A stretch of DNA of 51,577 nt, from the NCBI GenBank assembly GCA_012729225.1, contig JAAYDO010000135.1, positions 1-51,577 of the forward strand, written 5' to 3'. The DNA is from Bacteroidales bacterium (GTDB lineage: Bacteria > Bacteroidota > Bacteroidia > Bacteroidales > Bacteroidaceae). Under the pieces are notes generated by a model. It saw nothing but the letters and a program-made list of their open reading frames with translations, was not told the origin of the DNA and made no database searches. Both the position numbers and the translations under genes were made by a program. This document shows, in pieces, positions 1 to 51,577 of this stretch (position 1 is its first letter; every line of letters starts with the position of its first letter).

Positions 1-603
1 CATGAGGTCTGCATCTAAATTCACAGCCCACTCTTGCAGGTGCACCAATGCCATTTTCTTGGCATGTTGCCATTCACCTAACTGAAGCGTGTTGCCACAG
101 ATGGCCAGATATTCTCCTTTTCTCAGTCGAGGTTCGACTACTCGCAGTTGTAGTGTGGAAGAAAACAAAGTGTCGATAGGAGTGTTGTCTTCGGATTTGA
201 CGCCCACACATTCTGTATAGGCAGAGGAGAAAAGAGGTAAGTCCTCTGGGATGGGACGCCACTGGTCACTCAGCATGTATTGATGGGTCACTCCGTCAAA
301 AGTCACTTTGTGAGGGGCTACCTCCCATTCTGTCCACACGAGTTTGCCGTCTCGATACATGGCATACTTGTACTCAAAGCCCCCCCTTCGATACTCAAAG
401 CCTTCCTTTCGCTCGTGGTCGTAGGCATGAACAGTCTGCATGGCCTCCATTTCCATCTCACCTTTCCACGTGTTGCCGTCTTGAGTTTGCAGAGGTAATT
501 CCTCCATCTCATGCTTCTTGCCTTGCGTGTCCACCCTCCATAGTTGCACCCTCAGGTCTTCTCCCCATCGGGTACGATATTCTATGTTGAAAAAAATCTT
601 CAT
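1..603 (-). CDS. malQ: 4-alpha-glucanotransferase with N-terminal CBM20 domains, 5'-end fragment cut by the window edge
   Basis: This reading frame is open from an ATG at 603-601 to the left edge, giving 201 residues with no stop. It starts MKIFFNIEYRTRWGE and has two starch-binding-like modules: one at about residues 1-105, and a second starting near 150 that contains the CBM20 signature GNTLQLGEW. Bacteroidota amylomaltases of the MalQ type carry such paired CBM20 modules in front of a GH77 domain and move alpha-1,4-glucan chains between maltodextrins in the cytoplasm. The GH77 domain itself lies outside the window, so the name rests on the N-terminus. No signal peptide is visible. A short in-frame duplication (GFEYRRGGFEY) coincides with a run of seven G on the coding strand. 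The gene is divergent from the GH43 gene. Confidence 0.75.
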   Translation of the reverse strand, partial: MKIFFNIEYRTRWGEDLRVQLWRVDTQGKKHEMEELPLQTQDGNTWKGEMEMEAMQTVHAYDHERKEGFEYRRGGFEYKYAMYRDGKLVWTEWEVAPHKVTFDGVTHQYMLSDQWRPIPEDLPLFSSAYTECVGVKSEDNTPIDTLFSSTLQLRVVEPRLRKGEYLAICGNTLQLGEWQHAKKMALVHLQEWAVNLDADLM

Positions 604-715
604 CTTGTTGTTCTTTTGTGTGATGGTTGAAAGTGGAAATGAATGATGGTTGAATATGGGAGTCTTCACCGACAACTCTCTCATTCATATGCCTTTCTTT
701 TTCTTCTTTATACTT

Positions 716-749
716 TGCAAAGATACTCCTTTTTTTTTGCATGGTCAAA
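716..749 (-). promoter_or_regulatory. Bacteroidota-type promoter for malQ
   Basis: On the minus strand TTTG (749-746) and TATCTTTG (725-718, followed by CA) are 20 bp apart, matching the Bacteroidota primary sigma consensus. It would start a transcript about 110 bases upstream of the malQ ATG. Confidence 0.7.
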
Positions 750-776
750 GAAAGGCTTCTTTTTTTGTTTAGACAC

Positions 777-874
777 AAAAAAACTCCCCTTTCTCACGAA
801 GGAGGAGTTTTTGCCTTTAATACTAAACTTTTTTTACTAACCTATTTATTATCAATTTTCCTATTGCAAAGTTA
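777..874 (-). ncRNA. Candidate small RNA (promoter-like box plus intrinsic terminator)
   Basis: On the minus strand a TAACTTTG box (874-867) is followed about 55 bases later by a strong hairpin (812-783, CTCCTCCTT pairing with AAAGGGGAG with one mismatch, extended by A/T pairs) that ends in seven U. A transcript from about 860 to 777 would be roughly 85 nt and contains no reading frame. It ends before the separate malQ promoter, so it is either a free-standing small RNA or a terminated malQ leader. No good -33 TTTG lies at the right distance, which keeps confidence low. The rest of the 604-1150 gap holds only promoters. Confidence 0.3.
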
Positions 875-1055
875 CGAACTTCTGTGCAAGAAGGCTTTCT
901 GACACAGTTCATTTGTTTTTGTTTATGTTACATTTCTCGACTTTCTTCTTGCCGTTAGTCGTGGGAAAACCACAAATGATACATTTTTTATCAGAAATGT
1001 ATCAAAATTCATAATTTACGAAACATGAGAGAAAGTCCTCCTTTCCTTTTTTGTC

Positions 1056-1065
1056 TATCTTTGCA
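1056..1065 (+). promoter_or_regulatory. -7 box of a promoter for the GH43 / GH10-CE1 operon
   Basis: TATCTTTGCA lies 85 bp before the GH43 start codon. No clear TTTG is seen 19-21 bp upstream, which would fit a promoter that needs an activator such as the hybrid two-component regulator in this window (inference). Confidence 0.6.
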
Positions 1066-1150
1066 GATGAATCCTTTTTCTTAAAAGGGAAACAATGGAT
1101 TCTACACGACAAACTTTTTATTCAAACTAAAACCTCTTGTAATAACTAAC

Positions 1151-2719
1151 ATGAGAAAATTACTATCTCTATTGTGCTTTTTTGTCACTTTGATGGCATC
1201 AGCTCAAACGATTCAAGTAAAAAATCCATTCATCTGGGCAGATACCCCTGACCCAGATATTATCCGTGTGGGTGACTATTATTATTTGGTCACTACCACC
1301 ATGCATGTCTTCCCTGGCGGTCCTATTATGAGAAGTACCGACCTCGTGCATTGGGAGACAGTGTCCTATCTCTTTGATGAGATAAAGGATACTCCTCGCT
1401 ACGACATGCAGGAGGGTACGGTCTATGGCCGTGGGCAGTGGGCTACATCCCTTCGTTACAACAATGGCACTTTTTGGGCTCTCTTTGTGGCAAACGACGA
1501 GCCACATAGGTCAATGGTTTTCAAGACTGATGACCCAGCCAAGGGCTGGACGCTCCATAGCCGTCTTCCTGCCTACCACGACTCTTCTCTCTTCTTTGAC
1601 GATGATGGTCGTGTCTATGTGTTCTCGGGCAGCGGAGACATTAATCTTGTGGAGTTGAACCCTGATCTCACAGGTGAGAAAGAGGGTGGAATCCGTAAGC
1701 GACTCGAACTGAAAGGTCGCCCACAGGGACTTCATGAGGGTAGCCGTGTCATCAAGCATGATGGTATGTACTATCTTCTCTGCATCTCTTGGCCTAATAC
1801 GGGCAGACAGGAAATCTGCTATCGCAGCAAGAACATTGAAGGTCCTTACGACTCCAAAGTTATCCTCAAGAGCCAGTTTGGTGGTTTCAACTATGCCGGT
1901 CAGGGTACTATCGTGGATGGGAAGCATGGTGAATGGTATGGTGTGATGTTCCAGGACCGCAATGGTGTGGGACGTGTGCTCACCATCGAACCTTGCTCTT
2001 GGATTGATGGCTGGCCTATGCTTGGCACAAATGGCGATGGCATCATCCCTGAGACGGTGACGCTTGATGGCAACTGTGAGTGTCATAAAGAACCTGCTCT
2101 TGCCGTCATAGAGAAGGATTATCAGTGGAATCACAACCCAATCAAGGCTGACATTACTACTGAGACAGGTAGTCTCACCAAGCCTGGTCACAAGGTTTCT
2201 CTCAAGACTTCTGTGTTGGCAAACAGCATCTTCAATGCCCGCAATACCATCACTTGGCGTACATGGGGGCCTACTTGTTCTGATACAATATGTATTGATG
2301 CCAAGAAGATGAAAGAAGGAGATTGTGCTGGTTTTGCAGCATTTAATGGTGATTCTGGTATTCTTACAATTAAACTAAACGGTGGTAAGTATAGTCTAAC
2401 GATGAGTGAGGAGAGTGTCAAACTGTCTGGAGGCAAGAAGGAAATCACTGATGTGGTGGCGAAAGAGGTGGAGACTGTGACGCTTCCAAAGGGTAAAATA
2501 GGAAAGATCTATCTGCGTATAGATGGTGATTTCAACCCTGGTCGAGACAGAGCGAACTTCTACTACAGTCTGGATGGAAAGACCTACACGCAGATTGGAA
2601 CGAAAGACTATCGAATGATTTTCGACTTCTCACGCCTCTTTATGGGCACTCGCTATGCTGCTTTCTACTATCCTACCAAGAATGTGGGTGGTCAGATCTC
2701 TCTTGAGTTGAAGAACTAA
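1151..2719 (+). CDS. Secreted glycoside hydrolase family 43 protein (beta-xylosidase / arabinofuranosidase type)
   Basis: A 522-residue protein with a signal peptide (about 1-18, cleavage after ASA). The five-bladed GH43 domain spans about 22-320, with the three expected acidic residues: base Asp34 in DTPDPDII, the pKa-modulating Asp144 in HDSSLFF, and the acid Glu196 in LHEGSR. Residues from about 335 to the end form the beta-sandwich C-terminal domain often seen in GH43 xylosidases (WRTWGPTC, FAAFNGDSG). The family removes xylose or arabinose from xylan and its oligosaccharides; which sugar is taken here cannot be read from sequence. It lies 67 bp upstream of the GH10-CE1 gene and is probably co-transcribed, pointing to arabinoxylan breakdown in the periplasm or at the surface. 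Confidence 0.88.
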   Translation: MRKLLSLLCFFVTLMASAQTIQVKNPFIWADTPDPDIIRVGDYYYLVTTTMHVFPGGPIMRSTDLVHWETVSYLFDEIKDTPRYDMQEGTVYGRGQWATSLRYNNGTFWALFVANDEPHRSMVFKTDDPAKGWTLHSRLPAYHDSSLFFDDDGRVYVFSGSGDINLVELNPDLTGEKEGGIRKRLELKGRPQGLHEGSRVIKHDGMYYLLCISWPNTGRQEICYRSKNIEGPYDSKVILKSQFGGFNYAGQGTIVDGKHGEWYGVMFQDRNGVGRVLTIEPCSWIDGWPMLGTNGDGIIPETVTLDGNCECHKEPALAVIEKDYQWNHNPIKADITTETGSLTKPGHKVSLKTSVLANSIFNARNTITWRTWGPTCSDTICIDAKKMKEGDCAGFAAFNGDSGILTIKLNGGKYSLTMSEESVKLSGGKKEITDVVAKEVETVTLPKGKIGKIYLRIDGDFNPGRDRANFYYSLDGKTYTQIGTKDYRMIFDFSRLFMGTRYAAFYYPTKNVGGQISLELKN

Positions 2720-2783
2720 CGTGGAGGCATAGAAAACTACACATACACATTATATATAATATTACCTAACGTTTAAAAACTGA

Positions 2784-4955
<2,172 letters not shown>

Positions 4956-5005
4956 AACATTTGTGGCGAGGGTGCTCTTTAGTCCCCTCGCTACATCAAT
5001 ATAAT

Positions 5006-5041
5006 AGAGTTCCGAGAGCCTTATAAGGTTCTTGGAACTCT
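5006..5041 (+). terminator. Long hairpin terminator after the GH43 / GH10-CE1 operon
   Basis: AGAGTTCCGAGAGCCTTA pairs over 18 positions (two G-U) with the following TAAGGTTCTTGGAACTCT. It starts 50 bp after the stop codon and is followed by a T-rich stretch. Confidence 0.8.
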
Positions 5042-5251
5042 ATTGTTGTTTGTTGAAGAAAAGTGAAAATTGGAAATGGACAAAAATACAATATCTCCAG
5101 TGGAACACGTCCATTCGGTATGAGACAGAGTGTGATGCCTCTTGCCAAGTGTTAGATTTCCCACTCAAGAATGTAGCATGGAGAAAAAATCACCAAATAC
5201 ACGTTCCGCAAAAATCACAAAAAGGGCATTGTTGGCATGGAATGCTTGCGC

Positions 5252-5383
5252 TTGTTCCTGTCTCGGTCTCCATTTCCTGCCCACATCCCTTCATGACGCA
5301 TCAGAAAAAGATAGCGGAATTATCTCGAAGGCATCTCGAAGGCGTCTCGAAGGCATCTCGAAGGCTCGCAGAAGCATGGGGAG
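5252..5383 (+). repeat. Dispersed intergenic element, copy 1, with 11-bp repeats
   Basis: This segment is clearly related to the reverse complement of 31324-31446. Shared blocks include CACATCCCTTCATG, CAGAAAAAG versus CAAGAAAAAG, GGAATTATCT, and CTCGCAGAAGCATGGGGA. Its right half holds four 11-bp units of the type TCTCGAAGGCA (two in the other copy). No protein reading is shared. Confidence 0.75.
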
Positions 5384-5420
5384 ATCATGTTTGCCACAAG
5401 GGGCTGTTCCCCTTTTTTTA

Positions 5421-5647
5421 TTTCATGTTTCATCTCTGATGTTTTCATGTTTCATGCCAGATGTGTTCATATTCCATATCTGATGTTTCCACGTTTCATC
5501 TCTGATGTTTTCATATTTCATCTCTGATGTGTTCATATTCCATCTCTGATGTTTCCATATTCCATCTCTGATGTTTTCATATTCCATCTCTGATGTTTTC
5601 ATATTTCATGTCAGATGTTTCCACGTCTCACGTCTGATGAATGTGAA
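5421..5647 (+). repeat. 22-bp tandem repeat array, nine units plus partial ends
   Basis: Units start at 5428, 5450, 5472, 5494, 5516, 5538, 5560, 5582 and 5604, each close to TTTCATCTCTGATG followed by TTTTCATA, with scattered substitutions and no indels. A degenerate unit starts at 5626. 22 is not a multiple of three, so the array does not encode a repeat protein in one frame. The remaining bases of the 4956-6061 gap (5042-5251, 5648-5870) show nothing else recognisable. Confidence 0.9.
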
Positions 5648-5872
5648 TGTGCGAATGCCTCTTGATGCTCGGGTGGAGTTTGTGCTTGTGAATCATGCGA
5701 GTTCAACACGAGAAACACACGCTTGGATAAAAGATGATGTTTATTCCAAACTGGAGTATGAAATAGACGCTATTGCTACGAAAAAACACGAAAAAACACT
5801 GTTTGCACCTGAAATGTAACCTAGTTGAAAGTTTATGTAACAAGAAAAAAAACGTGTCTCGTTCAACCTTAT

Positions 5873-5881
5873 TACCTTTGC
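5873..5881 (+). promoter_or_regulatory. -7 box of the promoter for the 1206-residue secreted protein
   Basis: TACCTTTGC lies about 180 bp upstream of the start codon, implying a leader of about 175 nt. No good TTTG is found at the -33 position. Confidence 0.5.
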
Positions 5882-6061
5882 AACGACTAAACCATTTATT
5901 ATTTGACCAAAAGCCTGAGCCTTATCAAACCAGAAACAACAGGAGACTTTAGACTTGGCCTATATAATAATGTGTGAGACACATGACAGATGTGCTTCAT
6001 GCAATAGCCGATACGAAACGAGATTATTAATTATATTTTCTAACCAAAACAAATTCTCATT

Positions 6062-9000
6062 ATGAAGAAATTCAACTTACTGTTTGTTGTTGGTATGGTC
6101 AGTGCTCTTCCTGCACTTGCCCAGACTAACATTTTGACAATGGGCTTTGAGGATGGAGATAAGTCTCCTGAACCATCACCCACACAGTATGCATTGTCTC
6201 CAAACTACAACGCAAACAACACCGTTGCAGACTGGGTCAATGTGAAGGAAACCGACAACTGGAACGACAAGTCTTCTGGTGCTCACACTGGCGAATACTG
6301 CTTCGTGGCAGAAAACGCAGGTGCTAAGGGTTACTCTTGGGACCGTGGTCTTAAGTTCGGTCTTGGCGAACTCAAGCTCGAAACCCCTTATCGTGTCAGC
6401 TTCTGGGTAAAGGCTGATCCTACTTGTACTTATACCAATGACGCAGGCACGCAGGTGACTGAAGACACAGAGATGACCTCATGGCTCTCTAAGGGTATGG
6501 AAAACTTTGACCTTGCATTCCCTGATCCAACCAATAATGGTAATGGTATTGGTCTCAGTGCAATGAAGGGATTCACTGGCGAATGGCAACGTGTTTCATT
6601 TGTAACATACAACCCAACTCGTGAATATGTTAAGTCTATTGTGGATGGTCGCTCATGGGTAGGTAATGCCACATTCCCAGCGAAGTTTGGTGGTGCAGGC
6701 GAAACCTACAAGTCACACTTCCAGGATGAGATTCCTGAAATGTACTTCTTCATTGCCAACCTCTACAGCCCTGCTACATATTATATAGACGACATTTCTG
6801 TTGATGAAAATGTAACAGTGAAGGATGTGCTCTTCGGTACTGAAATCATCAAGATCAATTTCGGTTGGAAGAACAATATCTCCACCCTTGCAAAAGCAAA
6901 TCAGGGCACAATCTCGCTGGATCCTTCTCAGGTCACAGTTACTGTTGATGGAACAGAGGCTGAAGTAAGCTATTTCGAAGGAAAGGAAGATGGCTGCCTC
7001 TACATCTTCATGGCTGAGGCTATCGAGGGTGAAGACGTGACAGTCAGCTTCAAGGGTGATGAGAGAATCATCTATACTTCTCAGCTTCGTCCTACAGCAG
7101 ACACTGGCGAAAACGTGGCTGTGCTTCCATTCTCTAACGAGAAGGCAATCAAGGTGAGCGATGAAGAAGTTGATGCTGTTGCATTGGCATGGGGCTCTCC
7201 TGTCATGAAGTCTTCAACTCCAGAGAACAAGTCATTCAACCTCACCCCAGAGGATGTGAAGACCATTACTGTTACATACTCTGCACCAATCGAGATCAAG
7301 AATGCTAAGGCAGTTCTCAAGCGTGGTGTGAAGACTGTTGAGTCATTCGGTGGTCAGACAATGGAACTCTCTGAAGATGCTCGAACCATCACATTCAATG
7401 TCACTTCTACAGACCTCGTGGACGGTTCTTACACACTTGAAATATCTAATGTTCAGAACTCTCTCGGCGACTATGCAGAGAATGCAACAGTGCTTGAGTT
7501 CGAGCTTGGTGGTTCTGCTCAGGGTGGAGAGGCTGTTGAGGCTTACAGACTTGACATGACAGATCTTGGTGCAAACTCACTCCCAATGGGTTGGAGCGGT
7601 ACATCTGACAACTCTGACCGCGAGGCTAAGGGTGCTCCTTCTACAGGTCTTTCCGGTGCTCCACGTATCATGGGCGACAACACAAAGGCTAATCAGGGTA
7701 TCTACTGGGGTGCTCGTGGTGGTTCTGCTGGTGTGCTCGCATTTGGTAAGTATGCTGCTGAAGCTTCTATCGGAGGTCAGCTTCCTGCCGACATTCTCCC
7801 AGAAGAGGCTCTCCATCTTACTGCTGGTCCTCAGCTCCTCACTTTCAAGAATGCATCTTGGGACTCTGCTTCAGGCAATGTTTATGCAGTGAAGGTTTGC
7901 AACGCAGAAGGTGAAGAAATCTTCTCAAAGACAGAAATTACTCCTACAGAGACAATTGGTCAAGGCCCTGCAGACGGCGTCATCACTCTTAGCGAGTTTG
8001 AGTTTGAAGTTCCTGAAGATGGTTACTACTATGTACAGTTCGATGGAAATACAGGTTGGGCATGCTGGTTGCTCACTTCATTATCTGTGACAGCAAAACC
8101 TGAATCTTCTTCTGGTTACTACAACAAGGCTCTTGCTGACGCTATCGCATCTGCTGAATCTGTTCTTGCTGCTAATGCAGACGAGAAGTATGACGGAGAC
8201 TCTAAGACGGCTCTCGCTAGCGAAATCGAAAAGCAGAAGAATGCTAAGTACACCAGCCCATCACAGGTTGAGGCTGCTGTGGCTGCTCTCAATGCGGCTG
8301 CCAATGCATTGTCAAGCCGTGCTACCAACTACAACGACTTCGTAAACAACTTCGCATCTGCCAAGAGCAAGTATGAAGACCTTGCAGAAAAGTATAAGAC
8401 TACTGATGTGGCAAAGGCTACAGAAAAGGCCATTGCACAGTATGATAATGTAGATCCTAAGTCTCTCAACGATGCTGAACTTGCTACTGCTGCTGCTGCA
8501 GTGAAGAATCTCCCAGGTCTTATCGACAACGTGGTTACTGTGACAGGTATTGTGACTAAGCGTGCTCAGCTTGCAAGCGAATTGGCAGCAAGTGTAGGTG
8601 ATGAAGAGTCTCTTGATTATCTTGACGCTCTTGCTTCTGACGATACAGGCATCATCAACAATGCCAACATTCGCACTACTGCACAGATCTACTCTCTCCT
8701 TGGTGACGACAGAACTGCTCTCGAAGTCTTGAAGGTGGCATCTTACGACACAAGCATTACCAACGAGGATTTTGATGAAACAGATCCAGAGCAGCAGGCT
8801 ACTCACGACGAGAATGGTCACCCACTCATCGTCAATGGTGTCAACTTCTCAGGCTATGTGAAGAATCCTAACTTCTACACATACCAGACTAACTTCGACG
8901 GTGGCTCAATGAGCGAGACTACATTCCCTGGTTGGACATGGGAGCCTGCTAAGTCTGTTGATGATGAAGGCAATGAGACTACAATTGGTTCTGCTAAGCC

Positions 9001-9682
9001 AGCCAACAACTGGACAAGCACAACTCCAACAGAGACAAATCCTGTTGTCACTGCTGCTCTCAATGCTTATGGTGCTTCTGCAGAGTACAAGATTTCTCAG
9101 GTTGTTGAGAATCTCCCTGTAGGTATCTATGACATCATCATTGGTACTCGTACAGGTACAAATACCTATACTCCTGAGGCTGCAGAAGGAGAAGAGGCAG
9201 AGTCAATCCTTCAGATTTACAATGCTCAGAATCCTGACACAGGCATTTGGGACAAGTACATCTTCGCTCAGGTGGATGATGAAGAGCCTATGATGGCCCC
9301 ATTCGCTTATGGTGCAACCAACTTCGAGGGTCTCAACACTTACCTCCGCAAGGTGAAGATCACCAAGCCTGGTCAGAAACTCACTATTGGTGCTGTAGAG
9401 AACTACACTTCTGGTTTGGCAGTGAAGGGTGCTGATGCAATGGAATACTGGGATACCAACACTTACGTGAAGAATGCCAAGATCTATTTCGTTAATCCTG
9501 ATCCAACCTTCGACTATGCTAAGGCTGCCGCAGACCTTAATGCAGAGATTACTACTGACATTAAGAGTTTCGAGGCTCCAGCAGTCAAGACTGGTGCTGC
9601 TTACAACCTCTCAGGCCAGAAGGTCGGTGCAGAATACAAGGGCATCGTTATTATCAACGGCAAGAAGATTCTGCGTAAGTAA
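6062..9682 (+). CDS. Large secreted multidomain protein, probably carbohydrate-binding
   Basis: A 1206-residue exported protein (signal peptide ending ALAQ, about residue 21). Visible regions are an N-terminal jelly-roll-like segment (about 25-250, ending in YYIDDISV as in CBM4/9-like folds), an Ig-like stretch (about 380-485), a second jelly-roll-like region (about 490-680), an Ala/Lys-rich helical segment resembling FIVAR modules (about 690-860), a further beta-rich region (about 930-1160), and a short C-terminal tail (YNLSGQKVGAEYKGIVI). I see no catalytic motif. Position between the xylanase genes and the regulator suggests a xylan-binding surface protein, but that is inference. The tail is shared with the GH10 protein at 25915-28464, suggesting a common export or anchoring route. 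It is monocistronic, with a terminator behind it. Confidence 0.7.
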   Translation: MKKFNLLFVVGMVSALPALAQTNILTMGFEDGDKSPEPSPTQYALSPNYNANNTVADWVNVKETDNWNDKSSGAHTGEYCFVAENAGAKGYSWDRGLKFGLGELKLETPYRVSFWVKADPTCTYTNDAGTQVTEDTEMTSWLSKGMENFDLAFPDPTNNGNGIGLSAMKGFTGEWQRVSFVTYNPTREYVKSIVDGRSWVGNATFPAKFGGAGETYKSHFQDEIPEMYFFIANLYSPATYYIDDISVDENVTVKDVLFGTEIIKINFGWKNNISTLAKANQGTISLDPSQVTVTVDGTEAEVSYFEGKEDGCLYIFMAEAIEGEDVTVSFKGDERIIYTSQLRPTADTGENVAVLPFSNEKAIKVSDEEVDAVALAWGSPVMKSSTPENKSFNLTPEDVKTITVTYSAPIEIKNAKAVLKRGVKTVESFGGQTMELSEDARTITFNVTSTDLVDGSYTLEISNVQNSLGDYAENATVLEFELGGSAQGGEAVEAYRLDMTDLGANSLPMGWSGTSDNSDREAKGAPSTGLSGAPRIMGDNTKANQGIYWGARGGSAGVLAFGKYAAEASIGGQLPADILPEEALHLTAGPQLLTFKNASWDSASGNVYAVKVCNAEGEEIFSKTEITPTETIGQGPADGVITLSEFEFEVPEDGYYYVQFDGNTGWACWLLTSLSVTAKPESSSGYYNKALADAIASAESVLAANADEKYDGDSKTALASEIEKQKNAKYTSPSQVEAAVAALNAAANALSSRATNYNDFVNNFASAKSKYEDLAEKYKTTDVAKATEKAIAQYDNVDPKSLNDAELATAAAAVKNLPGLIDNVVTVTGIVTKRAQLASELAASVGDEESLDYLDALASDDTGIINNANIRTTAQIYSLLGDDRTALEVLKVASYDTSITNEDFDETDPEQQATHDENGHPLIVNGVNFSGYVKNPNFYTYQTNFDGGSMSETTFPGWTWEPAKSVDDEGNETTIGSAKPANNWTSTTPTETNPVVTAALNAYGASAEYKISQVVENLPVGIYDIIIGTRTGTNTYTPEAAEGEEAESILQIYNAQNPDTGIWDKYIFAQVDDEEPMMAPFAYGATNFEGLNTYLRKVKITKPGQKLTIGAVENYTSGLAVKGADAMEYWDTNTYVKNAKIYFVNPDPTFDYAKAAADLNAEITTDIKSFEAPAVKTGAAYNLSGQKVGAEYKGIVIINGKKILRK

Positions 9683-9789
9683 TCATTATCTCAAGTTTGC
9701 TTGAGGATGACTAAAGATAAGAACATGAAGTAAAGTTCAATGTTCTATCCACGCAAGTAATTTATTTGCAATCTAACTAAATAGAAGAA

Positions 9790-9826
9790 GGGGCAAGTCG
9801 ATAGAGACTTGCCCCTCTTCATTTTT
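9790..9826 (+). terminator. Intrinsic terminator
   Basis: GGGGCAAGTC (9790-9799) and GACTTGCCCC (9806-9815) form a perfect 10-bp stem with a 6-nt loop, followed by TCTTCATTTTT. Confidence 0.85.
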
Positions 9827-9917
9827 CATATTCTTGGTGCACGGGTTCAGCATCAGACAACGTGAGTTTGATGGAATCCCCATGCTCTGTTCCTGCTATG
9901 AGAGGCGAAGTGAAAAG

Positions 9918-10088
9918 TAAATGTGTGTGTGAATGCAATAGTGTGATTTCCACTCAATTAGCCGTTTTATGTGACCAGAGCATTCTTCGTGCTCCAACGC
10001 ACCATTGTTCAAGTGCCAATGCACAATGGTTCAAGTGCCCATGAATAATTGTTCGAAGACCAACGAACCATGCGTGCGTTTTTGTCCT
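9918..10088 (+). repeat. Dispersed 22-bp-unit element, copy A
   Basis: Three 22-bp units (9994-10015, 10016-10037, 10038-10059; pattern CCAAYGMACMATKSTTCAAG) are followed by the conserved cap CGAACCATGCGTGCGTTTTT starting in the unit at 10060. The left arm (from about 9918, GTGTGTGTGAATG) and the cap recur in copies at 25431-25600 and, inverted, 38549-38745. It occupies most of the 9683-10372 gap; 10089-10298 shows nothing else I recognise. Confidence 0.8.
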
Positions 10089-10298
10089 TATAAATATCTT
10101 CTAAATCCATCGAACTTGCGTGAAAATAAAACAATGTTTCATGCTTGGTCAAAATGCTTTGTTTCCGATTCGTCTCTACGAATAGAGTTTGGCGGCTTCG
10201 CTGATGATAAATGATGGACGATAGATTGGTTTTGGATAAAAGCATCTGCATTTCTTTGCCATGTTTGTTTTGCAAAAGAGCAGTTTTTAGATGTTTTT

Positions 10299-10331
10299 TT
10301 TGTTGTTTATATCTTTTTCCCTATCTTTGCA
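10299..10331 (+). promoter_or_regulatory. Promoter of the hybrid two-component regulator
   Basis: TTTG (10299-10302) and TATCTTTG (10322-10329) are 19 bp apart, a perfect Bacteroidota promoter, about 43 bp upstream of the start codon. Confidence 0.8.
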
Positions 10332-10372
10332 CACGATATGAGCGACTTTACGCTCTTAGCTAACTGGCAGGA

Positions 10373-13300
10373 ATGAAACGAAACTTTTTTCTACTAACTA
10401 TTGTCATTTTTCTTTTGGGTTTTCTTCGCTTGGAAGCCCAGAATGTGCTTTTTTTTACCTCTAAACAAGGTTTGGCGAACTCGCGTGTGCGTAATATCAC
10501 GGAGGATAGCCGTCGCAATATCTGGATTACTACTCAGAACGGACTGAACCGTTATGATGGTGTGAAGTTGAATTCTTACACCCATCAGGCGGGTAACCCT
10601 TACTCGCTCATGTATGACGAGACCACGTGTGTGGTGGACTTTGAGAAGGGGAAGGTGTTGGTTGGCACAGGTGCGGGAGTGCAGGTGTATGACTATGCCA
10701 CCGACAGGTTTACCACGGTGCCTTTTGTGCGTGAGGGTGGAGATTCTGTGAAGGCACGTGTGGTGAGCATCTGCAAGGTGCGCAAGTCTATCATGGTGTG
10801 CTATGCTGGATATGGCTGTGGTGAGTTGCAGAAGGATGAGAATGGCAACTACAGAATCCTTCGCACGGATAAGTACGACACGGATGGCGTGAGTCCTGTG
10901 CGTTTCTATGTAGATAAAGGCGGTCAGGTTTGGATGGTGAATGGAAAGGACAACCTGTTTCGCCAGACACTGAATGGCTGGCAGAAGTATCAGCAGTTGC
11001 ATTATATCAGAAACATGTGTGAGAGTTCGTCGGGCAAATTGTATGTGGGCTCTTACGGGCAGGGCGTGTATGTGTATAACTCAAGACAGGACAGGTTTGA
11101 TCAAGTAGCCACGAAGGAGGAACTGGGTGGGGCTGTGCTGGCTGTGAGTCCATGGACTGCCGGTCGCATGTTCTTCTGTGTGGATGGTGGAGGTGTGCGT
11201 GTGTATGAAGAGCGCACCAAGCAGATAGTGAAGAATACCATCACTGTGAAGGATTTTGACATGAGCACAAGCAACGTGACGGATGCTATCTATGACTCGT
11301 TCGGCAATGTGTGGGTGAGCGTGTATATGAAGGGTGTGGTGATGAAACCCATCAATCAGTCGGCCTTTGAGTATGTGGGGCAGAACTCTATCACAAAGAA
11401 TACGGTAGGAAAGAATTCGGTCTTCTTTATTGCTGGTGCGAAGAATATGGCAGACGGACGAAAGGGCATTTGGGCCGCACCTGACAATGATGGACTGTAT
11501 CTCCTCTCGGCTGATGGCAAAACCTCTAAGCACTGGAGTGTGGACACCAATCCTCGCATGCCTCATGCCTTCACCTGTATATATGACCCTGCTCCAGCAC
11601 CTCTGTTGCTGGGTAGTTTCTATGATGGTTTGTGGCAAATGAAGGATGGCAACTTCTCTAATTTGACAAGAGAAATCAATCATATCTTTGACATTAAACC
11701 TGCTGAAGAGAAAGACTGCTACTGGGTGGCAACAATGGGTGATGGTATCTATTATTATAATCGTGCTACTGGTGAAATGAAAAACTACAATAACCAGACG
11801 GATTATGATGTCATTGGCAACCCTTATGTATATACCATGTTGCTGTTGAAGGATAGGCTTTTTGTGGGTACTGCTGATGGACTTAGGGTATGCTATCCTG
11901 GTAAGGACGGGGTGATAGAGAAGAAGAGCACCATTATCCCGAATCATAGTGTGGTGAGACATTTTGCTTTGTCTGCTGATGGCAAGGCGGTGTGGGCTGC
12001 CACCAATCAGGGACTGCTGAAGATAGATAGGAATAGTTCAAAGATTGTGAGGACTTTCACCACTGCTGATGGTCTGCCCAATAACAGCATCACTTCTGTG
12101 TGTGTGGATGGCAAGGATCTTTGGCTTGGTACTGACTTTGGTTTGTCATGTATGGACACGGAGAAGGAGACCTTTACGAACTTCTTTGCTGATGATGGAC
12201 TGCAGGACAATGAGTTTAGTCGTGGGGCAGTATTTGCACAGGATGGCAAACTCTACTTCAGCGGTATTGGCGGCATCACTTTCTTTGACACAGAGGCTAT
12301 GAAGCATTGGCAGGGCAGAAAGCGTAATCTGCGCTTGAGGCTCGTAGATGTGCTGGTGGGCGGTAAGATTGTGCATCAGGGCGACCTTTCAGGCGGTTAT
12401 GATATTTTGAAGGGCTTGTTGGATGAATGTGAGCGCATAGACTTGTGTAGTTCTGACAACCACTTCACACTTGAGATGTGTGTGGAGGGTTTGTCTAATC
12501 AACATGTCACTTATGAATATAGCATAGATGGTGGCCCGTGGATGGATCAGGGTGGAAATAACGACCGTGTCATCTTTGACAATATGCAGCCAGGCACTTA
12601 TCGTATCAAGTTGAGGGCTAAGGCTTTGGATTTTGTGACGGATGAGCGTGAACTGATAGCAGTGGTGCATTCTGCTTGGCATGCCTCTTGGTGGGCAAAG
12701 TTGATTTATCTGCTCTTGTTCTTTGGCATGTGCTGGTTGGCTTATGAGTATGTGAAGCGTCAGGTGAAATTGCGCCGAATCATGAGGAGAAACCGTCAGC
12801 AGCGTGAACTGAATGAGGCTCGTATGCAGTTCTTCATGAATATCAGTCATGAGATTCGCACTCCTATGACTTTGATTTTAGCACCTCTGGCCAAACTTAT
12901 CGGGCGAGATAATGACCCCGAGCGACAGCGCAACTACCGACTGATGAAACAGAATCTGGATCGTATCCTCCGACTTATCAACCAGATGATGGATGTGAGA
13001 AAGATTGAGCAGGGCAAGTTCCTCTTGGATTATCAGCGGGTAGATATGGTGGAACTCTTGCAAAACATCTTTGATGTGTTTCAGACGAATGCGCAGAGTC
13101 GCAATATTACCTATGTTTTTGAACATGAGGAGGAGCACCTGCATGTATATGTGGATCCTGACAATATGGATAAGATTGTGATGAATCTGCTGTCGAACTC
13201 TTTCAAGTTTACACCTGATGGAGGTAGAATCATACTGAAACTGACCTGTAGCGAGGCTGACAGGTTTGAGGTATCAGTGAGAGACACTGGCGTGGGTATC

Positions 13301-14386
13301 CCCGAGGAAGAGAAGAAGAAGGTGTTTGAGCGTTTCTACTCAGCCCAACACCAGAATGGTTATATAGGTACGGGCATAGGACTGAACTTGACCTCTCTGC
13401 TTGTGAGACTGCATAAGGGTACAATTGATGTGGAGGATAATCCTGATGGCAGGGGCGCAATCTTTACTGTCAGGATGCCTGCGGGCGATGAGTCACTGAG
13501 GGTGATCAAGCAGGACAGCACAGGTACTGTGGCAGATTCTATGGGAATGAGTGGCGATGAATGCGAGCAGGTGAGCACGGCTTCGTTGCTTTCTTACGAC
13601 AAGCCTGCCGACACGCATCACAAGAATACTCTTCTGGTGGAGGATGATGAGGCTATTCGTCAGTATGTGGAGAGTGAACTCTCTGCCGACCTTGTGGTGA
13701 CAACTTGTGGCAATGGACAGGAGGCATGGGACTATATTGTGGCTCATCCCAACAAGGTGGACATTGTGATTAGTGATATTATGATGCCTGTGATGGATGG
13801 AATGACGTTTTGTCAGAAGTTGAAGTCCAACTTCACTACTAATCATATTCCAATCGTGTTGATGACGGCTTTAGGCAGTGATGCTGACCGCATTGCTGGT
13901 ATCACAAATGGTGCAGATGCCTATGTGTCAAAACCTTTCAATATAGATGTGCTCAAGACAACCGTTGTGCAACTTCTGAAGACTCGTCTGCTCTTGCAGG
14001 GCAAGTATCATGGTGATAAGCAGCAGGAGGAGAATATTGATAAGATAGAGATTGAATCTCCTGATGAACATCTGATGAAACGTGTGATGAAGGTCATCAA
14101 CGAGAATATGGACAATCCAGAACTTTCAGTGGAGGTGATAGCCGACAAGGTGGGTATCAGCCGTGTGCACTTCTATCGAAAGATGAAGGATTTGACAGGG
14201 CAAGCACCTCGTGATTTCGTGAAATATGTTCGCTTGAAAGAGGCTGCCCGCTTGCTTTCGGAGAAGGATCTGGACATCACAGGCGTGAGTGTGGCTACAG
14301 GCTTTAAGTCTCTCTCTGCATTCTCCACGAGTTTCAAGGCATTGTTTGGACTGACACCAAGTGAGTGGGTCAAACAGCATGAATAA
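10373..14386 (+). CDS. Hybrid two-component system sensor/regulator (HTCS), probably sensing xylan fragments
   Basis: A 1337-residue one-polypeptide two-component system. A signal sequence (1-23) precedes a periplasmic sensor of repeated reg_prop beta-propeller blades (for example NIWITTQNGLNRYDG) and a Y_Y_Y domain (about 680-765). A membrane helix lies at about 773-795. Then follow HisKA with His826 in NISHEIRTP, the HATPase domain (N box near MNLLSNSFKFTPDGG, G boxes DTGVGIP and GTGIGLN), a receiver with Asp1135 in ISDIMMP, and a C-terminal AraC helix-turn-helix (about 1235-1335). In Bacteroidota such proteins bind oligosaccharides in the periplasm and activate adjacent utilisation genes; Prevotella XynR is a xylan example. 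The xylanase genes upstream suggest the same ligand class, by inference. Confidence 0.93.
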   Translation: MKRNFFLLTIVIFLLGFLRLEAQNVLFFTSKQGLANSRVRNITEDSRRNIWITTQNGLNRYDGVKLNSYTHQAGNPYSLMYDETTCVVDFEKGKVLVGTGAGVQVYDYATDRFTTVPFVREGGDSVKARVVSICKVRKSIMVCYAGYGCGELQKDENGNYRILRTDKYDTDGVSPVRFYVDKGGQVWMVNGKDNLFRQTLNGWQKYQQLHYIRNMCESSSGKLYVGSYGQGVYVYNSRQDRFDQVATKEELGGAVLAVSPWTAGRMFFCVDGGGVRVYEERTKQIVKNTITVKDFDMSTSNVTDAIYDSFGNVWVSVYMKGVVMKPINQSAFEYVGQNSITKNTVGKNSVFFIAGAKNMADGRKGIWAAPDNDGLYLLSADGKTSKHWSVDTNPRMPHAFTCIYDPAPAPLLLGSFYDGLWQMKDGNFSNLTREINHIFDIKPAEEKDCYWVATMGDGIYYYNRATGEMKNYNNQTDYDVIGNPYVYTMLLLKDRLFVGTADGLRVCYPGKDGVIEKKSTIIPNHSVVRHFALSADGKAVWAATNQGLLKIDRNSSKIVRTFTTADGLPNNSITSVCVDGKDLWLGTDFGLSCMDTEKETFTNFFADDGLQDNEFSRGAVFAQDGKLYFSGIGGITFFDTEAMKHWQGRKRNLRLRLVDVLVGGKIVHQGDLSGGYDILKGLLDECERIDLCSSDNHFTLEMCVEGLSNQHVTYEYSIDGGPWMDQGGNNDRVIFDNMQPGTYRIKLRAKALDFVTDERELIAVVHSAWHASWWAKLIYLLLFFGMCWLAYEYVKRQVKLRRIMRRNRQQRELNEARMQFFMNISHEIRTPMTLILAPLAKLIGRDNDPERQRNYRLMKQNLDRILRLINQMMDVRKIEQGKFLLDYQRVDMVELLQNIFDVFQTNAQSRNITYVFEHEEEHLHVYVDPDNMDKIVMNLLSNSFKFTPDGGRIILKLTCSEADRFEVSVRDTGVGIPEEEKKKVFERFYSAQHQNGYIGTGIGLNLTSLLVRLHKGTIDVEDNPDGRGAIFTVRMPAGDESLRVIKQDSTGTVADSMGMSGDECEQVSTASLLSYDKPADTHHKNTLLVEDDEAIRQYVESELSADLVVTTCGNGQEAWDYIVAHPNKVDIVISDIMMPVMDGMTFCQKLKSNFTTNHIPIVLMTALGSDADRIAGITNGADAYVSKPFNIDVLKTTVVQLLKTRLLLQGKYHGDKQQEENIDKIEIESPDEHLMKRVMKVINENMDNPELSVEVIADKVGISRVHFYRKMKDLTGQAPRDFVKYVRLKEAARLLSEKDLDITGVSVATGFKSLSAFSTSFKALFGLTPSEWVKQHE

Positions 14387-14402
14387 GTGCTGGAAAGTGA
14401 AG

Positions 14403-14460
14403 AGTGAAGAGTGGAAAAGACAATGTTTCTGGTAAGGGCATGTCTTTTCCGCTCTTCACT
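14403..14460. terminator. Bidirectional terminator between convergent genes, built from AGTGAAG repeats
   Basis: AGTGAAGAGTGGAAAAGACA (14403-14422) pairs with 14441-14460 over 20 positions with one G-U, loop 18 nt. It lies 17 bp after the HTCS stop and overlaps the last codon of the minus-strand propeller gene. The heptamer AGTGAAG is repeated at its left side, as at 51320-51345. Confidence 0.7.
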
Positions 14461-15787
14461 TTTGTTCTTCACTCTTCACTTGAAATATATCCACGCAGTT
14501 GCCTCCACCATTACTTCTTCCCTGAGAGGTGACAAATACGTATTTCCCGTCTGCGGAGATGTCAAGACCTACAGGATAACTATCTACAGAGATAGAGGTG
14601 AGTGCCTGCATGGACTGGGCATCAATCACATAGAGGGAACTGCTATTGTTGCAGGCTGCAAAGATGAGGCGATTGTTGGGCGACATCTCGATGGTACGAG
14701 CTCCTGCACCTACCTTGCAGTTCTGCCAGCCAGATAGAGTGGCGGTCTTGTTGGCAGAGGACTTGAGTGTGGGAATGGTGGAGAGGAAGGTGCTGAGTGG
14801 TATCTTCTGCACATAGCCATCACGATTGATGCTGAGGTAGAGATGGTCTCCTCGGATGATGAGATGGCGCAGGTTGGGCATCATGCCTGTGATGCGACCT
14901 AAGTATTCCATGGTGTGGAGGTCCACCACAGCAATACCACCAGTGCCGGCCATGCAACCCACGAGCAGATAGTGGTTGTCTGGGGTGAAGGCTGTGCCTC
15001 GGAGGCAATGACCACTATTGTTGTCACGATCCACTTGGCGGGTGAGGCTGAAATTGAGTTTCAACTTCTGGTCAATGATAGCCATGTTGGTGTAGTGCCA
15101 ATCGAAAGGGTTTTCACTTTCAATATTGATGATGCCCACAGTGTTGTCACCCCATTGTGAGATTGCCACGTATTTGCCATCGAGCGAAGTGGCAATCATC
15201 TTAGGCAGAGGGCCTGTATCCATGAGTCGGATAATAGAATCTGTATGTGTGTCGATGATAGCCACGGCAGAAGGGTCTTGGGCATTGATGTCGTAGCTGC
15301 GGCGATAGTAGGGTATCCAGAGATAGCGTCCTCTGTGAGAGAAGGTGCTTTCCACTGGTTTGCCATAGAAAGAACCCCAACCACCAAAAGGTGAAGCAGG
15401 ATGGTTGGCGTCGGGTAAATGGTGGGTGAATGTATAGAAGGGTGTGGCATTGCCTAAAAGCACGGTGTCGGCATCGGTGAATTCATGATGAATCACTTTC
15501 AGCTTCTCGTTGGTCTTGAAGTCATACACTACTGTGGTTGCTCCCTCAAGGGAATTGACATAGTATTTGGTACCATTGGGGTGCATGTTTACAGACTTGG
15601 GAGAATTGATGTCCTTGTCGGCTGTGTCCTCGTCGGATGGATCGTAATATTGCTTTTTGGCGATTAGTTCAATGGAGAGTGAACTGTCGGCTGTGAACAC
15701 CTTTGTGCCAATAGATGGGTGCACAATAGTCTGAGCAGAGAGTGTCAGCGAACAGATGGAGAACAGGGTGAGAAGCGTTCGTTTCAT
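14456..15787 (-). CDS. Secreted YncE/YVTN-type beta-propeller protein, paralogue 2
   Basis: A 443-residue protein with a signal peptide (MKRTLLTLFSICSLTLSAQ) and repeated blades of the cytochrome-cd1-like / YVTN fold, such as SVNMHPNGTKYYVNSLEG, MIATSLDGKYVAISQWG, IEMSPNNRLIFAACNNS and LDISADGKYVFVTSQG. No catalytic or cofactor site is evident. It lies 6 bp downstream of a close paralogue (15794-17095), so the pair forms one operon that arose by tandem duplication. Such propellers usually bind proteins, sugars or metals outside the cytoplasm; I cannot assign a ligand. The stop codon falls inside the terminator hairpin shared with the HTCS gene. Confidence 0.75.
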   Translation of the reverse strand: MKRTLLTLFSICSLTLSAQTIVHPSIGTKVFTADSSLSIELIAKKQYYDPSDEDTADKDINSPKSVNMHPNGTKYYVNSLEGATTVVYDFKTNEKLKVIHHEFTDADTVLLGNATPFYTFTHHLPDANHPASPFGGWGSFYGKPVESTFSHRGRYLWIPYYRRSYDINAQDPSAVAIIDTHTDSIIRLMDTGPLPKMIATSLDGKYVAISQWGDNTVGIINIESENPFDWHYTNMAIIDQKLKLNFSLTRQVDRDNNSGHCLRGTAFTPDNHYLLVGCMAGTGGIAVVDLHTMEYLGRITGMMPNLRHLIIRGDHLYLSINRDGYVQKIPLSTFLSTIPTLKSSANKTATLSGWQNCKVGAGARTIEMSPNNRLIFAACNNSSSLYVIDAQSMQALTSISVDSYPVGLDISADGKYVFVTSQGRSNGGGNCVDIFQVKSEEQK

Positions 15788-15793
15788 GTCAAT

Positions 15794-17095
15794 TTATTTC
15801 AATGTGTGATAAGTGACTTTGTAGATATTGACTGCATTGCCGCCACCCTTGCCAGAACGACCTTGGGAGGTGACAAGCGCATATTTGCCATCTTTGGATA
15901 GATCCAGCCCTACTGGGTAACTGTCCACAGGAATGGAGGTGAGGACTTTCATGGTAAGAGCATCTACCACATAGAGTTCACTGCTGGAGTTGCATGCGGC
16001 AAAGATGTATTTTCCTGAAGGAGAAAGTTCGATGGTACGAGCCCCTCCGCCTACTTTTACACTTTTGAAGCCAGAGAGAGTACCTCGCTTGTTGGACATC
16101 TTTGAGATGGCTTCGAGAACGCTCTTGAAGGCAATCTTCTGTACATAGCCTGCATTGTTGATGCTGAGGTAGAGGTAACCGTTCTTCAAGATGAGGTGGC
16201 GCACATTGGCCATCATGCCTTGAAGGCGGCCAAGATACTCGGACTTGTGGAGGTCGATAACAGCAATGCCACCACCGCCACCCATGCATCCTACAAGGAG
16301 GTAGTGATTGTCAGGGGTGAACACAGTGCCACGGAGGGCATAACCACTGCCGTTGTCACGATCAACAGCATGGGTAAGGCTGAAGTTGAGGTTGAGTTTG
16401 TAATCGACGATGTGGCAGGCTTTGTGCTTCCACTCACGAGGATTGGGACTGGAGATGTCGATAATGCCTACGGTGTTGTTTCCCCAATGTGAGATGGCCA
16501 CATATTTGCCATCGGGCGAAGTGGCAATCATCTTGGGGAGCGGGCCAGTTTCCATGAGACGGATAATCTTGTCACTTTGTGTATCAATGATTGCTACAGC
16601 AGAGGGGTCTTGAGCATTGATGTCATAACTGCGTCGATAGTAAGGAATCCATAGATAACGACCTTTGTGGGTGAAGGTGCTTTCCACTGGTTTGCCATAG
16701 AAAGAATTGAGATGGTCATTCTCATAGTGCGTGAAAGGGTAGAGGTCAGAAGGTGCGCTCCAGAGGTGAGCGTCTTTCTTTTGGTCGAACACATGCTTGA
16801 TGACTTTCAGCTTGTTGTAGGTCTGCATGTCATAGACTACTGTTGTAGCCCCTTCAAGGGAGTTCACATAGAACTTCTTACCGTTGGGGTGCACATTGAT
16901 GGATTTTGGAGAGTTGATGTCTGCATCGGCTGTGCTTTTGTCTCCAGGGTTGAAGTACTGTTTCTTGCCCACAAGTTCCAAAGAGATGCGTTTGTCTGGT
17001 GACTGGACTGTTTCGCCTATTTGGGGATGCACAATCTGTGCCTGTATGGCAGAAGCAATCAGCAGCACATAGAGAAGAATGGTGAATTTACGCAT
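15794..17095 (-). CDS. Secreted YncE/YVTN-type beta-propeller protein, paralogue 1
   Basis: A 433-residue exported protein (signal peptide ending AIQAQ) with the same blade series as its downstream neighbour. Long blocks are identical between the two, for example VNSLEGATTVVYD, YYRRSYDINAQDPSAVAIIDT and FTPDNHYLLVGCM. It is the first gene of a two-gene minus-strand operon, divergent from the alpha/beta hydrolase. The function is unknown. The location beside the xylan regulator hints at a role at the cell surface during glycan use, but nothing in the sequence proves it. Confidence 0.75.
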   Translation of the reverse strand: MRKFTILLYVLLIASAIQAQIVHPQIGETVQSPDKRISLELVGKKQYFNPGDKSTADADINSPKSINVHPNGKKFYVNSLEGATTVVYDMQTYNKLKVIKHVFDQKKDAHLWSAPSDLYPFTHYENDHLNSFYGKPVESTFTHKGRYLWIPYYRRSYDINAQDPSAVAIIDTQSDKIIRLMETGPLPKMIATSPDGKYVAISHWGNNTVGIIDISSPNPREWKHKACHIVDYKLNLNFSLTHAVDRDNGSGYALRGTVFTPDNHYLLVGCMGGGGGIAVIDLHKSEYLGRLQGMMANVRHLILKNGYLYLSINNAGYVQKIAFKSVLEAISKMSNKRGTLSGFKSVKVGGGARTIELSPSGKYIFAACNSSSELYVVDALTMKVLTSIPVDSYPVGLDLSKDGKYALVTSQGRSGKGGGNAVNIYKVTYHTLK

Positions 17096-17158
17096 GACAG
17101 ATAGAGTTTGGATATAAATGAGAGAGGATTAAATAGAAATTGTAGTGAATATAAATTA

Positions 17159-17187
17159 CAAAGGTAAGGCTTTAAAATGAGGAACAA
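17159..17187 (-). promoter_or_regulatory. Promoter of the propeller operon
   Basis: On the minus strand TACCTTTG (17166-17159) with a weak TTG at 17187-17185 upstream, about 63 bp before the ATG at 17095. Confidence 0.5.
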
Positions 17188-17282
17188 GGAAAGAAGGGTG
17201 AAGATTTTTACCATTTGACGTGTTTTTTATAGAAATTCTTCAATATTTATGTTCATAAGCCTCAAATCCTCATTTTTTTTTG

Positions 17283-17290
17283 TATCTTTG
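17283..17290 (+). promoter_or_regulatory. -7 box of the alpha/beta hydrolase promoter
   Basis: TATCTTTG sits 48 bp upstream of the ATG at 17339. This box rules out the longer in-frame start at 17249, which would lie upstream of the transcript. Confidence 0.6.
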
Positions 17291-17338
17291 CACTTGTATA
17301 GGTTATACAACAAATTGTATTTCAAGAAAGAAAACTTC

Positions 17339-18148
17339 ATGCATAGATATATCAAATTCATCTTGTCCGTCTTTGTTTTCATGTGTTGTACCTTGTTGCA
17401 TGCACAGGACACAAGTAAGGCATATTATAATGCTGTGCCAGATAGTTATAACTTCTGGTTTTATCGTCCAGAGGAGGATGAGGGTGATGGCGTGCATCGT
17501 CCCTTGCTCATCTTCTTACATGGTGCAAGCTTGTGTGGTCGCAATCTGGCAAACGTGAAACGCTATGGTCCAATGGAGGCTCTGAAACGAGGACGTGCTA
17601 TCGACTGCTACATCTTGGCTCCTCAAAACCCTGGTGGTTCTTGGAGTCCGCAGAAGATTATGAAGTTGATAGAGTGGGCAGAGAGCAGGTATAATGTAGA
17701 TAAAGACCGCATCTACTGCTATGGCATGAGTCTGGGTGGTTATGGCACACTCGACATGTGTGCAACCTATCCAGATGTGATTGCTGCAGGTATGGCGATG
17801 TGTGGAGGTGCAACAGTGAAGGACATGAGTGGCTTGTCAAAATTGCCGATGTGGATTGTGCACGGAACGGCTGATACTGCTGTGCCAGTGTCAGCTTCAG
17901 ACCGAGTGGTGGAGGCTATCGAGAAGACGGGTGACTCCTCTCGCTTGATTTATACACGTATGAAAGGTGTGAATCATGGCCGCTTGGCTCGTATCTTCTA
18001 TTGTTATCAGACCTATGATTGGATGTTCTCTCATTCACTGAAGGATGAAGACCGTGCCATCAACCGTGACTTTGAGATAACCAACCAACTTTTGAACGAT
18101 GCCTATAAAGATTTAGGACGCAATGCTAACTTTGCCTCTTATGATTAG
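17339..18148 (+). CDS. Secreted alpha/beta hydrolase (esterase, PHB-depolymerase/CE1-like)
   Basis: A 269-residue protein when started at ATG 17339, which gives a clean signal peptide (MHRYIKFILSVFVFMCCTLLHAQ); an in-frame ATG 90 bp upstream lies before the promoter box. The catalytic triad is visible: Ser131 in YGMSLGGYG, Asp179 in HGTADTAVP, His213 in GVNHG. The oxyanion region LIFLHGASLCG is near residue 60. The family includes carbohydrate esterases and serine hydrolases that act outside the cytoplasm. In this neighbourhood an acetyl or feruloyl esterase on plant polysaccharide is plausible, but a peptidase or other esterase cannot be excluded. Confidence 0.8.
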   Translation: MHRYIKFILSVFVFMCCTLLHAQDTSKAYYNAVPDSYNFWFYRPEEDEGDGVHRPLLIFLHGASLCGRNLANVKRYGPMEALKRGRAIDCYILAPQNPGGSWSPQKIMKLIEWAESRYNVDKDRIYCYGMSLGGYGTLDMCATYPDVIAAGMAMCGGATVKDMSGLSKLPMWIVHGTADTAVPVSASDRVVEAIEKTGDSSRLIYTRMKGVNHGRLARIFYCYQTYDWMFSHSLKDEDRAINRDFEITNQLLNDAYKDLGRNANFASYD

Positions 18149-18271
18149 GGGCAGAGTGGGGGCACTATATCAGGCTTTGAATGAAATGTTAGAATAAAAA
18201 TCTATTAATAATATAGTTTTTTAGTAAGTTAAATAAAAACCTAAAACTATTAAACCTTTATTACCAACCCA

Positions 18272-19597
18272 ATGAAAAAGATTCTTCTTTTATCCTCATT
18301 CTTTCTTTCTATCTTGGCGGTGCAGGCGCAGACAGCCAAGGAAGAGATTTATGCCGATATTTTGAAGTCGAGCTCAAACCACATGGCTTATCAAGCCCCA
18401 ACCCAACCTTTAACTAAGTCGCCCAAGGGCTACGAACCTTTCTACATGACACACTATGGTCGTCATGGATCTCGTTGGCTTCTCAACGACCATGAATATC
18501 AAAATGTGATCAAACCTCTTCGTAAGGCTAAAGAAGAAGGGATACTCACGGCTCTTGGTCAGGAGACGCTGGAGAAGATGGAGCGTTTTTACCCTTGCAC
18601 ATTGGGGCGATTGGGCGAACTAACCGATATTGGTGAGATTCAGCACCATGGTATTGGCAAACGCATGACTCAGAACTTCCCAAAGGTCTTTAGTGGTAAG
18701 AAAGCAGAGGTGGATGCACGAAGTACAGTGGTGGTTCGTTGCATCATGAGTATGGTGGCAGAATGTGAGGAAATCACTGCATTCAATCCTGAACTGAAGA
18801 TGCACAATGATGTGAGCCAGTCTTATCAGTGGTATCTGAATCATAACCTCTATCCGATGCTTCATGAGGCAGGACGTGATAGAGGTAGAATAAACTGGGA
18901 ATACCAGCAGAAATATACACATCCAGAGCGGTTCTGCCGTGCGCTCTTCACGGATGAGAGCTACTGGAGGGACGAGAAGTTCAAGGCAGCAGACTGGATG
19001 CGTCAGGTGTTTAGTGTGACAACAAACATGCAGAGTCATGGATGTGGTGAGGATATGTGGAATCTCTTCACCAAAGAGGAGGCGTATGATTTGTGGAAGA
19101 TTGTGAACATCGACTGGTATCTGGGTTATGCCAATGCACCTCAGACAGGTGGTTTGATGCAATATAACCAGACCGAATTGTTGCGCAATATGATTCAGAC
19201 TACTGACACGGTGCTGGCCAGCAAGACTTACTCTAATGGTGCCGCATTGCGTTTCGGCCATGAAGTGTGTGTGTTGCCATTGGCTTGTTTGATGGAACTT
19301 GATAGTTGTGGTCGTGCAGTGGAGGACTTGGACCGCTTGGAGGACTATTGGGTAAACTTCCGCATTTATCCTATGGCTTGCAACATCCAATTGGTGTTCT
19401 ATCATTCTAAAAAGAAAAAAGCCAATGCTCCTATCTTGGTGAAAGCATTACTGAATGAGAAAGAGGCTACTCTGCCTGTCAAGACAGATCAGTATCCATA
19501 CTATAAGTGGGATGATCTTCGTGCTTATTACATGCAGAAGATGGAGGCTTTTGATGAGAAACTAAAGGCGTGGGAGGAAAAGAACAAGAAAAAATAA
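18272..19597 (+). CDS. Secreted histidine-type phosphatase (MINPP / phytase-like)
   Basis: A 441-residue exported protein (signal peptide MKKILLLSSFFLSILAVQAQ). It has the phosphatase signature HYGRHGSRW with nucleophile His65, Arg64 and Arg68, and a distal His330-Glu331 pair in FGHEVC in place of the usual HD. Length and motifs match bacterial multiple-inositol-polyphosphate phosphatases such as the Bacteroides enzyme. These take phosphate from phytate in the periplasm, which fits a plant-fibre diet. A general acid phosphatase role is the alternative. It is 123 bp downstream of the hydrolase, with no clear promoter between them. Confidence 0.82.
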   Translation: MKKILLLSSFFLSILAVQAQTAKEEIYADILKSSSNHMAYQAPTQPLTKSPKGYEPFYMTHYGRHGSRWLLNDHEYQNVIKPLRKAKEEGILTALGQETLEKMERFYPCTLGRLGELTDIGEIQHHGIGKRMTQNFPKVFSGKKAEVDARSTVVVRCIMSMVAECEEITAFNPELKMHNDVSQSYQWYLNHNLYPMLHEAGRDRGRINWEYQQKYTHPERFCRALFTDESYWRDEKFKAADWMRQVFSVTTNMQSHGCGEDMWNLFTKEEAYDLWKIVNIDWYLGYANAPQTGGLMQYNQTELLRNMIQTTDTVLASKTYSNGAALRFGHEVCVLPLACLMELDSCGRAVEDLDRLEDYWVNFRIYPMACNIQLVFYHSKKKKANAPILVKALLNEKEATLPVKTDQYPYYKWDDLRAYYMQKMEAFDEKLKAWEEKNKKK

Positions 19598-19716
19598 AAG
19601 TCTTTGTTCCCATTCTCCCTGCATGAGGAGATGCCTCATTTGGGTGAGGGCGGCATCTGAATGCCATAAGGCTTCCGAATGTATAACATGTACTTAGTTG
19701 CAAACAATCATAGTAG

Positions 19717-19744
19717 GAGAGAACCCTTTCGGTTCTCTCTTCTT
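19717..19744 (+). terminator. Hairpin with U-rich tail just before the helicase start
   Basis: GAGAGAACC (19717-19725) pairs with GGTTCTCTC (19731-19739) around a CTTTC loop, then TTCTT. It lies 20 bp before the helicase ATG, so it either ends the phosphatase transcript or acts in the helicase leader. Confidence 0.6.
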
Positions 19745-19758
19745 AAATGAAATCATAG

Positions 19759-22035
19759 ATGAACTATATCGATTTCGCATCGCAGGATGAAATCTTCTCT
19801 TCTAAAGTGGCGGAAGAGCAGGATGTACATAATCATGAGATGAATTTAGTCTGGCGCTTTGTGTCAAGTACCAATGTGAGTGTATTTCTGACAGGAAAGG
19901 CAGGAACAGGCAAGACCACCTTTCTGTGTAAACTAAGAGAAATGTCTCCCAAGCGTATGGTGGTGCTGGCGCCTACGGGTGTGGCAGCAATCAATGCACA
20001 GGGACAGACAATCCACTCTTTCTTTCAGTTGCCTTTTGGACCGATTGTTCCAGGCATGAAGATGGGTGAGGATCGCTCACGCTATAAGATGAGCAAGGAG
20101 AAGAAAAACCTGATCAAAACATTAGATTTGCTGGTGATTGATGAAGTCTCAATGGTGAGATGTGATGTGTTGGATGCCATAGACCAAGAACTGAGGAAAT
20201 ATAAAGATAGAAACAAACCCTTTGGAGGCGTGCAACTCTTGCTGATTGGTGACCTTCAGCAGTTGGCTCCTGTTGCTCAGGAGCGTGAGTGGAGTCTGTT
20301 GTCTCCCTACTACAATACGCCATATTTCTTTGGTAGCAGGGCTTTGCAACAGATTCAGTATGTGACCATAGAACTGAAGCATATCTATCGCCAACAGGAT
20401 GTGTCGTTTATAGATGTGCTGAACAGGATTCGCACAAACAGGATGGACGCTTCTGTGCTTTCCGCTTTGAATGCGCGTTATCAACTTGATTTTGAACCTC
20501 CAGAAGATGAGGACTGGATTCGCTTGACCACACATAACCGTATGGCACAATCCTATAACAGCCAGAAACTGGAGGCTCTGAAAAGTGAGAAGATGAAGTT
20601 TGTGGCAGAGGTGAGTGGTAACTTTCCTGAAAACAGTTATCCTGCAGATGACGAACTTGTGCTGAAGAAAGGGGCACAGGTCATGTTTATCAAGAATGAT
20701 CCCACTCCTGCCAAAGAATACTACAATGGTAAGATTGGTGTGGTGAAAGGTATGGTATGGAATGAGGAGGATGAAAAGTATCGTGTGGTGGTGCATTGCA
20801 AGGAGGACGACAAGACCATCTATGTGCCTCAACTGGAGTGGGAGAATACGAAATATGTGATTGACCCCGTAACGAAGGATATACGTGAGGAAGTGGAAGG
20901 TGTCTTCAAACAGTATCCACTTCGCTTGGCTTGGGCTATCACGGTACATAAAAGCCAGGGCTTGACATTTGACCGCGCTGTGCTGGATATAACTGATTCA
21001 TTCACTCACGGACAGGTGTATGTGGCATTAAGTCGCTGTCGCACACTGGAAGGAATGGTGCTGGCTCGTCCCTTGTCTGCAGGTTCTGTCATCACAGATT
21101 CTTCAGTTAATGCTTATATAGACAAGGAACTGATGGAGGCTCGGCAAGCAGAGGGGAAATTACCACAGATGATGTATGAGTACTATTACTCTCTGCTCAA
21201 CGAACTCTTTGACTATCGTCTGCTCAAGAATGAGATGGAGCATTTCTACAAGGTCGTGGCTCAATACTTGGAGGATTCCTATCCTGTTCTCCATGAGTCA
21301 CTTCAGAAAGCCCTGCCGTTGGTTGATAAGGAGATTGTAGATGTGTCGATGAGATTTCAGTACCAATATGCTACACTGATGCAGCAGAGTGATGGCAACT
21401 TCTCGTTAGACCATAGACTGCAGGAAAGACTCATGGCAGCCATGACCTATTTTGGAGAAAAACTGCATGAGCATCTTGACCCCGTGATAGCACTGACCAA
21501 GGTGGCTATCAATAATAAAAAGACCAATACATTATATAATAATGCGCTGGATGCGTTTACCTTGCGTTATAAACTGAAGGTAGGCATCATTGCCAGACTG
21601 AAAGAGGAAGGCTTTTCTGTGCGTGGCTATCTGCGTGCAAAGGCTCAGGCGGCACTTGATGAAGTGGAGATAGATGAGGAGGCGACGAAGAAGGCGAGGA
21701 AGAGAAAAGCCAAGGATACCCAAGTGGAAAAAACGCCCAAGGTGGATACGAAACTCCAGACATTCAAGCTCTATCGCGAGGGAAAGAGTATGAAGGAGAT
21801 TGCAAAGGAGCGTTCGCTCACAGAGGGTACGATAGCCTCTCATCTGGCTTATTTCATGGAAAAGGGTGAAGTGAAGCTTAGCAATGTGGTGAGCACGCAA
21901 CATCAGAAAATCATTCAAGGCATCATCCGATCTTTCAGTGGGGCTTATACAATCACTGATGTGAAGAATCTTCTCCCTGCAGATTATAGTTATGCTGAAA
22001 TAAGGCTTGTGATAGCAGATATGAATAAATCGTGA
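19759..22035 (+). CDS. PIF1/RecD-type DNA helicase with C-terminal helix-turn-helix
   Basis: A 758-residue cytoplasmic superfamily 1 helicase. Walker A is GKAGTGKT at 46-53 and Walker B is LLVIDEVSM with Asp128-Glu129; later motifs include LIGDLQQLAPV and the UvrD-like C-terminal block AWAITVHKSQGLTFD followed by VYVALSRCRTLEG. The family unwinds DNA 5' to 3' and helps at stalled forks or G-quadruplexes. After about residue 655 the C-terminal tail carries a helix-turn-helix (LYREGKSMKEIAKERSLTEG) of the kind seen at the end of several bacterial helicases. It appears monocistronic; its promoter is not obvious. Confidence 0.85.
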   Translation: MNYIDFASQDEIFSSKVAEEQDVHNHEMNLVWRFVSSTNVSVFLTGKAGTGKTTFLCKLREMSPKRMVVLAPTGVAAINAQGQTIHSFFQLPFGPIVPGMKMGEDRSRYKMSKEKKNLIKTLDLLVIDEVSMVRCDVLDAIDQELRKYKDRNKPFGGVQLLLIGDLQQLAPVAQEREWSLLSPYYNTPYFFGSRALQQIQYVTIELKHIYRQQDVSFIDVLNRIRTNRMDASVLSALNARYQLDFEPPEDEDWIRLTTHNRMAQSYNSQKLEALKSEKMKFVAEVSGNFPENSYPADDELVLKKGAQVMFIKNDPTPAKEYYNGKIGVVKGMVWNEEDEKYRVVVHCKEDDKTIYVPQLEWENTKYVIDPVTKDIREEVEGVFKQYPLRLAWAITVHKSQGLTFDRAVLDITDSFTHGQVYVALSRCRTLEGMVLARPLSAGSVITDSSVNAYIDKELMEARQAEGKLPQMMYEYYYSLLNELFDYRLLKNEMEHFYKVVAQYLEDSYPVLHESLQKALPLVDKEIVDVSMRFQYQYATLMQQSDGNFSLDHRLQERLMAAMTYFGEKLHEHLDPVIALTKVAINNKKTNTLYNNALDAFTLRYKLKVGIIARLKEEGFSVRGYLRAKAQAALDEVEIDEEATKKARKRKAKDTQVEKTPKVDTKLQTFKLYREGKSMKEIAKERSLTEGTIASHLAYFMEKGEVKLSNVVSTQHQKIIQGIIRSFSGAYTITDVKNLLPADYSYAEIRLVIADMNKS

Positions 22036-22108
22036 CATCTGAATTGTACGCTCTTGAGCTCTTCTGTTCTTCAATCTTGCACAAAAAGATAAAAAATGTT
22101 TCATTTAT

Positions 22109-22139
22109 TTTGTATTATGTGTGATTTACACTAACTTTG
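22109..22139 (+). promoter_or_regulatory. Promoter of ilvE
   Basis: TTTG (22109-22112) and TAACTTTG (22132-22139) are 19 bp apart, about 100 bp upstream of ilvE. Confidence 0.75.
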
Positions 22140-22147
22140 CAATTCGT

Positions 22148-22222
22148 ATGGCAACACTGATGGATGTATGGAAGAAATCATTCGCTCTTGCTGACCACGA
22201 ACTCGAACAGTCACGAACTTAA
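22148..22222 (+). CDS. Possible 24-residue leader ORF upstream of ilvE
   Basis: A short frame (MATLMDVWKKSFALADHELE then QSRT and TAA) lies between the ilvE promoter and ilvE. The ATG is only about 8 bases after the -7 box, so its mRNA would be almost leaderless. It has four Leu and one Val but no run of branched-chain codons, so classic attenuation is not supported. It may be chance. Confidence 0.25.
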   Translation: MATLMDVWKKSFALADHELEQSRT

Positions 22223-22239
22223 TTAAAAAAGCAAAAGAT

Positions 22240-23262
22240 ATGGAACAATTAGACTGGTCAGGCCTTGGCTTTGGCTATCATAAGACAGATTACAACGTAC
22301 GCTGTTACTATCGTGACGGCAAATGGGGCGAGATTGAAGTGTGTTCAGAAGAGACAATTCCTCTTCACATGGCGGCTACATGTCTTCACTACGGACAAGA
22401 GGCTTTTGAAGGTCTGAAAGCCTACCGTTGTCCTGACGGCAAGGTACGAGTGTTCCGTAGCGATGAGAATGCGGCTCGTCTTCAGAGCACATGCCGTGGT
22501 ATTCTCATGCCAGAACTTCCTACAGAGAAATTCAATGAAATGGTGGACAAGGTGATTCGTCTCAATGAGCGATTCATTCCTCCATACGAGACGGGCGCAA
22601 CACTCTATGTGCGTCCATTGCTCATTGGTACAAGTGCTCAGGTAGGTGTGCATCCAGCCACAGAGTATCTCTTCATCATCTTTGTCACTCCTGTTGGTCC
22701 ATACTTCAAGGGAGGCTTCTCTTGCAACCCTTATGTAGTCATTCGTGAATTTGATCGTTCTGCACCTCTTGGCACAGGTATTTACAAGGTGGGTGGAAAC
22801 TATGCTGCATCTCTCCGGGCTAATCAGTTGGCTCATGAGTTGGGCTATGCTTGTGAGTTCTATCTCGATGCAAAAGAGAAGAAGTATATGGATGAATGTG
22901 GTGCTGCTAATTTCTTTGGTATCAAGAACAACACTTATGTGACTCCTAAATCCACATCCATTCTCCCTTCCATCACTAATAAATCTCTCATGCAGTTGGC
23001 GGAAGACCTTGGCATGACAGTGGAGCGTCGTCCAATTCCTGAAGAGGAGCTTGCCACCTTCGAGGAGGCTGGTGCATGTGGCACAGCTGCTGTCATCTCT
23101 CCAATCAGCAAGATTGATGATCTCGACACAAAGCAGAGTTTCGTTTTCTCAGAGGATTGCAAGCCTGGTCCATGGTCTACTAAGTTATACAATCTCCTCC
23201 GAGGCATTCAGTATGGCACTGAGCCAGACAAGCACGGATGGACTCGTGTGGTGATTGACTGA
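22240..23262 (+). CDS. ilvE: Branched-chain amino acid aminotransferase
   Basis: A 340-residue class IV PLP-dependent aminotransferase. The PLP lysine is Lys183 in GTGIYKVGGNYA, and other family blocks are present (GQEAFEGLKAY, TLYVRPLLIGT, MDECGAANFF, GTAAVISPI). It interconverts Val, Leu and Ile with their 2-oxo acids using 2-oxoglutarate/glutamate in the cytoplasm. Length and motifs match the long (IlvE/BCAT type) branch. It is followed after 40 bp by a nucleotidyltransferase gene and likely shares its transcript. Confidence 0.93.
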   Translation: MEQLDWSGLGFGYHKTDYNVRCYYRDGKWGEIEVCSEETIPLHMAATCLHYGQEAFEGLKAYRCPDGKVRVFRSDENAARLQSTCRGILMPELPTEKFNEMVDKVIRLNERFIPPYETGATLYVRPLLIGTSAQVGVHPATEYLFIIFVTPVGPYFKGGFSCNPYVVIREFDRSAPLGTGIYKVGGNYAASLRANQLAHELGYACEFYLDAKEKKYMDECGAANFFGIKNNTYVTPKSTSILPSITNKSLMQLAEDLGMTVERRPIPEEELATFEEAGACGTAAVISPISKIDDLDTKQSFVFSEDCKPGPWSTKLYNLLRGIQYGTEPDKHGWTRVVID

Positions 23263-23302
23263 TAATCAATAAAGACTTATATTATACACTAACAGAATAA
23301 TT

Positions 23303-24223
23303 ATGAAACCTACGCTTTTCCTTTTGGCTGCAGGAATGGGAAGCCGCTATGGCGGTTTGAAGCAGCTTGATGGTCTTGGACCAAACGGTGAAACTATTAT
23401 GGATTATTCCATCTATGACGCTATCCAAGCAGGATTTGGCAAAATCGTATGGGTCATCCGTAAGGACTTTGAAGAGCAGTTCCGCACACAAATCCTCTCC
23501 AAGTATGAGGGTGTGATTCCATGCGAACTCTGTTTCCAGAGCATAGACAGCCTTCCTGATGGCTTTAAGTGTCCAGAGGGACGTGAGAAACCTTGGGGTA
23601 CTAACCACGCCGTTCTTATGGGTAAGGATGTGATCAAAGAGCCTTTCGCAGTGATTAATTGCGATGACTTTTATGGTCGTGACGCTTTCATGTCTATTGG
23701 TCAATACCTCACCAACCTTCCTGAAGGCTCTAAGAACAAGTACGCTATGGTGGGCTTCCGTTGTTGCAACACGCTTTCAGAGAACGGTTCGGTGGCTCGT
23801 GGTGTCTGCATGTATGATGAAAAACGTCATCTCGTAGATGTGGTGGAGCGCACAGAGGTTCTGCGTCAGGCAGACAAGGGCAATGCCATCTGCTACAAGG
23901 ATGAGCAGGGTGAGTGGACTCCTCTGGAAGAGAACACACCTGTCAGCATGAATATGTGGGGCTTCACACCAGACTACTTCGACTATAGCGAGGCTGAGTT
24001 CAAGGAGTTTCTCTCTGATCCTAAGAACATGGAGAACCTCAAGGCAGAGTTCTTCATTCCTCTGATGGTGAACAAACTCATCAAGTCTAATGCTGCTACA
24101 GTAGAGGTGCTCGACACCACTTCTGTCTGGTTTGGCGTGACTTACGCAGCAGACCGTCAGGCCACAGTAGAGCGTATCGCTAAACTGGTGGCTGATGGTG
24201 TTTATCCAAACAAATTGTTCTGA
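23303..24223 (+). CDS. Sugar-phosphate nucleotidyltransferase family protein
   Basis: A 306-residue protein with an N-terminal nucleotide-binding signature, LFLLAAGMGSRYGGLKQLDG, and the acidic metal-binding block INCDDFYGRDAF (near residue 117). This is the NTP-transferase (GT-A-like) fold that makes NDP-sugars from NTP and sugar-1-phosphate. The closest relatives are generic Bacteroidota nucleotidyltransferases and the exact sugar cannot be named. A terminator follows. Confidence 0.78.
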   Translation: MKPTLFLLAAGMGSRYGGLKQLDGLGPNGETIMDYSIYDAIQAGFGKIVWVIRKDFEEQFRTQILSKYEGVIPCELCFQSIDSLPDGFKCPEGREKPWGTNHAVLMGKDVIKEPFAVINCDDFYGRDAFMSIGQYLTNLPEGSKNKYAMVGFRCCNTLSENGSVARGVCMYDEKRHLVDVVERTEVLRQADKGNAICYKDEQGEWTPLEENTPVSMNMWGFTPDYFDYSEAEFKEFLSDPKNMENLKAEFFIPLMVNKLIKSNAATVEVLDTTSVWFGVTYAADRQATVERIAKLVADGVYPNKLF

Positions 24224-24258
24224 TCTCATGTTTTGAACTAATCTTTACATTTACAATA

Positions 24259-24302
24259 GAAGCGTGTCGGGTGCTTGGTGCATCTGACACGCTTCGCTTT
24301 TA
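24259..24302 (+). terminator. Intrinsic terminator after the ilvE operon
   Basis: GAAGCGTGTC (24259-24268) pairs with GACACGCTTC (24286-24295), followed by GCTTTTATT. Confidence 0.85.
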
Positions 24303-24422
24303 TTCGTATGTGATATGGAAAACAGATGACTTGTTCTTGTGCCTCCATTCCTTGTTTCTCATGGATTGATACCATATAACGGAGGATAATTAATGACAGA
24401 TTGTGAAAAAGTAGATAAAATA

Positions 24423-24455
24423 TTTGTTGTGTATGCCACAAAGCACCTATCTTTG
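24423..24455 (+). promoter_or_regulatory. Promoter of the outer-membrane barrel gene
   Basis: TTTG (24423-24426), 21 bp, TATCTTTG (24448-24455). The leader to the ATG at 24566 is about 105 nt. With the terminator, this accounts for the 24224-24565 gap. Confidence 0.65.
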
Positions 24456-24565
24456 TAATGCTGAATTGTAAAATCACCCCCTAAGAACAATCTATATGTA
24501 CCGATAGGATGATAGCATGCGAAATGAGACCGAGAAGTGACATGTCAAATTAAAACGGAATAGTT

Positions 24566-25315
24566 ATGAGAAGATTACTAAGTAGCACAGAGCAACGCTG
24601 TAAGGTTTGTCTAAAGAGAAGTTCTATGCTGGCTGTATTTATGGTCTTGCCATTTGTGGTGTCAGCACAAGAGAAAGTAGAAGCCCGCGTAGGTGCAGAT
24701 GTGGTTTCTAATTATATTTGGCGTGGTCAGGACTTGGGTGCGGCGGCTGTTCAGCCTTCCATGAAAATCTCTTACAAAGGTCTTAACCTTGATGCCTGGG
24801 GATCATGTGGCATAGTGAACCGTGATGACACAAAGGAGTTGGATCTCACGCTTGCTTATTCCATAGGTGGATTCACGATTGGTGTGACAGATTACTTCTG
24901 TGTGGCGGGTGAAGAAAATTGCCCTACCAGATATTTTCTTTACGATGCTCACGAGACAGCCCACGTGTTTGAGGTCAATGTAGGATATGATTTTGATGTC
25001 TTGTCCTTCAACTGGTACACGAACTTTGCAGGGGATGATGGTGTGACTCGTTCGGGCAAGCGAGCCTATTCTTCTTACTTCGAGTTGGGCGTTCCTTTCA
25101 AGTTGGGAGGGCTGGATTGGAACTTTACAGCAGGTGCTGTTCCATTTGTTTCCGACTTCTATGCTGATGCTAATGGGTTTGCTGTGACCAATATGGCACT
25201 TTCCGCCAGTAAGGAAATCAATATCACACCAACCTTCTCTGTCCCTTTGTTTGGCACAATCTCTGCTAATCCGAGTACACAGAATATCTATTTTACAGCG
25301 GGTGTGACCTTCTAA
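24566..25315 (+). CDS. TorF-like putative outer-membrane beta-barrel protein
   Basis: A 249-residue protein: an N-terminal basic stretch, a hydrophobic segment (MLAVFMVLPFVVSAQ, about 21-35) ending in a signal-peptidase-like site, then alternating beta strands rich in aromatic and Gly residues (VVSNYIWRGQDLG, LDAWGSCGIV, FNWYTNFAGDDG) and a final strand ending in Phe (YFTAGVTF), as outer-membrane barrels do. SNYIWRGQDLG near the start resembles TorF-type putative porins. The true start could be the Met at residue 21. Substrate is unknown. Confidence 0.6.
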   Translation: MRRLLSSTEQRCKVCLKRSSMLAVFMVLPFVVSAQEKVEARVGADVVSNYIWRGQDLGAAAVQPSMKISYKGLNLDAWGSCGIVNRDDTKELDLTLAYSIGGFTIGVTDYFCVAGEENCPTRYFLYDAHETAHVFEVNVGYDFDVLSFNWYTNFAGDDGVTRSGKRAYSSYFELGVPFKLGGLDWNFTAGAVPFVSDFYADANGFAVTNMALSASKEINITPTFSVPLFGTISANPSTQNIYFTAGVTF

Positions 25316-25430
25316 GTGCGCACACATACACCTCGATTATCAATGAATTCTTATGGATTTGTGATTCTGGCGCAAGTCCGATAAGTATCTCTTTCCCTCC
25401 CTGCCTTTTCTGTTGGGAAGGTCAGATAAA

Positions 25431-25600
25431 AGTATATGTGTGCGAGTGTGAAATAGCAGTTATCCCCTGTCGTGTGACACATCTAAAGATTGAAGCATTG
25501 TTCGTGCTCCAATGAACAATGCTTCAATGGTCAATGAACAATGCTTCAAGTGCCAACGAACAATGCTTCAATGCCCCATGAACCATGCGTGCGTTTTTCA
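25431..25600 (+). repeat. Dispersed 22-bp-unit element, copy B
   Basis: Three 22-bp units (25509-25530, 25531-25552, 25553-25574), each with the core AATGAACAATGCTTCAA or AACGAACAATGCTTCAA, are followed by the cap ATGAACCATGCGTGCGTTTTT minus one base (25577-25597). The left arm begins near 25431 (TATGTGTGCGAGTGTGAAAT). The rest of the 25316-25914 gap has no gene I can support, only a weak protein-like frame on the minus strand. Confidence 0.8.
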
Positions 25601-25914
25601 CTCAAAAGCATGGTGTTATGTGGTATCCACAAATCATTGTTTTTTGAATGAGATATGTGGATTCTTGTGGCTGAGGGTAATGTTGTTCACATTCCCGTAA
25701 GAGTCGTCCAACGGCAGAACCTTCCAGCATCTCTTTGCCCGTCTTCAGCCAAAGTCAAAAACCCATTGTATTGCGCCATGAATTTTGATAAAAAACGAAA
25801 GAGGGAAGTATGATTGATGTGCCAACCATCGTGATCAACTGTTTCATCTTCTGAATTCAACGAATTCATGTTGTTAATCATCATGTTTAGATTCCTGAAC
25901 AATCATACTTGTGC

Positions 25915-28464
25915 CTATTTGAGAAGATACTTTTGACCATTCACAATGACAATTCCCTTATAGTTCTTGTCCACGCATTGTCCCGCAAGATTGTAGATGA
26001 CATCAGATTTCTCTGTCATTGATGGCAGGTCTTGGACTGTCTCTATTCCTGTTGTTTTCTCCTTCTCGATAGAAGCGTGGCGAAGGGCTGAACGTACTGC
26101 ATAGAAGGCAGGTTTCTTTCCCAATCCTGCATCATAGAGTAGAGGACTGGAACTACTGCGCCAGCTGTCGTTGTCTTTCAATCCCCAAATGACGAGGGCA
26201 TGGCAGTTGTCATTTTTGAGCATGATGTCAGTGATGACACGGTAGTTGCGTGCCTGCTCTTCCAGATTGCTTGCTGTTGTGGAAGAAATGCCCATGTCCA
26301 ATTCGGTGATGATGCATTTCAGCCCTGCTTCTCCAAATCGCTCAATGGTTTTGGCCAGTTTCACAGAGTCCACATCACCTACAGAGAAGTGGCACTGCAA
26401 GCCTACACCATCAATAGGGATATTGTCTGCCTTCAGGCGCATGGCAAGATTGTAGAATGCTACAGACTTGGCTTTTCCCTGCAACTCCACATCGTAGTCG
26501 TTCAGATAAAGTTTGGCGTCGGGGTCTGCCTCATGTGCATATACAAAGGCTGAATCGATATAATCTTCTCCGATAGCGCGCATCCATACGCTCTGGCGGA
26601 GGTCATATCCTTCGGGATTGGTTCTCACGGTGGTCTGGTCATCGTTCAGACATTCGTTCACCACATCCCATTCTTTCACTTTTCCCTTGAAATGCTTCAC
26701 CACATTGGTGATGTGGCTCTTCAGTATTTGCAGGGCTTCTTCACGGCTCCAGTTCTGGTCGTTCTTCTTGCCATCACTGGAAACCCATGTGGGAAGTTGG
26801 GAATGCCATGCCAGGCAGTGACCTCTCATGCTCATGTTGTGTCGCTGTGCATAACTCACAAGGTTGTCGGCTGCCCAATAGTTGAAAGAACCACGTGAAG
26901 GTTCTAAGGCATCCCACTTCATTTCGTTTTCTGCCACAAGCATGTTGAACTGTTGTCCAACCTCTCTGGTCTCTGCCAGTGCTTCGTTGGTGATGTCGTT
27001 TTTCCATGTGGAGATGGCTGTGCCAATAAACTTGTCATTGTTTTTGGCATATTGACGCAAAGTGGTCATGTCTGTCGCGTCGTTCACTCCGTCGTCGTAG
27101 AAAGCACCCATGTGCTCTTTTTCCTCAGGGCTTTCATCTGGGTCTTCTGCTTGAGTCTCTTGGTCCTTGAATGAAACAAGGCGCAGTTTTACAGTGTAGT
27201 TCTCGTCTTCCTCGCTTTCCACCAATTCCCAAGTATATTTCTCTGGCTTCTGTAGGTTAAAGCACCAATCTCCTGTGCCCTTGCTTTTTGCCGTGAGCAA
27301 TGTGAATTCGTCACCCACCTTCACTCCTGCGTCTTCCTCAAGATGAATGGAGATGAGGGGCATCTTCTTGCTGGTGGAGAAGTCTTGTGTCATATTATAA
27401 TATTTCACCGCACCGTTCACCTTCAGTTGATCGTATTGCGTGTCGGACGCAATGTCAAAGTGTAGCACAGAGGCAGGCCTGACATAGAGATGGGTGTTGG
27501 CAGAAGTGGAGACGTAGTTTTGTAGCGTTAAAGTGCCAGTGTGCTCGTCGCCTGGGTTGATGGTGCCATAATTATCAACTGTGCCACCAATACTGCCCGT
27601 GCCTCCTAAGATGCCGTTTTGGAAAACGAAAGCAATGGCCTCGTTCTCATCAGGCTTTGCCCCTAAAGCCCCTCTCATTCCTCTGCTTTTGGCTTCTGCT
27701 ACATCATTCATGGCAAGAACAGTTCCTTCCAGCACTCGGAGCGTGCCTGTCAGGTAGTTCTCGTTGCCTGTAATGCGGTAAGTGCCTTTCCCCTCCTTGA
27801 TGATACCTACGGGATGTGTGTCGCTGTAGCTTGGTGGAGCAATCGTGCCTGCCAAGGTTGCGTCTGTGCCCAGATAACCCACAAGGAAATATGCGGCTCT
27901 TGTGTTCTTCTTCATGTAGCCTTGTATGATAGATCCCTCTTCCGTGTTCAGTTCGCCAATACGGAAGCCTGCGCCATTCGTGTTGGCTTCACAACAGATG
28001 GTAGCACCTTTGTGAAGTGTCACATAACTGTTCTGCATGGAATTGTTCACCTTGCCAGACCTCACGGCGTCTTCCACATTCTCTGGAGAAAAGGACTTGC
28101 CTCCATGAGCCATCACAACACCATAGAAACCTGCTTTAGATGAGTTCTCGGGGAAGGGGAAGATGTGGATGTTTCCCTTGAAGCCACTCCAATTAGGCCA
28201 AGTCGCTCCTTTTGAAGTGCCAAGGTAGCATCGTTCGCCACCTGCATAGAGGTTCATCGTGCCAGTTCCTGTCACGGTAGAACTAAAATAACAGTAGCGC
28301 GCCATCTTCACATCACAGGTTTTTCCTGCTCCTATATAGATGTTTTCACTATAAGAGATGTAGTTTTTGTCAGTATTGTCACCACTGATGTCGATTGTTT
28401 GATCTTGTGCCCCGGCGTGTGCCATGAATAGGGGCAGTATCATTGTTAGTAATTCTTTTTTCAT
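25915..28464 (-). CDS. Secreted GH10 xylanase with N-terminal autotransporter-like beta-strand region
   Basis: An 849-residue protein started at the ATG at 28464-28462, which gives a signal peptide (MKKELLTMILPLFMAHAGAQ); a longer in-frame start at 28803 would run through the tRNA-Gln gene. Residues about 25-430 are Gly/Thr-rich beta strands like autotransporter-associated repeats (IIKEGKGTYRITGNENYLTG, GGTVDNYGTINPGDEHTG). An acidic linker near 440-455 leads to a GH10 barrel (about 465-790), with acid/base Glu604 in DVVNEC and nucleophile Glu721 in IITELDMG. The end is a short tail, YNLAGQCVDKNYKGIVIVNG, like that of the 1206-residue protein. It should cut the xylan backbone at the surface or outside the cell. 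Confidence 0.9.
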   Translation of the reverse strand: MKKELLTMILPLFMAHAGAQDQTIDISGDNTDKNYISYSENIYIGAGKTCDVKMARYCYFSSTVTGTGTMNLYAGGERCYLGTSKGATWPNWSGFKGNIHIFPFPENSSKAGFYGVVMAHGGKSFSPENVEDAVRSGKVNNSMQNSYVTLHKGATICCEANTNGAGFRIGELNTEEGSIIQGYMKKNTRAAYFLVGYLGTDATLAGTIAPPSYSDTHPVGIIKEGKGTYRITGNENYLTGTLRVLEGTVLAMNDVAEAKSRGMRGALGAKPDENEAIAFVFQNGILGGTGSIGGTVDNYGTINPGDEHTGTLTLQNYVSTSANTHLYVRPASVLHFDIASDTQYDQLKVNGAVKYYNMTQDFSTSKKMPLISIHLEEDAGVKVGDEFTLLTAKSKGTGDWCFNLQKPEKYTWELVESEEDENYTVKLRLVSFKDQETQAEDPDESPEEKEHMGAFYDDGVNDATDMTTLRQYAKNNDKFIGTAISTWKNDITNEALAETREVGQQFNMLVAENEMKWDALEPSRGSFNYWAADNLVSYAQRHNMSMRGHCLAWHSQLPTWVSSDGKKNDQNWSREEALQILKSHITNVVKHFKGKVKEWDVVNECLNDDQTTVRTNPEGYDLRQSVWMRAIGEDYIDSAFVYAHEADPDAKLYLNDYDVELQGKAKSVAFYNLAMRLKADNIPIDGVGLQCHFSVGDVDSVKLAKTIERFGEAGLKCIITELDMGISSTTASNLEEQARNYRVITDIMLKNDNCHALVIWGLKDNDSWRSSSSPLLYDAGLGKKPAFYAVRSALRHASIEKEKTTGIETVQDLPSMTEKSDVIYNLAGQCVDKNYKGIVIVNGQKYLLK

Positions 28465-28486
28465 GATTGTTGTTATTATTCTGTTG

Positions 28487-28517
28487 CAAATATACGCCAA
28501 ACTATTGATATGACAAA
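28487..28517 (-). promoter_or_regulatory. Promoter of the second GH10 gene
   Basis: On the minus strand TTTG (28517-28514), 19 bp, TATATTTG (28494-28487), about 22 bp before the ATG at 28464. This supports the short start. Confidence 0.75.
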
Positions 28518-28542
28518 ATATTTTCTGTTTGGGGTATAAAGA

Positions 28543-28576
28543 AAAAGCCAAGTTGAGAAAACTCAACTTGGCTTTT
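28543..28576 (-). terminator. Terminator of the tRNA-Gln gene
   Basis: Perfect 15-bp stem (28543-28557 with 28562-28576, GCCAAGTTGAG core) around a 4-nt loop, starting right after the tRNA and ending in U residues on the minus strand. Confidence 0.85.
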
Positions 28577-28577
28577 A

Positions 28578-28652
28578 TGGTTGGGATACCTGGGCTCGAA
28601 CCAAGAATAACAGGACCAGAATCTGTTGTGTTGCCAATTACACCATATCCCA
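28578..28652 (-). tRNA. tRNA-Gln (anticodon CUG)
   Basis: The minus strand folds as a cloverleaf: acceptor TGGGATA with TATCCCA, D stem GTGT/ACAC, anticodon loop TTCTGGT (CUG at positions 34-36), T arm CTTGG-TTCGAGC-CCAGG, discriminator A and an encoded CCA. The pair closing the anticodon loop is a non-canonical A-C and position 37 is G. It has its own promoter and terminator. Confidence 0.9.
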
Positions 28653-28706
28653 ATTTTTTATTGTAACAATTGTTCGGATGAGCACCCCTCTTCCTGAATT
28701 GCGATG

Positions 28707-28738
28707 CAAAGGTAGTATATTTTTGACTTATAGCCAAA
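28707..28738 (-). promoter_or_regulatory. Promoter of tRNA-Gln
   Basis: On the minus strand TTTG (28738-28735), 20 bp, TACCTTTG (28714-28707), about 55 bp upstream of the tRNA 5' end. Confidence 0.8.
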
Positions 28739-28825
28739 CATCTGGGGAGTTTTTTTGAAAAAAGTTGTGTTTTCTTTGCAGGAAGAGGCTTCTGATGAAA
28801 CACTTGGGGAGAAAAAGAGGGTATA

Positions 28826-28857
28826 TTTGGCTGAATGGGAGAAAAATCTTATCTTTG
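28826..28857 (+). promoter_or_regulatory. Promoter of surE-lpxB
   Basis: TTTG (28826-28829), 20 bp, TATCTTTG (28850-28857), 20 bp before the surE ATG. Confidence 0.8.
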
Positions 28858-28877
28858 CAAACGGAAAGAATTAAGAC

Positions 28878-29660
28878 ATGGATAAACTGATTTTCATAAG
28901 TAATGATGATGGTTTTGATGCTGAGGGCGTCAAACAATTGGCTGAGATGGCAAGAGCGTTTGGTGATGTGTTTGTGGTGGCTCCTGATGGGGGAAGAAGT
29001 GGTGCAAGCATGAGTATTAGCAGTCACGACCCTGTTCGCAACACGTTTGTGATGCAGAAAGATGCTACAGATACTTTGGGCAGTCTGACAGTGTGGGCTT
29101 GTTCTGGCACACCAATTGACTGTACCAAGATGGCATTTGAGAAACTGTTGCCACGTCGTCCAGATCTTGTGTTGGGTGGAATCAATCATGGTGACAACTG
29201 TGCTGTGAACGCTCATTATTCAGGCACGATGTCAATTGCACTGGAAGGATGTATCAAGCATGTGCCTTCTATTGCTTTCTCAAGTGGCAGGGTTGCGGAG
29301 GATGCAGATTTCAGTTATATGAAGGAGTGGGTGCAAAAATTCATTGACATGGTGCTCCGAGAGGGTTTGCCAGATGATACTTGCCTGAATGTGAATGTGC
29401 CGGATGTCACTCCATTGAAGGGTGTGAAGGTCTGCAAGATGGGTATGGGCGATTGGTATGAGGAATGGCAGGAGCGAGATCACCCCAGAGGTGGCAAGTA
29501 TTACTGGATAGCAGGCTATTATGCTCCTCACAATACAGATGATGTGGAAAGTGACACGTGGGCATTTGAACATGGATATGTGGCTGTCACTCCTCTTCAC
29601 CTTGACATGACAGATTATAAAACCAAAGAAAGCCTGAAGAGAGTTTTTGGATGTGAATGA
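28878..29660 (+). CDS. surE: 5'/3'-nucleotidase SurE
   Basis: A 260-residue cytoplasmic metal-dependent nucleotidase. The family signature is intact: FISNDDGFDAEGV with the two metal-binding Asp, VAPDGGRSGASMSIS, and SGTPIDCTKMAF, then GINHGDNCAVNAHYSGTM. SurE removes phosphate from nucleoside monophosphates and is tied to stress survival. Length matches the family. It heads an operon with lpxB and a small gene. Its stop codon lies at the start of a 22-bp tandem duplication. Confidence 0.94.
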   Translation: MDKLIFISNDDGFDAEGVKQLAEMARAFGDVFVVAPDGGRSGASMSISSHDPVRNTFVMQKDATDTLGSLTVWACSGTPIDCTKMAFEKLLPRRPDLVLGGINHGDNCAVNAHYSGTMSIALEGCIKHVPSIAFSSGRVAEDADFSYMKEWVQKFIDMVLREGLPDDTCLNVNVPDVTPLKGVKVCKMGMGDWYEEWQERDHPRGGKYYWIAGYYAPHNTDDVESDTWAFEHGYVAVTPLHLDMTDYKTKESLKRVFGCE

Positions 29661-29701
29661 CACATTATTAATATAATAGTGACACATTAATAATATAATA
29701 G
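29658..29701 (+). repeat. 22-bp tandem duplication between surE and lpxB
   Basis: Two 22-bp copies (29658-29679, 29680-29701) beginning TGACACATTA and ending ATATAATAG differ at one position. The first copy contains the surE stop codon. Confidence 0.9.
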
Positions 29702-29718
29702 GGTATTAGAAGACAACC

Positions 29719-30891
29719 GTGCGATATTATCTGATAGCGGGAGAGGCGTCTGGCGACTTGCATGCCTCTAACTTGATGGCGGAACTCAAGCGGAGAGACG
29801 ATGCGGCAGAGTTTCGGTTCTATGGTGGCGACAAGATGGCTGCTGTGGGAGGGACGCTTGTGAAGCATTATCGTGAATTGGCTTATATGGGCTTCATTCC
29901 TGTGTTGATGCACTTGCCTCAGATATTGAAGAACATGAGACAATGCAAGGCTGATATAGCCGAATGGAAGCCTGATGTGGTTGTTTTGGTGGATTATCCA
30001 GGCTTCAATCTCGATATTGCGGCGTTTGTTCGTGCAAGAGGTATATGCAAGGTCTATTACTATATCAGTCCTAAGATATGGGCATGGAAGGAATACCGTA
30101 TCAAGAATATCAGGCGTGATGTGGATGAACTGTTCTCTATTTTGCCGTTTGAGGTGAAGTGGTTTGAGGAGCGTGATTATAAGGTGCATTATGTGGGTAA
30201 TCCTTGTGTGGATGCTGTGGAGAAATGGAAACGTGAAGAGGCACAGGAAAGTCAGCAGGAGGCTAAGCGTGATGGAAAGAGGCAAATTGCGATATTGGCG
30301 GGAAGCCGGCGGCAAGAAATCAAGGACAACCTGCGGATGATGGTGGAGAGTGCCGCTGCATTTAAGGATTACCATATCGTGATAGCAGGTGCGCCCAATA
30401 TAGATGAGGCTTATTACCATGACTATCTACCCAAGGATGTGGAAGTGGAGATTCGGTTTGGTCAGACTTATCAGATTCTGAAGGATTCGGTGGCTGCTTT
30501 GGTCACTTCGGGAACAGCAACGCTCGAAACGGCAATATTGCGAGTTCCTCAGGTGGTGTGTTATGCCATGCCGTTGGGTAAGTTGGCTTCATGGCTGAAA
30601 AGTAAAATCTTAAAGGTGAAATATGTCTCATTGGTCAATTTGGTGGTGGATAGGGAGATCGTGCAAGAACTGGTGGCTGATCGTATGACAAGAACCAATA
30701 TCATTCACTATCTGGGCAGTATTCTTCCTGGAGGGGAGGCACGTCAGCAGATGCTGGATGACTATGAGGAGATGAACAGTCTGCTGGGTGGAGAAGGTGC
30801 GAGCAGAAGGGCTGCCGAGGAAATGCTAAGGCTCTTGAAGGCAGATAAAGAGAGAATGGACAAGAGTCTATTAGATGAAGAGGTCAATTAA
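29719..30891 (+). CDS. lpxB: Lipid-A-disaccharide synthase
   Basis: A 390-residue GT19 glycosyltransferase that joins UDP-2,3-diacylglucosamine and lipid X in lipid A synthesis at the inner face of the cytoplasmic membrane. It begins with GTG at 29719. Family blocks are YLIAGEASGDLHASNLM at the N-terminus, the KVYYYISPKIWAWKEYR region, the nucleotide-binding LAGSRRQEIKDNL (near residue 195), and the acceptor-site block VTSGTATLETAILRVPQVV. It follows surE by 58 bp, as is common in Bacteroidota. Confidence 0.95.
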   Translation: MRYYLIAGEASGDLHASNLMAELKRRDDAAEFRFYGGDKMAAVGGTLVKHYRELAYMGFIPVLMHLPQILKNMRQCKADIAEWKPDVVVLVDYPGFNLDIAAFVRARGICKVYYYISPKIWAWKEYRIKNIRRDVDELFSILPFEVKWFEERDYKVHYVGNPCVDAVEKWKREEAQESQQEAKRDGKRQIAILAGSRRQEIKDNLRMMVESAAAFKDYHIVIAGAPNIDEAYYHDYLPKDVEVEIRFGQTYQILKDSVAALVTSGTATLETAILRVPQVVCYAMPLGKLASWLKSKILKVKYVSLVNLVVDREIVQELVADRMTRTNIIHYLGSILPGGEARQQMLDDYEEMNSLLGGEGASRRAAEEMLRLLKADKERMDKSLLDEEVN

Positions 30892-30908
30892 AATTCTTAA
30901 TTAAAGAT

Positions 30909-31175
30909 ATGTTAGGAACATCAAATAACTTCAAGCCCTCCTATACAAAAGAGGATTTACAAGAGTTGGAGGAATGGTTTAAGGCTCACCCTTATCACGG
31001 TGAGATGGAAATGTCTGGCGGTGGTATCCGTATGAGTGATGTGGGCAGTTCTGTAGAAAGGCTTTTGGAGGTTGCCGAGGTGGGTGGCGTGGAGAACAGA
31101 ACCTATGCTGGTACTGTCAATATGCTGTATGCCATCAGAGACCAGTTGCTTGCTCAGGGTAAGGTGAAAGAATAA
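30909..31175 (+). CDS. Small conserved-looking hypothetical protein
   Basis: An 88-residue soluble acidic protein that I do not recognise as a named family. It has an N-terminal helix (KEDLQELEEWFKAHP), a Gly-rich turn (MSGGGIRMSDVG), and a predicted helical second half (SVERLLEVAEVGG, TVNMLYAIRDQLL). No membrane segment, signal peptide or metal site is seen. It starts 17 bp after lpxB and is probably co-translated with it. Codon use looks like its neighbours, so it is probably a real gene. Confidence 0.65.
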   Translation: MLGTSNNFKPSYTKEDLQELEEWFKAHPYHGEMEMSGGGIRMSDVGSSVERLLEVAEVGGVENRTYAGTVNMLYAIRDQLLAQGKVKE

Positions 31176-31323
31176 AGCAATCAAACCCGAATAGGTCATT
31201 GAAGCATTGTCCCATTCCTTTTTCCCTAATGAACGTCATAGGAGAATCTCTATTGTGTTGGGTTGATCATCAATAATTGAGACAATTGAGATAAGGTAAA
31301 TACCCCCTTACAACAATTATTCC

Positions 31324-31446
31324 CTCCCCATGCTTCTGCGAGCCTTCGAGATGCCTTCGAGATGCCTCTTAGATAATTCCACCACCTTTTTCTTGTGCGC
31401 CATGAAGGGATGTGAGGAGGGGATTGGAGGCCAAGACTGGAACAAA
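31324..31446 (-). repeat. Dispersed intergenic element, copy 2 (inverted)
   Basis: The reverse complement matches 5252-5383 over about 120 bp, including CTCGCAGAAGCATGGGGA and the TCTCGAAGGCA units (two here, four there). It ends about 50 bp before the restriction-modification operon. The flanking 31176-31323 stretch shows only a weak single 22-bp-like unit (TTGAAGCATTGTCC near 31200). Confidence 0.75.
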
Positions 31447-31460
31447 ATTCATGTAAAAGA

Positions 31461-31474
31461 AGTACCTGTGTACT
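31461..31474. promoter_or_regulatory. Palindrome, candidate operator of the restriction-modification regulator
   Basis: AGTAC-CTGT-GTACT is a perfect inverted repeat 20 bp upstream of the XRE start codon, the position expected for autoregulation by a controller-type protein. The assignment is inference. Confidence 0.4.
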
Positions 31475-31494
31475 GCAATTACATTATTAAAATA

Positions 31495-31719
31495 ATGAAA
31501 GACAATAAAAATACAAACCGAATTAAGGTTGTTCTTGCTGAGAAAAAGTTGCAAAACCAATGGCTTGCGGAAAAACTTGGCAGAGATCAAGCAACCATTT
31601 CAAAATGGTGTGCCAATGCATGCCAGCCCCCCTTGGAAGTGTTGATACAGATTGCACAATGTTTAGTTAATATTAAAGAACCAATCCGTGTGTCGGAACA
31701 CAATCCCTACAAAGAATAA
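31495..31719 (+). CDS. Small XRE-family regulator (controller-like) of the restriction-modification module
   Basis: A 74-residue protein when started at ATG 31495 (MKDNKNTNRIKVVLAEKK). The helix-turn-helix is NQWLAEKLGRDQATISKWCANACQP, followed by a dimerisation-type helix (LEVLIQIAQCLV). A longer in-frame start at 31330 would translate a dispersed repeat and is rejected. Its stop overlaps the methyltransferase start (TAATG), so the two are translationally coupled. Small XRE proteins in such operons often time expression of methyltransferase and endonuclease; a palindrome lies just upstream. Confidence 0.8.
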   Translation: MKDNKNTNRIKVVLAEKKLQNQWLAEKLGRDQATISKWCANACQPPLEVLIQIAQCLVNIKEPIRVSEHNPYKE

Positions 31720-33050
31720 TGGCAAATAAGTCTTTCTCTTTATTTGATTTTTGTAAGAAACGAGCCGATAAGGTTCAAATCTTTGGCGAAGAGTCGCTCG
31801 ATGAAGAAGGAAATGTAATTTCCTTTATAGATCAAGCTGCTCTCGTAACTCATTTCTTGCAGTTGCGACATTCAAAGGTTGATACACCATATGCCGGCAA
31901 AGCAGAAAGCATTCTTCATCTGTGGTATGAATTCATTCGTGGAGAACGTTCCCAACGCCCTAATGACTTTGTAGGTGTTGCAGAATCCGAGTATGGCTAT
32001 CAAAACTATCTTTTCCCAGATTTGTTTCAAGAACCATTTCCTGCGCCAAAAAATCTAAAATTTACCTTCATTGACCTTTTTGCAGGTATTGGAGGATTCA
32101 GAATGGCTTTTCAAAATCTGGGAGGTGAATGTGTGTTCTCTTCTGAGTGGGATGAGCAAGCAAAGAAAACTTATTTCGCAAATTACGGGGAAGTCCCATT
32201 TGGCGATATTACAAAGGAATCTACAAAGAACAAGATTCCCAAAGATTTTGATATACTTTGTGCTGGATTTCCATGCCAAGCATTCTCTCTTGCTGGCAAG
32301 AAACTTGGGTTTGCAGAAACAAGAGGAACACTTTTCTTTGATGTTGCAGAGATTCTGCGTAGATACCAGCCAAAAGCATTCTTCTTGGAAAATGTTAAAG
32401 GTCTTGCTATTCACGACAAAGGAAAGACTCTTAAAACAATCTTGAACACATTGGACGAGGTTGGTTATATAGTACCAGAACCTCAAATTGTGAACGCTAT
32501 GTACTTTGGAGTGCCACAGCATCGTGAAAGAATTTATATTGTTGGATTCCGCAAAGATTTGGGCTTGTCTGCAGAGGATTTTACCTATCCTGAGCAGAAA
32601 GAAGTTACCAAGAAATGGATTGACGTAAGAGAAGAAAAGCCTGTTCCTGCTAAGTATTATCTTTCAACTACATATCAACAGACATTGATAAACCACAAAG
32701 CGCGTCATGCAGCAAAAGGTAATGGATTTGGTTATGATATTATTCCAGACGATGGTGTATCTCATGCTATTGTGGTCGGAGGAATGGGGCGTGAAAGCAA
32801 TCTTGTTATAGACTTCCGACAGAAGGATCTAACACCAACGACCAATATTAAAGGAACTGTAAATACAGATGGCTGGAGAAAAATGACGCCACGTGAATGG
32901 GCACGATTGCAAGGGTATCCCGACACATTCAAGATAGTTGTCTCAGATGCATCTGCATATAAACAATTTGGTAATAGTGTTGCAGTTCCTGCTATTCAAG
33001 CAACAGCAACACAATTGCTTAAGTCATTACAAGACAAAAAAATATTATAA
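31719..33050 (+). CDS. DNA (cytosine-5-)-methyltransferase, M.HpaII-like (predicted CCGG)
   Basis: A 443-residue C5-methyltransferase. Motif I FIDLFAGIGGFR is near residue 120, the catalytic motif IV GFPCQAFS has Cys186, then ENVKG (VI), GVPQHRERIYIVGF (VIII) and the C-terminal QFGNSVAVPAI (X). The target-recognition region and blocks such as NGFGYDIIPDDG, AIVVGGMGRE and TPTTNIKG resemble M.HpaII as I recall it, so methylation at CCGG is predicted. A longer than usual N-terminal part (about 1-110) precedes motif I. It overlaps the XRE gene by one base and is followed after one base by the endonuclease frame. AT-rich composition relative to the flanks points to horizontal acquisition. Confidence 0.93.
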   Translation: MANKSFSLFDFCKKRADKVQIFGEESLDEEGNVISFIDQAALVTHFLQLRHSKVDTPYAGKAESILHLWYEFIRGERSQRPNDFVGVAESEYGYQNYLFPDLFQEPFPAPKNLKFTFIDLFAGIGGFRMAFQNLGGECVFSSEWDEQAKKTYFANYGEVPFGDITKESTKNKIPKDFDILCAGFPCQAFSLAGKKLGFAETRGTLFFDVAEILRRYQPKAFFLENVKGLAIHDKGKTLKTILNTLDEVGYIVPEPQIVNAMYFGVPQHRERIYIVGFRKDLGLSAEDFTYPEQKEVTKKWIDVREEKPVPAKYYLSTTYQQTLINHKARHAAKGNGFGYDIIPDDGVSHAIVVGGMGRESNLVIDFRQKDLTPTTNIKGTVNTDGWRKMTPREWARLQGYPDTFKIVVSDASAYKQFGNSVAVPAIQATATQLLKSLQDKKIL

Positions 33051-33051
33051 T

Positions 33052-33594
33052 ATGGCGGTTTGGCAATTTAATCGAGGAGAATGGACTGAAGCATACGTGT
33101 TTATGCGTTTGCTCGGTGATGGACGTATATATGGAGCATCGTCTGACTTAACAAAAGATGACTCCTGTTATATAGATATTGTCGATATAATAAGAGACGA
33201 ACCAGATAAAATTCTAATATTTGAGCGTTTTGTTGAAACTAATATTGCCTATATCAGAGCGTCTAAAGATGGAGAGGAAATAAATGTTGTAACTGCGCCT
33301 GAATTATCAGAGTATGCGCAGGTATTATATGACAGCATAAGAACATTGGCTGCAAACCGAGTTGTTGGAGTTGTAAACGTTCAAGAATATCTGGAATCAC
33401 TTGGTGTAGATACACCAAAGGCAAATCTTTCTGAAGAAGCAAAAGAAAGATATGGTGCAAAAACTGATGTAATTATTACAAGTGAGGAATCTCTGGATCA
33501 CTCTAGAACTACTGAAGGTTTTTCCGTTAAATCTCATATTGGTAGCCCCGCAACATTATTTAATTGCTCCCAAACATCAGGATTTACATTTTAA
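33052..33594 (+). CDS. N-terminal half of the interrupted HpaII-like endonuclease
   Basis: 180 residues from ATG 33052, one base after the methyltransferase stop, to TAA at 33592. An ATG upstream at 32938 lies inside the methyltransferase gene and is not the start. It ends GSPATLFNCSQTSGFTF, in the middle of the conserved GFSVKS block region. Confidence 0.6.
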   Translation: MAVWQFNRGEWTEAYVFMRLLGDGRIYGASSDLTKDDSCYIDIVDIIRDEPDKILIFERFVETNIAYIRASKDGEEINVVTAPELSEYAQVLYDSIRTLAANRVVGVVNVQEYLESLGVDTPKANLSEEAKERYGAKTDVIITSEESLDHSRTTEGFSVKSHIGSPATLFNCSQTSGFTF

Positions 33595-33612
33595 ATTATA
33601 GGATGTGATGAA

Positions 33613-34281
33613 ATGGGTATGCAGCAAATGAACGAGAAAGATTCTTTCCTCTCAATCATAAATGCAATAAAGGAGAATTATTCTCTTGAGTATGTGGGAT
33701 GCAGGAATGAAGTTTTTGAACAAAATATCGCTATTGTGGACTCCCGAATGGAAGAAGTCCTCAGCACTGCTGTACTTGCACAATCTTCATATTACGGAGC
33801 ATGCGATTCCGACGTAAAAGATGTCTGCAATAAGATGATAGAATTAAATCCTATAAACGTCAAGAATCCGCAGATGTTTTATCCTGCGAAGTTCAAAGAT
33901 TTTCTTTTTGATTCATTTGCAGGTATGACAGCATCTTCAATATGGAATGGAAGAAAGAGGCTTACAGGTGGTTATATTGATGTGAGTCGCAATGGCGAGA
34001 TGTTATATTATCGTGCCATGTCTGACGATATTTTTGGTAACTATCTATTTGAGAACACATATTTTGATCGCCCAGATAGAGGCGCTTGCAAAGATTTTGC
34101 AGTAGCCCAAGCCAAAGCCTATCTGGAAAATCGAGAATTAACAGAAGACGAAGTCAATGCTTTAATATACAAGAATGGAGTTTCTGGGACAAAAAAGGCA
34201 AAAAAAGGTGATTTCGGATATGTGTACAAGAGGAACAATGATTATTTCATTGATTTGAATTTCCAGATTAGATTTAGATAG
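33613..34281 (+). CDS. C-terminal half of the interrupted HpaII-like endonuclease
   Basis: 222 residues from ATG 33613 (a second Met follows at codon 3), in the same frame as the upstream half. AGGATGTGATGAA just upstream might allow reinitiation. It keeps the conserved end GYVYKRNNDYFIDLNFQIRF, so no further decay is visible in it. Confidence 0.5.
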   Translation: MGMQQMNEKDSFLSIINAIKENYSLEYVGCRNEVFEQNIAIVDSRMEEVLSTAVLAQSSYYGACDSDVKDVCNKMIELNPINVKNPQMFYPAKFKDFLFDSFAGMTASSIWNGRKRLTGGYIDVSRNGEMLYYRAMSDDIFGNYLFENTYFDRPDRGACKDFAVAQAKAYLENRELTEDEVNALIYKNGVSGTKKAKKGDFGYVYKRNNDYFIDLNFQIRFR

Positions 34282-34313
34282 AGTTGTTGTTAATTCACTA
34301 TTCAGGAAAACAC

Positions 34314-35093
34314 TCAACCTTCAGCAGACACCTTATTGGTCAGATCTATGAACTCTTGAACAGAGAGTTGCTCCGGACGGCGAGTGAAGATGGGGTCAGC
34401 GAGTAGGGGTGAGTCCTTGCCCAAAATCTGCTTCATGCCATTTCGCATCATCTTTCTGCGCATGGTGAAGACTGTCTTGACAATGCGTCTGAACAGTTGT
34501 TCGTCACATCCAAGAGTCTGTTTGTTGTTGCGGGTGAGTCTGATCACGGCACTTTTCACTTTTGGAGGAGGATTGAACACGTTCTCATTGACTGTGAATA
34601 AATACTCTACATCATACCAAGCTTGGATGAGCACGCTCAACACGCCATAGGTTTTATTTCCGGGGGAAGCGGCCATGCGTTCTGCAACCTCTTTTTGTAT
34701 CATGCCTGTACAGCAAGGAATGAGGTCTCGGTTTTCCACCATCTTGAAAAAGATTTGGGAAGAGATGTTGTAAGGATAATTGCCTGTCAATACAAAAGGC
34801 TTTCCATCAAATACATCATGGAGATTCATCTTCAGAAAGTCTCCCTCAATGATATTGTCACTCAGGGCTGGAAAATGCTCGTGGAGATAGGGTACAGAGT
34901 CGAAGTCTATCTCCACTACCTTGAAAGGTCTTCCCTTTGGAAGAATATATTGTGTCAGCACACCCATGCCTGGTCCTACTTCTAAAACAGGAATGTCGGG
35001 ACAAGCATCAATGGTGTCGGCTATGCGTTTGGCAACACTTAAATCTGTGAGAAAATGCTGACCTAAAAATTTCTTTGGTTTTACGCTGTCCAT
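34314..35093 (-). CDS. rsmA: 16S rRNA dimethyladenosine transferase (KsgA/RsmA)
   Basis: A 259-residue SAM-dependent methyltransferase that dimethylates two adjacent adenosines in helix 45 of 16S rRNA during 30S maturation. The start KPKKFLGQHFLTD, motif I LEVGPGMGVLTQYIL (near residue 38) and motif IV GNYPYNISSQ (near residue 103) are diagnostic. Length is normal. It is convergent with the restriction-modification module, 32 bp from its end, which marks the right limit of the inserted DNA. Confidence 0.95.
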   Translation of the reverse strand: MDSVKPKKFLGQHFLTDLSVAKRIADTIDACPDIPVLEVGPGMGVLTQYILPKGRPFKVVEIDFDSVPYLHEHFPALSDNIIEGDFLKMNLHDVFDGKPFVLTGNYPYNISSQIFFKMVENRDLIPCCTGMIQKEVAERMAASPGNKTYGVLSVLIQAWYDVEYLFTVNENVFNPPPKVKSAVIRLTRNNKQTLGCDEQLFRRIVKTVFTMRRKMMRNGMKQILGKDSPLLADPIFTRRPEQLSVQEFIDLTNKVSAEG

Positions 35094-35203
35094 GAAAAAT
35101 ATATTTGATGAACTGATTTGTTCTTTTTTATTATTTATGTGGTTTCTCCTCTTCGGGAAGATAAATAAAATTCCTTTTCTCGTGCTAACTCGAATTTTAT
35201 CGT

Positions 35204-35211
35204 TATCTTTG
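35204..35211 (+). promoter_or_regulatory. -7 box of the flippase-like gene promoter
   Basis: TATCTTTG (35204-35211), 37 bp before the ATG at 35249; no clear -33 element. Confidence 0.55.
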
Positions 35212-35248
35212 CATCATTATTGCGTGGACAAAGTTACGACATTTCTGG

Positions 35249-36238
35249 ATGAACAGCAACAAAAAAAAGAAAAAAGCACTCAATATAGCCCTTCCTTTTG
35301 TGTTGGGAGGAGGCATCTTGTGGTGGATGTACCGTGACACGGACTTCCAGGCACTGGAAAAAACGGTTCTCCATGACATGAATTGGGGTTGGATGCTCTT
35401 TTCTTTAGTGTTTGGTGTAACAGCCCAGTTGTTTCGTGGCATCAGGTGGAAACAGGCACTTGAACCAATGGGCGAGCATCCCAAATTGATGGATTGCATT
35501 CATGCCGTGTTCATATCCTATGCGTCGAGTTTAATCATTCCTCGTAGTGGTGAATTAAGCAGGTGTGGCATCTTGTCAAAATATGATGGTGCGTCATTCT
35601 TGAAGGCTTTAGGCACAGTGGTCACAGAGAGGGTGATAGATTCACTGCTCATCTTGCTGATCACCTCAATCGTCATCCTTTCTCAGGTGGCTATCTTCGT
35701 GTCGTTCTTTGACCGTACGGGCACGGACATTCATGATATATTGAGTGGTTTCACCACTACGGGCTATATTGTGACAGCCATTTGCTTGGTCATCACGGTC
35801 GTGTTCCTCTGGGTGCTGATGCGTCGCTTTACCTTCATGGCGAAAATTAAAGACATGATGAGCAAGATGAAGGAGGGTGTCCTCTCTTTGAAGGGTGTGA
35901 AGAACAAATGGATGTTTGCCTTTTATACATTGGCTATATGGGCAAGCTATTTCATTCATTACTGGATGACTTTTAGGTGCTTTGCCTTTACTGAAAATCT
36001 TGGTTTCACAGTGGCTATTGTGAGTTTCATTGTAGGTAGCATCTCTGTGATTGTGCCCACGCCTAATGGAGCAGGACCTTGGCATTTTGCGGTAAAGACC
36101 ATTCTGGTTTTATACGGTTTGGCAGATACAGATGCTGTGACTTTTGTGTTGATAGTCCACACCATCCAGACCGCCCTGATTCCCGTGCTTGGCATCTTCT
36201 CGCTGGTGGCATTGGGGCTTAGACCTGTAAAAGAATAA
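35249..36238 (+). CDS. Flippase-like / lysylphosphatidylglycerol synthase-type membrane protein (UPF0104)
   Basis: A 329-residue polytopic inner-membrane protein with about eight hydrophobic segments and a basic N-terminus (NSNKKKKKA). Family blocks include QLFRGIRWKQALEPMG, YASSLIIPRSGELSRCGIL and the C-terminal VPTPNGAGPWHFAVKTILVLYG, typical of the UPF0104/AglD-like group whose members include the membrane domain of MprF. The transported or modified lipid cannot be named. pepD follows after 44 bp and may be on the same transcript. Confidence 0.8.
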   Translation: MNSNKKKKKALNIALPFVLGGGILWWMYRDTDFQALEKTVLHDMNWGWMLFSLVFGVTAQLFRGIRWKQALEPMGEHPKLMDCIHAVFISYASSLIIPRSGELSRCGILSKYDGASFLKALGTVVTERVIDSLLILLITSIVILSQVAIFVSFFDRTGTDIHDILSGFTTTGYIVTAICLVITVVFLWVLMRRFTFMAKIKDMMSKMKEGVLSLKGVKNKWMFAFYTLAIWASYFIHYWMTFRCFAFTENLGFTVAIVSFIVGSISVIVPTPNGAGPWHFAVKTILVLYGLADTDAVTFVLIVHTIQTALIPVLGIFSLVALGLRPVKE

Positions 36239-36282
36239 GAGAGACAAATCATAGAATTAATTAATCAATAAATAATAGAATT

Positions 36283-37752
36283 ATGAATCCAATTGAAGAA
36301 CTTGCTCCTAAAGTCGTTTGGAGAAACTTTTATGCGCTGACACAGATTCCTCGTCCATCAGGCCATACAGAGAAAGTGGCTCAGTTCCTGATCGATTTTG
36401 CAAAGCAGCACGATGCTGAGGCATGGATTGATGAGGCTGGCAATGTGATCATGAAGAAAGGTGCTACACCTGGCTATGAGGATCGCGAGACAACGGTGCT
36501 GCAGGCTCATATGGATATGGTGCCACAGAAGACAAAAGATTGTAAGCATAATTTTGAAACAGATCCGCTGGATGTGTATATTGATGGCGAATGGGTGACA
36601 GCCCGCAACACTACTCTTGGTTCAGACGATGGGATGGGTGTTGCTGCCGCTATGGCCATTATTGAGGATGATACAGTAGAGCATGGTCCACTTGAGGTGC
36701 TGATCACTCGTGATGAGGAAACTGGTATGGATGGTGCTTTTGGGCTGAAGGCTGGCGAACTGACAGGTAAATATCTGTTGAACATGGATTCTGAGACAGA
36801 AGGCGAAATCACGATAGGTTGTGCTGGCGGAGTGGACATTCTTTGTGAAATGGAATATCAGGAAATCAATGTTGAATCAGAAGGAATGCTATGCTACGAT
36901 GTCACTATCAAGGGACTTCTTGGCGGGCACTCAGGCATTGAAATCCATAAGGGGCGTGCCAATGCCAACAAATTGATGGCTCGCCTCCTCTTTGCAGTGG
37001 TGAACACCAAGACCGCATGGCTTTGTAGTTGGCATGGTGGTAACATGCGCAACGCCATTCCACGTGAGTGTGAGGCGAAGGTTCTCGTACCGCAGGCCAT
37101 GAAGGAAGAGTTCCTTGCATTGGTGGATAAGTGCAGGGCTATCTTTGAAGAAGAATACAAGGATGTGGAAGTAAAGGGCTTCCAGCTGACGGCTACTGAG
37201 GTGGATGAGATTCCATCTAAGGCAATTCCTGAAGACATTCAGGAAAATCTCATCAACGCAGTGATGGCTGCCCATGATGGTGTGTTGCGCTACACTCCTT
37301 CCATGCCAGAACTCGTGGAGACTTCTTGCAATCTCGCCATCATTGACATTGCGGCAGGCAAGGCTGAAGTCATCACCTTGGCTCGTTCTTCTTCTGACAG
37401 CATGAAGCAGTACCTGGCCAATCAGTACATTGCTTGCTTCTCTATGGCTGGCATGAAAGTAAATCTTGAAGGAGGATACAGTGGCTGGCAGCCTAATCCC
37501 CAAAGCCCATTGGTGGAGATGATGTCTGATATTTATGAGAAGATGTATGGCAAGCGTCCCGAGGTGGGTGCATGTCATGCGGGTCTTGAATGTGGCATCA
37601 TCGGGGTGAACTATCCAGAGATGGACATGGCAAGTTACGGTCCTACACTTGTTAGCCCCCACACACCCAACGAAGCCTGCCTCATTCCAACTGTGGAGCG
37701 ATTCTATGACTTTACACTCGAAATATTAAAGAATATTCCAAAGAAACAATAG
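36283..37752 (+). CDS. pepD: Cytosolic non-specific dipeptidase (aminoacyl-histidine dipeptidase, M20)
   Basis: A 489-residue zinc peptidase of the M20 family that splits dipeptides in the cytoplasm. Metal and catalytic blocks are visible: VLQAHMDMVPQ (first His/Asp), LGSDDGMGVAAAM (bridging Asp), RDEETGMDGAFG (catalytic Glu pair), and the C-terminal HAGLECGI. A dimerisation domain interrupts the catalytic domain (from about 205). Length fits PepD. A merR-type gene starts 4 bp behind it. Confidence 0.93.
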   Translation: MNPIEELAPKVVWRNFYALTQIPRPSGHTEKVAQFLIDFAKQHDAEAWIDEAGNVIMKKGATPGYEDRETTVLQAHMDMVPQKTKDCKHNFETDPLDVYIDGEWVTARNTTLGSDDGMGVAAAMAIIEDDTVEHGPLEVLITRDEETGMDGAFGLKAGELTGKYLLNMDSETEGEITIGCAGGVDILCEMEYQEINVESEGMLCYDVTIKGLLGGHSGIEIHKGRANANKLMARLLFAVVNTKTAWLCSWHGGNMRNAIPRECEAKVLVPQAMKEEFLALVDKCRAIFEEEYKDVEVKGFQLTATEVDEIPSKAIPEDIQENLINAVMAAHDGVLRYTPSMPELVETSCNLAIIDIAAGKAEVITLARSSSDSMKQYLANQYIACFSMAGMKVNLEGGYSGWQPNPQSPLVEMMSDIYEKMYGKRPEVGACHAGLECGIIGVNYPEMDMASYGPTLVSPHTPNEACLIPTVERFYDFTLEILKNIPKKQ

Positions 37753-37756
37753 CACT

Positions 37757-38107
37757 ATGGCTCTAAACAAGAACAAAGACCTAAAGATGTATTATAGCAT
37801 CAGTGAGGTGGCTAAGATGTTTAATGTGTCAGAAACGTTGCTCCGTTTTTGGGAAAAGGAATTTCCGAACATCAAACCGCAGAAGGGTGGACGTGGTGTT
37901 CGCCAATACACCAAGGCAGACCTTGAACAGGTGAAGCTTGTCTATCATCTTGTCAAGGAGCGTGGCATGACACTTCAAGGTGCTCGTGATGCAATAAAGC
38001 ACAACACGAAGGGTGGCATCAACCGCAATATTGAGGTGATAGAGCGTTTGAAGGAGATTCGTTCAGAACTTCAGGCAATCAGCAAGGAAATGAACGAAAT
38101 GGTGTGA
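37757..38107 (+). CDS. MerR-family transcriptional regulator
   Basis: A 116-residue DNA-binding protein. The winged helix is YYSISEVAKMFNVSETLLRFWEKEFPNI followed by RGVRQYTKADLEQVKLVYHLVKERGMTLQGAR, then a coiled-coil tail (IEVIERLKEIRSELQAISKEM). No cysteine metal site or effector domain follows, so it belongs to the short MerR group common in Bacteroidota. It is 4 bp from pepD and surely co-transcribed. Several palindromes lie directly downstream. Confidence 0.88.
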   Translation: MALNKNKDLKMYYSISEVAKMFNVSETLLRFWEKEFPNIKPQKGGRGVRQYTKADLEQVKLVYHLVKERGMTLQGARDAIKHNTKGGINRNIEVIERLKEIRSELQAISKEMNEMV

Positions 38108-38116
38108 GGTCTGAAC

Positions 38117-38195
38117 AGATGTGCACATCTCCTCACCAGCAGATATATGGTTGGTGAGTAGCAACTATATGGTATTTACTCACGAACCATATAGT
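38117..38195. repeat. Palindrome cluster after merR
   Basis: AGATGTGCACATCT (38117-38130) is a perfect 14-bp palindrome 10 bp after the merR stop. ACTATATGGT (38164-38173) and ACCATATAGT (38186-38195) form a 10-bp stem, with a third ATATGGTT nearby at about 38145. Confidence 0.55.
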
Positions 38196-38226
38196 CTGAG
38201 AGAAAGAAACGACAATAAACAAAAAG

Positions 38227-38263
38227 AAAGGCAGCAATGAATGGATTTTTCATTGCTGCCTTT
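38227..38263. terminator. Bidirectional terminator
   Basis: AAAGGCAGCAATGAA (38227-38241) and TTCATTGCTGCCTTT (38249-38263) form a perfect 15-bp stem. It ends the pepD-merR transcript and could also stop transcription from the right. Confidence 0.8.
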
Positions 38264-38548
38264 GTGTATGTTTAATGTGAGTTCTACTAATTTGGAAGAT
38301 GATGCAGTTGGTTTGGATTGTTGGCACATCTTTTCAACCAGACTCTTTCCTTTCTTTTTTTTGTCATAATTCAAGGATAAATCCATCGACATTTGTATGC
38401 GGTGGAAGAAGGGCAAAGCGATTCTCGCAGATGGTGTCGCAGAGCAACTCTTCCAGGCAAGTGAACGATGTTTTACCAACTTTCCAAGATGTTTATATCT
38501 TCTTTATCTATCGTGATTTATGGATAGATGAAGATTCAAAGCCTATGA

Positions 38549-38745
38549 GGACAAAACTCACGCATGGTTCATGGACTATCGCACCATTGTTCATTAGCAC
38601 TTGAAGCATTGTTCGTTGGCCATTGAAACAATGTTCGTTGGTCATTGAACAATTGTTCGTTGGCGCATGCAAAACGCTTCAATCATGTGTTTTGTCAAAT
38701 GGCGGGGGAAACCAACCATTTTATCCTCACACACGCATGCTTTTA
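38549..38745 (-). repeat. Dispersed 22-bp-unit element, copy C (inverted)
   Basis: On the minus strand four units with the core CCAACGAACAATGCTTCAAG (38664 to about 38575, one of 23 bp) lead to the cap CCATGAACCATGCGTGAG and TTTTGTCCT. A left arm GCATGCGTGTGTGAGG lies near 38740. One unit contains the perfect palindrome GAACAATTGTTC. The rest of the 38108-38880 gap shows nothing further. Confidence 0.8.
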
Positions 38746-38880
38746 TTTACCCTCTCCAATTATCATAGAGGTAGGGTGCTGTGATTCCATCGAACACACG
38801 CTATGTTTATATGCAGTTCTTAGTGATGAAGAACCTTTTCCGTGTTTTCAGTTCTTGGTTCTTTCACTATTCAAGCAATG

Positions 38881-40770
38881 TCACTCTTCTTTCTGCTTCT
38901 TCTCTGCGTCGTAAGCGGCAATCTTAGCCTTTACTTCCTTGAGATCGTCCTTGAGTTTGTCCATCTTGCGGTTGAGTTCTTCCACAAGTGCATTCCCTTG
39001 CTTGGATTTGCTACTCAAGTTGAGGAAACCAAGGTTGTTCTCGTAGGTCTTGATCTCATTGTTGAGAATGTCCAACTGACGAACGAGGCGAGCACGGATG
39101 TCGCCACTATTTCCACCCTTGATGCTTTCCTTGAAGCGATCAATGCGGTGCTTGGCTGCATTTTGGTTGGCAAATCCATAGAGGCGATCCATCTGCTCAC
39201 GAAGCAATTTGTAGAGTTTGTCCTTTTCCTTAAATGGTACGTGACCAATCTTGTTCCACTCCTCTTGTGCCTCACGAAGCTTTGTGCGGAGATCACCCTC
39301 AAACTGCTCAGGCACAATGCCTGAAAGCATCTCGATGATGCTCTTCTTCTTCTCCATGTTGGCGCTCTGCTCCGAGTGGGCATCTTTGTTGGCATCCTTC
39401 TTTGCGGCGAAGAAAGCGTCGCATGCTTTATTGAAGCGTTCCCAAATCTGATCGCTGTATTTCTTTGGTACGGTGCCAATCTCTTTCCATTTCTTCTGAA
39501 GTTCCACGAGAGCCTCTGTCGTAGCCTTCCATTCTGTGCTGTCCTTGAGAGCCTCAGCCTTCTCTACAAGTTCAAGCTTGAGCGCATAATTCTGGTTGAG
39601 GTTATCACGCACACTTTGGAAATACTCGTTCTTGTGAGAGAAGAATTTGTCGCATGCTGCACGGAAGCGTTCGAAAATCTTGGTGTTCATCTTCTGTGGA
39701 GCATAGCCGATAGTCTTCCATTCAGCCTGAAGTGCGGTAATCTTTTCAGAAATGGTGTTCCATTCAGCAAAAGTCTTTAGACCTTCAATATCAAAACCTT
39801 CAATGGTCTCGCAGATAGCGGTCTTCTTGGCAAGATTGTCTTCTTCCTTCTGTTTGCGGGCTTCGAAGAACTCCTGGTGACGCTTGTTGATGACAGTGGA
39901 TGCGTCCTTGAAACGAGTCCAGATCTGTTCTCTGAGGTCGTTGGCTACAGGACCAATCTCACGGAAATCCTGATGCAACTGCTGTAATTTGCGGAAAGCC
40001 ACGATGATGTCAGTCTCTTCGGCCAACTTCTCAGCCTCTTCGCAGAGTGCGGTTTTGCGTTCAAGGTTTTTCTTGAAATCGTAAGCACGTAGTTCGTTGC
40101 TCAGTTTGAGCGTGTCGTAGAAAGCCTCCACCGCCTGCTGGTAAGTCTTCCAGAGGTTGGTTGCTTTGTCGGCTGGCACTTCCTTGATGTCGTTCCAGTT
40201 CTGTTGCAACTCCTTGAAGTCGTTGTAGCCACGGTTGATTTCATCAGGATTCTCAGTGATAGCCTTTATCTTTTCTATGATTTCGAGTTTCTTCTCATAG
40301 TTAGCCTCACGCTCATGCTCGAGGGCAGCAGTTGCAACGGCACGCTTTTCACGCAGTGCAGTCATCAGTTCCTTGAACTCTCCTTCTTCTGGATTGGGCT
40401 CTGGAGTATAATCCTCTGCGGCACCACCTTCTTCGATGAATTTCTTGTAGGCGTTATCTGCCTCTTGGCGATGAATACGGTAGAAGTTACTTTTGAGGCT
40501 GTCGAGTTCTTGGCGAGTTACCTCCTCGTCACTCTCTGACAATTCCTTCAGTCGATTGACTACTTCGGTCTTTGTCTCATAGGTGGCGATAGAAGTTGTA
40601 GAGGTTTCTGCCTGAGGCTCTGTTTCAGTTTCCTCGGCTACAGACTCTGTAACTGTCTCTACCTTGGGTTCGGAAACCTTCTCGGTCGCTGTCTCGGCAA
40701 CAGTTTCTGTTGCGGACTCTGCTGTAGGATTAACTACAGGCTCCTCAGTGGGGTTCTGAATTTCAGTCAT
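38881..40770 (-). CDS. DUF349 repeat protein
   Basis: A 629-residue cytoplasmic, highly charged, mostly helical protein. After an acidic low-complexity N-terminus rich in Glu, Thr and Val (1-65), at least five DUF349 repeats follow, each with the pattern W-x(2)-IG-x-(V/A)P and then W-x-RF-x(3)-CD-x-FF (for example WKEIGTVPKK and RFNKACDAFFAAKK). The C-terminal 60 residues form a coiled coil (LDILNNEIKTYENNLGF). The family is widespread in Bacteroidota, and its biochemical role is unknown to me. It is the last gene of the rsfS-ftsH-cdsA cluster, 11 bp after cdsA. Confidence 0.88.
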   Translation of the reverse strand: MTEIQNPTEEPVVNPTAESATETVAETATEKVSEPKVETVTESVAEETETEPQAETSTTSIATYETKTEVVNRLKELSESDEEVTRQELDSLKSNFYRIHRQEADNAYKKFIEEGGAAEDYTPEPNPEEGEFKELMTALREKRAVATAALEHEREANYEKKLEIIEKIKAITENPDEINRGYNDFKELQQNWNDIKEVPADKATNLWKTYQQAVEAFYDTLKLSNELRAYDFKKNLERKTALCEEAEKLAEETDIIVAFRKLQQLHQDFREIGPVANDLREQIWTRFKDASTVINKRHQEFFEARKQKEEDNLAKKTAICETIEGFDIEGLKTFAEWNTISEKITALQAEWKTIGYAPQKMNTKIFERFRAACDKFFSHKNEYFQSVRDNLNQNYALKLELVEKAEALKDSTEWKATTEALVELQKKWKEIGTVPKKYSDQIWERFNKACDAFFAAKKDANKDAHSEQSANMEKKKSIIEMLSGIVPEQFEGDLRTKLREAQEEWNKIGHVPFKEKDKLYKLLREQMDRLYGFANQNAAKHRIDRFKESIKGGNSGDIRARLVRQLDILNNEIKTYENNLGFLNLSSKSKQGNALVEELNRKMDKLKDDLKEVKAKIAAYDAEKKQKEE

Positions 40771-40781
40771 AATTAATAATG

Positions 40782-41642
40782 TTAATGTATTATATTAAGC
40801 ATAATTGTATAGACATACACGACTGCTGCTGGAATGGCAAGCAACGAACTGTCAAATCGGTCGAGCATGCCCCCGTGTCCGGGAAGAATCTTGCCCGAAT
40901 CCTTGATGCCCAATCTTCGCTTGAGCAATGACTCCACCAAGTCTCCCCATGTGCCAAATATGACAACAACGAGGGCAAACCCTGCCCACAGGAGATGGCT
41001 TGTGAGTGGTGTGAGGTTCTCTGCAAAAGGAATGAAAGATGCAACGATCTGCGATGTGGCCAGTGCCGTGAGCCCTCCACCGATGCTGCCTTCCCATGAT
41101 TTGTGGGGAGAGATGCGAGGGAAGAGGCGGTGCTTGCCCAGCCATGAGCCAAATAGATAAGCTCCTGTGTCGCTTGCCCACAGGAAGATGAACAGCGACA
41201 GAGCATACCAAAAGTAGTAGGTCACGGCTGTTGGGGTGCTGATGAAGCATAGCGTGTTGAGCGAAGCAAATGGCAGCGCAATATACAATTGAGCCATGAA
41301 AGTCATAGCCCAGTTGGAGATATTCTCTGGTCTATCGAGGTAGATTTCTGACACCAGAAGATAGATGATGGAGATCAGGTATGGAATGAACACCTCTGAT
41401 CCCATGATGTTGGTGTTGAAAGCCCATACGGCAACAAAGAGATAGACACCTGCTGTCGTTGTGATGAACCTGTTCACCTGCAAGTTCATGTGACGATTGA
41501 CAATGGTGGTAAACTCCCAAATCATCAATGCTGTGATAACAGCAAAGAGTATCAGGAAGGAGTAGGGATGCCAGATGATTCCACCTACAAGGAGGATGAC
41601 AAATAATGCACCCGTGACGGTACGTATGATCAAATTCTTCAC
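40782..41642 (-). CDS. cdsA: Phosphatidate cytidylyltransferase
   Basis: A 286-residue inner-membrane enzyme making CDP-diacylglycerol from phosphatidate and CTP, the branch point of phospholipid synthesis. Several transmembrane helices precede the family signature KRRLGIKDSGKILPGHGGMLDRFDS near residue 250; WASDTGAYLFGSWLGKH and SPHKSWEGSIGG are also typical. It starts with GTG at 41642, overlapping the ftsH stop codon, so translation is coupled. Confidence 0.94.
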   Translation of the reverse strand: MKNLIIRTVTGALFVILLVGGIIWHPYSFLILFAVITALMIWEFTTIVNRHMNLQVNRFITTTAGVYLFVAVWAFNTNIMGSEVFIPYLISIIYLLVSEIYLDRPENISNWAMTFMAQLYIALPFASLNTLCFISTPTAVTYYFWYALSLFIFLWASDTGAYLFGSWLGKHRLFPRISPHKSWEGSIGGGLTALATSQIVASFIPFAENLTPLTSHLLWAGFALVVVIFGTWGDLVESLLKRRLGIKDSGKILPGHGGMLDRFDSSLLAIPAAVVYVYTIMLNIIH

Positions 41643-43798
41643 GCTTCGTAAGGTTTGTTGGTTTCAGAACTTGGGTCTGAAATGTTGGGTTGGTCTGATG
41701 AAGATGGCTGATTGGCAGTAGCGTTGGTGTCTTGTTCTGCTCCTTTTGCTTTTTCTGCTTTCTCAATCACAGCCTGCACAATTTTCTGACGAATGATTTC
41801 TTCATTCTCTTTCTTATGATCAGTCTGTCCATCCTTTGCAGCTTCACCTTGATTCTTCTTTTCTTCTTCAACATTTGCTGCCAGAATCTCGTCTGTACGG
41901 GAAGTCCAAGGGCGTTTACCAAAGATTTCCTCAAGGTCTTCTGCAAAGATAACCTCTCTGTCAATCAAGAGTTGAGCCAACTTGGCATGGCCTTCCTTGT
42001 GCTCAAGCAAAACTTTTTTTGCTCGTTCATATTCCCCCGCAATGAGAGTCCTGACTTCTTCGTCAATGGTCTCAGCAGTTTTTTCACTATAAGGCTTGCT
42101 GAACTGGTATTCCTGATTGTCGTAGTAGCAAAGGTTTGGTAACTTGTTACCCATACCTGCATAGGCAATCATTCCATAAGCGCGCTTGGTTACTTTCTCC
42201 AAGTCGTTCATGGCACCAGTGGAGATGCGTCCTGTGCAGATTTCTTCTGCTGCACGACCTCCCAAGGTGGCACATATCTCATCAAGAATTTCTTCTTTCG
42301 TTGAAATCTGTCTTTCTTCAGGCATATACCATGCAGCACCAAGAGCCTGACCACGTGGCACAATGGTCACCTTCACCAATGGATTGGCATATTCCAAGAA
42401 CCAGGAAATGGTGGCGTGCCCTGCTTCGTGGAGAGCGATGGTGCGCTTCTCATTTACGGTGAGCAGTTTGCTTTTCTTTTCCAATCCGCCAATGATGCGA
42501 TCCACCGCATCAAGGAAACATTGCTTGTCCACCCAATCCTTATTGTTGCGTGCGGCAATGAGTGCAGCCTCATTGCATACATTGGCAATATCTGCACCAG
42601 AGAATCCTGGAGTTTGACGAGCCAACTGATCTACGTCCACAGTCTCATCAATCTTCAGCGGACGAAGGTGCACCATGAATATTTCCTTGCGCTCATTCAA
42701 GTCTGGTAAATCAACATGAATCTGTCGGTCGAAACGTCCGGCACGAAGCAATGCCTTGTCAAGAATGTCGGCACGGTTGGTGGCAGCCATGATGATGATA
42801 CCGCTATTTGTGCCAAAACCGTCCATCTCTGTGAGCAACTGGTTCAACGTGTTTTCACGCTCATCATTACCGCCCATAGAAGCAGTTTTTCCACGAGCAC
42901 GTCCAATGGCATCAATCTCGTCGATGAAGATGATGCATGGGGCTTTGGCCTTGGCCTGTTGGAAGAGGTCACGAACACGGCTCGCTCCCACACCAACAAA
43001 CATTTCCACGAATTCAGAACCTGACAGGGAGAAGAATGGTACACCTGCTTCACCTGCCACTGCTTTTGCCAGCAAGGTCTTACCAGTTCCTGGAGGGCCT
43101 ACGAGGAGTGCGCCCTTTGGTATTTTACCTCCCAATGTGGTGAACTTCTCAGGCTTCTTCAAGAAATCCACGATTTCCTGTACCTCCAGTTTTGCTCCTT
43201 CTTGTCCAGCAACATCCTTAAATGTGATCTGTGGGGCGTTCTTGTCATCTTTCTCAAAGAGTTGAGCCTTTGATTTTCCTACAGAGAAGATGCCTCCACC
43301 ACCCATGATGCCTCCACCGCTGCCCATGCCTCTCATCACAAAGATCCAAATAAGCACAATGATGATGATAGGGGCGAAGTTCCACAAGAGGTTGCTGAAG
43401 AAATTGTTGTCACGCTCGTATGAAACCTTACCCTTGAATGTGCCTTCCTTTTGTTGGGCATCAAGGAAAGACTCTAAATTTTCGATAGAACCGAACTCCA
43501 CCTTGATGCGTGGTGATTTCTTGTTCTTATTGATAGAACCGAACACCTGCTTGTCGTGTTTTGAATCTACAGCAAGGGTGAGTGTGTTGTCATCCTTGTT
43601 TACAAGCACATCAGCCACATAGCCCTTCACTACAAATTCCTTGAATGTAGTGTAGTCCACCGTGCGTGAAGATGAGTTGTCATGACGCGTGAAGACCAAG
43701 AAGGCCAATCCTCCAATGAGCAGGATGTAAAGCCATGTGAAGTTGAAACGAGGCTTTTGCATTCTGTTGTTATTGTTGCTGTTAATGTTATTATTCAT
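41639..43798 (-). CDS. ftsH: ATP-dependent zinc metalloprotease FtsH
   Basis: A 719-residue membrane AAA+ protease for quality control of membrane and regulatory proteins. An Asn-rich N-terminus leads to a first membrane helix (about 19-37), a periplasmic domain, a second helix (about 130-150) and a Gly/Met linker. Walker A GPPGTGKT is near 232-239, then [15 protein letters not shown] and the [24 protein letters not shown]. The zinc site is HEAGH at 457-461. The C-terminal 70 residues are a charged Lys/Glu-rich tail. It is downstream of rsfS by 5 bp and overlaps cdsA. Confidence 0.96.
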
Positions 43799-43803
43799 GT
43801 GTC

Positions 43804-44163
43804 TTAATCAATGTCTGGTATGTCTGTGATTTTAGCATCTTCCCAAAGATTGTCCACGTCGTAGAACTCACGAGCGTCAGGCACAAAAAGATGCACTACT
43901 ACGTCGATATAGTCAAGTGCCACCCAAAGGTTGTTGCGTGTGCCGTCCACAGCAGATGGACGAGCATTAGCATCCTTTTTAGAGAACTCCCTCACAGAAT
44001 CGGTGAGGGCGGACACTTGGCTGGGAGAGTAACCTTCTCCTATGACCAAATATTTTGTGATGGTGTCATCAATGCCTTCAAGATTGACCACACGGATTTT
44101 CTTTCCTTTCTTTTCCTGAATGCCTGCGATGCAAGCCTTTACTAACTTTTCGTTTTCTGTCAT
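43804..44163 (-). CDS. rsfS: Ribosomal silencing factor RsfS
   Basis: A 119-residue cytoplasmic protein that binds L14 on the 50S subunit and blocks subunit joining when nutrients are low. Family blocks are IRVVNLEGIDDTITKYLVIGEG, DSVREF, and the C-terminal NLWVALDYIDVVVHLFVPDAREFYDVDNLWEDA. Length is typical. It stands first in the rsfS-ftsH-cdsA-DUF349 series. Confidence 0.93.
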   Translation of the reverse strand: MTENEKLVKACIAGIQEKKGKKIRVVNLEGIDDTITKYLVIGEGYSPSQVSALTDSVREFSKKDANARPSAVDGTRNNLWVALDYIDVVVHLFVPDAREFYDVDNLWEDAKITDIPDID

Positions 44164-44258
44164 TTAATATAATAATGTATATCGGTTTTCTCTTATTGAC
44201 TTAAAAACAGGTTCCGTCTTTCTCCGAAATCCAATCTTTTTGTCTTTTCAAACACTTC

Positions 44259-45107
44259 TTAGTTTTCTTCTTGTTCTCTTTTCTTCTTTTCCTCTATCAT
44301 CTGGAAGTCTTTAGGCCTGAGCACGAAGTTGCTGCCCAGATACTTCTCCTTCACAATAGGATTTCCTGCCAGTTCTGTTGGAGTCCCTTTGAAGAGAATG
44401 CGTCCTTCAAACAGCAAGTATGCTCTATCGGTGATGCAGAGTGTCTCCTGCACATTATGGTCGGTGATGAGGATGCCAATGTTGCGGTCTTTTAATTTCC
44501 ATACCACATATTGGATGTCCTCCACGGCGATAGGGTCCACACCAGCAAAAGGTTCATCCAGCATGATGAACTTTGGGTCGATGGCAAGACAGCGGGCAAT
44601 CTCGCAACGCCTTCTTTCACCACCCGACAACTGATTGCCTTTGTTCTTTCTTACTTTCTGTAGGTTAAACTCATTCAGCAGTTGCTCCAGATGTTCATTC
44701 TGTTCTTCTGTGGACTTATACTTCATTTCCAACACAGTCTTGATATTGTCCTCCACACTCATGGTGCGGAAAACACTTGCCTCCTGAGCCAGATAGCCCA
44801 CACCCTTCTTGGCACGAGATGAAACAGGGTCTTTCGTTATTTCCTCATCATTGATAAACACCTGTCCACTGTTGGGTATCACCAGTCCTGTGGTCATGTA
44901 GAACGAAGTGGTCTTTCCTGCTCCGTTAGGTCCTAACAATCCTACAATCTCACCTTGACGCACACTGATGGACACATGATTTGCCACCGTACGCTTTCCA
45001 TATATCTTTACAAGGTCACGAGTATAAAGAGTGTTTCTTTCATCAGAAAATTCTGGTATGCCCTCGTCACCTGCATTGTTGCTAATGTATGGTCTTTTTA
45101 ACTCCAT
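44259..45107 (-). CDS. lptB: LPS export ABC transporter ATP-binding protein LptB
   Basis: A 282-residue ATPase with Walker A GLLGPNGAGKTT, signature LSGGERRRCEIARCLA, Walker B FIMLDEPFAGVDPIA and the H-loop LITDHNVQETL. The LptB-specific stretch (TTGLVIPNSGQVFINDEEIT, AQEASVFRTMSVEDNI) distinguishes it from other ABC ATPases. It powers LPS movement to the outer membrane with LptFG, not present here. An N-terminal extension of about 27 residues precedes the usual start, and a later Met-less start cannot be excluded. It is 95 bp upstream of rsfS. Confidence 0.92.
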   Translation of the reverse strand: MELKRPYISNNAGDEGIPEFSDERNTLYTRDLVKIYGKRTVANHVSISVRQGEIVGLLGPNGAGKTTSFYMTTGLVIPNSGQVFINDEEITKDPVSSRAKKGVGYLAQEASVFRTMSVEDNIKTVLEMKYKSTEEQNEHLEQLLNEFNLQKVRKNKGNQLSGGERRRCEIARCLAIDPKFIMLDEPFAGVDPIAVEDIQYVVWKLKDRNIGILITDHNVQETLCITDRAYLLFEGRILFKGTPTELAGNPIVKEKYLGSNFVLRPKDFQMIEEKKKREQEEN

Positions 45108-45125
45108 AAGAAATCAAATTAGTTA

Positions 45126-45133
45126 CAAAATTA
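45126..45133 (-). promoter_or_regulatory. -7 box of the lptB promoter
   Basis: TAATTTTG on the minus strand, 18 bp before the lptB ATG; the -33 element is weak. Confidence 0.45.
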
Positions 45134-45207
45134 CGAATTGTTTGTTGATTAGTCCCATTATAAAAGAAAAAACTATGTTAAAACGCCTTCTTTTGATAGA
45201 AAATGAC

Positions 45208-45215
45208 TACTTTTG
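45208..45215 (+). promoter_or_regulatory. -7 box of the mlaE-mlaF promoter
   Basis: TACTTTTG, about 40 bp before the chosen mlaE start. It lies inside the longest open frame, which argues that the frame's upstream ATGs are not used. Confidence 0.45.
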
Positions 45216-45255
45216 CGAATGTTTTGCTATTTGTAAATCATTAAAACGCAATAAA

Positions 45256-46002
45256 GTGCTTTCAATAAAGACAGGATTAACACATTTAGGCAAGTACGTC
45301 ATGTTAATGGGGCGTGTGTTGTCTACCCCCGACAGGTGGAGAATGTTCTTAAAGCAGTACGTCACCGAAATGTATCAGTTGGGTTATAACTCCATCGGTA
45401 TCGTTTTGATCATCTCATTCTTCATTGGAGCGGTTATCTGTTTGCAGATAAAACTGAACATTCAGAGCCCGTGGATGCCTCGTATGGTTGTGGGTTACAC
45501 AACCCGTGAGATTATGCTTTTGGAGTTCTCCTCCAGCATCATGTGTCTGATTCTTGCAGGAAAGGTGGGATCTAATATAGCCTCGGAGATTGGCACCATG
45601 CGCATCACTCAGCAGATTGATGCACTTGACATTATGGGTGTCAATTCTGCCAATTACCTCATCCTTCCTAAAATCATGGGACTGATGACCATCATGCCAT
45701 TGCTTGTCACCTTGAGTGTGGCTGCTGGTATAGGTGGAGCGTATGCCACCTCTTTGTTGGGTACAACCACGGTGCCAGAACTCACCGAAGGCTTTCGTTA
45801 CGAGTTCAATCAGTGGTTCTTCTGGTGTGGTATGATCAAGGCTGTTGTCTATGCCTTCATCATCACCAGTGTGTCTGCCTATAAGGGCTACACTGTAGAA
45901 GGTGGCAGTGTGGAGGTTGGCAAGTCAAGCACCGATGCTGTTGTGCAAAGCAGCGTGCTTGTGCTCTTTTCCGATATATTCCTCACCAACATGCTCACTT
46001 GA
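45256..46002 (+). CDS. mlaE: MlaE-type ABC transporter permease
   Basis: A 248-residue inner-membrane permease if started at GTG 45256 (reading LSIKTGLTHLGKYVML next). The open frame extends back to 45031, but that overlaps lptB and its promoter; ATG 45301 is the other choice. Five to six hydrophobic segments and the MlaE signature are present (FIGAVICLQIKL, EFSSSIMCLILAGKVGSNIASEIGTMRITQQIDAL, VEGGSVEVGKSSTDAVV). With MlaF it moves phospholipids between the membranes to keep outer-membrane asymmetry. mlaF follows. Confidence 0.88.
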   Translation: MLSIKTGLTHLGKYVMLMGRVLSTPDRWRMFLKQYVTEMYQLGYNSIGIVLIISFFIGAVICLQIKLNIQSPWMPRMVVGYTTREIMLLEFSSSIMCLILAGKVGSNIASEIGTMRITQQIDALDIMGVNSANYLILPKIMGLMTIMPLLVTLSVAAGIGGAYATSLLGTTTVPELTEGFRYEFNQWFFWCGMIKAVVYAFIITSVSAYKGYTVEGGSVEVGKSSTDAVVQSSVLVLFSDIFLTNMLT

Positions 46003-46064
46003 TAATTTGTCTGCAAGTTCCCAAAGGTATTATAAACTCCCTTCGGGGAAAACCGACAACGAAT

Positions 46065-46853
46065 ATGATTAAAGTAGAACATCTATATAAAAGTTTTGAA
46101 GATCGTGAGGTGTTGCACGACATCAATGCCACCTTTCGTGATGGTGAGGTCAATCTCATCATTGGTCAGAGTGGTAGTGGTAAGACCGTGCTGATGAAGA
46201 ATATTGTGGGTTTGCTCACACCTACACAAGGTAGCGTCTTCTATGATGACAGGGATTTTGTGGCTTTGACCAAAAAGGAAAAGATTGTCCTTCGTCGTGA
46301 AATGGGCATGATATTCCAGAGTGCAGCCCTGTTTGATTCCATGACTGTGCTCGACAATGTGATGTTTCCTCTCAACATGTTCTCTTTTGATTCCTATGAG
46401 GATAGAAAGAAACGTGCTCTTGATTGCTTGGCTCGTGTCAATCTTCAAGGAGCGGAAAAGAAATTTCCTGGCGAGATCTCTGGAGGTATGCAGAAGCGTG
46501 TGGCAATAGCCCGTGCCATTGTCTTGCAACCTAAATATCTCTTCTGTGATGAACCGAACTCAGGTCTTGACCCAAAGACAAGTATTGTGATTGACGAACT
46601 CATTGCAGGCATCACGCACGAGGATAAGATTACAACAATGGTCAATACCCATGACATGAACTCCGTGATGGGTATAGGTGAGAATATTACCTTTATTTGT
46701 GAGGGAAGGGCTGCTTGGCAAGGTAGCAACAAGGAGATCATGGATGCTACCAACAAGAATTTGGAAGACTTCATCTTTGCCAGCGACATCCTTCGCCAGG
46801 CCAAACAGCTACACGATCAGCACAAGGTCAATCCTGCAGGTAACATACAATAA
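46065..46853 (+). CDS. mlaF: MlaF-type ABC transporter ATP-binding protein
   Basis: A 262-residue ATPase started at ATG 46065 (MIKVEHLYKSFEDREVL), 62 bp after mlaE; an in-frame upstream ATG at 45999 overlaps the mlaE stop and adds an unlikely extension. It has Walker A IIGQSGSGKTVLMKN, the Q-loop region MIFQSAALFDSMTVLDNV, signature ISGGMQKRVAIARAI and Walker B LFCDEPNSGLDP. The substrate-binding MlaD partner is not in the window. topB begins 15 bp behind the stop. Confidence 0.92.
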   Translation: MIKVEHLYKSFEDREVLHDINATFRDGEVNLIIGQSGSGKTVLMKNIVGLLTPTQGSVFYDDRDFVALTKKEKIVLRREMGMIFQSAALFDSMTVLDNVMFPLNMFSFDSYEDRKKRALDCLARVNLQGAEKKFPGEISGGMQKRVAIARAIVLQPKYLFCDEPNSGLDPKTSIVIDELIAGITHEDKITTMVNTHDMNSVMGIGENITFICEGRAAWQGSNKEIMDATNKNLEDFIFASDILRQAKQLHDQHKVNPAGNIQ

Positions 46854-46867
46854 AATCAGAAGTTAGC

Positions 46868-49144
46868 ATGATTGTATGTATTGCAGAGAAACCGAGTGTG
46901 GCGCGCGACATTGCTAACGTGTTGGGTGCTCATGAATCCAAACAAGGATATATAGAAGGCAATGGTTATCAGGTCACTTGGACTTTTGGTCACCTTTGTG
47001 AATTGAAAGAACCTGATGAATACAATGCTCGATGGAAGCGTTGGGATTTATGGGATCTTCCAATGATTCCTGCTCGTTATGGCATTCGTCTCAAGGATGA
47101 TGAGGGTGTGAAGCGTCAGTTTGCTACGATAGAGAAACTCATGAAGGTTGCTGATGGCATCATCAACTGTGGTGATGCTGGTCAGGAGGGTGAACTCATC
47201 CAGCGATGGGTGATGCAGAAGGCTGGTGTCAAATGTCCTGTCAAACGTTTGTGGATTTCTTCCTTGACGGAAGAGTCCATACGTGAGGGTTTCCAACAAC
47301 TTAAAGATCAGATAGAATACCAATCACTCTATGAGGCAGGGCTCTGCCGCGCCATTGGAGACTGGACTCTCGGCATGAATGCCACTCGTCTTTATACACT
47401 TAAGTATGGTCAGCAGAAGCAAGTGCTTTCCATTGGGCGTGTCCAGACACCTACTTTAGCGCTGATTGTTCGTCGCCAACAGGATATTGAGAGTTTTGTT
47501 CCTAAACAAAGCTGGGTGCTGTCCACGCTCTATCGCGATACCAAGTTTACAGCTATTGCTCATGATGAGGAAGCAGAAGCGGAAGATGCTGCAGAGGTGA
47601 GGGCTGCAGCCGAACAGGGCAAAACCATCAAGAGCAAAGGACCTATTTACCGCCAGATTGAATACCTCACAAAAGAAGAAGGTGAAAAGGTTCTGCATGT
47701 GATAAAGGATGAGCCTTTCAAGGTATTTGATGTGCAGAAAAAGAAAGGAACAGAAGCCCCTCCTCGTCTCTACGACCTCACATCTCTTCAGGTGGACTGC
47801 AACCGCAAGTTTGGCTATTCGGCCGATCAGACATTGCAACTGATTCAGAGTCTTTATGAGAAAAAGTTCACGACCTATCCACGTGTGGACACCACTTATT
47901 TGAGTGATGATATATATGTTAAGTGTCCACAGACTCTCGCAGGACTTAAAGGATACGAACAATATGTTCAGCCCTTGCAAGGAAAAACCTTGCCTAAGTC
48001 AAAGAAAGTCTTCGACTCCTCCAAGGTGACCGACCACCACGCCATCATTCCTACTGGTGTACCTGCTGTGAGTCTTACAGACATGGAGCGACGTGTTTAT
48101 GACCTCGTTACCCGTGCTTTCATTGCTGTCTTCTACCCTGATTGCAGATTTGAGACCACAACAGTGTTTGGTGAGGTTACCCCTGATAGCATGGATTCCG
48201 TTCTCTTCCGCACCAGTGGACGTGCCATCATTGATGAGGGATGGAAAGTGATTTATAAGAAGAATACCGCAGATGTAGCGGACGATGAGGAAGACAAGTC
48301 TGACGAAGATGACGGTTCCCTGCCTGTCTTTACTTTTGGAGAGAGTGGGCCGCACCTCCCAATGTTGTCTGAGAAATGGACTCAGCCTCCTAAGCCTTAC
48401 ACCGAGGCAACGCTTCTGCGTGCCATGGAGACGGCTGGGAAGTTTGTGGATAACGAGGAACTTCGTGATGCCATGAAGGAGAATGGCATTGGGCGTCCTT
48501 CCACTCGTGCCGCCATCATAGAGACACTCTTCAAACGCCGATATATTCGTAAGGAACGTAAAAACCTCATCGCTACTCCCACAGGCGTTGAACTGATTGG
48601 CATTATTCATGAGGAACTTCTCAAGAGTGCCGAACTCACAGGTCTTTGGGAAAAGAAACTGCGTGAGATAGAAAAGCGTCAGTACGATGCCAAGACTTTT
48701 GTGGAAGAACTCAAGCAGATGGTGACAGAATTGATTGATCAGGTGCGCAATGACTCTTCCAACCGACATGTGGCAGTTACCACCGAAGATGATCTCAAGA
48801 AGAAAAAGACAAAGCCTGCTCCTAAATCAGCCAATAAGCCTGCTAAATCCACAACCTCAAAGTCTGTTTCAGGCAGTACGGCTGCTCATCCATCAGTTGC
48901 TCCTACTCCCAACAACAATGTCCCAGCAGGCTTCCAACCCAAGAAAACTGTCCCCAAACAGGCTGTAGGTCTTTCCAAATCTACCGAGGAGGTGAAGGCT
49001 TCCTACCATCCAGACGACATGATAGGCATGCCATGCCCTGTATGTGGTCAAGGTCAGATTGTCAAGGGAAAGAGTGCCTATGGCTGTTCACGCTGGCGTG
49101 AGGGATGTGCCTATCGCCTGCCTTTCGATGAGGCTATGGGCTAA
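46868..49144 (+). CDS. topB: DNA topoisomerase III
   Basis: A 758-residue type IA topoisomerase. The Toprim domain starts MIVCIAEKPSVARDIANVLG and includes GDAGQEGELIQRW. The active-site Tyr337 is in TTYPRVDTTYLSDD; SIGRVQTPTLALIV and GIGRPSTRAAII are further family blocks. A Lys/Pro/Ser-rich linker (about 645-710) leads to a C-terminal four-cysteine zinc ribbon (CPVCGQG, GCSRWREGCAY). It decatenates DNA and resolves recombination intermediates. It is 15 bp from mlaF, with its own terminator. Confidence 0.94.
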   Translation: MIVCIAEKPSVARDIANVLGAHESKQGYIEGNGYQVTWTFGHLCELKEPDEYNARWKRWDLWDLPMIPARYGIRLKDDEGVKRQFATIEKLMKVADGIINCGDAGQEGELIQRWVMQKAGVKCPVKRLWISSLTEESIREGFQQLKDQIEYQSLYEAGLCRAIGDWTLGMNATRLYTLKYGQQKQVLSIGRVQTPTLALIVRRQQDIESFVPKQSWVLSTLYRDTKFTAIAHDEEAEAEDAAEVRAAAEQGKTIKSKGPIYRQIEYLTKEEGEKVLHVIKDEPFKVFDVQKKKGTEAPPRLYDLTSLQVDCNRKFGYSADQTLQLIQSLYEKKFTTYPRVDTTYLSDDIYVKCPQTLAGLKGYEQYVQPLQGKTLPKSKKVFDSSKVTDHHAIIPTGVPAVSLTDMERRVYDLVTRAFIAVFYPDCRFETTTVFGEVTPDSMDSVLFRTSGRAIIDEGWKVIYKKNTADVADDEEDKSDEDDGSLPVFTFGESGPHLPMLSEKWTQPPKPYTEATLLRAMETAGKFVDNEELRDAMKENGIGRPSTRAAIIETLFKRRYIRKERKNLIATPTGVELIGIIHEELLKSAELTGLWEKKLREIEKRQYDAKTFVEELKQMVTELIDQVRNDSSNRHVAVTTEDDLKKKKTKPAPKSANKPAKSTTSKSVSGSTAAHPSVAPTPNNNVPAGFQPKKTVPKQAVGLSKSTEEVKASYHPDDMIGMPCPVCGQGQIVKGKSAYGCSRWREGCAYRLPFDEAMG

Positions 49145-49166
49145 GGTCTTCCCACATCATGAATAC

Positions 49167-49206
49167 AATAAGGCTTCATACAATAATTGAGCCTTATTTT
49201 CGTTTT
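49167..49206 (+). terminator. Terminator after topB
   Basis: AATAAGGCT (49167-49175) pairs with AGCCTTATT (49190-49198), then TTCGTTTTT. It ends only about 8 bp before the next start codon. Confidence 0.75.
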
Positions 49207-49213
49207 TAGAAGT

Positions 49214-51313
49214 ATGACACGTCATATACTCTATATATTCCTTTCCTGTTCAATACTCTTGCTCGTGCTCATGTCATGTAGCAACGAGGCAATAGCCTTC
49301 AAGAAAGCAGAGCAGAGTTATGCTCTTGGTGAATACTACGTGGCTTCCACTCTCTACAAGAAGTCTTATACACGCACTCCTCCCAAAGAAAGAGAGAAAC
49401 GCTCCATTCGTGCCTTCAAGATGGGAGAGTGCTACCGCCATATTGGTTATACGCAAAAGGCAGTGGCTGCCTATCAGAATGCCATCCGCTACAATACTTC
49501 GGATAGTTTGGCATATATTCATTTGGGTCGCCAGCAGTTGAAGGCAGGTCAGTACAAGCAGGCGGCTCAAAGCCTCAATCAGTATCTCGAATTTGATCCA
49601 GGCAACGAACTGGCTCGTAGCGGTCTGCTCTCTGCCGAACTCGGACCTCAGTGGAAGGCAAAGCCCAATCAGTATAAGGTCAAAAGAGAACCTCTCTTCA
49701 ATTCACGCCGTTCTGACTACAGCCCGATGCTGATGGGTGATGACTCTGATCAGATCATTCTTTCCTCTACTCGCAAGGAAGCAACAGGTGATGATATTTC
49801 AGGCATCACAGGCGTGAAGTTTAGCGATCTCTTCTTTTCCAGAAAGAATGAACAGGGCAAGTGGCAGACAGTGCAGGTCATAGAGAGTGAGATCAATACA
49901 GAATATGACGAGGGTGCATCCTGTCTCAGTCCTGATGGGAAGACCATGTACTTCACTCGTTGTTCCTCCGACCCGTCTTATCCTCGATATGCTGAGATAT
50001 GGCAATCCCAGCGTAGCGATGCCTCTTGGAGTAAACCTACCAAGTGTGACATCTCTCGCGACACCCTCTCCTCCTTTGCTCATCCCGCAGTGAGTCCTGA
50101 TGGTCTGTGGCTCTACTTCGTCAGCGATTTCCCTGGTGGAGAAGGTGGACTCGACATTTGGCGCACTCGTATTCTCAGCAATGGCTTTGGCGGAATGGAA
50201 AACCTCGGTCGTCCCATCAATACTGCAGGTGATGAGATGTTTCCTTCCTTTCGCCCCAATGGCGATTTCTACTTCTCCTCAGATGGTCATCCCGGCATGG
50301 GAGGTCTTGACATCTTCATTGCTTATGAAGACTCTGTGCGAGGTATGATAGTGGAGAATCTGCAATACCCGCTTAATTCCTCTGCCGACGACTTTGGCAT
50401 GACCTTTGAGGGTGTGCACAATCGTGGCTTCTTCTCCTCGTCCAGAGGTGATGGAAAAGGCTGGGAGCATATCTATTCCTTCGAGTGTCCTGAAATCTTG
50501 CAGACTGTGACGGGGTGGGTGTATGAGAAGGACGGTTATGAACTTCCAGAGGCTCAAGTCTATATGGTGGGCAATGATGGCACGAACCTCAAACTCTCCG
50601 TGCGTGGTGATGGCTCTTTCACTCAGGTGCTGAAGCCTGGTGTGGACTACGTGTTCTTAGGCACTTGCAAGGGTTTTCTGAATGTTAAAAATGAGATACG
50701 GGTGGATGATGCGGAGGAAAGTCATGATTTTGTCCTCCAGTTCCCATTGCCACCAATCAATATACCAGTCTTGATAGATAATATCTTCTATGAGTTTGAC
50801 AAGGCTGATCTCACGCCCGAATCTACTGAGGCACTCGACAGACTTGTGGTCATGATGAATGAGAATGCCAATATCACGATTGAACTCTCAGCCCATTGTG
50901 ACTACCGAGGCAACGACTCCTACAACCAGCGTCTATCTCAGCGCCGTGCTGAATCTGTGGTGCGTTACCTCATCCAGCACGGAGTGGCTAAAGATCGTCT
51001 TACAGCCGTGGGATATGGTGAGTCGCGTCCAAAGATTATATCTAAGAAATTGGCTGAGACTCTTTTGACTGGAGACCCCAAGGTGGAGGTGCAGGAGAAC
51101 GACACCTTGACAGAGGCTTATATTCTCGATGTCAAAGACGAGAAGAAACAAGAAGTGCTCAATGCCCTCAACCGTCGCACGGAGTTCCGTGTGCTTCGCA
51201 CCACCTATGGCACAACATTCAGTGAGTATAATCCAGAGGAGGAAGCAAGGAAGGCTGCTGCCAAACGTAAGGAAGAAGAGGTGAAAAATGAAGATGGAAA
51301 CTTCATTTTCTAA
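49214..51313 (+). CDS. PorE-like lipoprotein: TPR, PD40 propeller and OmpA domain
   Basis: A 699-residue protein started at ATG 49214, which gives a lipoprotein signal (lipobox LMSC, Cys22); an ATG nine codons earlier lies within the topB terminator. TPR helices (about 30-130) are followed by PD40/WD40-like blades (about 150-435, for example ASCLSPDGKTMYFTRC, AVSPDGLWLYFVSDFPGG), a small beta domain (about 435-520) and an OmpA peptidoglycan-binding domain (FYEFDKADLTPES, SAHCDYRGNDSYNQRLSQRRA, about 520-640). This order matches PorE (PG1058), a type IX secretion component of Porphyromonas gingivalis. It would tie an outer-membrane complex to peptidoglycan. A general OmpA-like anchor is the alternative. 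Confidence 0.82.
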   Translation: MTRHILYIFLSCSILLLVLMSCSNEAIAFKKAEQSYALGEYYVASTLYKKSYTRTPPKEREKRSIRAFKMGECYRHIGYTQKAVAAYQNAIRYNTSDSLAYIHLGRQQLKAGQYKQAAQSLNQYLEFDPGNELARSGLLSAELGPQWKAKPNQYKVKREPLFNSRRSDYSPMLMGDDSDQIILSSTRKEATGDDISGITGVKFSDLFFSRKNEQGKWQTVQVIESEINTEYDEGASCLSPDGKTMYFTRCSSDPSYPRYAEIWQSQRSDASWSKPTKCDISRDTLSSFAHPAVSPDGLWLYFVSDFPGGEGGLDIWRTRILSNGFGGMENLGRPINTAGDEMFPSFRPNGDFYFSSDGHPGMGGLDIFIAYEDSVRGMIVENLQYPLNSSADDFGMTFEGVHNRGFFSSSRGDGKGWEHIYSFECPEILQTVTGWVYEKDGYELPEAQVYMVGNDGTNLKLSVRGDGSFTQVLKPGVDYVFLGTCKGFLNVKNEIRVDDAEESHDFVLQFPLPPINIPVLIDNIFYEFDKADLTPESTEALDRLVVMMNENANITIELSAHCDYRGNDSYNQRLSQRRAESVVRYLIQHGVAKDRLTAVGYGESRPKIISKKLAETLLTGDPKVEVQENDTLTEAYILDVKDEKKQEVLNALNRRTEFRVLRTTYGTTFSEYNPEEEARKAAAKRKEEEVKNEDGNFIF

Positions 51314-51319
51314 GTAAAA

Positions 51320-51450
51320 AGTGAAGAGTGAAGAGTGAACAGTGAAAAAATATAAGTTTTGATTGTTTACGAAAATCTCACAATGCTTATATATTCTTCC
51401 AAGTTCTTATAGGTAATATATATATCACTTTCCACTCTTCACTTTTCACT
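51320..51450. repeat. Large inverted repeat of AGTGAAG heptamers
   Basis: 51320-51345 (AGTGAAG, AGTGAAG, AGTGAAC, AGTGA) matches the reverse complement of 51425-51450 at 23 of 26 positions, with an AT-rich interior. The same heptamer builds the hairpin at 14403-14460. Confidence 0.75.
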
Positions 51451-51456
51451 AAAAGA

Positions 51457-51577
51457 GGGTGTGTCAAAATAGGCACATCCTTTTTTTATATCAAAGCCCC
51501 GACTTTCTCAAGCCAGGGCTTCGTTATGTCGTAAAGTTTTCGTATCTTTACAACATGCAATATAAAACGCAACAAAG
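51457..51577 (+). mobile_element. Possible left end of an insertion sequence, cut by the window edge
   Basis: GGGTGTGTC (51457-51465) pairs with GGCACATCC (51472-51480) followed by seven T, so it is at least a terminator. The string GGGTGTGTCAAAATA resembles terminal repeats of Bacteroidota insertion sequences. After a second hairpin (AAGCCC/GGGCTT, about 51494-51520) come a TATCTTTAC box (51543-51551) and an ATG at 51555 opening a frame (MQYKTQQ) that runs off the edge. The insertion-sequence reading is inference. Confidence 0.3.

Follow-up and report, generated by a model that had tools for sequence, protein, structure and literature searches.

An IS982-type MITE family carrying a preserved array of phased GAAC dyads in a Bacteroidales genome

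What are the short repeat arrays that occupy three intergenic sites in this 51,577-nucleotide Bacteroidales sequence (hereafter the window, meaning the whole stretch analysed), and what, if anything, are they kept for? Reading the sites directly and measuring them again, we found one architecture common to all three, in which an inverted unit stands ahead of three or four direct units, in a register of exactly 22 bp, and a cap, GAACCATGCGTGMGTTTT, closes the run. The dyad GAACAATTGTTC is indeed perfect in the third site (copy C), as an earlier note on this DNA had claimed. Within the window alone the 12-mer of the cap is weakly significant, with nine matches at up to two mismatches against a shuffled mean of 3.9, and exact matches at the three caps only.

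The whole assembly (2,889,628 bases in 213 contigs, 88.8% complete) was decisive, since the cap matched 97 times at up to two mismatches and the reversed pattern 0 times. A further 38 places matched the leader of the element (E up to 1e-3, counted from the match lists) in the absence of a cap match, which together with the 97 gives about 135 places, although some copies split between contig ends may have been counted twice. The genome thus holds roughly 130 copies. The earlier note had predicted hundreds; the many further copies are real, at this lower number, and its picture of a dispersed, mostly intergenic, high-copy element is supported. It had also considered that no further copies might exist, which the 97 matches contradict, and that the three sites might be ordinary homologous gene remnants, whereas they proved to be elements bounded by terminal inverted repeats (TIRs).

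Outward alignment of the 97 collected copies, 88-94 of which had enough flank and were used, delimited a leader and a tail, about 120 and about 290 bp long, respectively. The 'left arm' described previously is a piece of this leader. Sequence-only models of leader, tail and array were built from 34, 38 and 20 of the 97 copies (the 20 chosen by eye), a selection by cap that leaves a residual bias. These matched the genome at least 144, 116 and 192 times, respectively, counts that are not one per copy and for which 150 of the 889 (leader), 1254 (tail) and 1373 (array) first-look candidates were scored. Under stricter filters, none of the 44 other genomes in the genus gave a leader match. Across 60 relatives the cap, at up to two mismatches, matched in seven, once or twice each, and by eye none of the eight fetched relative loci with a cap match contained the array.

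The outer ends of the copies match AACGTGAGTTCGATGAA and its complement, and these are the TIRs. At least 12 of 14 TIR bases were present at the left end of 12 and the right end of 8 of the 97 copies (shuffled motifs, 0 and about 0.1), and 26 of the genome's own copies had both TIRs within 5 mismatches in 17, compared to a mean of 0.3 and a largest value of 2 for 20 shuffled TIR motifs. A complete carrier is about 500 bp long, with lengths mostly of 477-549 bp. In most copies the ends are eroded and the TIR score is at background, and still the array is kept. TSDs of 5-6 bp were seen at 3 of the 15 loci listed with flanks (GTCTT at L053, ATTTT at L065 and AAACAT at window copy C) and none was visible at the other 12. 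The bounds drawn in the earlier note were too narrow, the TIR-bounded elements being larger (Table 1). The tail model gave no match in copy A, and no target duplication was seen at the ends of copy B. A 629-bp pairing for copy A was spurious, and this copy closes in its own TIR-like sequence at 10122. A minus-strand coding remnant 3' of copies B and C was a first impression that we dropped, since those tails aligned as the family tail.

Table 1. Positions in the window of the three elements and their parts.
Feature	Positions	Strand	Detail
Copy A element, internally shortened	9859..10122	+	264 bp; left TIR 9859-9875, AACGTGAGTTTGATGGA, 15/17 to consensus; right TIR-like end 10105-10122, ATCCATCGAACTTGCGTG, 13/17 to consensus (end assignment is our reading)
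Copy A inverted unit	9977..9998	+	AGAGCATTCTTCGTGCTCCAAC
Copy A three 22-bp units	9999..10064	+	
Copy A cap	10065..10082	+	GAACCATGCGTGCGTTTT
Copy B element	25369..25872	+	504 bp; ends 25369-25385 (eroded left TIR, 10/17) and 25856-25872 (14/17); leader model (R1) match 25371-25493, E 2.8e-18; tail model (R2) match 25599-25743, E 1.4e-21
Copy B inverted unit	25492..25513	+	GAAGCATTGTTCGTGCTCCAAT
Copy B three direct 22-bp units	25514..25579	+	GAACAATGCTTC type
Copy B cap	25580..25597	+	
Copy C element	38274..38802	-	529 bp; left TIR 38786-38802 (14/17), right TIR 38274-38290 (13/17); sequence-model matches: leader 38679-38800, E 1.1e-24; tail 38407-38552, E 9.8e-24
Copy C TSD, upstream half	38803..38808	-	AAACAT
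Copy C TSD, downstream half	38268..38273	-	AAACAT
Copy C inverted unit	38659..38680	-	
Copy C four 22-bp units	38571..38658	-	includes the perfect dyad
Copy C cap	38553..38570	-	GAACCATGCGTGAGTTTT

The TIR also led to a candidate parent. At up to three mismatches it matched 106 times in the genome (control, 6), and by our own count about 20 of these matches stand close to a contig end, at a distance of about 105-230 bp, so that the contig breaks off within the element; in some, the start of a transposase follows. Examples of contig-end elements, with TIR AACGTGAGTTCGACGWA, are L103, L104, L106, L110 and L113; a young, high-copy IS982-like element has probably fragmented the assembly. The contig-end transposase fragments, too short for family models, matched 0 families. 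One fragment (L113) is 95% identical (E 9e-6) to a stretch of a Prevotella nigrescens plasmid, and an IS on that plasmid carries the TIRs of the window family at both ends, with a direct repeat, ATACTTA, noted by eye. One piece of its transposase scores as IS982 (NF033520, E 2.4e-72), and the other piece matches no model; we regard this IS as an unannotated, frameshifted IS982 copy (L424, 1398-2490). Another fragment (L103) was weakly matched by annotated IS982 transposases (E 0.05 to 2). The transposase evidence within the genome thus consists of starts at contig ends, and the TIR-sharing parent on the plasmid is frameshifted. A comparison of element B with phage and plasmid relatives returned no match at E up to 1.

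The elements are short, non-coding and TIR-bounded, some copies have TSDs, an IS982-type IS has the same TIRs, and near-identical TIRs have been published for other MITEs. The carrier is therefore a non-autonomous IS982-type MITE family, a described kind. The earlier note had recognised no described family; this does not hold for the carrier, although for the array-bearing family and its arrays we found no prior description in the literature within reach, most of it outside subscription journals. The TIRs of MITE239, MITE700 and ISPg3 of Porphyromonas gingivalis, among them ACGTGAGTTCGAT and TCGAACTCACGT, are nearly identical to those here (table 2 of PMC4596501). In the accessible parts of that paper MITE239/700-type elements seem to have no minisatellites, unlike the present family, and ISPg3 is filed under IS5, whereas the IS with that TIR type found here scores as IS982. 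MITECca01 of Cardinium is likewise an IS982-derived MITE, of about 240 bp, with 169 mostly intergenic copies; it is supported by intact parents, and the passages of PMC9769881 available to us mention no phased-dyad array. Similar in layout is the BrickBuilt MITE of P. gingivalis, which, to judge from the available sections of PMC4596501, is also from Bacteroidales, species-restricted and intergenic, and also combines a leader, short tandem repeats and a tail between TIRs; 19 copies with 1 to 22.8 units per copy are reported. However, its 23-nt unit, AGAYCATARTATCCTCTCRTRTG, has no GAAC dyad, its TIR, GAGACCTTYGCA, is different, and those sections mention no preserved cap. The published 23-nt consensus and TIRs, which define BrickBuilt, were not found in our elements. 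Two further short elements with the same TIR (L111, 206-927; L112, 378-836) contain no GAAC array by eye and are probably other MITE families of the same parent. In one locus (L064) the leader hairpin looks nearly perfect (AAATGGCATGGAAAGC / GCTTTCCATGCCATTT), whereas it looks imperfect in the other copies inspected.

We assessed preservation of the array by pairing leader and tail matches without use of the cap, in the fetched loci of the genome, which include every one of the 97 cap copies and 35 of the other 38 places. This yielded 73 leader-tail pairs and left 29 leader matches unpaired. At up to four mismatches, 59 of the pairs contain the cap described above and 13 a second type, GAACAATGGTGCGTTTT; the remaining pair (L085) has a good cap and a late tail match. 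The cap is thus conserved, as had been noted, but it is not the sole type. Stepping back from the cap at 22 bp with no filter, we obtained 236 units, all 236 of which differed at no more than two bases from one of four 12-mers or their complements: 176 matched exactly, 51 had a single mismatch and 9 had two. Exact matches in flanking 12-column windows amounted to 61 of 1074 in the leader, whose alignment includes the first bases of the array, and 21 of 1827 in the tail, a contrast that is somewhat generous because the flanks were compared with one reference word and the array with eight. The carrier has decayed and the array is kept. Conservation within the unit is uneven: positions 1, 3, 4, 6, 7, 10 and 12 are fixed at 95-100%, spacer positions 14 and 21 stand at 90-93%, positions 8, 9 and 11 of the dyad at 60-72%, so that its right half is degenerate in these arrays, and positions 15, 16, 17, 20 and 22 at 54-65%. 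Given this degenerate right half, the two conserved spacer positions and a dyad centre that is mostly AT, half-site and spacer do not separate cleanly. Among 102 leader hits, reading of the loci left unpaired showed that array or cap had been lost in six (one more runs off its contig), and the array is therefore dispensable at single sites. Conservation in the tail returns, past a poorly conserved stretch, in a block at about +50 to +80 relative to where the cap begins (TAAATCATTGTATATAAATAAGATAT); this block is perhaps a further protein site.

The position of the copies relative to genes is equally uneven. For 63 of the 97 both neighbours were in range: 32 lie between convergent genes, 3 between divergent genes, and 28 between tandem genes, where the element points along the genes in 22 and against them in 6 (p 0.004). 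Overlap with mechanically called ORFs of at least 90 aa was found for 23 of the 97 cores. Avoidance of promoters accounts for part of this bias, and the tandem contexts suggest something beyond it. No replication-strand bias was seen, GC skew being positive in 31 of the 67 copies with enough flank.

The same array design exists on different carriers across Bacteroidales. Elsewhere in the genus the array model matched 6 of 44 genomes (E up to 1e-3); read at the match, five of these (G064, G019, G016, G010 and G032) have the design in other letters, with flanks that look unrelated, and the sixth (G001) does not have it. Two perfect GAAC-N4-GTTC dyads at N9 or N10 spacing gave, by our own sum, 191 hits in 28 of 399 genomes of the family, our own included, counting multi-dyad arrays more than once; 71 of these hits come from our genome and G198, and in nine of the 28 there is one hit each, which may be chance. 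The reversed pattern gave 17 hits in 11 of the 399 genomes and nineteen other spacings together 19 hits in 17; for each spacing this makes about 95 hits compared with 1. The exact pattern misses degenerate arrays, for example those of G019 and G064. A three-dyad scan of named genomes found at least 119 stretches, of which, among the matches listed, 100 are titled as Bacteroidota and 19 as other phyla. In the set of 104 Bacteroidota arrays among the matches listed, from which the 19 loci titled non-Bacteroidota were dropped and in which 100 of the at least 119 stretches were kept, 16 overlap an ORF and 23 lie at the edge of their locus; of the 65 arrays placed in these other species, 21 are flanked by convergent genes, compared with 10 of 100 other gaps of at least 150 bp (p 0.0005). 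Among the 312 dyads of the set, drawn from few genomes, 255 have a pyrimidine-purine centre, whereas the arrays of our own genome usually have AT (purine-pyrimidine).

The pattern is cleanest in Parabacteroides sp. PH5-46, where the array is an 82-bp element with TCCCACA/TGTGGGA ends and at least 10 copies. Ten distinct elements share 52 invariant columns of 82, although the GAAC and GTTC words are invariant by construction, the scan having demanded both, and the outer words were set by the search pattern. No pattern had required the inner ACA/TGT words; these persist in 117 of 120 cells amid adjoining and intervening bases that vary, and all 30 dyads have a pyrimidine-purine step at the centre. 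In the goat-cecum genome RGIG1657 the arrays sit in 144-166-bp elements with TTCTGCAATTTGGTTGAAA ends, at least eight of them among the 75 distinct arrays of all species, as far as the matches listed go. One such element (L399) apparently interrupts a palindrome midway (taattatggctc / gagccataatta); this palindrome may be a terminator that served as the target.

The best reading overall, in which we place middling confidence, is that of an IS982-type MITE whose kept, phased GAAC array would serve as a platform for a putative dimeric protein. A related transposase would have moved the ~500-bp MITE in the past, leaving the roughly 130 mostly decayed copies of today, each with a central array of a few 22-bp units that hold a GAAC-type dyad and are closed by a fixed cap. 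The putative protein would recognise GAAC half-sites and some neighbouring bases, and the 21/22-bp spacing would set neighbouring dimers on nearly one face of the helix, allowing cooperative binding; we infer both the candidate protein and its cooperativity from conservation and phasing. Of the two options in the earlier note, RNA hairpin ladders or a dimeric protein at two-turn spacing, position-specific conservation and phasing better support the latter, although 22 bp is slightly more than two helix turns, which counts against the phasing. The element lies mostly past the 3' ends of genes, where the bound array may separate neighbouring transcription units as a boundary or roadblock; such a role is our guess. 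In other Bacteroidales the same design occurs with other neighbouring bases and carriers, as if the sites had co-evolved with the protein. A broader version can be put forward tentatively: an undescribed, fast-evolving Bacteroidales system in which a putative dimeric protein with GAAC-core half-sites would bind tens to more than 100 helically phased arrays of 3-5 sites per genome, spread by whichever MITE is available and then retained by the host to form nucleoprotein boundaries at the 3' ends of its genes. The restriction of exact-pattern arrays to 28 of 399 genomes counts against the platform reading. MITEs usually pass for clutter in decay. In this genome it is the ends that have decayed, while the cargo persists in copy after copy, and the surprising part is that other species have cargo of this design on other carriers. 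Should a protein bind the array, a bacterium would have exapted a transposable element genome-wide. REP/BIME and REPIN sequences are likewise dispersed intergenic palindromes, but REPs are hairpins tied to RAYT transposases, and plasmid iterons have a similar spacing of about 17-22 bp but are sited at the plasmid origin.

A plain MITE carrying a minisatellite of no cellular function, its array only appearing preserved through gene conversion or unequal crossing-over (concerted evolution), is a somewhat unlikely account. In its favour, unit number changes by whole units; the inversion of some units (spacer ATTGGCACTT reads as the complement of AAGTGCCAAT) points to exchange; BrickBuilt is a known case of a MITE with a minisatellite (available parts of PMC4596501); and conservation of the leader drops with distance from the array. 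However, conversion of whole units should homogenise all positions, whereas the unit has near-fixed positions beside others that vary like the flanks, and this position-specific conservation argues against simple homogenisation. The tail block conserved beyond a poor stretch makes the fall-off non-monotonic, and the PH5-46 elements keep their inner words while the adjoining bases vary. Alternatively, the arrays could be internal binding sites for the mobilising transposase or a host factor, selected during transposition only, for which the 22-bp sites in Tn7 or Mu ends offer an analogy. We consider this improbable: phased 22-bp sites do lie within TIR-bounded elements and arrays do recur on carriers with different TIRs, yet the array of copy B begins about 120 bp inside the left end and its cap ends 275 bp inside the right one, and sites used in transposition alone should decay after insertion as fast as the flanks, whereas most copies have kept the array with TIRs at background score.

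That the element works as RNA, as a hairpin ladder, terminator or small RNA, is very unlikely. The arrays of five relatives do fold as one long hairpin (z -6.4 to -7.8), window copy B reaches z -3.4, and the tandem orientation bias given above speaks for this reading; good folding of single arrays is, however, expected of rows of palindromes, and window copies A and C fold weakly (z -1.7 and -0.4). RNAalifold predicted no pairs for the leader (34 copies) or the tail (38 copies) and five for the array (20 copies), none of them with changes on both sides, so that no consensus structure with covariation emerged, and apart from a tRNA nothing in Rfam matched the window. Where one side of a long-hairpin pair varies in the ten PH5-46 elements, the pair is formed in 85 of 160 cells, below the shuffled mean of 98.7, and pairs at the centre are at chance (63 of 100, expected 61). 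Since pairing falls below the shuffled level, the conserved feature is not the hairpin, and the failed alignment folding together with the PH5-46 pattern favours recognition as double-stranded DNA by a protein. The palindrome GAAC-N4-GTTC is itself the Gram-positive LexA (SOS) box, and the dyads could in principle be SOS boxes bound by LexA repressor, which we regard as scarcely credible. The commonest dyad in relatives, GAACATATGTTC, occurs in the parts seen of papers on Gram-positive SOS or phage regulation, and five of nine array-bearing genomes gave matches to the LexA DNA-binding model below the cut-off, one of which (in G143) is by eye an Lrp/AsnC-like ORF. No genome of the nine contained a cognate LexA by PF01726 above the cut-off, and our own gave no match even at E up to 0.1. 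Moreover, LexA boxes are promoter operators, whereas here phased arrays lie mostly at gene 3' ends, and Bacteroidetes SOS repressors bind GGA-N5-TCC or CTAA-N5-TTAG, according to the accessible part of PMC8565304. Canonical LexA is not supported.

For the preferred reading, a dimeric protein on a MITE-borne array, a search of the literature for nucleoid-protein motifs in Bacteroidota found none. Outside this phylum, long 21-bp minisatellites of GAAC-N4-GTTC-type units were observed in L293, L325 (Nostoc), L291, L345 and L361 (Planctomycetaceae), and those of Nostoc and Planctomycetaceae look independent.
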